Source: Periconia sp. R9002 (lineage: Eukaryota > Ascomycota > Dothideomycetes > Pleosporales > Periconiaceae). From it: 64,000 nucleotides of DNA. The position numbers and the translations under genes are program-made. The stretch lies in the NCBI GenBank assembly GCA_023627715.1, contig JAMAHW010000001.1, positions 62,001 to 126,000 on the forward strand, written 5' to 3'. Positions 1 to 64,000 of this stretch are shown one piece after another. The notes below the pieces were generated by a model that ran no database searches, was not told the origin of the DNA, and saw nothing but the letters and a program-made list of their open reading frames with translations. Each line of letters begins with the position of its first letter. The stretch's first letter is position 1.

Positions 1-1026
1 GTTCGCTCTTATGTTCCACCAGTGCGGATAGGAGAGACCATGCGTGGTGCCGCCATAGGCGTAGTGAAAGCCTCCAAGTCATCAAAATTTCCAACTGGCT
101 CCTACGCAAGTGCCGAATCAGGATGGACTGAATACGCCGTCGTCTCTGAGAAACAGCTGAAACCGCTAGACTTGCCTCAAGGCGCTGTATTGACGGATGC
201 GCTGGGCGTACTGGGACTTACAGGCTTGACAGCGTATTTTGGAATCACCGAGGTGGCCAAGGTCAAGAAAGGAGACTTCGTTGTGGTTTCGGGTGCAGCA
301 GGGGCAACTGGGAGTGTAGTGGGCCAGATTGCTAAACTCAAGGGCGCGAAAGTACTTGGTATTGCGGGAGGCGACGACAAAGTCAGGTGGCTGAAAGAAG
401 AATTGGGATTCGATAACGCGCTGAACTACAAAAGCAAGGACTTTGCCAAGGACTTCCGGGCCGCAACCAAAGACTTGATTGACGTCTATTTCGATAACGG
501 CAAGTTTGAGGTTTTAGATTATATTTTTGAATTCATGCTAACAGTAATAGTCGGCGGGGAAATTCTGGATCTGGCTCTTACGAGGGCAAAGCCTTTTGCG
601 CGCTTCGTCATGTGCGGCGCTATCAGTCAGTACAACAGCAACAAGTCACAAATTCACGGCCTCAAGGTAAGTTTGGTGGTTCATGATACCAATTCCATTC
701 AGTTAAATGATGTTTAGAACTATACCATGATCATCTCCATGCGAATCCGCATGCAAGGCTTCATCGTGTTCGATTACCAAAAGCACTACCCACAGGCCAG
801 AAAAGAGTTGGCTCAGTGGTTATCAGAGGGTAAACTGAAACGTAAAGAGCACATTGTACAGGGTGGTTTGGGCAAGGCCGAACAAGCGTTGGTTGACTTG
901 TTCAATGGAGCCAACACCGGTGAGTCTTGAGAAGCACTTGTTCAGCATCATGCTGTTTTACTAACGGGAAAAGGCAAACTCCTCGTGGAAGTCGCGAAAA
1001 CAAAAGAAAGCCTAGCAAAGTTGTAG
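1..1026 (+). CDS. NADP-dependent medium-chain oxidoreductase (curcumin reductase/PTGR-like), 5'-partial
   Basis: This is the 3' part of a zinc-independent medium-chain dehydrogenase/reductase of the prostaglandin/leukotriene B4 reductase and curcumin reductase type, which reduces activated C=C bonds with NADPH. I join exons 1-499, 551-666, 718-919 and 974-1026, giving 289 visible residues. The start lies left of the window. The Rossmann stretch VVSGAAGATGSVVGQ gives the nucleotide-binding AxxGxxG motif, and FDNVGGEILD and MQGFIVFDY are family signatures. The first of these forms only after removing 500-550, a 51-nt intron with a GC donor (GCAAGT), a GCTAAC branch site and a TAG acceptor. That intron has no in-frame stop, so unspliced RNA would still be translatable. 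The other introns are 667-717 and 920-973. The substrate cannot be told from sequence. Confidence 0.88.
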
Positions 1027-1411
1027 ATGTTTATGGTTTAATAAAACGAAATAGGTTGGATTAGATTGATGGCATTACGATCTTGTTTATCTGGCGACAT
1101 GCTGTACGATTATATATAGAGATTTAATAGCCGTCATTAGCTATGAAGTCTACGATCGCCAAGGGTTAACAATCAAAATTTGCAGTTTCGCGCTTCCAAA
1201 CATTTTTAAACGACATAATGGGTTATAACAAACAATATCCAGAATATTTGTCATCGATTGGGTTATCCCGAATGTATAAAAGAGTGCTCAATGTCTTGGC
1301 ACCCATGGCGACGGCATCGGGACTAGTACCGTTCAACATCTACGGGCCGCCCCACCCAATTGAACCCTGCTTCATCAACCTACATCAACCTAACATGGAG
1401 CGTTGAGTGAT
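1027..1411. other. Intergenic, probable promoter of the Zn2Cys6 gene
   Basis: No coding potential seen. AT-rich. A TATATATA run at 1111-1118 and a TATAAAA element at 1275-1281, about 130 nt before the ATG, could serve the downstream regulator gene. Confidence 0.4.
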
Positions 1412-3422
1412 ATGCCTCCAGACAGGGGTCGTGCTTCCAAAGCCTGCGCAGCATGCAGAAAGCAAAAGACGAGATGTTACGAAAGAGCTGCTGGGCAAGC
1501 TTGTCTTCGGTGTGATCAGCTTGGGCAGGAATGCACGCTTACTACGGAAACACGCCCAGCGACATGGTTCAGCAGTAATAGTACAAATGTAGCGCAGCAA
1601 GATCGTGAAAGGTATGTGTTCATGTGTTCTACCCTTTCTGTAGGCTGAATTGTGACCGTTTGTGACCAGAATTGACCGGCTGGAGAAATTGGTTGCCACA
1701 CTTACGAAAAGATTAGACGATGTTGAGTCTGTTCTACCTCGCCAAAATGGACCAACCCACAAGCGAGATAGCCGGAAAAATAGTGACTCTATCCAAGTGA
1801 ATCCCGATACGGAAAGCGCACCACTTTTTGTTCTTCGAGATGCTGCTACGGAATCTGGATTTCGAGCAACAGAAGATACTCCAGCCGATTCTATCACACG
1901 TGACCTTTCAGACGATGCCATTCTCAAAGGATTACTCAGTGAACAAGAAACGATATCGCTACTGGATATCTTCCGGGAGAACTATGGTATATGGATTGCC
2001 TTCGATTCGAGTATGTCAATCACGCATTTACTAGAAAATGTTCGCAAATCGCCGCTTTTGCTTGCCGCCTGTTGTTTGATCGCCGTGCGGAACACATCAG
2101 CTACACAGGCGTCCCGTCTCGCCCCAAAGCTGTTTGGAGACGTCAAAGCAATGCTATCGCAGGCCATGCTCAATGTACCACAGCCTATTGAGTTCTTTCA
2201 GGCATCTTTAATCCTCAGTCTTTGGTCTACGACCATTGGGCAGATACCGTTGGCCATCGATGGATGGCTTCTCAGCGGCTTTGCTCTCCAACACAGCGTA
2301 TGTATAGTTTGGTTAGAAAAGCACTTATACATCTAGAATCAATGAAGTTGTATATTTCCAAAACTCCTCTGAACAAGCTTTACTGACCCCTTCCCTTCAA
2401 TTCTAGATGGCCAGCAACTTATTTGCCTCGTCGGTTCCAGGACGTCAAAGAGGCATGGACAAAACCGAATTAGATTACCTATGCATCTGGAATCATCTGT
2501 GCCTTGTTCATCTCCAGTGAGTGTCATCCTGGTTTACTAGGGCCACCGCTAATCATATAAGTTATTGCGTCGGGACACATCGAAAAGCTGTCCTCAATCA
2601 GGACGATGTGAATAGATGTCGGCTGATTTTAGGCTCAGACCATGCTACCAACTTTGAAACTAGAATGGTAGCAGAGGTACATTTGTATTGGATCATGTAC
2701 CAGAACTGCAGCACGTCTGTAGATTTGTCCAAGACACAAGCTACACTAGATGCATGGAAATCAGAATGGGGGTTCCTTCTAGGTATGAAAATTCCCATCA
2801 CCAACAGCTACCAAATGAAACTCAAACAACGCTAATTCCCTCAAACCCCACAGATCAACCGTCATCCCAATTCCTCCAAATGGGCTACTCTTTCGCTCAA
2901 CTACTCCTCCACGACCGCGCGTTGAAAACCCGCCCAACCACAACCACCGTCCCCGCCACACTTCTCATCAAAATGATCCACCTGTCGACTTCCATCATGA
3001 CACTTGCCATTCAGTCCAGCAATCACCGCACACCTTACCTGACCGATCACATCTTCCACATGATCAGCTTCGCGGCCGTTACTTTATGCCGCTTGCTTCA
3101 TACCTACGAAGCCCAGTTCTCTTCCCCCTCTTCACACGAGCCCACGCACGAGCATGAGCAAATTGATGTTCAAAGTCTCGATCAAGAGATTTTATCGACG
3201 GTGATGTGGCTCCATGCCCTGGGGGCTCCGTGTCATGTTGCGTATACGATGGGCGATGTCGTGCTTGCTATTCATCGTAGATTGCGACCCCAGTTTGAGA
3301 ACGCGCTGAGTAATGAGATGGCGAGTGGATTGGATCCAGGGATTCAGGACGACTTTGCGGTTTTGTTTCCGGAGTTTTATGGGTTGGAAATGGAGCAGTC
3401 ATTCAGTGGGCCTGGGTGGTGA
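1412..3422 (+). CDS. Zn2Cys6 fungal-specific transcription factor
   Basis: This is a nuclear DNA-binding regulator of the Gal4-type binuclear zinc cluster family. Exons are 1412-1611, 1670-2297, 2407-2516, 2562-2782 and 2854-3422, giving 575 residues. The cluster is complete: Cys12, 15, 22, 31, 34 and 41 with spacing CX2CX6CX8CX2CX6C, preceded by a basic segment. A short heptad-like dimerisation helix (RIDRLEKLVATLTKRL) begins at residue 67. The rest resembles the fungal-specific regulatory middle domain. ATG 1412 is chosen because it sits just before the basic region and zinc cluster. An in-frame TTG upstream has no support. Its target genes are unknown. The neighbouring oxidoreductase and SAT4-type gene on the same strand could be targets, but that is only a guess from position. 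Confidence 0.92.
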
Positions 3423-4094
3423 TTTTTCGAGGCTGGAGATGGTGCCGCTGGTTACTAGAGACCAACGTTATCGTTGGATCTGCCTCGTCACTGTGCAAGC
3501 TAACAAAAATGGCTTTGAGGTTACCGTATTGAGTCTTGCACTTTTTTTTCTCCATATTGCACGGTATCAAATCATTCTTACGGGGAGTCTTTGGTCGACC
3601 ACATCATAAAATCCAGAGGGACCAGTTGCATCCGCAGACTTCATCAAGAGTGATACACCGGCGTTATAGCTACGGCAAAAACTGCCCCCATCTTAACTTT
3701 TTCCCCTTGTACGATTCAGAGACACCACTTCCTCGCTTGCGATAACTCTCTCGTATCCATGACCAATCACAATGTTTTCCACATCTTAAATGAAGTAACT
3801 GTACATATACGAATATTATGCCCTGAAACCCTCCAGCGCGCCTGTTTGGAGAAGCGACGATCGATCGGACTCCGTGAACCTGGTACCAGAAATAACTCCT
3901 ATATCACTCACCTCCCTCCTATGTGCACGTCCCGGCCGTGGACGTCTTCAGGTTTCGTTACTTGTGTCGTACCGTGAGTAATCCAGCTACTGTGCAATGA
4001 TACTCCCTATATATCTATCACTCACCTTTCGATCGAGTATTCAACTTCTTCACACGTACCTCTGCCAAAACAAACGCGCACCAATTCTTGGGGT
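3423..4094. other. Intergenic between the Zn2Cys6 and SAT4-type genes
   Basis: Short open frames here show no family resemblance. A TATATAT run at 4008-4014, about 80 nt before the next ATG, is a plausible core promoter element. Nothing else recognised. Confidence 0.35.
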
Positions 4095-5423
4095 ATGAGT
4101 CCTCAAGCCCCATCGTACACAGGAGTGACGCCTTCAGCGGTACCTTCTGATGACGACCTGTTCGACATCAATCTCCCTTCGCACCAAATAATTCTAGCAA
4201 CTGAGACGCTCTGCATCGGTCTAACCACACTGTTCGTGGCTGCACGGATATACACAAAATGCGCTGTTTTACGAAAAAGGGACTACGATGATTGTAGGTC
4301 CAATGTTTCATACCTGTTTTTTAACTACATCATGAATGGTATTGACGTGTTCATCTATACAGACGTTTGTATATGCGCATGGGTCAGTCAATCCCGTTTT
4401 CTTCTCCCGTCTTACGTCCCCGAATCAACCAACTAAAGATATATATTCAAGGTCGGAATGATAGTATACGCAGCCGACGGCATCACCGCGGGTCGGTACG
4501 GCATGGGTATGCACATATGGCAAGTTTCGCCATCCTCCACCACCTCTTTGGCAAAAGTAATCACCCCCCCTTTCTCCCTCCCCTTTATACCCCCGAAACT
4601 AACAAAACACACACACACAGCTCGGCTACCGCGGCTTCATCTACAACCCCATCATCTTCCTCGCCAAACTCAGCATCCTTCTCCTCTTCACGCGCATCTT
4701 CGAAGTCCGCACACACCTCGTCCTCAGCGTCAAACTCCTCGCAACCTTCCTCCTCATCTACTACACGGCCATCACGTTCGTGATGGCCTTCGCGTGTCGA
4801 CCGGTCCGCAAGTTCTGGCTGCCCGACACACGCGGGACGTGTCTTGACAAGGACGGCATGTTCATCAGTAACAGCGTCGTCGGGATGATTACGGATGGGT
4901 TGATCTTGGGCTTACCGGTCGTGGGGATGTGGGGGTTGAGGATGGGGAGGTGGAAGAAGGTGGGCGCTTGTTGTGTGTTGGCTGCGGGTGGGTTGTAAGT
5001 TCCAACATCAGTCCTAGTGGTTCTTTTTGAGGGGAAAGAGGGAAGTTGATAGTCTGGCTTTAGGGCTTGCTTTGCGAGTGTGTATCGGCTGTGTTATACG
5101 CTTGCTACCTTGCACGATGACGACAAGACGTATAATCGTCTTCATATTCTGATAGCTAAGTATGTCCCCACCCCCTACTCTGTGTGGGGCAAAATATTCT
5201 TAATTGCCCCAATTTACTAACGAAACAATGCAGTTCATGGGAAATCGCGATAACCATCATCTGCGGCTGCCTGCCGTGCCTCCCCGCCCTATACCGTCAC
5301 CTATTCGGCAAGTCAGACTCAGATAAACCTAAAGCGACGTCGATGAAAGAATTGAATGCGGAGCCAGCCTTTGAAGGAAAGCAGAGTTCCTCAGTATCGC
5401 TTATTCCGACAAGGAGGATCTAA
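4095..5423 (+). CDS. Seven-helix integral membrane protein, SAT4/fungal rhodopsin-domain family
   Basis: This is a plasma-membrane-type protein of the large fungal rhodopsin/SAT4 family (PTH11-like, no CFEM domain). Exons are 4095-4293, 4363-4382, 4452-4556, 4621-4994, 5064-5159 and 5234-5423, giving 327 residues. Seven hydrophobic segments can be read, from IILATETLCIGLTTLFVAAR near residue 32 to ITIICGCLPCLPALYRHL near the end. Family hallmarks are GMGMHIW after helix 2, FLAKLSILLLFTRIF in helix 3, FACRPV after helix 4, and NSWEIAITIICGCLP. Exon 2 is only 20 nt and carries the residues YVCICAW across two 69-nt introns; without it helix 2 is out of frame. The cytoplasmic tail is Lys/Ser-rich. 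Ligand and partners are unknown. Its position beside a Zn2Cys6 regulator is common for accessory genes of this family. Confidence 0.85.
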
Positions 5424-6240
5424 GGAGAGAGAAAAAAATTCGGAACATCTGTTTTTTTCCTTTCCTTTCGGGGTGTGGATAGGCCGACTTCGAGGGGGGG
5501 TGGAATGTATACCCTGTTGCTGTTACTGTCATAGATTAATGTGATGATGTTTTGCTAAACTGATGCTGCTATCTAGAATTTATCGAACTTGGGGATTTTG
5601 CGTAAGTAGCGTTTTATGTTTGATAGCTTGAGTGTTTCGTCGCCTTAGAAATACATGAGTGGATTAGGGCAGAATAAATGGTCGTGGAGGATGGAAAATA
5701 ATGAGTATTCGATTTTTGGAAATGATGATCACATTACATTAGTGTTGGGAAGAAGGACTATCTTCATTGCAGTTGAAATCGGATTACTTGCGGTATTATG
5801 TCAATATTTTGTTTTTTGACACACTCTCTCGTTCTATTTTTGATTTATCTAGCTTCAATTCACAGCCAAATCTCTTTATTATAGAGATTTCGTAATGCTA
5901 TCCCCCCATAGTAAGGACATTAGATATTAGGAGTGTATATTATTAACACCTAGTAGTGATAGACACTCCACCTATTCTGTAAGGGAGGTGAGTTATGTTG
6001 AATATGGGTTTTTGTACGAAAAGAACAACTGCACACCCTTGATGAGGGGGTGTCCGTCACTTCTGGGTTTCCATAGTATTGGTGGTGTTATACTTGACAC
6101 CCTGGTCACCTCGCCAGCCTCCTGCAATTATGTCATCACGCATCTCTCCTCTATCGCTGATGCCTGAACATCTCGTGACGCTCTTTCCTCTGTTCTTCAA
6201 ACTAATATACGTAGCATTTCGAGGCAACGACTATTTCGGC
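5424..6240. other. Intergenic with short inverted repeats
   Basis: No gene seen. There is a perfect 8-bp inverted repeat, AAATCTCT at 5868-5875 and AGAGATTT at 5883-5890, with a 7-nt loop. A weaker 6-bp pair, ACACCC at 6033-6038 and GGGTGT at 6048-6053, lies just before the HET gene. These may be terminators or remains of a small element. Confidence 0.35.
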
Positions 6241-7978
6241 ATGTCGACCGACAACGGAGAGCTCCCAGAGTTCTTCTCATACAAACCTTTGCAGTACCGT
6301 TACGGCATAAGACTTCTGCGTGTACGAACAGCAGCCCCCATTTCTCCGGAACAACCGCGGCGCTCATCAACGAACATATTGGAGCATATTTCTTTTGAGA
6401 TAATTGAAGTCCCTCTGCGGACTTGCACGAATAAATACCAAGCAGTCTCCTATGCGTGGGGCGACCCTACTCAAAGTCATCGGATATAAAGGACAGTATG
6501 AACTTGCAATAACTGAAACTTTAGCCAATGCGCTTCCGCGACTTACTGAGCTGTGTTCCACTGGAGATCTATGGATTGATCAGATCTGTATTGACCAGTC
6601 GAATCTGCAAGAGCGCAGTCAACAAGTTTCGATTATGGGAGAAATTTATCGAAGTGCGTCGGAAGTCTTAGTGTGGATCGGACAAGAAGTGAACGGGCTT
6701 TCGGAGACTCTTGAAAGATTAACACGGATAAGTGCAATATATCCAGTGACGAAGAAAGAGATAAGACTTATGAGGGAACTGTTGTCCCGCCCGTGGTTTA
6801 GCAGGGGCTGGGTCATTCAAGAAGCTGTAATGGCAAAGAAGGCGATCCTAGTGATAGGGTCCTGCGTGGTTTCAGTGGAAGACCTTTATATGGCTTGCAG
6901 ATGGAAAAGACCTGAGCTTCATCAAGATTATCTTGATGAATTAATAACCGGCAGTAATTCACTGGAGCTAATCAATAATCTAAGATTGAATAAAAGGAGA
7001 GGAACCCTTCCGGGAGGTTTTGACGGGTTATTGAATGGACTTGGCGACATTCAAACAACCAACCCTCGCGACCATGTATATGCCTTTCTCGGTCTCAATC
7101 CAGATCCTGACATTGTCATCCAACCTGACTACACTTCATCAGTCTCTGAAGTATTTACAGATACAGCACGAGCTATTATCAATGGTACCCATTCATTAGA
7201 CCTGTTTCGGTTTGTGCCTCCATCGCGAGAGTCGTCAAGCCTGAAGCTGCCTTCTTGGGTTCCCAACTGGTCTGCAAAACAGGAACCATCAGCCCTCTGG
7301 AAGTCACAGTATAGTACACCACAGGCGGCAGACACTCATTCCTGCAGGGTCAGATCTTTATCTTGGTCACAAAACAATATATTGCATGTTTCTGGACGCA
7401 TCGTGGATTACCTCTCTTACAAGATGCCCAATCCATGTGAGCTCATCGCTGAAACTGTATCAACGCTGAGAATCACAGGAGAGTATCGCAAACGTGAAAT
7501 CATCACAAAACTGATAAATCGAACCTTCAGACACTCCCGGTTCTTTAATTGGACCGACGAGCAAGTCTCGGCCATTGATCCTGGCGCAAAAACAGACCCC
7601 AAGGAAACTCTTCGGCATAGAATTGTCTCTGCGACTTTTGCCCGTGAATTCGACTCACGGATAATGATCTACAAATATGATGGCTACACAAACGCAGATG
7701 ATCGCTTCTTTGAGCATAAGTTCCTAGAATGCTGGAAGAAGATGCGTGACCACCAGCTTTGGTACACCAAAGCAGGAAGGTTTTCACTTATTGCCCCCAA
7801 CGCCTCTGGAGAAGGCGGTATGGTTGCCATAATACATGGCTGCATTCTTCCGGTTCTCCTACATAAAGGCGTTGGAGACACGTACACCGTACAAGGATAC
7901 TGCTACTTAGAAGGTGTGATGTCCGGAGAAGCAGTTACTTGGAAAGAAGACGAGGCGGATGACTTACTATTGTCATAG
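6241..7978 (+). pseudogene. HET-domain (heterokaryon incompatibility) gene with a frameshift
   Basis: HET-domain proteins trigger incompatibility cell death after fusion of unlike hyphae. The N-terminus from ATG 6241 reads FFSYKPLQYRYGIRLLRV, a usual opening for the family, and the first conserved HET block AVSYAWGDP follows in frame 1 near 6445-6470. That frame stops at 6487-6489. The rest of the domain (YELAITETLANAL, LWIDQICIDQSNLQERSQQV, EVLVWIGQE) continues in frame 2 without interruption to the stop at 7976-7978. No GT-AG pair of workable size lies between 6471 and 6500, so I read this as a one-base frameshift that breaks the domain between its first two conserved blocks. A sequencing error is the alternative. 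The C-terminal GYCYLEGVM region also fits the family. The downstream part is otherwise intact, so the break looks recent. Confidence 0.8.
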
Positions 7979-8428
7979 CAGTAAATTCTAGGTAAGTTTG
8001 TATTTTATAGGGAGATCAGTGGTGATGGTACCAGTACAAATCCGTTTCGAAATCCTTCATTCGCTACTTTCAACCCCCGAATGCTGTCTTCTATGTAAAG
8101 TAACATACTACACCACAACGACTAAGTATACAAAGAACAGGATCGTACTTTCACACAAGAATCTCCAGAATCCAAGCACCAACAATACCGCCTCAACTAC
8201 AATATCCCACGGAGCCTATTCAACTGCCAAACCCAGCGCGGCGAGGACCTTTCCAAAGTTGCACTATAACCTGTTAAAACACATAAACCGACGCTAAAGC
8301 ACAACAAAAAGCCTTCACCTGAGTACCAACTCCCACCCGCCAACATTGGCGAAGTATGCGTACCTGGGGCGTTTTTACGCCAGAACGCCCAGTCTTCACC
8401 CCAATAATCTTTCCCAAGTATAATCATC
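7979..8428. other. Convergent intergenic region
   Basis: This lies between the 3' ends of the HET relic (plus) and the glycosyltransferase gene (minus). No coding signal, RNA gene or strong repeat seen. Confidence 0.35.
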
Positions 8429-9885
8429 TCAACAACTCCCCGGCCAGAACGTGTTCAGAATCCCACAGTACTTCTCTTCAATCATAATGTCGGCGAGATG
8501 ATCCTTGAGCGTCAGCTGTATGAGCTGGGTAAGCGTTTGCAGCATAGCCATGTCGGTCGACGTCTTCGTCATTGCCTTGTCGACGGTATGGTGGCGGACG
8601 AACTGCCCGCGGCAGTCGGACGTGATGTGTGGGTTGTTTTTCTTGAGATCGGGGTAGCCCATGGCGTCGTCGCAGGGGATTTCCTGGCGTCGCGGTTAGT
8701 GTTACAGAATATTCAACGTACACAACGTTCAGAGTTGGAAGATGGAAGGAATAGGAGACGAATGACTGGGGGAATATAACATACCACGATTTCGTTCCCG
8801 GTAGCGTTGAAGTCATACCGTATATACTCCGAGAAAGCGCGTTGTTCATGACTCCAATTATCCTTCCAGAAACCGCACCCTTCATACCGTTCCTCGGTAG
8901 GACACTCTCTCCACGCCTTCAATATCTCAAACGTAGTCGGTAGGTTCTGCATCACTACGAACCCAGTGTTCAACGTGACTCTGCCCTTGCTGTCGCAGCT
9001 CGTGTTTGGGTTGCCGTTGATGTCCTGCTGCGTGTCGATGGGCATCGCGGCCGAGGTTTCCGGCCCGATCTTCCAACGGCTAAAGAGCCATTCGAGGGGG
9101 ACTTCAAGGTGCTGAATTGTTGCATCTGCATCAATGAAGACCACGAACTGGTAGGCATCGAGGAATTGCTCGAGAACTACAGGCTTGATCCAGGTATTGT
9201 GCATTGCTTTCAGAGGCTGTGATTTGAAAAACTTGTAATCATAGCCGTGAATTTGGGCTGGAGGTGCGGAGGAAGCGAAGGCCCGTTAGCTGATGGCGAA
9301 GTCTAATGGAAGAAGGACTGAGGTGGTACTCCAAGAGTACTACTTACCATATAAAAAGTGATTCATGAATGATGCCGAGAGCATGCTGCCCCCTTCTTTG
9401 CCTGTTGCTGTCTCCCAGTTCAACTTCTTTGGCCCAAATACCTCGTTCTCTCCCTCTGGCGAGCGAGTATCCATGTCGAGAATGAGTACACGCCTTTGAA
9501 GAGGCTTATCCCATCCAATTTCATCAAGTGCGAAGTCCTTACCATAAGCATCGACGTAGGTTTGTGTTGTAAGATTATGTTTTATGGGGTTGTAAAGCTT
9601 TGATATTGTGCGACTGAACGAAGACGGTGGAAGATGAGAAGAGTGGCTGTCATTGTCCCAGCAATGACCGTCTTCACAGATGCTGTGCAAAGGGTTAGAC
9701 GGACTACATAACAGTTCAAGAATGGATAAATGTTACGTTTCGCTTGCAGACGGTTGGATGGCGGATTTAGTTTTAGTTCTGCCACCTCGAGCTCCTGCGT
9801 GGAACGTTCCCAAGAAGAGAACTACAATAACAAAAACAGTAACACCCGTCACAACCATGCGGTTGAATGTTAGGGGCGGAGGCAT
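8429..9885 (-). CDS. Type II membrane glycosyltransferase, GT34 (GMA12/MNN10)-like
   Basis: This is a probable Golgi glycosyltransferase. Minus-strand exons in order are 9885-9737, 9703-9348, 9257-8785 and 8683-8429, giving 410 residues. A short cytoplasmic tail is followed by one membrane anchor (VVTGVTVFVIVVLFLG, about residues 11-26), as expected for a type II Golgi enzyme. The catalytic DxD is in VVFIDADATI at residues 211-213, preceded by HGYDYKFFKS. LNTGFVVMQN and EIPCDDAMG follow. These are the GT34 landmarks, although the sequence is divergent and could be a related nucleotide-diphospho-sugar transferase. The first intron (9704-9736) would be only 33 nt, which is very short. It is needed to join anchor and catalytic frames, so either the intron is real or there is an indel here. 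Sugar donor and acceptor are not deducible. Confidence 0.8.
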
Positions 9886-12725
9886 GGCGGGAAAAAGAAT
9901 GTAAATGAGTAGTTTAAACGCTCTTTCGAAAGAGTGGTGCTGCGATGAAGAAAGAATCGAACTGGGTGGCTATCCCCAGTTTAGGGTTTGAAAGGGCGAG
10001 AGCAGCTATACTTCCAAGGAGGCGCAGGAGGCGCATGTGTATTCATTCTGCGAAGACCCTTGTCTAATGAACTATTCGGGATACCGTGAAAACGCGCAAG
10101 TAAGGATCAACAATACGTTTGTAATCTTTAGCCCGATAAGGTAAGTAAGGTTCGGTGTTTGTATATAGGAGTGACACGCTGGCGCGTCACCCCTCTGTAA
10201 ACGTCAAGCATGCATGAATTTTGAGAGCGATTGATTGCCTACAACTACACTAAATAGTTTGAAAAGTTCTCAACGAGCTGAAGTCTCTCACTGATTTGTA
10301 TCAAATTTTTTGTCTTCATCGCAAGTGATTGGTGTAATCAGTCACGGTATCAACACTGGTTCGAATCTCAGGTAACGTCCTTGGCTGGTACGTTGCGGAT
10401 ATAAAGTACGGGCGGGCCAGAGCATGCGGGTTTAGCTCCTTGGAGTACCATACGGACCTTTCTCTTTTAAGCATCATAGGGGCTTAGCATCTTCAAGTTT
10501 CATACATGCTTGGCTCTTTCGAGGACTACGAGACTAAATCCTTTAAGCGCTGCACAGGCTTGGCTGCTTTGAGTATATAGTGAGTCACTAGATTATCCTA
10601 GTAACTCGCTATATACTTAAAGGAGCTAAGCCTATATAGTGCTTGAAGCATTCTTCTTCGAGTATATAGCGAGTCACTTGGATGATCTAGTGCAGAGATG
10701 AAGCTTTTAATGTCTATCAGTGTGTTCTGCAGATGCGTACAGTACTTCGTTTTGATTCCAGGTTTTGGAAATATCAGGTGCTTTAATACTGTTGGATACC
10801 CACACCTCCGGAAACGTCTCCGACGAAGTGATTGCATTGCGCGTTTAAAATATGGTTCGAACAGATAACTGGGCATTTTAGTGTACGTATGTCTACGAAA
10901 AGTTTCCGGTACATGTCGTTCTAGTGAAACTGGATTATAAATTCGATGTTGAAGCAATGGGATTCTTTGAACAATGTTATAATAGACAAAATGACCGAAA
11001 ATCTGGGATATTGACAACAAAGAGGAGACTTACAGTGTATTGACGCATCGGGACGCTGCATACCGTGAGGTTAGTCTACCCACTAATAGTTGACTAATTG
11101 TATCAAACGGATGAGAAAGGTCTAACATCTGATTTATATAAAAACACAGTTCAGCTGAACCTCCCGATATACGGCGTCCCAATGTGTCAATACCCTGTAC
11201 GGTATCCCACACCTGTACTTGGCCCGGTTTCAGGGGTAAGACAAGCACCCTACTCGTGGTACGTTGAGGACGCTGCATATGTGAGCCACATCTAGTGAAA
11301 GAACCAAAAATATTGGCACAGTAGTCTCGTTACGGTACACGTTATGGTAAACTTCTCACGTTATGGTACACTCGACCTGTACAAACGACTGCATCGAGCC
11401 AATAAGCATGTTCGGTGACCAAAGACATCATTGGTTATTGGGTATAGAGCTGCAAAGCCACGCATTGATATCAACCAGCTCTTGCCAATGGCATAGCCAC
11501 GGGTCCAACGCCTAGGAGATTACGATTTCAACACTCTCTAGGCAAATGCTGGCGTAAAAATAAAGTCGTTCAGACTTCGGGCTGATTACTAGTGCCCGTC
11601 TCGTTCACAAGCTAAGGTTTGACGTGTGGCGTTCACGTCCTCTTCATTCGTGGGGAATAGCGAAAACACACCAAGTTCGCGGCGTGCAGTAGTTACAATC
11701 AATTCATGCATCGAACAAAGGCCCAGCCATCAAGTTCGATAAGAAAGATCGGAATGTGAAGATGGTGGAGTATGCTCCGAAGCTTAGCTACGTCATGCGA
11801 AAGGGGACATCATTTCTTGGTAGAAACGTCCAAACCCAGCGGGTCAAATTCATTAAACTGAGTTTCTAATCTTACGAGACGAACCGTACAGAGGGGCGAA
11901 GCACCGGGTCATACCCCTGTAATTGCATGAAATATGAATTTGATCCTCACAGAGTATTGCTACCCTGGGTATCGACACAGGTAGGGGGGATACACTCCCT
12001 GTAGTTGCATATTTCACAAGTAACAAATGATACAAAGCGGACGAGCGGGGTTGGAGCCTGTAGGTAGCCCTGATTCGATACAAACTTGCACGTTTTTATG
12101 CGTATGACGCGACACTGTTGGACTCTGTACATGCACATACGCACACAAAGCTTAGAGCGCTTCCGCAACGTACCATAGGCGTAACTGTTGTCGACTGTGT
12201 AGTCCTGACGCCTGGACTCGTAAGTTCCCGGATCTCGGTGGAGGTTGGCTCAACCTGGTTTTCGATCGTGATAAAAGAAGTCCCGTGGTGGATACAGCGA
12301 GTAATGACAGCGGGAGGCCGTTACCGGAGTTTAGAACTCACTGCTCATCTCCGCCGCTTCTTATTCGTGCATAGGTTCCGTACCTGAGCTGTCGCTACGT
12401 TCTGTGTATTGTATATTTACTACACGTTTTTGTACCTTGAAGTTTTTAAGGGGGATATACTCTTGTTGTCACATATCCAGAATTCGAACAGTGAGGCTCT
12501 ATCACTCTCTTGAAGAGAGATGAAAATGGTTGTGGCTGAGATGCGGACTGAAATGGCGCACAGTGGTTGGCCTACCTGCGATTGGCTGAACATAGTTGAT
12601 TTCTTCATTAGGGACTGAATGCAATAACCATTGATGCTATGTAAAATACTTTAATAGGGGCTGCCAAACAGTTCGTAATATGTATCAGCTTCCGAATATG
12701 AGCGCTACACTCATCCTCGAAACCG
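9886..12725. other. Gene-free, repeat-rich 2.8-kb block
   Basis: No supported gene. Open frames are short and show no family features. The block contains degenerate copies of a roughly 18-bp motif beginning GCTTRGCTCCTT (about 10430, 10481, 10508 and 10557), a large imperfect hairpin at 10557-10632, twin ACGTTATGGTA units at 11339-11349 and 11358-11368, and a repeated CCCTGTARTTGCAT at 11914-11927 and 11997-12010. It looks like decayed mobile or repetitive DNA between two glycosyltransferase genes. Confidence 0.5.
10557..10632. repeat. Imperfect 35-bp inverted repeat (hairpin) with a 6-nt loop
   Basis: The arms are 10557-10591 and 10598-10632. They pair at 30 of 35 positions, and four of the five mismatches are transitions. 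The core TATATAG-GAGT-CTAG appears again at about 10656-10690, where the left arm and loop region recur in direct orientation. The structure could be a small foldback element or a satellite remnant. Confidence 0.7.
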
Positions 12726-13646
12726 TCAAATCGTCAATTCATACATGTCTTCCCAGTCTCCCCATTGTACCTGGTTCTCATACTTCCTCATGAGCTGCCC
12801 TGTTGGATCCTCACCGTCGACATGAGCCCACGCGCCCGCGAAATGAAGCACAAACATTCCAGGTTTCCATACTTGTTGCGATTCGTCAAAACATGCAATC
12901 TCTGGCGGAAATGCGTTGAGTTTCCACTGCGGAACCTGAATAGTGCGTTGACTAGTGCTCGCATCGTCTCTAAGCAACGTTACCATGGAGTCTTGTTCGC
13001 TGAATTGCTCGCCTTTTTCCCTATGGCTCTCTTCGATGGCCGCCGCATCCCTAAAGACCTTGATGGAGCGTTCGTGCGCTCGTACAATAAAGGAGCCCAT
13101 ATTCAACCCATTGCAGTCGTGCGTGAGAAGATAGTCGATCTCGTCTGGATCCGTCACATTTGCGAGTGTGTCTTGGATAATGTCGGACACTTTGATTTCG
13201 GTGTTGGTGATGAGAGTGTCGAAATCCATCCACCAGAGCCAGTCGTACTTGTTTTCTTTGATAAGGCGTGCTATCATCTCGAATTTCCACCACATAGTCC
13301 CGCGCTTGGAATGCTCTTCATAGTCAATGATGAAATCATAGCCTTGCCGACGAGCATAATCTGGGTTTTCAGGTCAGTATTGCCGACAGAGGTTGAGGGA
13401 AAGGCATGACGCACGACTTTTCCCCTTCAGCGACGCATGCAAATATGAGCGCTGATTTGTCACAAAAGTCACAAGAGCTATCCGAGGGCCAGTTGTGCGA
13501 GGTGGTTCAGATGGAGAATCCAAAGGTGAGGTGGATGGCGCAAACCCGGCTGGGAATGAACTGCGGCTGAATTGATAGCCAAGAAAGAAACAAAAAGCAA
13601 GCAGGAGAATCAGAGACGGAGGCACTTTCAACGGCCGAAACAACAT
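12726..13646 (-). CDS. Galactosyl/mannosyltransferase, GT34 family (GMA12/MNN10)
   Basis: This is a Golgi alpha-galactosyl- or alpha-mannosyltransferase of CAZy family GT34. Exons are 13646-13418 and 13360-12726 on the minus strand (57-nt intron with donor GTCGTG), giving 287 residues. A membrane anchor (SLILLLAFCFFLGYQF, about residues 11-26) is followed by a Ser/Pro stem. The fold is marked by NYARRQGYDFIIDY at residue 77, a catalytic DFD at 122-124 within WLWWMDFDTLI, LTHDCNGLNMGSFIVR, FSEQDSMVTLL and the C-terminal MFVLHFAGAWAHV. NYARRQGYD spans the splice, which confirms the intron. It lies on the same strand as the other glycosyltransferase 2.8 kb away, but the two are clearly different in sequence, so recent tandem duplication is unlikely. 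Confidence 0.9.
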
Positions 13647-14192
13647 GACGACATCTGCTCCTGGTGGACCTGGAGTGAAGATCAGAAGTGTCTCAAACTG
13701 ACACGAAGTCTACAGATTGCATGATAGGTTTTGGCTTGGAATGCCACTCATGCAAGGGCGTCAGCTGTAGCCGACAATCATGTGTGCCGGCTGTAGTCTA
13801 ATTAGATGGGCCTGTCGGGTGTTACAGCCCGGCCAGAGACAGAATACGAACTGTATCCAGCTCTCATTGATTCAGGTCTGGCTTGTGTGAATAGAGACCA
13901 GATTAATAATAGTCACGTTGCAATGATTCGCCGTGGAGTTCACAGTGGAGTTTGGAGGTTGGAGACGGGCACCAGGACGGCTAGGCCCTACACCAGCCAC
14001 GTTCCCCAGCCCCCAACTTCCCCACTTCATTCCCCACCAGATCCCAGACACCACCAACAGTACAATGACATAACTCACGCCCTCCCTACATCGAAACCAA
14101 AAGTGACTTTTCATACACCAGCGCATCATATTGTCGACTACTACGCCGAGCTACCATCGCATATTCGTCAACACTAACGCCTTCCGCCTGAA
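13647..14192. other. Divergent intergenic region
   Basis: This is the shared upstream region of the GT34 gene (minus) and the GRF gene (plus). A 123-codon open frame at 13806-14177 has no family features, and the Pro-rich DNA near 14000-14080 looks like leader sequence. No clear TATA element. Confidence 0.35.
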
Positions 14193-15277
14193 ATGTCTGC
14201 CAAGAAAGGCGGAAAGGCTTATCAAGGACCCCCCAGAGGATCGTTTCTTGATGGAATATGGCATTGCGATTGCAATCCTCCGCTGCCTGCCATCCACTTC
14301 CCCGTGAAAAAGGCCGGTCCAAACAAGGGACGTTGGTGTACGTTCCACGGTCGTTATGCTCTAAGGTTGAACGGGTCGCTAACATGTTGACAGTCCGAAC
14401 TTGTCAGAAAGAGCAGAGTGATAAATCTCGATGTAAATTCTTTCTTTGGGACACAGATGCTGCCCCGCGCGAAAATGCCGCACTGTCAAGCAATTCGCGT
14501 ACAGAGCCTAGTCGCGCGAAGGCAGCATCGCCCCCTCGAGCAAAGGCTGTAGCGCCTCCTTCGCCTCTCCCTCCTGTGCGCACTTTCTCTAACTCGACCC
14601 GGAAGCGAACGCGCGCGAGCTACCAGAGCGACGAAGATGATGAATATGAGTTTGGAGATAACAGTGCAGCTTTCGATGAAGAGCTCGACAACATCGTCAC
14701 GGCAGTGGAAACCCCTAGTAAGAAAGCGCGATTCGACGATGCCTTCACCACACCAAAACGACGAAAGCTTCCCTGGCAGAAAGATGAACCTTCATCAAAC
14801 ACCTACGGGCTTCAGACGCCTCAAACCGAGAGCCGTACGCTCACAAATCCTTTCGCACCAAAAGCGCCTGCCGATACCCTCACCACCCCTTCGAAACCTA
14901 TCTCATTGGATGTTGTGTCAATTCAATCCTTGACTCCTTCCTCTTCGCCCATGGAGACACCTACTCCAAGCCGTTTCAAAAATGTCGCCGCCGAAGGAGA
15001 TATGGTACGCGACATTTTCGACGTTCTTCGCAGGGCCAACGTGAAACTGGACGAGCAAACTAGCAGGGACATCACTACTGTCCTATCCAAACACGCGACC
15101 ATATCAGAAGGTGTGAAGAAGGGGCGCGATGTCGCGAGGGCAGCTGTCAAAGCTAAAGATGCCAAGATCACGGAACTGACCTACCGTGTCAATACTCTGG
15201 AGGCAGAACTAGAAGCCGAGCGAGCTACGGTGGCTCACTTGCAGTGGAAGGCAGAGCATGAGAATGACCTTGATTGA
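14193..15277 (+). CDS. GRF-type zinc-finger protein with C-terminal coiled coil
   Basis: Exons are 14193-14337 and 14394-15277, giving 342 residues. The GRF zinc finger is at residues 25-67: Cys25, Cys27, Cys52 and Cys62, with the signature GPNKGRWF and the closing FFLW. The GRW/F signature crosses the splice, which fixes the intron at 14338-14393. GRF fingers bind single-stranded nucleic acid in topoisomerase III, APE2 and NEIL3 relatives, but here there is no nuclease or topoisomerase domain. The middle is Ser/Pro/Thr-rich with short basic stretches (possible NLS, e.g. TPKRRKLPW). The last 90 residues form a coiled coil ending ELTYRVNTLEAELEAERATV. An accessory DNA-repair or DNA-processing role is inferred, not shown. 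Confidence 0.85.
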
Positions 15278-16460
15278 GCGAAGAGCGTCAAGTCTCATTA
15301 CACTCCAACCATCACCGCCTCGCTTCTCCGGAAATAATACGAATACGGCACATAGCCGAAGTTGGGAAACATGCAGTTTGAAGCACGGCAATGGTGATTG
15401 CAGATGTGTATCCTGTTGCATGGCGGACCTATGAAGGCCCCGAGATTGTACCAGGATATTTAGCCATCCCACAGCAAGTCGCATGGTATTGTATATATAC
15501 ATTAATGACGTCCCACGATACCCTGCACGGGTACCCTCTGGATCGCGGAGAGCAACCCGTTAAGTTTTTTCTGCAATAGATACCCACGAAGCAATTTATA
15601 TTTTACGCCCCATTCGGATCGTTTCTCTGGAGCTGTCAGCTGCTATGCTTGCTGTAGTACACTGAATATCGCCTATATCGCGGATACCGAGTTTGTTTGA
15701 TCCAAGCAGGGAGGTTACAGGACATTATCAGCATCCTAAAACGAACCCGTGCGATGTCTCAGTAGCAAAGGACTTTATACCCGAGTATAACGTAGCTGTG
15801 CAACCGCGAAACTGGATCTCTATTGTGACGACCTTGGAATGCATATCGACCTAATAAGCTTTTGCACTAGCGAATCACGCTAAGCCACATGCATCATTTC
15901 TGTGTACATCCATCCAGTTCCTCCACTCAATAATGTACAGGCATTCAAACATGGCCCTGTCCATTCGCAGGCGAAATCTAGAAGATGTCATTTTGAAGAC
16001 AGCATTACCGCAGCATGCCTTGTGACTCACGAAACTGCATGTGGCGGTGACAGGCGATCAGAGGGTGCGCGTTTTCTGCGACAACAACGACCCACCAATC
16101 AGAGTGGATGCGCGACTTGTGCGAGTGGGCCTTAGAAAAGCGTTTTTTATGCGACGCATTTTTATTATTGTCAATTCCATATACAGCCAGTGATTATATA
16201 TGTGCAGGTAGGTATGCATGCATGCATTTGGAAGATTCTGCCTGCTTCTTCATTAAACGCTGCTTCCATCCTTTTAGTTTATCTGTCTTGCTCTTTCCAT
16301 TCTTCGCCTGGGTACTTGACTTGATATTAAAAGCGATCCGGCAGCAATATATCCTACATACAACCCTACCACAAACCTTCCAGCCGACCGTGTCACTGAC
16401 GGGATACCACCCGGGCGTTACTCGTCACATATTACGACGAACGAACCTAAAACAGGCAAT
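15278..16460. other. Intergenic, upstream of the copper ATPase
   Basis: No gene recognised. A CCAAT box is at 16095-16099, and an ATGCATGC short repeat lies near 16213-16225. The stretch just before the ATG (16260-16460) is pyrimidine-rich in places and probably holds the 5' leader. Confidence 0.35.
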
Positions 16461-19400
16461 ATGTTTGCTTCAACATCATTACACCCGTCGTCGCCGGGGG
16501 CCGACATCCTTATTACCACCATCTTCATATCCAACCTCCACTGTCCGTCGTGCATAGAAAGCATACAAGAGTCGCTGAGCGCCCTATCCCCGGCCCCAAC
16601 ATCCGTCTCGTGCTCGGTGACTTCGCATTCCGTTACCCTGCGCCACAGCGCCTCCCTTGCTGTCGACCAAATCACGGGCTCGGTCGAAGCCGCTGGCTTT
16701 GAAGTGCACAGCGTCTTTCAACAGCACGCAAATTCTGCCTCTGCGCCCGTCGAGGTTTGCAGGTTGGGTGACGACTCGGTGGACTGGAGCGACAGTTTTG
16801 AACACTCCATCGCGAAGTGGTTTCCAGTGACTTCAAACCAGAAGCTGACACGCACACCGACGGGCAAGATGAGAGAGAAACACGTGGAGCAGTGCGGGCA
16901 GTGCAAGGCGGAGGCCGGAGGAGTCAAGTTGACGGACGGTGTGCAAACGGAAGAAAAGCTAAAGCCGATGAAGCCCGAACCCACGGTGACGTACCAGTCC
17001 AATATCGACGATACTGTCCTGGATAGAGCCATGTCTCCTGTTTCGAATGACTTTGTTTCGGTGGGCTCGATGGATGAAGTTGCTGTTTGCAAAGCTGTGA
17101 TTGCGATCGAGGGGATGACGTGCAGCTCGTGTGTGAACAGTGTCACGCAAGCTGTCGAGGAACTGCCGTGGGTTCGGTCTGTCAATGTGAACCTTCTCAC
17201 TAATAGCGCAACCGTTGTTTTCGAGGGGAACGGGAAGATCGACGATCTCATCAACCACATCGAAGACACTGGATTTGGCGCTACCGTGGAGAAGATGGAG
17301 CATTCGGATAAATGGCGAGCAACGTACTCCATAACCGGCATGACTTGTAGCGTTTGCGTTGGCAACATCACCGAGGCGGTGAAGAAACAAGAGTGGGTGG
17401 AAAGGGTCGAAGTCAATCTGCTATCCAACAGCGGTACCATCGTTTTCCTGGGAAGGCATCATCTAGATCAACTCAAAGAAATCATCGAAGACGCTGGCTA
17501 CGATGCAACCCTCGACAGCATTGTCCACGAAGGCGTAGCGAGCAGGGAAACGACCGAGCGCCATGTCGCGATACAAATCGACGGGATGTTTTGCCACCAC
17601 TGCCCGGAAAACATCCTTCGAGAGTTGGTTACAACGTATGGAAAAAGCCAACACTCGTTTGCCATCGAAGAACCTCTCCTTTCTCAGAAGCAGCCAATTC
17701 TGAAGGTCAAGTATATGCCCAGTCCACCAAATCTCACTTTACGTCACATATTTCATACCATTGAAGAGCTGAACCCGAATTTCAAGCTCTCGGTATATCA
17801 CCCTCCCACCATCGAGGAACGCGCCCGCGAGATGCACCGACAGGAGCGAAGACGCATTTTATTCCGGCTTCTCCTTTCGGTCATTATTGCGATTCCGACT
17901 TTCATTTTGGGCATTGTGTTTATGAGTCTGGTCAAAGAGTCCCATCCCATTCGCCGCTATGTGATGCAGCCAATGTGGGCGGGCAATGCTACTCGACTTA
18001 GTTGGGCTCTATTTATCCTCGCAACCCCGGTTTACTTCCTGGCAGCGGATACGTTTCACCGACGGGCTTTCAAGGAACTGAAGGCTTTGTGGAGACCGGG
18101 AAGCCGATTTTCATACCTTCACAGGTTTACGAGATTCGGCAGCATGAATATGCTTGTGTCGCTAGGGACGAGCATTGCTTACTTTGCCTCAACGGTTGAG
18201 TTGGCCCTGGCAGCTGCAAAGAAGACCTCAGGAGCCATGACTGATTCGTACTTTGATGCCGTCGTTTTTCTCACCATGTTCCTCCTCGTCGGTCGCTTCT
18301 TGGAAGCATACAGCAAAGCAAAGACGGGTGATGCGGTTACCTCCCTCGGTAATCTACGGCCTAAGGAGGCTATCTTGGTCACAGAAGGGGAAGGAGATGT
18401 CAAAATCCCCATTGATTTGCTCGAGATTGGAGACACGGTCCGTGTCTACAACGGTACGTCTCCGCCGTTTGACGGCGTCGTCCTGGAAGGAAATACCGAC
18501 TTCGACGAGTCCAGTCTCACTGGCGAATCGCGCCCGGTAAAGAAGGAGTCGGGAGATGCAGTCTACTCGGGTACCGTGAACAAGGGATCACCCATCAAGA
18601 TCAAGATCACCACCATCGCCGGAAGTTCCATGCTGGACCAGATTATCGATGCCGTCCGCGAAGGGCAAACGCGCCGCGCGCCCGTGGAACGAGTTGCCAG
18701 CACAATCACCGGCCACTTTGTCCCCTTTGTCGTGCTTATTGCTATTCTCACGTGGGTGATTTGGCTGGCGCTTGGAACGAGTGGAGCTATTCCTGAATCG
18801 TGGCGGAATGAAGGTTCAGGTGGGTGGGCGCTGTGGTCGCTGAGGTTCGCCATCGCCGTCTTCGTCATTGCGTGCCCGTGTGGAATCGGGCTCGCAGCAC
18901 CCACTGCTCTGTTTGTCGGCGGAGGCCTGGCGGCACAGCATGGTATTCTTGTCAAGGGCGGTGGAGAAGCTTTTCAAGAAGCGAGCTCGCTCGACTGCAT
19001 CGTGTTTGACAAGACGGGAACCCTTACTCAAGGAGGTGATCCTGCGGTGACGGATCATACAGTTGCTGGGGATCAGGATCGGAAGATTGTATTTGGTGTT
19101 GTGAAGGCTCTCGAGGAACAGAGTAATCATCCCATCGCGAGAGCTCTGATCTCGTTTTGTAACGGAGGTTCGCCAGCGGTGTTGGAGGCTACTGAAGTGG
19201 ATGAGATTCCTGGCAAGGGACTCAAGGGAACATTCTTGGTTGATGGGCAGCAGATTACAGCTATTGTTGGGAACGAAGCCCTCATGGCCGATCATCACGT
19301 CAACATCGCAGCCGAAGAGACATCGACACTGAAAGAGTGGAAGAAACAGGGAAAATCGGTAGCACTCGCTGCATTCTCTGTACAAAGCCAAACACCACAG

Positions 19401-20219
19401 CAAGAGACGGTTCCAACCAGCCATGTCTGGGAACTGGCCGGCATGTTCTCCATCTCGGACCCTCTGCGTCCCGAAGCAGCCAGCGTCATCGCGCAGCTGC
19501 AGAAACGCGGCATCGACGTGTGGATGCTATCGGGCGACAACCCCATCACGGCCAACGCCGTGGGCCAGCAAGTCGGCATCCCCGCCTCCAACATCATCGC
19601 GGGCGTGCTCCCCGAGCAAAAGGCCGAAAAGATTAGATACCTCCAACGAAGCCTGACCAAGAAACCAAACTCAACCACGTCCCTCTTCCGCGCCCCTTCG
19701 TGCCTCCGCCGCAACCCCAAACCAACCACCACCACGCAGCGCGCAACCATCGCCATGGTGGGCGACGGCATCAACGACGCCCCCGCCCTCTCCACGGCCG
19801 ACCTCTCCATCGCCATCGGTTCCGGCTCTGACATCGCACTCTCGTCGTCTTCTTTTATCCTCATCACGTCCCGCCTCACCTCGCTCCTCACCCTCCTCGA
19901 CCTCTCACGCGTCGTGTTCCGCCGCGTCTACTTCAACTTCGCGTGGGCCCTCGTGTACAACGTCTGCGCTATGCCCATCGCCGCTGGTGTGCTGTACCCC
20001 ATCACCACCGGCCATCCGAAACACATGGATATGCATCATAACGGCGTCGGCATGGAGGGTGGCATGGGCATGGGGGATAATGGTGTTAAGCATGTGAGGC
20101 TGGATCCCGTCTGGGCGGCGCTGGCTATGGCGTTGAGTAGTGTTAGTGTGGTGTGTAGTAGTTTGTTGTTGAGGAGTAGGGTTCCGTGGGTGGGGTTCAA
20201 TGGGGGGAAGAAGGAGTAG
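16461..20219 (+). CDS. Copper-transporting P1B-type ATPase
   Basis: This is an intronless 1252-residue heavy-metal ATPase that moves Cu(I) across a Golgi or plasma membrane. The N-terminus has four HMA-like modules: a degenerate one with CPSC at 28-31, two canonical GMTCSSC/GMTCSVC modules with Cys221/224 and Cys296/299, and a MFCHHC module with Cys378/381. Core motifs are intact: TGES at 687-690, the transmembrane CPC at 805-807, the phosphorylated DKTGTLT from Asp850, the P1B-specific His-Pro at 890-891, and GDGINDAP at 1101-1108. The CHHC module recalls fungal CrpA/Crp1-type detoxifying exporters more than the two-HMA Ccc2, so a copper-resistance role is possible. A Met/His-rich loop at 1185-1211 lies between the last two membrane segments. 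Transcription converges on BUB2. Confidence 0.96.
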   Translation: MFASTSLHPSSPGADILITTIFISNLHCPSCIESIQESLSALSPAPTSVSCSVTSHSVTLRHSASLAVDQITGSVEAAGFEVHSVFQQHANSASAPVEVCRLGDDSVDWSDSFEHSIAKWFPVTSNQKLTRTPTGKMREKHVEQCGQCKAEAGGVKLTDGVQTEEKLKPMKPEPTVTYQSNIDDTVLDRAMSPVSNDFVSVGSMDEVAVCKAVIAIEGMTCSSCVNSVTQAVEELPWVRSVNVNLLTNSATVVFEGNGKIDDLINHIEDTGFGATVEKMEHSDKWRATYSITGMTCSVCVGNITEAVKKQEWVERVEVNLLSNSGTIVFLGRHHLDQLKEIIEDAGYDATLDSIVHEGVASRETTERHVAIQIDGMFCHHCPENILRELVTTYGKSQHSFAIEEPLLSQKQPILKVKYMPSPPNLTLRHIFHTIEELNPNFKLSVYHPPTIEERAREMHRQERRRILFRLLLSVIIAIPTFILGIVFMSLVKESHPIRRYVMQPMWAGNATRLSWALFILATPVYFLAADTFHRRAFKELKALWRPGSRFSYLHRFTRFGSMNMLVSLGTSIAYFASTVELALAAAKKTSGAMTDSYFDAVVFLTMFLLVGRFLEAYSKAKTGDAVTSLGNLRPKEAILVTEGEGDVKIPIDLLEIGDTVRVYNGTSPPFDGVVLEGNTDFDESSLTGESRPVKKESGDAVYSGTVNKGSPIKIKITTIAGSSMLDQIIDAVREGQTRRAPVERVASTITGHFVPFVVLIAILTWVIWLALGTSGAIPESWRNEGSGGWALWSLRFAIAVFVIACPCGIGLAAPTALFVGGGLAAQHGILVKGGGEAFQEASSLDCIVFDKTGTLTQGGDPAVTDHTVAGDQDRKIVFGVVKALEEQSNHPIARALISFCNGGSPAVLEATEVDEIPGKGLKGTFLVDGQQITAIVGNEALMADHHVNIAAEETSTLKEWKKQGKSVALAAFSVQSQTPQQETVPTSHVWELAGMFSISDPLRPEAASVIAQLQKRGIDVWMLSGDNPITANAVGQQVGIPASNIIAGVLPEQKAEKIRYLQRSLTKKPNSTTSLFRAPSCLRRNPKPTTTTQRATIAMVGDGINDAPALSTADLSIAIGSGSDIALSSSSFILITSRLTSLLTLLDLSRVVFRRVYFNFAWALVYNVCAMPIAAGVLYPITTGHPKHMDMHHNGVGMEGGMGMGDNGVKHVRLDPVWAALAMALSSVSVVCSSLLLRSRVPWVGFNGGKKE

Positions 20220-20670
20220 TGTGGATGTGGTGTGATTGTGTTCTTTCTTCATTTTTGTTGTTAGGTGTCTGCTTTCGCTTCTTTTTTTCTTCGGTCGAGG
20301 TTGAGTTGTCAGTGCTGGATGGAAAGATATAATGTTGTTGGTGGTTTGGTGGATGGGAATGAATGAGTGAGTGAAATGAATGCATATCCTTTATATTTCT
20401 TCGATATTTTTGCTGCATAACAAAAGCAGCATCACTCTCTTGTCCTTCTCCTGAGCTCTGTCGTGAATCCTCCGTGCGTACATCAATCGTAATATTTCAT
20501 ATGCTTTTGGTATCATTCATCACCTAACGCCTGTAAAAAAAGAACTCCTTTTCTCTCTTTAATTGAAAAAACCCCCTTTTCTCACCCCCCGTCATGATAA
20601 AGAAAAGTCGTGAAAGTCGTCAATGATGGTGAAACCTGTGCGCCAATTCTTCTCTATCGGGTTTTTAGGT
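20220..20670. other. Convergent intergenic region
   Basis: This lies between the 3' ends of the copper ATPase (plus) and BUB2 (minus). T-rich and pyrimidine runs near 20270-20300 and 20540-20580 are consistent with 3' UTR/polyadenylation sequence. No gene seen. Confidence 0.35.
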
Positions 20671-21856
20671 TCATTTGGCGTGGTGAATAATGTCTTCGTA
20701 CAAGTCTTCTGGGATCTTGCTCGCGAGGCTCGTGGCGACCGAGATGATGCGCTCGGCGTTGAGCGGCGGAGGTTTTTGTACCAGGGGACCGGGGCTGATA
20801 ACACGTCGCATTAGGACCTTTTCGAGTGAGAGTTTGAGGGTTTCAAGACTTACTTCTTGCTCTCCAGAATATTCCCCCGGACCAAAACTAGCTGAGCAAC
20901 AATGCACAAAATATTAAGATGGGGTCCATACGCGAACAAGAAATCCCACAGCCTCAGCACCTCGAGCAGTGGCGGCGTGCACGCGCTCAGCGTCAGGACA
21001 GGCGCAAACGCCCATAGCTTCGCGGGGAGGTTCTTGTCGACGAGGTGGGCATACAGTTTCGGGTCCACGGCGTCGAGGACGCGATCCACGAGTGCCACGC
21101 CTTTGTGCACGCCGTCCATAGCGCCGCGCACGTAGCCGGGACATTCTCGCGTAATCAGGTTCTCGAAGCCCGTGAACGCCTCCACCTCGCTGCGCGCGAC
21201 GTACAGAAACGGCCCGCACAGCACGTTCATGCCCTGCACGTAGCCAATCTGCTCAGCGTCGTTGGCGCTCACCGACACGGCGGCTCCGTCCGTCATCGTA
21301 GGCCCGTTCAGTTTCGTCGTCCCTCCTGCTCCTCCTCCTCCCACTCCGACCGACGTACGCCGCCATGTACTGGTATCCGTGGGACTGCCGCCGAACTCGG
21401 ACAGCGTGGGCGGCGACTGCCATCCGTTGACGCGGGCCTCGTGGGCATCGTTGAGCCGCCATGCCACGGCGTTGAGCACGCGCGTGATGCTGTTTTGCGT
21501 GACGCGCCGCCGGAACAGAGGGTCGCTGGGGAATGTGCGGAACGCGTCGTTTTGGATCTTGGTGTGCGCCGGCGACGCGCCTTGTCGGACCAGGTCGAGG
21601 TAGATGTCGGTTCGCAATGGTGGGGCGTTGAGCAGGATCAGCCAGATGTACATGCGGAGGTCGGACTGTTAAAAGAGGAGAGGCAGAATGTTAGTTTGGT
21701 GTGGATTGGGACGATCAGAGTAGATAAGTAGATACGTACCATGCCCTCATTGTTGGCGGGAATGCCCTGGGTAAGGATTGTATAGCGCAATTCATTGAGG
21801 CCTTCCTCGACATTTCCCGAAGGCCCCTTGTTTAATAGAAGATCGAGGTTCGTCAT
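20671..21856 (-). CDS. BUB2: Mitotic checkpoint GTPase-activating protein Bub2 (TBC domain)
   Basis: Bub2 is the TBC-domain half of the two-component GAP that restrains the Tem1/Spg1 GTPase at spindle pole bodies (spindle-position checkpoint and septation control). Exons on the minus strand are 21856-21740, 21665-20854 and 20794-20671, giving 350 residues. The N-terminus LDLLLNKGP, RYTILTQGIP and the TBC strings RMYIWLILLNAP, IGYVQGMNVLCGPFLYV (the glutamine-finger YVQGM) and RLWDFLFAYGPHLNILCIVAQ fit Bub2. The final exon gives PPPLNAERIISVA and PEDLYEDIIHH. Between SITRVLNAVAWRL and the YVQGMN block there is a Gly/Ser/Thr-rich insert of about 45 residues. The last acceptor (20795) was chosen because it alone restores the family frame, with a CCTAATG branch site before it. 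Confidence 0.9.
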
Positions 21857-23815
21857 GGTGTGTGGTATGGTAGTCTTGTGGCTGTGGTTTGTTTATGGAC
21901 GGTTGGTCTTCCCCGAACCGGTGGAGGTGATGTCCACTTTCCCTTTTCGGAACGCGGTGATGCCTGGCACGGACCTCTTTGGTTTACGCTAATGAATCAG
22001 TTGACGTCGTTTTCCACATTGACAGATCTACTATGCAAAATACATTTTGTAAGGTAGTACTGATTGTTTATCGTGAAAATGTGTATCACTTTCTTTCGTT
22101 TTCTAGCCGTGATGTGACATGAAGAAAACAAAAGCCGCTGAGACCACACTAAACCTTGTTCAAATGCTTAGACACGACATTGGAAGGCTCATGACGTGAG
22201 CAGTGTCTACATAATGAACAAGCACTTCAGTACTTGAGATATTTTTTCTCTCAAAACTGCTTCTTGGGAAATAAAGAGAAACTGAACAATCTACGAAAGA
22301 AAATACTCTTACAGATAAATCTATTACTAGGAATTCCTGCACCTGGAAATGGCGGAACTTATGTACGTGGGTTTGCTGCGCGTGCGGCGCAATTGTATCT
22401 GTAGTTGACCACAACCACATATGCTCAGGATGTGAGAAAAAGCGCTGATGGCTTTGCTTCGATTCAGAATCAGAGAACAAATAGAGCAAAAAGTAGAGGA
22501 GACGGTCTCGTAGAAGCCCTCTGAACACTCTCCGAGGAGACAATGAATTACGTAGCATAAGAAACGCAGGCTACATTGTAGCATTCAAGTTCCCAATATA
22601 TCAACACTCTTTACAGAACAAGTTCACTCGTAAGTACTAGGTAAGGATAACAATGCATGCAGTAGATGTACGACTACAGGTGAGTTGGGCCAAATGTTGT
22701 ACAGTGCACGGAGAGACGAGACTTGATGGCAACTCTGTGCATGGTACATACGACGGAATTGGATTGTTCCTGATTATCAAGATGATTCGGTTCCAGTACC
22801 ATTGGCACTCCCGCCAGCCCTGCATGCAGGGTACCGCAATGACGGACAGATTACGATAGGTACAAGTATGTATGTTGCCATGTTGCGTGGAATCGTGGAA
22901 GGATCGGAATCCCAAGGCTCCGGCAGATGAGATCGGAGGAAGGATGCATCTCGACCGGTTGCGGCCAAACCCACGAGGTTGTTTAGGGATTTAAATGGGG
23001 CTTTGGGTAATGCGAGTACGTCAGAGGCGAAGAAGAAGAGAAAAAACTAAGACATGGCGGCATGGCCCTGCTAAAACGACATCGAGGGTTTCGAGCACGC
23101 AATTGCTCACGGTGGCGCATCATTGGCCAGGCGCCCACGCTATCGCTTCCCGCCGCGGTGCCACCCCTGCTCGCTGCCGTCCCAAGCTCCATCCGACGGT
23201 GACAGTCCGCTTAGCATTCACTCCCAAGCATCTTGCCGATACATCGGCCTGCCATTCCAGTACAATGTACAGTACCTACCACCACACTGTGCACATCATG
23301 GACCTGCTCAACCGCTCCACGTTCTCCACCCTTTCACCCTCGTTCAACCCGGCTGTCTTAATAATAAGCTACCACCTAGTTCCGCACATTCATGTCCCTT
23401 TTTTAGCAATCACTTCCATGTACATACATACATAGCCTGCAATCCCACTCCCTTCTCCCCCCCTACGTGCACGTCTCTCTTCCTCCCTCGTCCTCGTTGG
23501 TCTACGTGCCGTCACGGCTTGCTTCCCTTTCCAGCCCCGAGGTTCGTATACGCGGCGCCAGCTTGTGAAGCTGTACTACGCTTGCACTCTTAGACGACCG
23601 GCTGCTTGTCACGCAATATCCCCCTCGGATTCACCAATTGCCACGGAGCCAATCCTCGTCCCCCTTGCTCCTCCACCCTCATTTGTGGCTTTTCTTCGTC
23701 TTGTGAACACACGCCGCAGAAGCATCCTCGCCTTGTCCAGCTAGTTACATATATATCCCAAGCACCGGGTTCGTGTCCTGGGTAGCTTGTTGAAGCTTGT
23801 CCGACATCTTCTGTT
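21857..23815. other. Long divergent intergenic region
   Basis: About 2 kb between BUB2 (minus) and the sulfate permease (plus). The largest open frames (22160-22558 minus, 22995-23435 plus) have no family features. From about 23280 onwards the plus strand is C/T-rich, like a long fungal 5' leader. Confidence 0.35.
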
Positions 23816-26396
23816 ATGCCATCCACCAGTACCAAGATAGGCCATGGCCTTGCCAAAGTCCTAGGCATCGACCTGCATTACCGCCACGAGACGGGCGACG
23901 ACCGTGTCACGCGTGGCGAGAGTGTCTTCTCCGTCGACTCTGCAAACACCTACGTCGAGGAGGAGCCCACCGCTCTCGAATGGCTCCACGAGGTCTTGCC
24001 AACCGGCCAAGGGATTCTCAACTACATTATCCACCTCTTCCCCTTTCTGCAATGGATTACTCGCTACAACGTCCAGTGGCTTATTGGCGATCTGGTGGCC
24101 GGTATCACCGTCGGTGCAGTCGTTGTCCCCCAGAGCATGGCATACGCAAAGCTGGCCCAGCTTCCTCCTGAGTTCGGACTGTACTCGTCTTTCATGGGGG
24201 TGCTGATCTACTGGTTTTTCGCCACCTCCAAAGATATTACCATCGGTCCCGTGGCCGTGTTATCAACAGTCACCGGAAACGTCGTCATTGCCGCAACCAA
24301 GAAATTGCCCCATACTCCCCCTGAGTTCATTGCGTCCTCGCTGGCCGTGATATCAGGTTCCATTGTCTTGTTCTTGGGCCTGGTCCGCATGGGATGGATC
24401 GTCGAGTTTATCACTCTGCCTGCTATTTCAGCCTTCATGACAGGTTCAGCAATCAACATCGCCGTGGGCCAGGTCCCAGCCATGATGGGTATCACAGGAT
24501 TTTCCACTCGAGATGCTCCCTACCTGGTCTTCATCAACATCCTGAAGCATCTCGGACGGTCGAATCTCAATGCCGCTGTCGGGTTGACGGCGCTCTTCCT
24601 TCTGTATGCCATCCGCACCACCTGCACCTTCCTGGCAAAACGGTACCCGAGCCGAGCAAAGGCATTCTTCTTCGTCAGCACTCTTCGAACTGCCTTTGTT
24701 ATTCTTCTCTACGTACTCGTTAGCTATCTCGCGAATCGACACCACCGCAAGAAGCCGAAATTCTCCGTTCTTGGAAACGTTCCTCGAGGATTCAAGCATG
24801 CCAGGGTGCCCCCCATCACCACGCCGATCATTGAATCCTTCATAGGCGAACTCCCGTCGACTGTCATCGTGCTCCTCATTGAACACATTTCGATTTCAAA
24901 GTCTTTCGGCCGAGTCAACAACTACACCATTGACCCTTCACAAGAACTTGTAGCTATTGGCGTCACCAATGTCCTGGGTCCGTTCTTGGGTGCTTACCCT
25001 GCCACGGGTTCCTTCTCTCGTACTGCCATCAAGTCCAAAGCCGGTGTCAGGACGCCATTCGCTGGTGTGATTACCGCTCTTGTTGTCCTCCTTGCAATTT
25101 ATGCTCTCCCGGCTATGTTCTGGTATATTCCAAACGCCGCACTTTCTGCTGTGATTATTCATGCAGTTCTGGATTTGATTACTCCTCCAAATACCGTTTA
25201 TCAGTTCTGGCGAATCTCACCACTGGAAGTGGTTATCTTTTTTGCCGGTGTCATTGGTAAGTCTTGTCGCTCAAAATATAATAAGAAGCTCGTCTGACTG
25301 GTTTCAGTGACCGTATTCACCACCATTGAAATCGGTATCTATGTCACCGTTGCAACCTCAGCAGCGTTGTGGTGGTTTAGAACTTTCAAAGCGCGAGGCC
25401 AATTCCTCGGAAGGGCCAAGATTCACTCCGTTGTTGGCGACCACCTGCTCCACCCGAACCAGACCGACAAAGAAGTGGAGAGACCTTCACCTCGTCGAAA
25501 CCCCGTGGATGCTCAGGATTCGGTCCGAAGTGCATTCTTGCCCATCAGTCACAATGATGGCAGCAACCCTATGATCGAACTGGAGGATCCCTACCCGGGC
25601 ATCTTTGTATATCGCTTCACAGTTGGCTTCTTCTATCCTAACGCAAACCACTATCTGGATGAGCTTGTACAGACTATCTTCCAGAGAACTCGCCGCACGA
25701 ACCCGAACACCTACGGCAGGCCAGGGGTAAGTTATCCATCACTACATACACCGAGACAAAGACTAACTGTAGTAGGATCGTCCGTGGAATGACCCAGGAC
25801 CAAGGAAGGGTAAAGTGGTTGATGAGACTGATAATCGGCCCACGCTCAAAGCAATTATCCTCGACTTCTCAGCCGTGGACAACGTTGATCTTACGTCAAT
25901 TCAGAATTTGATTGACGTTCGCAACCAGCTGGACCGCTACGCCGCCCCAGACACCGTGGATTGGCATTTTTGCCATGTCAACAACCGCTGGACCAAGCGA
26001 GCGCTCGCAGCGGCCGGGTTCGGATACTACACGCCAGACCCTGAAGGCTCTGAGGTTCATCGCTGGAAACCTATCTTCAGCGTTGCCGAGATTGGTGGTT
26101 CCCACAGTGCTGCGGCAGAAGCTGAAGCTCGAGCAAATAGAAAGGCTCTCAAAGCAGCTGCACAACGCGATCCTGAGGCGGATGATGGCATCGAGGAACG
26201 CGCAGGAGCCTCATCGCCCAGTTCCGAGGAAGAGTCATTGGATAAGCAAATCTCACACAGCAAGGCGTACGGTGCGGTTCAGACCAAAACATCTACGATT
26301 GCTGTTGTACAAGGCTTGAACCGGCCGCTGTTCCATGTCGACATCCAAGCGGCACTGGATAGCGCGCTCGCAAACGCGCAGAGAAAGTCGCATTAA
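23816..26396 (+). CDS. Sulfate permease (SulP/SLC26) with C-terminal STAS domain
   Basis: This is a plasma-membrane proton-coupled sulfate transporter that feeds assimilation to cysteine and methionine. Exons are 23816-25256, 25308-25726 and 25776-26396, giving 826 residues. A hydrophilic N-terminus is followed by the SulP core: DLVAGITVGAVVVPQSMAYA, LPPEFGLYSSFMGVLIYWFFATSKD, GPVAVLSTVTG, and LGAYPATGSFSRTAIKSKAG. The last exons carry the STAS domain, recognisable in KAIILDFSAVDNVDLTSIQNL, followed by a charged Ser/Glu tail. Length and order match the fungal SUL1/SUL2/CYS-14 group. Introns are 51 and 49 nt. Sulfur-responsive control is expected for the family, but I could not single out a binding site. 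Confidence 0.95.
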
Positions 26397-27101
26397 AGGC
26401 GCTGGTGGAGGATTGACTGCCATTTTTTCTTATATATAATCGCTTTTTACGTATATGATTCCCCCTGCTGCTATATAATTAATGGTTATTCGGATCGATG
26501 TCGCAGTGCATCAACATAAACTCTGTGGTTCTGCTCGACTTGCATTGTGTGATGATGATAAACTATGAAGCGTGTTCATGTGGGTTTGGTCACTCCGGGA
26601 AAGCCGCAGTAGTCCCACCAAGCAACTGCAGTCGGCAGTGAACTCCGCCACGTGCACGCTAATCCCAATTGGATTTAGACCCCTGCGTCTCAGAACTCAC
26701 CTCCAGATCGCATACATGTGTCCTTTAATCAGCCCGAGACCTTTGCGGTGGCTACATCACGACACCTTTCTTTTTTCCCTATATCATGGTACAGACACCT
26801 TGAGCGCACATCGTGCACTTCTCATTCCTTAAATCTTCTCCTATCACGAGCAATTGCCCCGGTGACAGGCGCAATTCTCAGTCTCCAGTTTCAGCAAGAG
26901 AGCGACTCGCGTGTACCAAATAGTTACACTGTAAGAGTTTCACTGAAATAGCTCACTTCTCCACGCAGCCTTCCAACGGACCTCTATAGGCAATACCCGA
27001 TTATTTTCGAGCCCCAAGATTAAACTCCGCACCAAGCTCGGATATCATAGCTACCTACACCTCAACTCCCCAGTATTCCTATCAACCTCGATTGAACAAT
27101 C
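26397..27101. other. Intergenic between sulfate permease and ERV46
   Basis: No gene recognised. A CCACGTG E-box-like hexamer context lies near 26649-26656 (GCCACGTGCACG). The remainder is unremarkable 3' and 5' flanking DNA. Confidence 0.35.
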
Positions 27102-28525
27102 ATGCCGGCCAAATCGCGCTTCGGGCGCTTGGACGCTTTTACCAAGACTGTGGAGGATGCCAAAATTCGAACAACGTCCGGCGGGATAATCACCATCACT
27201 AGTATACTTGTGATTCTGTACTTGACATGGAGTGAATGGGCGGATTTCCGGAGGGTGACTGTGAGGCCTGAATTGGTGGTTGACAAAGGAAGAGGCGAGA
27301 GGATGGAGATTGCGATGAACATCACATTCCCGCGCATGCCATGCGGACTACTCACGCTCGATGTCATGGATGTCTCTGGAGAGTTGCAGATGGGTGTCAG
27401 CCACGGTGTGAACAAGGTCCGCTTGACGCCCGAGAGCGAGGGAAGCCAGGTTATCGAAGTCAAATCACTAGATCTGTGAGCAACCCTCGCGCTTGTCACT
27501 TTGCTTTGCTAACTAGAACATAGTCATGCCGAGGAAGCCACACATCTCGATCCCAACTACTGCGGTGAATGTTTCGGTGCACCTGCTCCCGCAGGCGCTA
27601 TAAAACCCGGCTGCTGCAACACTTGCGATGAAGTGCGTGATGCCTACGCCTCTATCTCTTGGTCATTTGGTCGCGGCGAAGGTGTGGAACAGTGTGAGCG
27701 CGAACACTACGCCGAGCACCTCGACGAACAGCGCAAAGAGGGATGCCGTCTTGAGGGAAGCATCAGGGTCAATAAAGTCATTGGAAACTTCCACATTGCG
27801 CCTGGAAAGTCGTTCTCAAATGGCAACCTCCACGTCCACGATCTTGACAACTACTTCAAGGACGAGTCTCACACTTTCACCCACAAGATTAACCACCTCC
27901 GATTCGGCCCGCAACTCAGTGAGGCTGTCATTGCGGACATGAACCGCAAGCATGCGAACACAGGCCCTGGCGGATGGACGAACCACCACATCAATCCCCT
28001 GGACAATACCGAACAGCAGACTAACGAGAAGGCGTACAACTTCATGTATTTCATTAAGGTGGTTAGCACTGCATATCTGCCTTTGGGCTGGGAGAAGCAA
28101 ACTTCCATACCGGCCAAGCACGATGATGTTCTCGGTGCCACCATTGATCACACTTACAAGGGCAGCGTGGAAACGCATCAGTATTCGGTTACTTCGCACA
28201 AGCGGGATCTCCATGGCGGCTCCGACGAGGAAGCCGGCCACAAGGAGAGGATACACGCTCGTGGTGGAATCCCGGGCGTTTTCTTCTCATACGTACGTCA
28301 ATCTTCTACCACAGACCTCATGGAGGGCAGGCAAGTGCTCATGCTAACATCACTCAGGACATCTCCCCGATGAAAGTCGTCAACCGCGAAGAGCGCACCA
28401 AGACCTTCTCCAGCTTCCTTGTCGGTCTATGCGCCGTCATTGGTGGTACGCTTACCGTCGCCGCAGCCGTCGACCGTGCTCTGTACGAGGGTGCCAACCA
28501 GATCAAGAAGATGCATTCGCAGTAA
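27102..28525 (+). CDS. ERV46: COPII vesicle cargo receptor Erv46/ERGIC3
   Basis: Erv46 pairs with Erv41 and cycles between ER and Golgi, returning or exporting cargo in COPII/COPI vesicles. Exons are 27102-27475, 27524-28292 and 28358-28525, giving 436 residues. Two membrane spans bracket a large luminal domain: GGIITITSILVILYLTWSEW near residue 28 and SFLVGLCAVIGGTLTVAAAVDR near the C-terminus. Luminal signatures include VNITFPRMPC-like NITFPRMPCGLLTLDVMDVSG, the cysteine loops YCGECFG (138-141) and GCCNTC (155-159), CRLEGSIRVNKVIGNFHIAPG and NPLDNTEQ. The second intron (28293-28357) falls just before DISPMKVVNREE. The start ATG precedes SRFGRLDAFTKTVEDAKIRT, the normal family N-terminus. 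Confidence 0.95.
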
Positions 28526-30022
28526 AGTGTCTTTTTCCTCCCCACATATGATAACGAAGAAAAAAATAAAATTTTACATAAAGCAAGCGAATGTACACGT
28601 ATTTTGAAACTTCCGTCTTTGTCTTCTTTTGGCATTGTTCTCAATCTGGTCAGGCATTTCAATGGGATTCTTTTTCTTCGGCGTTTTTTTCCGGTGCTTA
28701 TGTATCTCAGGCGACGACGACGATGAAGACGACGGGGCGGTCTCTGGTTGTAGAAGCGGGTAGGGGAGTCAGATCGTCTGTGTAGTTGCGTGGTGGAGAG
28801 GTCACGTGTATGTGTGTTCAAGTGCAAACGACGTGGGAAGACAACAAAGAAGTGGAGTGATAAAGCCACCGATAGGTGCAGGGGAAACTAGGTGAAAGAA
28901 AAAGGAACCGGTGTAGAAATTTAGAAGGCAGGTTTCGCAGGGTCGGTCGGTCGTTTACGTGTTGTTTCTTGGTGGTTGATACATATATGTAGCCATGTAT
29001 GTAGTCAGAGTGGTTGATAGAAGGATGAATGAATCCCAGAATTTTTTTTCCCCACGACAGTACCTGTTTCGATTCTTCAGTTGAGCTACATATATCCCTT
29101 GGTGACTTCTCGTTTTCACTTTTTTTTCACTTTATTACTACCATCTCATTCTTACCTCTCTCTTTCTTCTTCATGCATAGCATAGCTGCTGCGTTTGTTT
29201 CGTGCATACATACATAGTGTACTGTACTGTACTACATATCTTTCCAGTCCCCCTCTCTAACAATCCCAAAGACCTGGGCTTGTGTAACGTTGCGGTTGCG
29301 GTTTGACCTACATTGACAAAGAAAGAAAGAGAAAAGGCGAACAATACGAAGCCCCGGCATGTACTGTCAGACAATCTGCATCATACAGTACAATGCTTCC
29401 CGCCTCCATCCGACTCTGGAAAAACAAGTTGGAGATAATAGTAACGGGAGAATGGAAGAAAGATGGGGGTCCGAGGTGCTGGGTTGGGTTGGGTTAAGGC
29501 CGGAAACGTACGTTGTGGACGAGGGGGGGGAGGGAATTGAAAGAGCGCGCAGGACGGGGTACATACACAGAGGAGGAAGAGTAATGTTTGAGGGGAGATG
29601 GATGAATTCTGTTTGGATAGTTGTTGAGAACTGGAGAGAGTGTGTCTGACGCTTTCCGCCGGTTATATCTGCGGTGTGAATAGTAACGCGCGGGGGAAGG
29701 CAGAAACAAGAGATCTAGACAAGATCGAAGAGAAGAGAATGAATTGTGTTTGTTCGTTCATTCCTCACATGCCGAAGAAAGACAAAAACAGAGAGAGAAA
29801 GAAGAAAAAAAGAACAACGCTTACTGAGTTTACGTTCACGTCCAAACCTCCATACTTCCACCCATACATACACCTTATTATCCCTTTCTCTTTTGTCTAA
29901 TTAACCACTACCCTCTATCTTCACACAAACACTTTTCCTCTTCTCCTTTTTCTTCATCTCCTTCTCTTCACCCAACACTTCCCCCCAACCATACCACAAA
30001 AACCAACCCCAACAAAAAAAAC
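28526..30022. other. Intergenic upstream of the ERG6-like gene
   Basis: About 1.5 kb with no supported gene. The plus strand becomes strongly T- then A/C-rich near 29830-30020, like a long unstructured leader. Open frames such as 29359-29649 have no family features. Confidence 0.35.
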
Positions 30023-31492
30023 ATGAACATCATCAACAAACTCACCACCACCACCACCCCCCCGAGCAACACCACCAACAACAACAACAAAACCGACACA
30101 ACCGCCGACATCGAACACCTCAAAGGTCCCAACGCGGGGAAACGGTACCGCGATGTCTGGGGTACGGCAGATATGAAGACGGACCGACCGGGCGAGCGCG
30201 ATGCGAAGGAAGATGTTACGGCGCAGGAGGTGTCGAATAAGTATGTTTTGTGTGATTTCTTTATGATTTCTTGTTGAGCTTAGATTTGTACAATTCCCTG
30301 GATAAACCCACTCCCCTTTCCCTCCCCTTCTCCCCTTTCCAACCCCCCCCCCCCTCCCCCCCCTTAAACCCCCCTCTCCTCCCCTCAAAACTAACACCCC
30401 CCGCAGCCTCTACAACCTCGTAACCGACAACTACATCTCGGGCTGGTCCACCCGGTTCCACTACTGCCCCTTCGAGCCGCACGAATCCTGGGCCACCGCC
30501 ATGGCGCGCCACGAGCACTACCTCGCGCTGCTCACCTCGATCCGACCGGGCACAAAGGTCTTGGACGCCGGGTGCGGCGTCGGGGCTCCCGCGCGCGAAA
30601 TCGCCGTCTTCACACGCGCGCACGTCACGGGGGTTACGCTGAATGCGTATCATTGCGCGTTGGCGGAGAATGCGGCGAGGGAGAGCGGGGTTTGGGGGAG
30701 GCTTGGGGGGGTTGTTGATGGGAAGGAAGGGAAGAAGTGGGTGTATGGTGAAGTAACGGAGGAGTTGTACGGGAAGACGCAGTTCATCCAGGGCGACTTC
30801 ACGAACCTCCCCTTCGACGACAACACGTTCGATAGCGTGTACGCGATGGAAGCGACATGCCACGCGCGACCCGTATCAGCGGCGTATAAGGAGATTTTCC
30901 GCGTGTTGAAGCCTGGGGGTAGGTTCGGGACGTACGAGTGGTGCATGACGGATAAGTACGATGAGGGGAATGACGAGCATCGCAGGATCCGGAATTGTAT
31001 TGAGAGGGGGGGTGGGGTGACGTATTTGAATAGTGAGAGGGAGTGTGAGGAGGCGTTGAGGGGGGTGGGGTTTGTGGTTGAGGTCGTGGATGGGGGGATT
31101 GCGGGGAGGAGTCGGGTTCCTTGGTGGTGAGTTTGTTTTTCTGTCTTGAGTTGTTCGTTCGTTCGTGGCTTTTGCGTGGACTTCGTTTCTCATACTTGCA
31201 CACTTGCTGATAGAAGTGGGAAAAAAGGTACCCAATGGCCGGCGATCTTACACACGCAACGCACACGTCCTGGGCCGACTGGATGCGTGTCTTCCTCATG
31301 AAGACCCCCGTCGTGAACGCTACCTCGTTCTTCCTCAGCATTGGCAATAAGCTAGGCCTCGTGGCCGACGAGGACATTGAGGCCCTCGAGACGTGCAAGC
31401 AGTGCGCGTGGGGTAACCGTGATGGCGGCATTACGGGCATCTTCACGCCGTTTATGCTGTTGGTTGGGCGGAAGCCTGAGGTTGGGGAGTGA
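30023..31492 (+). CDS. Sterol 24-C-methyltransferase-like SAM methyltransferase (ERG6 paralogue type)
   Basis: This is a SAM-dependent methyltransferase with the sterol C24-methyltransferase architecture: methyltransferase domain plus SMT C-terminal domain. Exons are 30023-30240, 30407-31126 and 31228-31492, giving 400 residues. LYNLVTDNYISGW and ARHEHYLA match the Erg6 N-terminal signature, motif I is VLDAGCGVGAPAREIA (126-136), and FDSVYAMEATCHA, EIFRVLKPGGRFGTYEW and PWWYPMAGDL follow. It differs from housekeeping Erg6 in the aromatic box (YISGWSTRFHY rather than a YEYGWG/FHF-like form), in a roughly 20-residue insert after NAARESGV, and in a Thr/Asn-rich N-terminus. I therefore read it as a paralogue acting on a sterol or related triterpenoid, not certainly ergosterol. 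Intron 1 contains an extreme C-rich tract. Confidence 0.85.
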
Positions 31493-31938
31493 ATGCGTTG
31501 GTTGGTGAGGTTTGGAGCGAGTGGCGGTTGAGCGTTGCAGGAAAGGGGGGTTAGAATGTGGTTTGCCTCGTTTCCTTTTGTTCTTGTTAGTGGTTTTCGG
31601 GGAGTTGCGTGGAGTTTTTTCGAGTAGACGTTGCTGTCTGTATCTGTATATCCTGTTATGTAGTAAAAAATTGAGTTAGAAAAAACGCGTAGGTTCCATT
31701 TCCACAAACACAATCTTGCACCTTCCACACAATCTGGTCGGCTTTGAAAATACATTTCTTAGTTATTCATATCCGTTGAGCGCCGTGCCTAGACCCTCTA
31801 AAGAGTAAGCCCCTATTCCAGTGCAGGTACATAACATAATATACATATCATTCTTCAAAACACTCATCAGCCGTGAAGCAGAAGCGAGCCACCCATCAAA
31901 ACGCCTCCCAGCTTATTCGCCAATCCCACAGCGGGCAT
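31493..31938. other. Convergent intergenic region
   Basis: This lies between the 3' ends of the ERG6-like gene (plus) and the PTA1-like gene (minus). No gene or RNA feature seen. Confidence 0.35.
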
Positions 31939-34653
31939 TTAAGCCGCTACTTGTTGCATAGCACCGTTTGTATGTTCCACCTTAACCTCTCCACCATCAA
32001 CCGCTAATGTGCCATTTGTATCCTCCAGTGCAACATCGGGTCGATAGTGTTTCAACAGCTTCCCCGCACTTGGTCTGGCGCGGTGGTTTACCTTCCACAG
32101 CTCCAAAAGTATATCGCCCACAAGGGATCGCACGGGTGGTCGGAACATGTGCAAATACTGAAGTACTTTGCATGACAGATCAATACGCTCGGGGTCTTCA
32201 GACATTTTAATCAGGCGCGACAGAATGTCGTGGTCCAGCTTTGGTAGTTCGGAAATAAAACGGAGTAAACTCTTGTCTGTATGTTCGACGAACGGCAACA
32301 TGCCATCAATGAGACGAAGAGCGCAGCGTTCGTAGTTGCTTTTGGGTATTGGGATGCTAGAATCAGTGTTGCCATTCAAGCTCCCTGTTTTTGCGGCGAT
32401 TTTGGCAGATTGCCGGAGGACGTTATCGTTGTACCACTCTTCCGTCAGCCACGATATGGCAATATCGATGCGTTTTCTCCAGTCATACATGATGTATGTG
32501 TATAGCCCGTCTCTTACAGCATCGCTTATTGAGAAGTTGCCTTTGATATTCTTGACCGCAAATTCGTCCTTGATCCCCTCATCAGGATCGTCCAATCCTG
32601 CACTTGTTCGCGTAGCCAGCCGAGACAATATGGTTATCCAAGAATCTCGACCGTAGTCGCTTCCGGCCAACCTATTGAATCCCACTTTGGTGGATTTACC
32701 CTTGTCTTTTTCATCAATACTACCTAGCATTCCGAAAGCGTTACGGACTGACACTTCGCCGTACTGTCGGACTTCTTGTTCGGTAAGTGGCGGTGCTTCG
32801 GGAAGTTTATAAGGAGCAAGCGACGTCGATGGAGGCTCTAACGGACCCGTAGGACCAAGACTGTCCAAGCTGTTTTCGACTTGTTCCGCATCCTCGGGCT
32901 CAAAGTCTGGTTCATAGTCCTCTTCATCATCAACAGCAGACTGTGGTACTGGAACAGACGCGGAGGCGGCAGGAGCCCCCGAGGCTGTTGCGGTGAGACT
33001 AAGAAAACGAGAACGAACCACCTGTGTGATGAATGTTAGCATTTATCCAATCCCAGTGGCAAACTGGGTGTAATGGATGTCCTTATGATATCCCAATGGA
33101 AACACATAATGTGAACCAAAAGCATCTGTATAGACCACCCAGGACATGTCTTTCTCTCCATGGATACAACATTTCTTACTTACATTTATAGCTTTACCGA
33201 GTTGAGATTCGTCAACACTTTGCAGTAACCGCACAGTCAGATTAACCAGCTGTTCGGGATCCGTAAAGGCTTGCACATCGAAACCTGCTGCACCAGCATC
33301 TGAAGTCAAAGTGAATAATTGGCGACTCGACACTGGGCCCGGAGGTAGTGTAGTGGCAGGTGGAGGTGCGAGCACAGGGACTGTTGTAGGGGCTGGGGGC
33401 ACATTTGCGCGCAAGCGCTGCCGTTTGGCTGCATCAAGCCCATCGGTAGGTTCTGCTGGCGCGGGTCTCTTTCGAGAAGATTCGTCAAAGACATCAAGTC
33501 GCATGCGATGCATGCGTTCCAGATATTGTTGTATGCGCCCAGTGTGGGGGCTATCAGGATTCCTGGAACACAAAGTTAGACAGGCGTGTTGGGCAAACAG
33601 GGGTCATCTTACCGCTTCAAGATGTTCACAAATAACGCTCGAGTTGTTCTTTCAAGCGACTTCATTATGACTCGGTTTTTAGGAGTCATGGGCGAGTTGG
33701 CGAGTTTCAGCGGGTTGAAGTTGAGTAAACTTTGCAAGATCTTGTTTGCAGCTATCGGGCGACGCTGGATCAAGATACCCAAGGTATTGAGCACAGCAGT
33801 TACCAGCAATGCGTCACTGTCCTCCATCAGAGCCATACCAGCATATATGTGTGATTTATCTAACCTGTGATCACCATGTATGATGTCCAACATCCGATCG
33901 AGCAGCCCATGGCCTTCGGCCTCGAGGTTTCCATACGGCAATAGAGGATGGTTTCGTGGGAGAATGGCGAGGGAGGTGTCGTTGGGATCTGGCCGCTATC
34001 AAAATATCAGCACGAGAAGAACGTATATGTTGCAACAGGTTACTACCCACCCTGGGGTCGACCATTCCGGGGGTCTGGGTCAAAACGACCTGCTGCAGGA
34101 ATTTGACACAGCATATCCGCACTCCCGAAGGAGCTGCATCCATTCGTTGTAGGATGTTCAATTTTATAGATTGCATGAGTTGCCACGTGTGGCTGTCGTT
34201 TGGATCTGCGATACTGAAGACACATGGACATAAGAAAGTGATCTGCTAACAAAAGGTGCAGGATGGAGTCTTTGCGGGGAAACCGAGCTTTCTGTTCTAT
34301 CTTGTATTGTGCAATTTTGGGGGAAATACTCACGTATGCCTGTATATCAAGGGGTAAATAGTAGCAGCAGTCAGGATGGCATTCTTGATAACGGCCCTGT
34401 CCTGCACGACTTCCAGGTATTCCTTCAACGACTCCAACACTCCCAACGCGCGCGATTCCTTCACTTCCGGCGGCCATGTAGGTGAAGCAAATGCCTCTTG
34501 CAGAAAGTCTGCCCCCCACCGGCGCACCTCGATGCTCGCGTTGGAGTTTGCGCCGACGATGGGTAAGACGCCGGGGATGATGTTGGGGTAGTTGGCGCCA
34601 TCACTCAGAGCCAGTTTGCGCGCCGCTTCGAGTTGATCCAAGATCTGGCTCAT
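31939..34653 (-). CDS. PTA1: Symplekin/Pta1 subunit of the mRNA cleavage and polyadenylation factor
   Basis: This is the scaffold protein of the nuclear pre-mRNA 3'-end processing complex (CPF/CPSF). Exons on the minus strand are 34653-34334, 34213-34051, 33995-33613, 33562-33184 and 33021-31939, giving 775 residues. The N-terminal symplekin/Pta1 HEAT-repeat domain is recognisable in SQILDQLEAARKLALSD, AVIKNAILTAATIYPLIYRH, RICCVKFLQQVVLTQTPGM and DPNDTSLAILPRNHPLLPYG, then LEAEGHGLLDRMLDIIHG. The middle has an acidic low-complexity linker (DDEEDYEPDFEPED), and the C-terminal half contains IMYDWRKRIDIAISWLTEEWYND. ATG 34653 gives the canonical start; 18 in-frame codons upstream lack an ATG of comparable fit. 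Introns are 120, 55, 50 and 162 nt. It is divergent from COA3 across 481 bp. Confidence 0.92.
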
Positions 34654-35134
34654 GATTGCGAGCAAAGGGTTTCGATGTGTAGTGTCTCGCGGTGCAGTAC
34701 AATGCAAAATGAGATGGAGATGACTGTACTTGTCCGTCCACGCACGCGCGCGTTCCCAACCACTTGGTGAGAGAGGGCAGCAACAAAGCCCTGATCAACC
34801 TGTCTTGTCTGCGAACACCACCTCTAAGACTCCCCTCATCCCCAGAGAACTAAGTACTAGATCCAGCGGAGACCAAAGCCACAGGAGAGATGGAGATTTT
34901 GAATTCAGTCAGTGGAAACAGTGTGGTGCTGGTCGAGTGTCTATCAATGATGGTATGGTTGCGAAGTCGCGCGTGGGAGGATCACAGGCACGGAAGCTGC
35001 AACCAGGCACCGCGCGCCAAGACTAGTTGCACGTGCCCGCCCAAAGAGCCTCCTCGCATCGCGACGTCTCTCCCGTTCCCCGCAGAAAAACATTGGGAAA
35101 TCGTTCGACTTCCAACAGAGCCACCACCGCCACC
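34654..35134. promoter_or_regulatory. Probable bidirectional promoter of PTA1 and COA3
   Basis: A 481-bp gap separates the two divergent start codons (34653 minus, 35135 plus). No TATA box is obvious near either start, which is common for housekeeping promoters. That it drives both genes is inferred from arrangement only. Confidence 0.45.
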
Positions 35135-35534
35135 ATGCCTTAGTGAGTATATCGCTTTCCTCATATCTTCCTCATCACAAATTTTCATCTTCATAGCTAA
35201 CATTCCATTGTAGCAGGCCATTCCGATCGACCTACTATGACGAGCGCATGCGCGCGAATCCCGCCCTTCTCCGTGCCCGAGCACCCTACTTGGTCAAGAA
35301 CACCATCACCGGCACTGCCATCTGTGCTCTCGTAGTCGGTATATGTATGTGATGAAAGCTGCCATGTCATACCATCTCTGACACCGGCCCTTCGCAGACG
35401 CCTACACCATCAATGTCATCTCCCAGGACGAATTCGACGATGTCGTGGTTCCCGATGAGCCCATAAGCCGCCAAACCCCTCGGCCCAGTGCTACTCAAAG
35501 CGTACAAGATGCTGTAGCGGCAAGGAAACAATAG
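35135..35534 (+). CDS. COA3: Cytochrome c oxidase assembly factor Coa3
   Basis: Coa3 is a small inner-mitochondrial-membrane protein that binds newly made Cox1 and, with Cox14, couples its translation to complex IV assembly. Exons are 35135-35142, 35214-35344 and 35398-35534, giving 91 residues. The first coding exon is only 8 nt (ATG, CCT, TA). The alternative acceptor three bases downstream would create a stop codon, which fixes the junction. TYYDERMRANPALLRARAPYLVKN is the family signature, followed by one membrane segment at about residues 33-53 and the acidic QDEFDDVVVPDEP tail in the intermembrane space. Length is normal for fungal Coa3. Confidence 0.9.
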
Positions 35535-37808
35535 GCAATCAAGATCAAAATCCAAAGAATGTTGTGGATCAAGGATCAACTAGGTTGGCTATCCGATAAT
35601 TGTATACTCGTGTAATTATACATATGCATAGGGCGGCGCTATATGGCGTAATTTTCAAAAGACGTATCTCCTCTTAGTCCAAAGACCTGCGCTTGCTCCC
35701 AGCGGAGCTATTCTCGCCTGCATGTTGGTTTTGGGTTACTCAATGATTAAGGCAATCTTCCTCCATACCTCAGCCACTTTTCGTACCGTAAAGACGATTT
35801 CTAGAGCAAATGCTATTTTCACATTACCAGGGACGGCTATAAGTGGTCCTTCTACAGGGGTTCAATAGTCTGTGAAAAGTCATCGCAAACCCAAATCTAT
35901 CTTCTAACATTGCGCATGCTAATAATTGCATGTGATGCAAAACCCGGTACAGCCCAAACAAGCTCTGAATGCAATGTACTGCCAGGTACCCATGAGAAGT
36001 AATTTCATACCATGGACATGACTCCCAGGCTCCGCGTGCTGGAATCCCGATAACCTGGACGCTTGGGCTGATCCCTAGGATAAAGGCCAAACAAGGTAGG
36101 CACGCGGATGTTAATATATCCCGCACTCACAAACATTTTAGCTAAGGTGATACTACATATTATGGGCAAGGCATGGAAAATAAAATAAAACTATAAAAAC
36201 ACCATCCTAGTATTCTACTTACTATTAAGAGGACTATAATTTTAGGGGGAAGAGACCCTCGAAGCGTTATATGTAGAGCAGTAAGTGTTGTGAGTGCGGG
36301 CTATATCTACACCCGGGTGGTAGGTCAAGTGTAAGGCATTTCAATGGCTACATGCGGTTCTAGGTTGAACCAATACTTTCTTCGAATAAGGACTTTCGGT
36401 GGTCTTGACCAAATTCAACTCAGCCATCATCCTCAGAACTGGAAAACCTTGTAGAACGGAGGGAGAGAGATACTTCAAACACATTTGAGCTATTTGTTGA
36501 GCTGATTAGCTCTAATTTCGAAGCACACCGAGCACATGATGTTTTTTATCCATGCCAAGATGTTGTGCGGATTCGCCCCATAAAGAGAGGGCTAGTGTAC
36601 GTGTTTCCATCTCTCTTAATGCCGCTCGCAACACTCTCGCATCATGTTCGATAACAGCCCTTGGCCTTCCGAATTCATCCATCACTTCCGATGTGAAGCT
36701 CAGCCTGGTCGCCGGCCACTTTAAAGCGACGCGATACATAGTGAGTACGGCGTGGCGAAGGCTTCCAGATTTCTTCCAATGTATTAGGTTCCTCCACATC
36801 GAGCATTGTGCCGGATTATTTCTGGATACCTGCTGCACTCTTGCTGCAGCTCATTAACCGTGTTGCCGACTCCAGGTAGTAAGCAATGCTTATTCGCGAA
36901 GCCTTCGCCATACATGGCAGCTAGCATCATATGCTATTGATGCTCTTGACCAAGCAACTTCAAAGGGACACGACAGCAGGCCAATGTGTATGCGTCCTAG
37001 TCTTTTGTCGTCGCTATCCGCAAGGTCACTAATCATGGAGCATTTCTCAAGAGTGGAAATTGGTCGCGGGACTGCTGACTACTTTAAATTCCAAGAGATA
37101 CCAAGACGCCAAGGTTCTTGATCTCGTCTCTTTCATATAACGACCTGCAGTCAGACTACACTCGCGACCTTCCTCATACAGCAATTCAAGAAGCACCCTG
37201 ATTACCGGTGGATCTATACGAAGCTACGATCTACCAATGATAGTCTGGACCTCCTCCAACTCCTCTCCACTACCGTTGCGTGGGGATTCGTTCCCTGGAT
37301 AGCCCATGGAGAATGAGCGGAATTGGAACGCTTACTACTCTATATGCGTACTGGGCGAAATCGCGAGTTCTACGGCGGGCCTCTGCAGGTTTTGCCACTC
37401 CACTGCAATCTCTTGCCAAGCAATACCGCTAGGGTCGTCTATGGACGTTTGAGTAGGCGGAGGATGTTGCCAAGTCTTCGTCTGGAGGTTGATATGGAAG
37501 GTGCTTGTCTATAGAACTAATACAAAGAGTTCTATCCCTGGAATCAATGGACCCTATCGATCTTGGTACCAACGTGGGTATATAGCACCTTCTATCTTTG
37601 GGTGTTCTAGGACTGTTCCAAGACTTTTGTGCCTGTGTACTAGACTGATAGACATAGGGCTGTGCGTGGTTGTTGATAATTGCAAGCCGTGGAGGTTACG
37701 GCGCTAGAAAGAGTTGACCTCAAATGAGGTTTAAAAGGCCATGAACATCCGCTCTTGTTGATTTCGATTGTGTACCACAGATCTGCCAAAATCTGCTCCA
37801 TTGTCAAG
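35535..37808. other. Gene-free 2.3-kb stretch with a possible gene relic
   Basis: No complete gene recognised. A 108-codon minus-strand frame at 36512-36838 has protein-like composition (e.g. MDEFGRPRAVIEHDARVLRAALREMETRTLAL) but no family I can name, no start context and no recognisable neighbouring exons. The plus strand around 37060-37500 is also partly open in changing frames. This may be a decayed gene. Confidence 0.35.
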
Positions 37809-39581
37809 ATGAAGTTCTGTACAGCAATTGCTGCCCTTGTGGCAGTTGGATCCGCGAAAGAAATCCCGCGTGATGCCGCTCGTCACGCAGAGCTCTACGA
37901 GTCTGGAGTGATGCACGAGAAGATCATGGCAGCCAAGGCAGCACAGCTATCCCACGATGAGGAGATGGGCGTCATGAATGCGGCCGAGGGTCCTCTGTAT
38001 CCAGAGTTGCCCTTTGCTCAATGCAAAGATGGATGGGCTGTTCCTTTCCGAGGCAACAACAACATTCGCTTCAAGTGCAACAACATGAACTTGCACCACT
38101 TCCTCTCGCACACCGACCTCGGCAGTGTGAGCGGTCTTGGATCTAGTTCTTGGGGTTGGGTCAGCGATGATGGACGTGAGTTTGCCATCATTGCCCAGGG
38201 TGACGGTGCGGCTTTCGCAGAGGTAAGCTGTCTTTGGGTACACGTGATATGAACACTGCTGACCACGACTCATAGATCACCACTGCCGGACAACTGCGTT
38301 ACCTCGGGCGTCTTCCCCAGACCACCGGCGTTGCCCCCAGTCGCTGGAGGGAACTCCGTACTCTCAACAACTACCTGGTTGTTGGTAGTGAAGAGCCTGG
38401 TCACGGTGTCCAATTCTTCGACCTTAAGAAGCTCTTGGACATTGACTACAAGAAAGGCCCCAAGACTTTTAGCCCTGACACTGACCTGAGTGACTGGTGG
38501 AACGATCTTCCCCTGGGTCGCGTGCACAACGTCGTGACCAACCCTGAGACCAACTTTGCCTATGTCGTTGGAGCTCAGCCCCGTAACGACACTTGCCGAT
38601 CGGGCATTCACATGCTTGACATGAGCGACCCTTCCAATGTCAAGAGTCCGGGATGTGCGTCCAAGGATGGCTATGTCCACGACGCCCAGTGCCTGATCTA
38701 TAGAGTATGTTTCTGATGTATCAAAATCAGCGAGAAGCTTCACAGACTAACACCTCATCAGGGACCCCACACCAAGTATCTTGGCCGTGAGATCTGCTAC
38801 GGTTATAACGAGGATGCCCTCACCATCTACGATCTTACCGACAAGGCGTTCCCTGAAATCATCTCCATCACCTCCTACGAAGGCGCTTCCTACACTCACC
38901 AGGGTTGGGTCCTCAACACGGACTTTCAAGAATATCTCGTACTCGATGATGAATTAGATGAGCAGGAGAAGCGCGGCCCGGCTGCCAATGGACGTCCCAC
39001 GACCTTTATCTGGGATATCCGCAACCTCGAGAGGCCCAAGCAAACTGGATACTACCAAGGGTACGTACAGATTCTCTACAGTATTAGACGCTTTAAAGAG
39101 TACTCCTTAGGCTGCCTAAGCCTAGTTGGAAAATGTTTAGAAGAAAGTTCCCACAGACGTTCAGAGTGGTAATGAACGGACGAGTCACGTGGTCATATTT
39201 GGGTCACGTGCCTACACCACTACCATGTCCCCACGTCTACACAACCTCACATGAACTCTACTGACTTAAAAAACAAACAGACCTCGCACCGTAATCGATC
39301 ACAATCAATATGTGTACGGCAAGTACGCATACCAGAGCAACTACGGCGCCGGTATCAGTGTTCTCGACATCTCCAGTATCCCCAGCGACCCGACCGGCCG
39401 TGGCGTCCGCGAGGTTGCCATGTTTGACGTTTACCCAGAGGATGACAACCTCGAGGGCGGTGGTAGCATTGCTTTCGTTGGAACTTGGTCTTCGTACGCT
39501 GGCTACCCCTCTGGATTCATCCTCATCAACACCATCGAGCGCGGCGCTTGGGTTGTCAAGGTCCAGAAGGAACTCCCGTAA
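37809..39581 (+). CDS. Secreted choice-of-anchor B / LVIVD-repeat-type protein
   Basis: Exons are 37809-38222, 38276-38704, 38762-39060 and 39281-39581, giving 480 residues. A clear signal peptide (KFCTAIAALVAVGSA) is followed by a secreted beta-propeller-like protein. Repeated strands such as NNYLVVGSEEPGHGVQFFDL, SGIHMLDMSDPSN, EDALTIYDLTDKAFPEI and GAGISVLDISSIPSD match the regulatory-like LVIVD / choice-of-anchor B pattern. Catalytic residues are not evident. ATG 37809 is chosen because it starts the signal peptide; the open frame runs further upstream to 37755. The last intron (39061-39280) is 220 nt, four times the others, and carries two GTCACGTG palindromes. Molecular role is unknown; a cell-surface or extracellular function is inferred from the signal peptide. 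Confidence 0.88.
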
Positions 39582-40494
39582 AGTAATGCTTTTGTGCGCT
39601 TTGCGTGGTTAAAAAAAGGGAAAAGGAAGTATGGACTCGTCTGTTATGTCGTAACTTCTAATGATAAATAAATAATGTTTCACTTGCGAAATGAGTTGCG
39701 AATAAACGTGAAGACCATTGCGAGATGCCTCTGTGATTCCGCTGGGAAACCCTCAAACAAGCAATGGCTTTCATTGGCGTATCAGGGTTCAACTATAGGC
39801 TGTGTATATGCAACTCTTATAGCACTGTCAGATTGCTAGGAAGAACTAGAGGATAGCCTTTTCATATACGTTTGAGGCGTTCTAGCATGCGTCGCGAACA
39901 TAACTTAATTCTCCAAATAACAAAGTTCTAAAGATCACAAATCAGGGATGGAAAGGGGGATTTGCAGGATGTTAGGCTGTACAAAATAATAAAGGGACTT
40001 TTGAATGCTACTCCATAAGATATGAGATATGAGAAAGGACGGAGGTGACTTATTCTAGCATTAATGATGTATCTATCAAGATAAATCTTCAATATAACTT
40101 TTTGGGCATTTGATGGGGAGTCAATTTTTTAATACTGATGTTACGGTCTCTACGGGGCAACTGGTTGGTCTTTGCCTTAGATGGAATCGCTAGCAGCAAG
40201 AGCACCTGTCGTCACTTCCAAAAAATATGCATTCCTCAACTTTGTCTTCATAAAGCACCACTACATCCTCTGTTGACTGCATGTCTCGTGTCGCATCACG
40301 TATAGAAAGATTGAAGCTAGCACACCTCGGAAAATTCGGCCAATCATTCCTCCGCTGCCCTCAACATTCCTCCGCTAAACTCCGACATCTCGACATCATT
40401 GATATTAATTACCACCACCGCCATTCCTTCCTTACAGTATGTTCGTCACTACCTCCTCGCTCGAACCTCCAGGTCTCATACCCATACCAAAATC
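39582..40494. other. Intergenic
   Basis: AT-rich 3' flank followed by the upstream region of the NAPE-PLD-type gene. In-frame codons upstream of its ATG (from 40399) lack an ATG. No RNA gene or strong repeat seen. Confidence 0.35.
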
Positions 40495-41652
40495 ATGGCT
40501 GCTGCATCTGGTGTGACTTTAACCCCGCTTCCCCCACTCCGCCCGGAATCATATACCTCCCCGCCTCCTCACCATGTTGGGAATCCTCCAACGTCATTTA
40601 AAAATCCCTGGCCCTCATACGCGTCTTCGGGACTGATAGGTCTTTTGAAAACTAAATGGAGCACATCCAAAAATTTTGTGCCGGTACCGACGGATCGCCT
40701 TGGACTGGTGGAGATTCGCAGGCCGGATTGGGGACAGAATAGCCATGGGTTGAAAGCTACTTGGATTGGACATGCCAGCTTTCTGGTCGAAACCACCGCA
40801 ACAAACGGCCACTCGCGAGGTATAAGGATCCTTATAGACCCTATGTTCAGTGATAGGGCCGGTCCATACGGTATGGTAGGACCTGTCCGCTTTTCTCCAC
40901 CACCATGCGACGTTGAGGATTTGCCCGAGGTAGACGCCGTATGCATTAGTCACGACCATTATGACCACCTCGATTCAGAAACCCTTCGAAAACTACTAGT
41001 GAGCCAGAAGGGAGATGTCAAATTTTTCTGTGGATTGCGCGTGAAGCAGGTTCTAGTCGGTTTGGGTGTAGGCATAAAACCCGAACAAGTGACTGAGCTA
41101 GATTGGTGGGACCCGATACACCTAGAAACCGAGGTCGGAAGTGTAGATTTGATATGCACACCCGCACAGCATCGCAGTGGACGAGCACTCTGGAACATTG
41201 ACGGGACATTGTGGTGCAGCTGGATTGTCAAAGAGCCTGATGAGGGCGGCAAAAGACTATTTTTCGCGGGCGACACTGGATACTGCGGAGTGACATCCGA
41301 CGACCAGCCCTCACACCACGAAGCCCCTCATCCTCCGTGCCCAGCATTCGCCGAGATAGGTGAGCTGTACGGACCTTTTGATCTGGCGCTACTGCCCATT
41401 GGCTGCTACCAGCCTCGTTCAGCGCTGTCCGCTCAGCATTCTTCGCCTGACGACTCTGTAGCCATGCACAAAGATATCAAGAGCAAGAGGAGCATCGGCA
41501 TGCATTATGGTACTATAAGAGGCGGTATCAGTGCGAACTTCGAGCCTGTTCTCGAGCCTCCCCAGCGGTTCAAAAAGGTTGCTGAAGCTGAAGGGCTGCA
41601 CTGGGGAGAAGAGATAGGACTATGCGACATTGGAGAAACGGTCACAGTGTGA
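40495..41652 (+). CDS. NAPE-PLD-type metallo-beta-lactamase-fold hydrolase
   Basis: This is a single-exon 385-residue enzyme like mammalian N-acyl-phosphatidylethanolamine phospholipase D and yeast Fmp30, which cleave N-acyl-PE to phosphatidic acid and N-acylethanolamine. The metal-binding motif HDHYDHLD is at residues 153-160 (His153, His155, Asp157, His158). The other expected ligands are His226 in CTPAQHRSGR, Asp260 in FAGDTGYCG and His337 in SIGMHYGT. The upstream TWIGHASFLVET and LIDPMFSDRAGP strings are also family-typical. An N-terminal Pro-rich segment precedes the catalytic domain, and no strong targeting signal is visible. All catalytic residues are intact, so it should be active. 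Confidence 0.92.
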   Translation: MAAASGVTLTPLPPLRPESYTSPPPHHVGNPPTSFKNPWPSYASSGLIGLLKTKWSTSKNFVPVPTDRLGLVEIRRPDWGQNSHGLKATWIGHASFLVETTATNGHSRGIRILIDPMFSDRAGPYGMVGPVRFSPPPCDVEDLPEVDAVCISHDHYDHLDSETLRKLLVSQKGDVKFFCGLRVKQVLVGLGVGIKPEQVTELDWWDPIHLETEVGSVDLICTPAQHRSGRALWNIDGTLWCSWIVKEPDEGGKRLFFAGDTGYCGVTSDDQPSHHEAPHPPCPAFAEIGELYGPFDLALLPIGCYQPRSALSAQHSSPDDSVAMHKDIKSKRSIGMHYGTIRGGISANFEPVLEPPQRFKKVAEAEGLHWGEEIGLCDIGETVTV

Positions 41653-42431
41653 TTCAGAGTCCTAGGGTTTTGCTCCCAACAATGTGTATGCTTAATGTTT
41701 CCGCAAACCTATTTACTACTGTTTGTTCAATTTTTTGAGTACTGTCAACACCGCAACACCAAGATGGTGCGTCGTCAGTCATTTAATCACTCGAATACCC
41801 TTATTAGTCTCTTAATATCATGCTCTGTCCGCCTTCCTTTACTTTTTTATGACCTTTTTTTGTCTGGGTATAATGCCTACTGGATTTTAAACAAACGAAC
41901 AAAATTATACTATGTTGTGCCAAAACTTCACTTAGTTCCAGCCACCACTCACTCTCATGAAATAATTAGTTTCTTTAGTCGCCCAATAGAGTCTTCTATC
42001 CTTGCTAAACTAACTCTCTATTACGATCTACAGTCTCTATCTTTCCCTATTCAATAGTTATCCTTAATCGAGCACTATCCACAATCGCGGCTATGGTCAA
42101 GTCAACAGTCTAAGTTTCGATATTACACGCACTTATATAGAGAACAGCTTGAATGATTGGACATTATTTTACATGGTCGAATAAGACTACTATTCCCAGT
42201 TAAAAACGCAAGAATCGAAAGAAAAACAACAACAAGATGATTGAGGTTTGATCATCATATCAAATAACAAGAGGCTGGCGACAGAAAAAAGCAATAAACA
42301 ACATACGTCCGATGCTTTATCTCGAAAGGATAAACGCATATGTATACTCCAATTCCTCAAAAGCTTGTTTCAAAGACAGCCAAAAATCAAACAATAAATG
42401 AAAATTCCGTTCATCTGGAACGCTTCCTTAC
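41653..42431. other. Convergent intergenic region
   Basis: AT-rich region between the NAPE-PLD-type gene (plus) and the lysine-rich gene (minus). A 120-codon frame at 41695-42057 has no family features. No gene called. Confidence 0.35.
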
Positions 42432-43345
42432 TTACGCTCCCTCCGTCTTGTCGTGTTGCTGATCCACATCGCGAGAAGAAGAAGAAGGGCCCCCAGCGTC
42501 CTTTGCGTCGTCAAGTTGAGCCGCTTTCTCAGCCTCCTCTCTAGCTGCCTCATTAGCCCTCTTTTTATGATAAAAGGCTTTGTTCTTTGACTTCTTCTTC
42601 TTTTTCTTCTTGTCAATCCTGTTCGCGTCCTCTTCCTGGCGCGGAATCTGGTTTTCTTGATTCGCCGTGTCGTATTCCTCGAAGCCAGCAACCTCACCCT
42701 CTGAACCATGCACTTGTTCTTGCGGATAGTAGTGCTGCCCGTACATAACACGGTTTGGGGAGAGAGGCGAACCCTGGCCGTCGGCGTTGTAGTAGTAAAT
42801 AGGCCGAGGCGATGGGTGACGAGTATGGAATGGCATCAACATAGGCGTGTAGTACCGTCCAGGATACATCGCCGGGTATGGGTTCTTTGGCATGTCTTGA
42901 TACGCTGCGTGAACGTCCAAAGCCTCTCGCGCGGTCGCAATTTCTGCGTGTTGATGGTAGAACGGGGTTTGCCGGCGGCGTTCTTGGTCAAACGAGTTGA
43001 CCTCGTTGTAGTACGACTCAGCAAGGGTGTACGACGTGTTGGAATCGCGTACCGTGTCCGTATCTTCCGAGACTTCCGTTCTAGGGGAGTTAGTATGCTT
43101 TGGATAGAGGTTAGGGTCCGAAAAGTATAGTATCGATGTACTTACGCGGGGGTCTGCGGCGGAGGGGAGGTGCTGACTTGCGGATTCAAAGCGTTTGGGT
43201 TGATGGATTGCAGAGGATCTTGTTGGGAGTGACTGGGATAGGTTGGCGAGCCAGGTTCGAAGGGGATAGAGCGTGGGTTAAACTTGGATGGTGCTTTCAC
43301 GGAGAGTTCCGATTTGGCGGTGAGTTTGGAGTTAGGCGGTGACAT
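42432..43345 (-). CDS. Uncharacterised Lys-rich, low-complexity protein
   Basis: I do not recognise a family. Exons on the minus strand are 43345-43146 and 43080-42432 with a 65-nt GTAAGT-AG intron, giving 282 residues. The N-terminus is Ser/Pro-rich with short motifs (KFNPRSIPFEPGSPTYPSHS), the middle is Tyr/Pro-rich (AMYPGRYYTPMLMPFH), and the C-terminal third has a run of seven lysines (DKKKKKKKSKNK) then alternating acidic and basic residues. This suggests an intrinsically disordered, probably nuclear or RNA-associated protein, but that is inference from composition. The exon join is supported by an uninterrupted frame and proper splice sites. Confidence 0.65.
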
Positions 43346-44164
43346 TTCCGCTTCTGGAGTGAAGAAATAGAAGGATATGTGGAGGAATATCTGATCTAAA
43401 AATCAAAGTAGAAGCCTTTTATGTGGTGGATTCTGGAGGTGAGGGGCATATGGTTGATAGTTGCGTTGGGAGAGGAAACGGTCTCTTCTATACTTGCGAG
43501 CTGCGTTTGCTTCTGGGCATGTGCGGGTTGCAACTAGGTCAAAGTCAATAAACTCCGAGCAAGGAAACGAATTAGAGGATAAAACATTGGCTATGACGCA
43601 CTGTTCAATCGACCTAGCAAACGACGAAAAATGTTCACGAGACGTATGCTCGACAAACGAATACGTATGGCGTTTGACACAGTACTTGGAGTGAACTTCA
43701 TGATCAACAACCATTGATGGGACCGGCGTATACCAACAAATTGGCAATCCATCTACAAACTCCGAGATATGATCTCTTCAGAGGTGTAGTACTTTGAGAC
43801 CCAAGAGTGTCAAGATAAGTATAACTTCATGAACTGGCTAATTTGGAACGACATGTGAAGTCCTAAAAATTGTTTTGTCCATCTTATTCTGGTCCATAAA
43901 TCAGAGCACGACTTTGTTCTGTTACCAGAAACTCCATTTAAATTAGAATGATAAGCTCCATGCCAAATGAAAACAAGAGAGTTAGGGGAGGAAAGTGGTG
44001 GTGAGTGGAAACGTCAACGCACAGGGAAGGTTTAACCGATAGGATATTATGTAAGCAGACTTGTGGCTCCTCGGCAAGGATTTCTGTTATGGAGCTTAAC
44101 TTATGTCGCTACACTTTTTTTTATACTTCGCGACCTCGCTCAACAACGCCATAGAATTGCAGTT
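43346..44164. other. Divergent intergenic region
   Basis: This is the upstream region of the lysine-rich gene (minus) and the REX1-type gene (plus). A 114-codon minus frame at 43403-43747 has no family features. Sequence 43860-44060 is AT-rich and may hold the REX1 promoter. Confidence 0.35.
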
Positions 44165-46660
44165 ATGGCCAAAAGGAAGCGGGATACTCCGGATGATGAA
44201 CCTGCTGACTTTGGACTGGGTGCAACTCTTGCGCACTTGAAAGATAGCGAGAGCGTCAGTTCGCAAATGAAGAACGAAGCCAACGACGGCAATGAAGGCT
44301 GGACGGTCGTCTCGAAAAAAAGACGGAAGTACGAAGAATATCGCCAGAAGCGCAAAAATAGGCGCCATAGGAAATCCGAGCCTGAAGACCGTGAAAAGTC
44401 TCGCCGTGCTGATTCTTCCGACGAACTATCGGGCGACGACCGCAAACCTCCAGAGCCATCGACCGAACCGTCCTCTGGTTTTGAGAACCCTTTCGCTTCT
44501 AAAACCGACAATGACGAATCCACGCGGCCGATTAACCCATTCAGTAGCCATGAGAAGAGGGCGGAAAGGGAAGCGCAGCACGAAGATGCGCCACCTGATG
44601 GCACGCTGTCTGCTCAGAACACACACAAAAGTAGTCGCCAGAGCGATAGAGAAGCACGTCGTAAAGAGCGCAAGCTTGAGCGGAATTACCCTGCGATTGA
44701 GCATGCCCCTCAGGCTCGCATACAAAGCTTTGTGAAGATCACGGACTTGCAAGCTTTAGCACTGTATATACTTGCTGAAGGCGTCGCTCCCCAATGGGTC
44801 GCTATACGGAACCGCGCAAGCATTCGTCACGTCGTCATGCTTATGGTTCCCGGCCTTGAAATGGGCATGTTCTCTGGCAAGATTCCATTGGAGGGTGACA
44901 CTCAAAGCGTGGATGCATCCAAGGACACCGACCGTGACGATGAGAAGCCCAAGCGCTTGACAGTAGATCCGGATGATTACTATCCGATCAAACTGAAATC
45001 ACATAAGATGCCTGCTGCATTGCAGCCCTTGTCTGAGGTGTTTCCTCATGTTTGGCCCATACGAGCCCAAGCAGATTATCGTGGTGACACATTTCTCAGA
45101 CTACATTCACCAATACATACAATGCTAATGTCGCAAATCCCAAAGAGCAGGGAGGAAAAACAGCTGAAAAAAAGCAAAGACCACAAAGGTCCTCTCCCTC
45201 AGAGTGATAAGCACTGGGAGAACAAGCGTACACCAATCACAGACTACATCGCCAGTCTTGCAGAACAGCAAGAAAACGAATTTGTTGTCCACCCAGCCTG
45301 GTTCTCGAGTCCCGAGGCCAAGGAAAGCGCGTATGTTAGCCGCAAAATCGCTGGTCAGGCATCGGAGCATGGTTGGGTTGATACTAACGTTACATCTCTC
45401 GAGGATGGTGAAGTGAGTGCTGATGAAATGGAATCAGGCAGTGTCACAGCAGGCAGACATGTACTCGCCGTGGACTGCGAAATGTGCAAATCTGATCAAG
45501 ACGAACAAGTACTTACCCGAATTAGCATCACAGATTGGGACGGTAACGTGGTCATGGACAAGCTGGTAAAGCCTGACGTTCCTATCAAAGATTACCTTAC
45601 CCAGTTTTCTGGAATTACACCAGCCATGCTTCAAGATGTAACCACAACTCTCCGAGACATTCAACAAGAGCTGCTGGAGCTTGTGACGCCTCGCACTATC
45701 CTTGTGGGACATTCGCTCAATTCGGATCTCAACGCCCTCAAACTCACACACCCGTTTCTGATTGATACCGGAATCCTCTTCCCACACGTTCGCGGACCCC
45801 CATACAAGCAATCACTCAAATGGCTTGCCCAAAGGTTCTTGCATAAGGAAATCCAGAAGGGTGTAAACGGACACGACAGCATCGAGGACGCTCGCACGGC
45901 TCTGGACTTGGTGAAGCAGAAGTGCGAGCGCGGCCCCACATGGGGTACAAATGAAACAAACGTTGAATCTATTTTCAAAAGGTTAGGACGAGTGAATCGT
46001 CCGCAGTCAGGCGGTGGTACAAGGGCAGGCGCTGTGGTTGATTGGGGCGAACCCAGCCGCGGGCATGGGGCTCAAGCACAAATGTCGATTGCATGTCAAA
46101 GTGATGAGGAAGTAGCCCAAGGCATTCAACACGCCCTGTCTGGCCAATGCCAAAACAAGGAGGGCATATCGGAGAAGGTTGACTTTGTGTGGGGGCGCCT
46201 CCGAGAACTGGAGTTGGCGCGGGGTTGGTGGGATGATGGCAGGACATCGGAGGACGTCGAAGCAATGCGACAATCCGCGTTGGCGAGATTGGGGCTGGGT
46301 GCTTCCCAAGCAGGACAAGAAGGACAAGCAGTTCCCGAAGGGGAAAACGGAAAGGAGAAGAAGGTGGAGGCAGAGGAGGTCACTGGTGCAGCCCTTGGCC
46401 ATGTGGTTTCCCAAACGGTCGACCGCATCGCTCGGATCTACGACGCTTTGCCACGATGCACCGCCCTGATCGTGTACAGTGGTACAGGCGACCCTCGGGA
46501 CATCCGTCGCCTTCAAAACATGCAGCAGACATACCGCCGGGAGTATGCGACAAAGAATTGGGACAAGCTCAGCGTGCAGTGGTCCGACTGGGAGGTTCAG
46601 GAGCTATCCAGTGCGTGCAAGCGCGCTCGGAAAGGAATTGGTTTCATGGTGGTCAAATGA
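44165..46660 (+). CDS. REX1-type DEDDh RNA exonuclease (Rnh70/REXO1 family)
   Basis: This is a nuclear 3'-5' RNA exonuclease of the Rex1/Rnh70 group, which trims 5S rRNA, 5.8S rRNA and tRNA precursor 3' ends. It is one exon of 831 residues. The N-terminal third is basic and Ser/Glu-rich, with a KRKR nuclear signal at the start. The DEDDh domain has VDCEM with Asp437 and Glu439, GHSLNSDLNAL with Asp521, and GHDSIEDAR with His570 and Asp575, so all five catalytic residues are present. KPDVPIKDYLTQFSGIT and SLKWLAQRFL are family strings. The C-terminal extension (from about residue 610) is Gly/Gln-rich and ends with a conserved-looking CTALIVYSGTGDPRD block. ATG 44165 is preferred over upstream non-ATG codons because it starts the basic NLS. 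Confidence 0.92.
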   Translation: MAKRKRDTPDDEPADFGLGATLAHLKDSESVSSQMKNEANDGNEGWTVVSKKRRKYEEYRQKRKNRRHRKSEPEDREKSRRADSSDELSGDDRKPPEPSTEPSSGFENPFASKTDNDESTRPINPFSSHEKRAEREAQHEDAPPDGTLSAQNTHKSSRQSDREARRKERKLERNYPAIEHAPQARIQSFVKITDLQALALYILAEGVAPQWVAIRNRASIRHVVMLMVPGLEMGMFSGKIPLEGDTQSVDASKDTDRDDEKPKRLTVDPDDYYPIKLKSHKMPAALQPLSEVFPHVWPIRAQADYRGDTFLRLHSPIHTMLMSQIPKSREEKQLKKSKDHKGPLPQSDKHWENKRTPITDYIASLAEQQENEFVVHPAWFSSPEAKESAYVSRKIAGQASEHGWVDTNVTSLEDGEVSADEMESGSVTAGRHVLAVDCEMCKSDQDEQVLTRISITDWDGNVVMDKLVKPDVPIKDYLTQFSGITPAMLQDVTTTLRDIQQELLELVTPRTILVGHSLNSDLNALKLTHPFLIDTGILFPHVRGPPYKQSLKWLAQRFLHKEIQKGVNGHDSIEDARTALDLVKQKCERGPTWGTNETNVESIFKRLGRVNRPQSGGGTRAGAVVDWGEPSRGHGAQAQMSIACQSDEEVAQGIQHALSGQCQNKEGISEKVDFVWGRLRELELARGWWDDGRTSEDVEAMRQSALARLGLGASQAGQEGQAVPEGENGKEKKVEAEEVTGAALGHVVSQTVDRIARIYDALPRCTALIVYSGTGDPRDIRRLQNMQQTYRREYATKNWDKLSVQWSDWEVQELSSACKRARKGIGFMVVK

Positions 46661-49600
46661 ATTGACGAGTTTGAGGCAATTCCTTCTGCTTTGTTTGCCT
46701 TTTCGTCCAACCCATTCCAATTATTTCTGTGCGACAGAAGACGGACTCTCTTTCGCGCGTGTGTGGGTTGGGTTGGGGTGGCACTACGGCGTTTCACAAA
46801 GGCGCAACAAGACCAACATGGAAGGGGTGTGAAAAATGGAAATGATGACGGAAACAGAAAAGACCCGACCAACCAATCCACTTAAGCATGTTACCGTTTA
46901 GCTAGGCTAGGTTAGCTCGCACGTAACTGCAATACAACGAAATAGCTATTTAGGTCGAATCCAGTAGGAGTTGTGTTCGTTTACTACATAACCAGACGGA
47001 CGGGAAGGGGGGTGGGCGGATCACTTAGGCCATCCTGCTTCTCGGTCGCGCGAAAAAAAGTGTGGGCGCAGGAATTCTAAAACAAAAGTACCTTAACGTT
47101 ATAGGGTGAGCGTCTCGTTCGGTCGTTGCTTGCGACACTGGAGCAGCTAGGGTTGCGCTCCTCCCATTTTTTACCTATTCGGCAATCGCAAACTACTCCA
47201 TACAGAGTAGTTTTCAAGCAAAAAAGAAAGAGAGAAAGAGAAGAGGACAAGGGTGTATCTTGTTCGTTTAATGCTAGCTGGGCAGCCTAACCTGTTGCAT
47301 ATCTTAGACTCGTCAGGCATTGTGGTTTTTTAGTTGCGCCGGTGCTGACGGCCAGGGATTGGTTTTTATTTGTGTTCACGAAATGTGTTTGCCTTGCCCT
47401 AAACCTCAAGTGTTCTTTTCTCGTTTGGGGGTTCGTAAATGCGAACCTAATGGGTGAAAATAGAGAGTGGTGCTTATTGACAACGGGTGGGTTATGATTG
47501 CCACTGGATGAAGAAAGCATCAATAAAACTACCTATTAAACTCAATTTCTTTTGTACGTGGTAATATTAATAGTAGAGAGTAAGAGTATTGGGGGACAAA
47601 ACCCTCCGAGGAAGATACGACCATCGTACGCGTAATACAGCTAGCTGACAGCAAGCTGGCAAAGCTGGCAAACAAGCGTTTGATTTCTCGTATTTTTGGG
47701 GCACTCTCTCCATCAATCTGTATACGGACAATAATTGATCGCGCATGTATGCGAGCGCCACCCGCGCCCAGCTCAGCCAAGGAAGGAAAGATTTCGCTAT
47801 CTATCCATCTTGCCCAAACACATGTCACACCAGGTCGTTTATTTACTTAGCTAGCGGGCGTTCTTGGTAAGGGAGTCTAGGTCCTTTTGTTTCGTTCCTC
47901 GCTCCGCCCGCTTTGCTCGATCCAGGGCATACGTACGAACGACCGCGTCTCGCATGTACCGGACGGACGGACTTAGTAATGAACACCCAGGTAAGGACCA
48001 GAAACCTCCGACCGATTGCGGGAGGGGGAGGGTTTGAAGGAACGACGCCCGGTGCAGGAGTATGGCCTGGAAAAGGTAGGAATGTGCGCGCCTTGGCCCC
48101 CAAAGTAACAGAAAAGTGTTTAATATACTGGCACTTGGATTTAGACTGGGAATGTAGATTTGCGGGAAACGGAGGTCAGTGAGAGGGCGTGTTTTTGAAA
48201 CCATGTAATGATTAACTTCCGGTGCACAGGCGTTTTGATGGCAGTAGGTAGGTACTTTGCGATTAGTGATTAGTATATGGTGTGGGGGGTGGACTTGTGT
48301 TGGGGCTAAAGTACGAAGTGCGAAGGCCTCTTATCGTGAGTAGGTATGTATGTAGGTATTTTTGATGCGCGATAGCAAACTAGCTCAGCTTTCCATGTCG
48401 GCGGGATCTGGATATAGGCAATAAAGTGGCGAGGGCCAAGTGAGCGACGGGATGAATAGAGTGTAGCTTACGAGCCACCCCCGATCTTTGTTGCTGACAG
48501 TGGATTGATTAAGCTACTCTATAGAGTAAATAGGGAGGATCCACTTTCCCGCTAGGTACGTACGATGTTCGATGTACGCGGTACTTGCGAGAGATCCGAA
48601 AAAAGACCCTTTTTCGGGGCACTGCGCACGCTTGGACCTTTTTCTTTCAATGATCAATCAATGCCTACTGTACGCAGTGCAAACGAAGCGAGCCTTGGAT
48701 TGCCGAACTCGGTGCCGGTTGTTCTTGTTATTCTCGCTCTTTTTTTCGTCTTCATTTCTTTCTGCAATTAAATTGACTTTGATCATGGATGTCATCATAT
48801 CGAATAATGAACGAGTACGATGTAGTACAGTACAAATGCGGTTATTATTGTTGGGATCGACCGCCGGGGGGAGGTAAGGGCTCGCATCGCGGGTGGCCGT
48901 ATAGCGAAAATGGGGCGGAAAAGCGAAAGCACTGAAGGAAAATAACCAAACCGTTCAAGAGAACAAAAAAGATGGAGCAGCTGTCACTGGCAAGGGTTCG
49001 ATTGGACGGTTGAGGGACGGGGTACATTGGGACATTGATAGATACGGGATGAGTGCAGGTGGATTGGGGGATAGGGAATGGTTTACGGTGTGGCTGCTGC
49101 TGCTGCTTGTTGCTTGCTGTGTGAGCCCTTGTCTCGGATTCCAAGTGCGAACGTTTATGCGAAGGACCGACTTCTCTCGGTGTTGTGGGGAGAAGGGATG
49201 GCATCATTTGCCGTAGCCATGGCACCACAATAGGGAAAAGGCTTATTTAATTATCATTGGTGTATTCAGGTAAACGGCAGCGGCATCATCAGCAACAGCA
49301 ACAGCAGTGAATGCAAAGCAGACCAAACGAGTAAATGAAAAAGAATCGATGACTAACCCGGAGCCAATGGCTACCGAACATGAGATGATGATGATGGATG
49401 GTGGTGATGATGGTGCATATATTTAGCCCCACGCAGCGCAAGCAAGACACGAAAGCAGTAAAAGTTACTGATTTGAGAAGTAATAACGAGAAGGCCAATG
49501 GACTCGCGCGAGCCAAAAATGTTGGCGCCCCCCGGCTGATTGGGCGCGCGCAGTGTCGGGGGACCAGCGTAACGTTTGAGAAGCTGCGGCAAGCAGCAAA

Positions 49601-51874
49601 TAAGAATAGTAAACATGCGCCCGGCCATGAATAATCAGCCGACTATTAATCGACTAAATAGGCCACGCTCTCTTTAGTAGATTGATGCGGAATCATCCAT
49701 CCAGTGTCGCATTAATCACGATAATAAAACTAGGGGCCAAGACCACTGTGGCAATCATGTGTGTACTTAGGTAATGATGAGTGAGTGGATTGGCCCGACT
49801 GGACACATGTGCACCACGGTTGTCTCGTAAGTACTGTAATAGCTATCCAGTTAGCCCCGGACACATTCACAGGACCATAGAATATGCCTAAAAGAGGGGT
49901 ATGTAGCGACCTGTCCCGGGGAGGGAGGGAAGTACGAGGTCTAGGTATTGAAGTGATTGATGATGGACGTTGAACGAGGCAATTTCCCGAAACCCTCCCT
50001 GATTGCGGGCGTAACTGAGAAACGAGGAGTGCGAGGGCGAAGCGAAGCGACGGGAACGAATGATGAAGTGGAAGAATGCATGCATGCAGTGGGTGACATG
50101 CGCAGGTGGGCCTCATTCATAGGGTCGGCGGAAAAGGCAAAGATAAAGCTGGCTGGCGTCTCGATTCCACGCAGTGCGACTCGCACGTAACGGCCGCCAT
50201 CTTTGTTTCTCTATCTGCTATTGCTATGCATAGTGGATCGGAAAAAAAAAGAATAAGACGGTCTCACAATAAATAGGCAATGAACGCATTTGGCAGGGCT
50301 TGCGGGACGGAGTTGTTGATCAGTCATCTATCACAAACCCATCGAGATGGTTGCTCCCTATCTCTCTCTCCCTCTCTCACACACACGAACGACGGCAGAA
50401 GCCAAACAGCAATATCTTTCCAGGTCGTATGGGCGCCATATGAAAAAGAAGGCGTCTTTGACCCAAAGGAGGGTTTAATAGGCGAGGAACGCTGTGGTTG
50501 GCCGGGCCCAAGAATGGAAAAAGGAAAAAACGCTGCGGCTTTTGCCTTTTTGCAGGGGACGGGTGTGCATGTGGAGCAGCACAAGGGTGCCAGGCATCGC
50601 ACGTATAAAAAGTCTTAGTGGAGGTGACGACGATAATAATAATAACAATATACTAATAACAATAATCATCAGACTAATAACAAAGGCGGGTTTGGTAATA
50701 CGGTAGCGGCAGATGCTAAACATGGAATCAACTTTTGCTAAATGTCGATCTGCCCTTCTCATCTATCTCGAGCGCCGCTCCCTTGCAGCCTCAGGTGGGT
50801 GGGTTTGAGTGCTTTTGGTTGGGATGGTCGCACCGAGCGGCGTAACGCTGTTGGCATTTTTGCATTGTCAGGCCATGTCATGACCTTGAACCATGCTAAT
50901 CATTGGGATGCTACAGTATTGATAGGTAGTGGGTATGGCATATGCTATGCTATGCCGCTTGCTCGTGATTAATTAAAAAATTCTCTCGCTGAATCCGTTG
51001 GGCTTGTTCCATGTACAGTACCTAGGTCTGTAGGCAGCCAAACTTTGCACACCCCATCCCGTTGCATCCATTGCCATCGTCATCGTCATCATCAACCATC
51101 AGCATGGATAAACAGAGTGTACAAAATACATGTGCCGTACGTACGCACTGTACATGCTACCTACTACGCCCGGCAAGGGGGCGGCGAAACTTCATTGACT
51201 TTCTGCGAACCTTGTTTTTTTGCGAGTCTGTGCTTGTGCTTGCTTGACTTTGCTCATGGCACACGGCAAAGTCATGTACATGTACGGTATGCTTTTGTCC
51301 CTTGTTTTGCGTTGGCTGCGTTGCTTTGCGCTCGTTGGGTGTGTGTGTACCGTCTGGTGGTGTGCTGTGCCGTTCGCGCTGATTGCCTACTTCAAGTATA
51401 TCTGCCAGGACCGGGGGGCAATCAGGCCCACCCATCTGCATGCACTCGGCGTATACATGTAAGAGCAAGGTGCAAGTGCACGCCAGCCTTTGTTCACGGG
51501 CAGCCAGCACCAGCAATAGGGCGAAATCTGACCGGACTGCCGTCTATCTCATTGCCTAGCGTCAGCGTTTCCATTGCTGTAACAGGCCGGCTGCAGATTA
51601 CCCTTTCTGTCCTCGACCCCTGTACATTAATCATAACTATACTTACATTGCCTCGTCTGGTCTGGTCTACTGACTCTGTAACTATGTGGTCAAGCTTGTT
51701 TAGTGATTAGGGCGTTTTCGCTGGCGCTTTTCCGTCTCAAGGCTCATCAATCAGCGCAAGGCTGCCGCCGGCACCCTCACTGTGACACACCCACACACAC
51801 GTACGTACGCGCACAAAAACGCACATACCTACCTACCGATCCATAACGTTACCTTCTTGAGACAAGACAGGATA
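46661..51874. other. Gene-free 5.2-kb region
   Basis: No supported protein gene, tRNA or rRNA. Open frames (for example 51045-51710 plus, 221 codons) have skewed composition and no domain. Visible structure is limited to short repeats: GATGAT/GGTGAT units at 49384-49415, an AAT/ATA tract at 50628-50670, CATCGT units near 51071-51090, and several GTACGTAC and ATGCATGC palindromes. It probably includes a long promoter and leader for the Mis18-like gene. Confidence 0.45.
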
Positions 51875-54800
51875 ATGGACGGACATGACGCCCCAGTCCA
51901 CGCCGCAGCGGCGGTCAGTGAGCATGAACAGGAGTTTGACGACGACGACGACGATCATCTGGATGGTGCCGCCGAAGCCCTCTGTCACCGTTGCCAGTGC
52001 CCCGTGGGAGAATTCTTCAATTCGTGGCTCAAAATCACCGCTTCGTAAGATTTCCCTGTTTGTTACTATACGCTGCGCTCCTAACCCAATGCCTACTTCC
52101 GGCCGTAGTGCAATTACATCTATTTCAGCGCCAGAGTCTAATATGACGAGCTAATCGTATCTACTTTAGATGCTATTTGCCTACCCTGCTCGGATCCTAC
52201 AGCTCCCTGCTCACGCCGCACGGCCGCCTGAAGCCGGCGCTGGAAACTGTCTTGAATGAATGGTATGTTTGATAAGCTTGCCCTAGCGGGGGGTGGATGT
52301 TCTTTTTTTTTCTTTCTCTGTCTTTCTCTGGTTTGCTCCATTTTCTTCTTCACTCATCATACATACCGTACCAATAACATACATACATACACTTCCCTCC
52401 GTTGTCCCTTTATCCTGTGGTTGCCTTCCTCTTTGTTACGGCCAGGTTGCACAACTTCCATGTTGGTCTGTCCTTAATTACAGACATTGGCTGTCACTTT
52501 ATTGATCACCAGGCCTGCCGTCACCAATCAATCTGCCAATTTGCCTCTTTCTTATCCATTTTGTTTTTCCTTTCCATTCTCCACTCGATTCAACTGGTCT
52601 TTCCTCGCGCTAGTCCATAATACAACAACGCTGCCCTGCACATAATTAGCACACTTCCGCCGCGCTATACCTTCACCATCTACCAGATACGCCCGTCCGC
52701 ATTCGTCATCGCTGCACACACCTGACACTTTTGCTGATACACCATCTCTCAGTATCATTCAGCCTCTGTCTTGTCCCGGCTGTCAATTACAACTCGGCTT
52801 CGAGGTCGTCAGTGCGCCCCTCCACCAGCAGTCATTCCGGTAAGCACCCATGTTTTCCTTAGCCTGTCCTTAGTTATACCTTATCATTCTTCCCTATATA
52901 TAACCGTATATGTATTACCCTTTGCCGTGGCGTCGGCTTGCAAGGGTCCGTTATGCACTATCTGCAAAAAGGTTATATTCGACAACAACTTATAATATCC
53001 TGCCACATTCCTTCCCGCGTATATTGCTGATTCAATTCTGTCGTTTTTCTCAACAGTGGCCGCGATTTCTTTCATCTCTCTCGCATCCAACTGCGATGCA
53101 AAGTGGCTCCAAACCACTACCGGACTGTTCAACCTCACGTAGGCACAATCTCCGGTCCATCGTCACCAACTATTAATCATTCGCCCGTTTCCGCCACAAG
53201 TCGCTTGCCTCCATCACCAGACAAACAAGCCATGGAAGTCGATTCGCGACCTGCACCCCCATTGTCGGGACCACGCCACCACTACCAACATCACATTGAT
53301 CAACATCACCACCACCACCATCATCACCAGCAACAACAACAACAGCAATCGAGTCACCATCAACATCAGCCATTGCACCAGGTAGAATCTCGCAGACCCT
53401 CACTGCCTCAGCCATCACCTCGCTCCCCTCCTGCGCCTCTCCCCTCTTCCAATGCCATTTCTCAGCCATCTCCAAGTAGTCAACCACTCCCGTTGCCCTC
53501 GCCGGTGGTTGGTGTGAAGCCGGTTCAGCAGCAGCATGTGCAGCAACCCGTCAAGGATAACAATACGAATGTAACCAGCCGCACACGAGAGCTAGCACCA
53601 GTCACGAGCTCGCATTCCATTTCACCTACCGAGCCTCGTAATAATGGCCAAACATATCCCCGGACCTCACAAGAAGTCCAGCTGGACGCCATCGACCGGT
53701 TGCAGACACAAATTTCACAAAATAGCAGTGCTTTGGTTGTGCATAGCCGCGATATGCGACGTTACGAAGAGACACTACAGCATCAAGATGAAAGCTTCCG
53801 GCGTGAGTTGCAAACCCAGTACCACCATCAGAATGGCGAAATTCGACGAATCGACGAGGCCGTTGGAAGGCTGCAGCTCGAAGTGCGAGGTATTCGTGAG
53901 TCAATGGACACGCTCTCGCGTGAAGTGCGGCGAGGGGCAGCTGCAAGTCAAGCTGCAGCCCCATCTGTGAGTGCCCAAGATTCTGCACTAGAACTCATGG
54001 CACAACAAGTAGCTGTCATCTCTCATCGCACCAATGAGATTGATACTTTGAAAATTACCATCGAAATTATGAAGAACAAGATTCAACGACTTGAAGACGC
54101 CGCTGCCACTCCTGCTCCTGTACCTGCACCTGCATTACCACCAGTTGCGAGCCGACCATATGCTTCGCCGCCTGCATCCCACACTCAACCAGCTCATGCA
54201 GCTGCACCATACCAGCCGCCATCTGCACAACCCACCAAGCCTGTACTCACATCTACCGCCATTCAAAGACAGCCTTCCTATCAATCACATCATTCTCATG
54301 GAAGCCCGATGATGGTTGCTACTCCTGAAGCCCCTGCAAGAGCAGAGCTTCCACCGTCCCAAACATGGGCTACAGTTAACGGCCCTACCAAGCGTGTCAA
54401 TGGTTTCGATAGCCCACAAGAGTCATTAGCACAAGCTCCTGGCTCACCACCGAAGCGCCTCAAACTCGCGCCTATTGAACCTCGTGGCACATATGCTAGC
54501 TCAGGGGCACAATTGCCTTCTTCATACGAATATGCAGACAGTGATTCTGAGGCCGCGAGGGCGCCGTCTCACACGTATGGTCCAGCACCGCAGCCTCACC
54601 CATCTCACCAAGCCCCCGAGGCCACATTGGCTTCCCAACATCAACACGCAACATTCGCGTCTTACAGCAACCAAGACGCACACTCGGATGACGGTTGGCG
54701 ACACGAATCTCAACGACTCATGGAAATGCGTACTCCCCGCGGCCGTGGTCGGGGAGGAGGTGGACCAGGAAGTCGCGGAGGACGCGTTCGCAAGAGTGCA

Positions 54801-55709
54801 GCCCATGTCCACCCCATCGGCACTCCAGAGTGGGAGAGGGATAGTTGGCAGGGTGCGTCTCAAGTAAGTCCGGATGGCTACTACATCATGTCACGTCCCA
54901 CACGGGGTATTGTTCGACGTGGAAGCGGTGGTGGAAACTCGTCACGTGGAGGACGTCCTCCGAGTTCGCATGGGCGCACGATAAGCTTAGGCCTCCAGGG
55001 AGTCACTGCCGGCGTAGGTATTGGACTACCCGCAGATCCCTATGCACACACTAAGAAAACAAGGAGTAAGCCGGTGCGCAACGCAGACGGCATCCTCATT
55101 CGTAAAGATGGCCGGCCTGATATGCGCTCGCAATCCTCGGCCGCCAACCTGCGAAAAGTCCACGCACGGAAGGAAGATGGGAGCCCTGGTCCTGACTCCA
55201 CTCCATCCAATCTTCGGCAAGCATCAAGCGCTGATGCTGAAACACCGAGTCCTCGGGAATACAGTGGTCAAGACATGGGTGACAGCATCGAAAAGAGACA
55301 CAGCCATGTTCTACATAAGATGTTTCCAGACGGCATCGAAAAATCAAGACAGGAACACGACTATGCACGCAAGGTCTTCGAAGAGGATCAAGATCACACA
55401 GTCCAGCCGCGAACGCAGAACCACCTACACGCTAGCCAATATTCCCAGGAATCAAAAGCTCGCTACTCGAAGATCAAAGATGAACATAGCAACCCAGGCA
55501 GTGTAGAGGGCAACGGCGATGTCGACATGGATCGTCCAGAGGACCAAGCAGATGATGAAGGTCAGACCCCAGGGGGCCAGAGCGACATCTCAGGTCACGA
55601 AAGCCAGTATGACCCCGTGAACGAAGCTCGACGGACACCTCCGGCGACAAAAGAGTCTGCTCAAGCGACGAATTCTGCGGACCTCAATTCTGAGCCGCCC
55701 TCGGCCTAA
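51875..55709 (+). CDS. Mis18/Yippee-like domain protein with coiled coils and RG-rich segments
   Basis: Exons are 51875-52044, 52170-52262, 52753-52839 and 53057-55709, giving exactly 1000 residues. The N-terminal 131 residues, joined from all four exons, contain CHRC (37-40) in CHRCQCPVGEFFNSW, then SCPGCQLQLGFEVV (Cys95, Cys98) and GRDFFHLSRIQL. The order (CxxC, W, CxxC plus LG-aromatic, RD-FF-L) matches the Mis18/Yippee zinc fold; human Mis18alpha has the same arrangement. Mis18 recruits CENP-A loading factors to centromeres. Unlike known short Mis18 proteins, this one continues with His8-Gln7 tracts (200-214), coiled coils (about 325-412 and 425-467), RG-rich runs (about 675-700 and 737-758), a basic conserved-looking segment (about 792-823) and an acidic tail. 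The first three introns are 125, 490 and 217 nt. A centromere role is inferred from the domain only. Confidence 0.8.
53304..53348 (+). repeat. Coding CAY/CAR repeat encoding His8-Gln7
   Basis: A run of histidine and glutamine codons lies inside exon 4 of the Mis18-like gene, encoding eight His then seven Gln (residues 200-214). Such tracts are prone to length change by slippage. Confidence 0.85.
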
Positions 55710-58700
55710 GCCAGGACCACCTGTCTAAACAGAGTATTTCCTCCCACTATTTAAGATGGAGTCATAGGTGTCATATGGAGTATTTTTGTTCATTGGTTTT
55801 TTTCCATTCATTTTGATTTTCAGTCATTTGCATTGTTTTTCTTTCCCCTCGATCCTTTTTGATACTCCCCACAACAAAAGTAGATTTGTTCAGTTGTCAT
55901 GACGCGTTTGGAATTGTTTCCATTATCCATTTGCTTTTTACTCTAGTTTTTTTTTGTTCGCACGGTTATTGGGGATTCTGTGATCGATCCATTGTTTTTA
56001 TTTTAAGTTGTTATTACCATCTGCAGCGCTTTTTTGATATCTTCGCTTTGTTTTATTTGGATATGGGGGGATATGGGGTTACTACATCTGGACATGTACG
56101 CGTGAAAAATGCTCAACGGTATTTATCTATCATCGTCATCGACTTGTACTGGCCTACATACATTACATACATACCATTCGCTTTGTGCATACATAGATGC
56201 GCGTGTATATGTGTCTCTCTACATGCATCAATGCTAGTGAATATTGCGATTCTTGAAGAGGTCAAACATGCGTTTGGTTTGATTGCTCTCGCGTTGCTAC
56301 CTATTCAACGTGGAAGAACCTAATTGGCATTTTTTTTAAATTTCCGCTGCTCACGGGGAAGAAAGACAACCTATCGTCAACCTACCTAAACTCCTCTTCT
56401 CAACTATCAATTGCGTCATCAATGCCCCCAATATACATACGCAAAACCTTAATGCACGTGCCGACCCACGCACGCACGCAAACTCACTAACAAATTACCC
56501 TAGCGAAAGAAAGAATATCGTCTTATGTATCGTTATGCATTGGTTATATAAACCCACTTGATGACATGGGTTGTGTGATGTAGGCGGGTGGGAGTGGGTG
56601 TGGACAAATAGCGGGACTCGCAATATAAAGCGGGTAAATCTAAACTTCTGCGGTTCTTCTGTTCCTTATGCGCGCTCGCGCGCTCAATTTATTTATCCCG
56701 TATTATTGATGCTTGTTCGTTTCGGAGACTTTTTCTTTGCTTTTTCCTTGATCCTTCTTTTCGTTCTTTCGGCGTCTAGAAAGTTCGGTTGGTTTATTGA
56801 GGGCTTGCGCTGGCTATATCTATGCATGCAGGCCTTTTCAAGGTTGGTTTTTATGTATGCTGTGTGACTCGATCGCTCGGTATTACTTTTTTTCGTTCCC
56901 AACAACACTTATCTAACCCTGTATAACGTTTTTGTGTTTCGCGTTGGCTTTATTTATTGATGTTCTATTTGCCGGATTTTTTCTAGGGATTTTTGCTTTT
57001 CTTGGATGGTGATGTTGGTTGGCTGGTACCTCCTACATGTACCCATATATGTATGTAGAAACAACCCACCGACCATGTATGCATGCATGGTACGTGTCGG
57101 TGGATAATTAGCGGAGTTAGATTGATTGGTAATGAATAGTATGGTATGAGGGTAGTTGTAGCATGAATATTCAAGAATGTTGCATGTTGCATACGCTCTG
57201 AGGCACTAGCGCATCCTGGGGTTGTGTTGAATGTGTACATGGCTTGGGTGTGGTTATTGTACGTTGTCTATATCTGACTTGACTCTTTTGTGCATTATAC
57301 CCAGCACATAAGTCATCCCACCTCTCCTCAAGCCCATTATATCCTCCTCTCGATCCTCCCCTTCGGCGTCTCACGTCCCTATACCCGCATAAACCCTCAT
57401 CAACGCAATACATCCCAAGTAATCACAACATCACTTCAATCTCACTTACAGATATTGCTTTCCCAGGAACCATCAATCCTCGCCCATCATCCACCCCTGA
57501 ATTCATCCGTTCGTTTTCCGGAACTTTTCCTTCCTTCTCCTGTGTTGCAAATGGATGATCAATACAGGAGATATGTAGGCATAATGCATGTACCCACTTT
57601 GAGTTTACGCCGGTCGTGTATGTGGTATGAAAGCACGTATTGATCCTTGAATGCTTGCACATGCGCACATTCGTGCGCTATTGAATGAATATTGAGTGAA
57701 GCTTTTTCTCGCCTATGCAAACCACGCAAAGCAGAACCCTTGACACGAACGAATGTCACATGAAGAAGAGAAGGACCCACTACTACCACGACAACCCTTC
57801 ACACTCGTATATCTCGTGCAGATGATCACCATACCCTGCTCATCGTATACTAGACAGTTATGATACGTACAGTAGTGGGTCTCACCCACCTTTTCTGAAT
57901 AGAGGATAATGATAACTGGTGAGGGCGACGGAGAAAATTGTATACAGACGCGGTCAATTTTAACAAAGAGTATTGATACCTCCACCTCCACTCACAATCT
58001 TCTCCCGTTCGTTAGATCCTTGACGATTGGAAAAGCAGTTGACGAGACACTCGAGGTGCGTATAAAAGATTTAAGCCGCTCAAAAGTATAGTTTCCCGGA
58101 CTCCAAGCGCACATTATCCTTTGGATACCTACACATCACCACGCTTAATTATGTGCGGAATTATCGAAAGCGTAGACGCTTTCCTCCTCGTGAACCCAAT
58201 GTCCGAAGAATTGCAGCATACACCAAACGTAACACTTGACCAGAAAAATCTTGTTTTGTCCAAATATACGTGATAGACCCGCATCAAGGGCCAATTATTC
58301 CTGGCTACAATTTTTTCAACTCCCCTCCATTTACAACCCAATACACGGGTATGCGGTATTTCTAAAACACACTACTCTAATGTTATGCATGTACGACCTG
58401 GCTCTGTCGTTGCCTTTCGCAACAAGCTACCCCAGGTTCATCCACCGTTTCAAGCCCCCCTCCCCATCTTCCCTTTCTCCTAGGCGAGCATCCACCTTAT
58501 TACCCATTCTCCTCTACATAAAACGATAGACTCGGAACCATACCATACTACCACAACACACAGACGTAAGAGAGTATCTTAGCTTACAAGAAGGAAGGAG
58601 GGGGGGGCATGGGGGGCCGTATAATGAGTGGGCACGAGACAATCAATGTATTGGAGGATTAATGGATAAACCCCACCGGGTACATCCATCGTAACGTAAT

Positions 58701-59593
58701 TAACTGGCGACCGACCGGTACCAAACGCAAAAACTCACAGTTTTCAACACGGGTAAGGATGGTTTCCGATTCAGTCATCGGTGGAGAAAACGTTGGTAAG
58801 GTAGATCAATTATAGAAGAGGGTGTTTGATATTATCCTCGCCTCGATCGGTGTTATTCAAGGTCGTTGGAAGTGATCGAAATTCACTTATCTAGATGCAT
58901 AGCCTGACCGTTCATACCTAGGTACATACATGCGTAGGTGTGTGTACCGCTAGTATATGATTTGATCGGAACAATTATGCTTGCAGATCAATCGGATGAT
59001 GCACCGTTCATCTCGGTACGATGTTCTCACCATCTTTTTCTTTTCTTTTCTTTTTTCCTCTTTCCCTATCTTATCTTCCGTGCGGCCCGCCGCGTCTTCG
59101 TATATCTGAAACACAACGAAACGCACCATGCGATACAGCATATTGAGAAGGGATTACCCGTGTAGTGCTCTTGGATGTGTCGTTATGGACCGAGGTTCTG
59201 TAGGGGTGGGGTTGCATAGGGTCTAGGGAGGGTAGACATACAGTGGAGGTGAGAGTTTGATTGATTGGTGGGTGATGGCACGCCTTAGCTATGGCGTTTA
59301 AGACCTAATCAGTGCCAGGAAATGTCAGAGTAAATGAAGACAATAGATTGAGTGATACTTGGTATTTTGTGTCATACAGAGCTTAATAAGATAATACACC
59401 TGAAATAGATGTGCATCAGGAGTACAAGGAAATGCAAATGTTTTGGGCTGCAGTGCCCTTATATGGAAAAATGCTACCAAACATGTATTTGTTCTAGATA
59501 ACCAGGAGGAGAATAATACCAATCCAACTCAGAATGAATACGAGTTCGACCCTGTGCATTTTGTCATGACGTTTAAAGTCACATGCTTTAGGT
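55710..59593. other. Gene-free 3.9-kb region
   Basis: No supported gene. The first 600 bases are T-rich like a long 3' UTR of the Mis18-like gene, and ATG-CATGCATG, ACATACAT and G-rich runs (58599-58620) recur. Open frames such as 55859-56323 (plus) have no family features. Confidence 0.4.
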
Positions 59594-62500
59594 TCAACAC
59601 AATCGCCTCAATGTCTCCACTAGTGTCTTGACCCGTTCAACACCCCATTCGGCACCCAGGCCTTCCACAGCCTTACTCTGTTCTGCGTCGCTAAGGTACA
59701 GAAATCGCTCAATCAACTCTCCGTCGACGAATCGCTCCGGCTCCTCGCTTTCACGGACCTGGTTCTTGAAAGCACGGAATTTGGCAAAGGGAACATCGCC
59801 CGGTGTGGCGACCAACTGTGCTACGTTGTATTGGAGGGTCATGAGAAAATTCTGGTGGGTTGGGGCAATGAGGGCGAAAAGATAGATGGATCCTTCAACC
59901 TGTACATAAAGTCAATCGGGAGCTAAGTGAGGATTATAAATGAGACTTACTGTTGCCATGAACGCCCTTGGAACAACAGCGGCGTCTGGCGCGGTAGCTA
60001 CGTCGATTCTCCGTATCCGATTGACCATTTCGCCCAGCTGCATTTCCGCACTCACATTCAGTCGGCGTCTGTCGTCTTCCATGACGCCGTTTGGATCGCG
60101 GTATAATATGGCAAGATTGCCTTCGGCGTCACTTTCCAGATATGTGTTCTCATCGACTTCGGCAACAGCTGTGGCCCACGTGGTTTGATAATGTCGCGAA
60201 ATTTCTGATAGAGTGTCTGGAAGACCGTTTTCGCCGCGTGAGAACTGCACTACGACAAGTGACTTCATAAGGTCTGCGACGGCGATTATGTTTCCATTTA
60301 CAGTAATGTCGATGGGTGCTGTGGAGCATCTGAAAGTCGCTGCTTTGACAAGCTCAGGCCTACTTTCCGTCCGAAACTCGACATTGTAGACGACGATGGT
60401 CTTGATGAGCGCTGCTACGATGCGACCCTCGCACATGGCAAGACATCTGCATCCGCCCCGGACTGCGAGTTCTGTGACTAATTTGAGCTGCCGATCCTGT
60501 GTGACTTCAAGTATGAGTATGCGACCCCGCTCAGCAGTAGCATTCTGATCGTCCAGATATGCAGTGCCAACGACGAAACGCTCTGCCATGTTGCCAGACC
60601 CGTCAGGTAGCTCACAACGCATTACGCTCTCTACAAGCTCTTCCTCCTTAAGAGGCCATGTGTCTAGCTCTTTGAATTGTATTTCATCGACAAGCTTGAA
60701 GTGACTTAAAAGCACTTCTTCTCCACCCTTCAGTATCCTTTTGATTGTCCCAAGGCCAAATGCTTTGAGACTAGGTGAGTATGCTATCCTTCGTACTGTT
60801 TCATCCACTTTGAGCGTTTGGACGTGTGTTGTCCGCTCAGTATCCACTAATGCGATTCGCAAATCTTCTGATGTAGCAATGGCTACGGATCCAGGATATG
60901 CGTTCGAGTTGAAAGGGCATACTGCCGTTGCCTTCTCTGCAGTAACAGCAGAATAAACGAGACGGCCCTCAGATCCATAGATCAGCGAGGGGTGCTCGCA
61001 TGTAGCAAAAACATTGCAAACACCATTCCCGCGGGGTAGCGCCCGGAAACCTGCTTCTCGCGTACCGAGAACTATGCTCTTCCTTCCGGAAAGCTCGTTC
61101 GTAGCTGTATCGAATGAGTACGTGACGACATTGCCATCAGCCATGGCCGCGAAGAGGGTTGGCGGCTGGTCATGGAAGATTTGGGTAAGAAGTAGTGAGC
61201 GCGGCACAGAATCCTCGGATATCTGTATGGTAGAGACAACTTCCAAACTGTCTACCTTGCAAACAGAGAGTTGAGAGCTTTTCCAGAAACCTAAGAAGCA
61301 AATCGCGCTAGACTCAGGTGGAAGCGCAACGCAGGCAACTTGGCTGTCGGCACCGAATGTTCTCTCAACGTAATTGTTCAAGCCGGTTTCGGTATTCATG
61401 ATGGCTACTGTGACACCGCCCAAGGATATAATCACATGACTTTTATTAGTGTACGCTGCCGTGATGGACTGATTATTGCTTGGAGCCCATGTATGGTCAA
61501 CCATACCACTCTCCAGGTTCGAGATTTGAACTTGCTTATCGGTGACCTGAATCAGTCGCCCTTGCGGCAGATTGGATGCAGAGAGTGTTGTCTGTAGGGT
61601 TTGAAGACCAGCAAAGTCCTCTACCTCCTCCACTTCTCCGGAGGGGTCAAATCTAAAGATGCGCGATTCGTTCACGAAGGCGACCAGGAGAGTATCGACA
61701 AGATCAGAGTGGCCATCCGAACTCAAGCTGAAGATATCAGAAATATGCTCCATCTCGCCCAGCACTCCCAGGTCCTCGAGGCCGACCCCGCTACGGACAC
61801 TTCTTAAACTGCCATCCTGATATGCGCCGCTTCCGGTGACAATTCGAGCTTGTCCTGATGAATATTCGTTCGCCTGGCCTTCGCCGGATCTATTGCCCAT
61901 ATCCATTATTGTGAAATCTAGAACAGGCGCAATGTTGGAGAATGTTTGTACAATTTCCATGGACTTTTCGGAGATCCTAATCACTTGAGAGTCTCCTTGA
62001 TGTGACCCGACGAAAACATATCCGGCATCCAGATATATCAAGACAGATGCCCGAGAAGTTTCTCCAATTATGTCGAGCTTCCACGAGCGCACTTGCTTCT
62101 CCTCATCTAGTTCAAGCATGAAAAGATAGAGCCGACCATAGTCGTCCGCCAAAATAAAACGCTGGGCATCGACCTGCTCCCATGCCACGAATATAGTAGC
62201 ATCTTCCAAGGGCTCCGTCGTTATCTCTTTGGTTTGGTCGTTGTAGTATCCAATTGAAGTCTCTCCGATGATTATCAGACCATATGTGGGGCCGTCAATA
62301 GGTATGAGGTGACTGGCGCCGAGCTCCAATTCTCCCTGGTAATTTTCACCTTCCCCAAGCTCGACAGAATCTCCGCCTTCAAAAGCAAGTTCTCGTAATT
62401 TCAGTCTGATTGTGGAATGTGTGTCTTCGTAGAGTAATGCCAATCTTGGCTTTTCCTCGTAGGTCCGCGGACGGAGAAATGCAGATGAACGAACAAACAT

Positions 62501-63057
62501 CTCGGACAAGCGACAGGGCTGAGGCTCGCCCAAGTGGGCAATGTCTGGCTCTTGCTTCCTCTTCTTTCCTCGCTGAACCAGAGGTATTACAGTTATTATG
62601 CCTTCGTACACCTCCACTGTCATGAATCGCCCGGACGGGTCAACATGGCATCGTTCGCCGGTCTGTGATTCTCTCGCGGCATTGTCGGCAACGCTTTCGA
62701 ACGTTTTTTCGGTCTGAACTTGTTTCTTGTCGGGGTTCCAAGATACAGTGAAATATACGAAACGATCTGTTCCTACGAAGAGGTGGTCGGTCGGCGAGAG
62801 GGCAGGGCGGAGCTTTTGCAGCATCGTAATCTTGCCATAGACGACTCTCGAGTGTTGCAGAGATAGACCGTCGGCATTGTGGGTATAAAATTCGAGGCGA
62901 TTTGATTTACTGCAAGCAAAGTCAATTGGTGTGATGGCATATTTGAGTATATTTGCCCTGCTCACGCAACTACTAAACAATCCTCTGCAGTTAGGAAGTT
63001 CAATTTGAGGGCATGTCGAATACTGCTAGGTCGGTGAATGGGAGCAACGTAGGCCAT
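59594..63057 (-). CDS. DDB1: DNA damage-binding protein 1 (Ddb1), CUL4 ubiquitin ligase adaptor
   Basis: Ddb1 is the three-propeller adaptor that links Cul4 to substrate receptors in nucleotide-excision repair and cell-cycle control. Exons on the minus strand are 63057-62966, 62909-59951 and 59899-59594, giving 1118 residues, close to the family's usual length of about 1140. The start MAYVAPIHRPSSIRHALKLN and the spliced LVVAKSNRLEFY match Ddb1 rather than Rse1 or Cft1. Other signatures are GKITMLQKLRPALSPTDHLFVGTDR, TIYNVEFR-like IVVYNVEFRTESRPELVKAA and DLMKSLVVVQF. Both introns interrupt at expected places (the first between VVA and KSN, the last before VEGSIYLFALI). No damage is seen. It is divergent from the RPC5 gene. 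Confidence 0.95.
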
Positions 63058-63418
63058 GTTGGAGATGCGCCTGGGTATCTACACAGCTTCGTACGGTGCC
63101 TATAAGAGAGATATTAAGGTGAAGGAAAGTGAAAGCGTGTGTAAGCGGTTATTGCAAGTGTAGAATTGATGTCTGGTACATTGATGTAGGCAGGCCTATC
63201 GCCGTCATTATAGACGCACGGACCATGAGCAGCTTACTAGTTAGCAACGCGACGGCGGGACGACGCGGGGCAGCTTGCTCCGCTGCCTTTCTCTCGCGGA
63301 CAACTTTTTTTTCGCGGAAGCAACACTTCCCCATACCGCCACCTTTCTACTCACACAATGGCTCGTACGATACCCGTGAAGCAATCTTGAATACTCTGCA
63401 CAGCTCTTGCTAACTACT
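63058..63418. promoter_or_regulatory. Probable bidirectional promoter of DDB1 and RPC5
   Basis: A 361-bp gap separates the two divergent starts. It is GC-moderate without an obvious TATA box. Dual use is inferred from arrangement only. Confidence 0.45.
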
Positions 63419-63971
63419 ATGTCTTTTTCCACAGCAACCGCAGCAGATGCGGACGAGGACGATCCCGTTATTAATGAGTACGATGTCTTCATCACTCCCG
63501 AGATGCAAGAGCAGCTTTATGTCCTGCAATACCTCAACCGCCCGCCCTCTGATAGCCTCACCGAGCAGACTGGAACAAAACCTTCCTCGTTGCGTATAAA
63601 ACCGCAGTCCGGTTTCGTCGAAGTAGATGTGCCGGTGGACATTCGGAATAATTTCAATCGCCAGATGGGTGTTACATGGGGCGAGGCGCTGCGCAAGACG
63701 AAGCAAATCGGCCAAAAGGCTTACGGTATCGCAGCAGGCTTTGAAAGAACAATGCCACGTCCACCCAGGCCAGCGCCGGCTACGTCTGGTGACAACCGAC
63801 CAACTCCAACCCCAGCCCCAGCTCTAGACGACGACAACTATGATGATTACATTATCAATTTTGAGGATGCGAACGAGAAGGGACACGTTCTCAATACGCA
63901 AACTTACGGAGGTCAGATTCAGCAAGACGACAACAGAGGGCCAAACTACATGCTAGGCACATTCAGGAACA
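63419..63971 (+). CDS. RNA polymerase III subunit Rpc5/Rpc37, first exon, 3'-partial
   Basis: This is the first exon of the Pol III subunit that helps termination and reinitiation on tRNA and 5S genes (Rpc5/Rpc37, 'Sin-like' family). ATG 63419 is followed by an acidic N-terminus (DADEDDPVINEYDVFITPEM), then YVLQYLNRPPSDSL, GFVEVDVPVDIRNNFNRQMG and NYMLGTFRN, which fit the family. The frame reads to a stop at 63998-64000, but a GTAAGA donor at 63972 immediately after the FRN codons suggests the apparent tail lies in an intron and the rest is outside the window. The family usually continues after GTFRN with an LHLTP-type block not present here. Confidence 0.82.
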
Positions 63972-64000
63972 GTAAGAATACTCGCGTGCGTGCTAGATGA

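Follow-up and report, generated by a model that had tools for sequence, protein, structure and literature searches.

The window, a stretch of 64,000 nucleotides, is part of the 43 Mb genome of Periconia sp. R9002, and carries a four-exon gene on the forward strand (Table 1). The spliced frame is 3003 bases long, corresponding to 1000 residues and a stop codon, and all three introns are of the GT-AG type. Among the neighbouring open reading frames, 40321-41652 appears to encode a metallo-beta-lactamase-fold protein, 44036-46660 an RNA exonuclease, 59912-63025 (minus strand) a CPSF-A/DDB1-type protein, and 63380-64000 an RNA polymerase III subunit.

Table 1. Parts of the gene and segments of its predicted product, in window positions
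Feature	Positions	Strand	Description
Exon 1	51875..52044	+	Start codon, acidic N-terminal tail, first zinc knuckle C37-x2-C40, G-E-x2-N-S-W; conserved in alignments with relatives
Intron 1	52045..52169	+	125 bases, GTAAGA...TTTAG; short relatives contiguous at the junction (32/32)
Exon 2	52170..52262	+	Middle part of the Mis18-type domain
Intron 2	52263..52752	+	490 bases, GTATGT...CTCAG; donor position common to relatives
Exon 3	52753..52839	+	Signature Cys88, second zinc knuckle C95-x2-C98, LGF
Intron 3	52840..53056	+	217 bases, GTAAGC...CAACAG; acceptor position agrees with ORFs of relatives
Exon 4	53057..55709	+	RDFF end of the domain, linkers, coiled coil, RG runs, basic block, C-terminal helices, stop
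Helix / coiled coil 1, residues about 321-412	53667..53942	+	AlphaFold2 helix in P0001 (356-447) and P0012 (325-419); placed by alignment
Helix / coiled coil 2, residues about 424-467	53976..54107	+	P0001 461-504, P0012 433-478
NLS-like SPPKRLKL with CDK-type SPxK site, residues 580-587	54444..54467	+	Putative functional reading
RG-rich run 1	54726..54806	+	
RG-rich run 2	54894..54971	+	
Basic near-invariant block, residues 783-822	55053..55172	+	Commonest residue 0.93 on average in 24 proteins
C-terminal conserved helical motif, residues 862-893	55290..55385	+	Conservation 0.71; helices in relatives

Relatives and exon joins

A first homologue search, for which the search words were taken from the first 500 residues, scored 8000 candidates and listed 90 homologues. 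The search with the basic block added 55 further proteins among the best 120 of 168 matches, and 145 proteins were retrieved in all. The closest among the matches listed was that of Periconia digitata (Pleosporales), with 77% identity over 96%. The named source organisms of the homologues are presumably Pleosporales or near Dothideomycetes; a taxonomy look-up of three placed Periconia and Delitschia in Pleosporales and Zopfia in Dothideomycetes incertae sedis. By one pattern 29 of the 145 proteins contained the domain from end to end, by another 35 contained both knuckles, and 81 contained neither; in the alignment of 24 proteins, the rows P0004 and P0043 were without part of the domain.

An earlier note on this DNA claimed that the Mis18 pattern appears only after joining exons at 52044/52170, 52262/52753 and 52839/53057. 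This was confirmed, and C37-x2-C40, C95-x2-C98, LG and RDFF were all found in the places claimed. The same note held that another acceptor for intron 2 would make a stop. Of the 12 AG acceptors downstream of the intron-2 donor, 10 broke the frame or met a stop, but the whole frame was open with 52813 as well as with 52753, the former choice deleting the second CxxC. Alternative in-frame choices were also present for introns 1 and 3. As other in-frame acceptors exist, the exon joins are not fixed by the open frame alone, and it is the relatives that fix them. The 32 short relatives contiguous at junction 1 are nearly all apparently raw ORF readings. At the intron-2 donor, 27 of them ended exactly in the read-through Trp and four read past this Trp into the intron, the last one (P0146) being an annotated model; the Trp pattern was matched in 30 of the 32. 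For intron 3, we found 23 proteins that begin shortly upstream of the RDFF part. Sixteen of these, as judged by eye, read into the intron, and each of the 16 has Ser or Arg, residues compatible with an AGN codon, immediately upstream of (G/S/N)-R-(D/E). The other seven consisted of five spliced models and two proteins (P0019 and P0144) that disagree, carrying Cys at this position.

The PF03226 label was observed on at least six homologues among the matches listed (P0007, P0012, P0013, P0102, P0105 and P0140), and in UniRef single members have names based on Yippee/Mis18 or Mis18, P0140 being called 'Mis18 domain-cont...'. In the literature searched, neither a description of the family nor a paper combining Mis18 and Pezizomycotina was found, and Mis18 is unmentioned in PMC5579357. 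The suggestion of an undescribed factor is thus half right, some members being already labelled in databases. For two homologues, P0070 and P0134, the databases give the name Fe-S assembly co-chaperone, which was most likely transferred wrongly.

The Mis18-type domain in sequence and predicted fold

The domain was located at residues 34-131. With a profile made from 17 relatives, the window domain scored 156.7 bits versus 10.8 bits for the best of 2000 shuffles, indicating that the match is not due to chance. When the PDB was searched with the domain profile at E<=10, only Mis18 chains were detected, each of them weak individually (5j6p, 0.019; 5hj0, 0.025; 7sfz, 0.17), and the same outcome was obtained with a further alignment of the domain. 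As a control, the genome's own Yippee gene matched YPEL5 at 7e-14 and no Mis18. Against Pfam PF03226 the full chain gave 22.7 bits, below the cut-off of 26.6, and the domain cut out alone gave 28.1 bits; a match at E<=1 was obtained for 17 of 18 family members.

Two separate Yippee-type loci were found in the genome, at G000:C3:200855-201241 (L001), which resembles YPEL5, and G000:C76:206323-206541 (L002). The Cys located seven residues before the second knuckle is shared by the window protein and the S. pombe and human Mis18, and is replaced by His in YPEL5 and both of these Yippees. The RD preceding the last strand was aligned to that of human Mis18-alpha, where Yippee has G-K/R, and the G-E/D..N-S/A-W motif aligned with S. 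pombe Mis18. Among the 29 domain-complete relatives, the Cys was found in 28, R-D/E in 27, and the N-motif, for which the pattern was written to fit the family, in all 29. The second zinc knuckle (window 52772-52783) was Cx4C in 18 of these, Cx2C in eight, and of other forms in three. The Yippee features G-(R/K)-A-(Y/F)-L, H-x6-C-x2-C and the pre-strand G-K/R are all present in YPEL5 and the C3 and C76 loci, and were absent from the window protein and, as judged by eye, from the 17 other rows of the alignment.

Direct comparison by hhalign ranked the own Yippee C3 (probability 85, only over the C-terminal 44 columns, with no gap) above the S. pombe Mis18 piece (probability 52, over 84 columns). 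In a local test the Mis18 pieces, with 18.1 and 16.9 bits, were barely ahead of Yippee C3 with 16.2 bits, although the S. pombe and human pieces had been cut to the already aligned stretch, which favours them. The S. pombe RD lies two residues before the RD of the family in both tool alignments, and that of human Mis18 reaches it only via a two-residue gap. In the tool alignments, Y74 and Y90 of the S. pombe pocket were replaced by I and V in the window protein and the dimer residue I31 by P; T105/S107 corresponded to F/H as aligned by the tool, and to H/S if aligned on RD. V22 and Y114 of S. pombe are outside the alignment coverage. The pocket and dimer residues are part of the yeast mechanism, and not of the definition of the fold.

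The fold was examined on the predicted model of the relative P0012, in which the domain has pLDDT of about 87-96. The Mis18 chains occupied ranks 1-6 in Foldseek and ranks 1-4 in VIA, with YPEL5 close behind. The lead over the top YPEL5 chain was 1.5 Z for the best Mis18 chain and only 0.7 Z for S. pombe Mis18, the latter being a tie by the rule of the tool. In the first model, of P0001, the domain was poor (10-residue means of 28-75), and Foldseek gave no match at E<=10 and VIA only helices. The beta-sandwich that was proposed as a check of the assignment was thus obtained on P0012: the domain is predicted to form a zinc-held beta-sandwich closest to the solved Mis18 structures. Altogether, the interpretation in the earlier note is supported in part: the Mis18-type domain hidden across four exons is real by sequence and, in the relative P0012, by predicted fold.

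Segments beyond the domain and genes elsewhere in the genome

The coiled coil, RG runs and conserved basic segment described in the earlier note are all present, the helices as predictions in relatives and the conservation in the alignment. In P0001, the 10-residue means of the AlphaFold2 model were 67-96 for helix 1 and 76-88 for helix 2; the long helices are confidently predicted in both P0001 and P0012, but far from the domain. By a simple heptad test, 99 and 252 of 5000 shuffles reached or exceeded the two helices, giving them weak support. For the helices of the C-terminal motif, the means were 66-92 in P0001 and 56-90 in P0012. The mean share of the commonest residue, measured on the 24 proteins in P0001 numbering, was 0.30 for the N-terminal tail, 0.70 for the domain, 0.43-0.50 for the linkers, 0.68 for the coiled coil and 0.77 for the RG part, the block and the C-terminal motif having the values in Table 1. 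RKDGRPD was found in 145/145 retrieved proteins and its extended core in 144/145, 55 of these proteins having been found via the block, and the NLS-like pattern was found in 105 of the 145. Runs of His and Gln codons are located in the linker after the domain (window 53300-53350, residues about 199-214).

For the basic block and the C-terminal motif, no sequence relatives were detected in the PDB at E<=10. The full-length profile gave four weak RG-rich or coiled-coil matches in the PDB (E 0.006-0.29), including kinetochore Spc25 (0.048), all rejected as most likely coiled-coil chance. Likewise, the CCDC22 coiled coil was rejected at 18.6 bits versus a cut-off of 39.2.

In the same genome, an Scm3 domain was identified at G000:C88:64706-64858 (L008) with 71.9 bits. 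It lies within an 823-codon open frame, which suggests a long CENP-A chaperone in this genome as well. Genome searches with the S. pombe Mis18 piece and for SANTA/KNL2 gave no match and, having no positive control, are uninformative. The basic block occurs once more, by itself, as a 44-codon copy at G000:C146:41081-41212 (L005 1501-1632; L009), with 33/44 residues identical. Its base differences by codon position were 6, 9 and 27, indicating that it diverged mostly under protein constraint. It was rejected as a full paralogue, since the 9.5 kb examined contained the block and nothing else of the gene, and is either a relic or part of another gene.

Candidate function and comparison with known systems

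We propose that the window protein is probably the Mis18 of Pleosporales, a candidate nuclear scaffold licensing the loading of the centromeric histone CENP-A. The observed basis is the gene structure, the conservation, the domain fold and helices predicted in relatives, and the Scm3 gene; the role at the centromere, oligomerisation, every partner and the timing are what we infer from it. The zinc-bound Mis18 (MeDiY) domain would be the partner-docking module, and the coiled coil at about 321-467 would replace the short helix at the C-terminus of yeast and human Mis18, making the protein oligomeric. The NLS-like motif and CDK site could time its entry into the nucleus or centromere, and the RG runs and basic block may be in contact with chromatin, with RNA or with the histone chaperones Mis16/Scm3. 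One long chain would then cover the tasks that are split in fission yeast among Mis18, Mis19/Eic1 and Mis20/Eic2, with the extra conserved segments possibly supplying adaptors. By analogy, Pleosporales might even have fused the adaptor job into Mis18, and recruit the histone chaperones without Mis19 or KNL2, although we regard this as unlikely. The block (hydrophobic ILI/VLI, then R-K, then a helix) would in that case be a Mis16/RbAp46-48-binding strand like Mis19 site A, and the C-terminal helical motif would act like Mis19 site C; the likeness to Mis19 is one of pattern, based on the account given in an excerpt of PMC6677171, and is not a sequence match.

The protein might instead be a paralogue with the Mis18 fold that left the centromere and became a chromatin or RNA-binding factor, in which the RG runs and basic block do the main work. 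This is possible, if rather doubtful. Y74, Y90 and I31 of S. pombe (numbering as in the excerpt of PMC4818781) are not kept, the RG part and the block are more conserved than the domain, and FAM72 proteins, which use the Mis18 fold with RPA, are described as a case of its reuse (excerpt of PMC11377751). The fold and most of the signatures nevertheless point to Mis18, the coiled coil is kept, and the genome showed no further Mis18 candidate, although a short second gene of this kind, interrupted by introns, could have escaped the search.

It is very unlikely that the protein is a Yippee/YPEL5-type adaptor of the CTLH/GID ubiquitin ligase, as the Cys, RD and N-S-W signatures are of the Mis18 type, the best Mis18 chain leads in the fold comparison (S. 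pombe Mis18 being tied), and the genome already has its two Yippee loci. Highly improbable, finally, is an artefact of two genes, with the protein starting at 53232 (MEVDSR) and the domain exons belonging elsewhere. A start at the matching residue (ME(V/I)(D/E)..) was indeed found in 12 of the 90 homologues, including the NCBI models P0003, P0025, P0027, P0072 and P0079. In the models of other relatives, P0001, P0005, P0010 and P0012 among them, the domain and the tail are in one chain, and the readings of relatives agree with each junction. In Karstenula, the N-terminus absent from the homologue is annotated as a model of its own (P0146), on a contig of equal length, and the two models look like parts of a single gene that annotation has divided.

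In the loading of CENP-A, Mis18 acts at a far upstream step, and its partners vary by lineage, with M18BP1 in animals and Mis19/Mis20 and Sad1 in fission yeast. Being long, conserved and equipped with a near-invariant module, the window protein would offer a concrete Mis18 candidate, with segments that can be tested, for a large group of moulds. The thalidomide-binding (CULT) domain of cereblon, which occurs in different domain company, gave a weaker match to the window domain. Human Mis18-alpha and Mis18-beta, of 233 and 229 residues, are short and have M18BP1/KNL2 as partner (PDB 7sfz, 9a8g). YPEL5 (PDB 8qbn, 9rsc, 9rsd), a chain of 121 residues, has His in place of the signature Cys, G-R in place of RD, and the GRAFL motif. 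Membership in the Yippee or cereblon group was rejected from the signatures, the control searches and the fold ranking.

Mis18, Mis16 and Scm3 are reported to be conserved in Pneumocystis (excerpt of PMC10327204). In fission yeast, Mis19 is described as joining Mis18 to Mis16 (PMC6677171), and the excerpt of PMC7618776 presents S. pombe as being without M18BP1, Sad1 and CENP-C recruiting Mis18. Eic1 (Mis19) and Eic2 were in 2014 called unidentified outside Schizosaccharomyces in the excerpt of PMC4043117, and limited similarity to Mis19 was noted in one putative budding-yeast protein and a plant protein in that of PMC4222959. According to the excerpt of PMC4818781, fission yeast Mis18 is required for centromere localisation of Scm3, its MeDiY domain dimerises, and tetramers are formed through the helix that comes next. 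Known Mis18 proteins have MeDiY first and a helical oligomerisation region after it (PMC4818781), and the window protein has the domain and a predicted coiled coil in the same order. S. pombe Mis18 (PDB 5hj0, 5j6p) has 194 residues versus 1000 in the window protein, its helix 121-168 follows the domain directly, whereas the predicted coiled coil of the window protein is far from it, and its Lys/Arg-rich tail is called unique to S. pombe Mis18 in the same excerpt. Besides the RD offset, the replacement of Y74, Y90 and I31 indicates that the mode of partner binding or dimerisation should differ from that of S. pombe.
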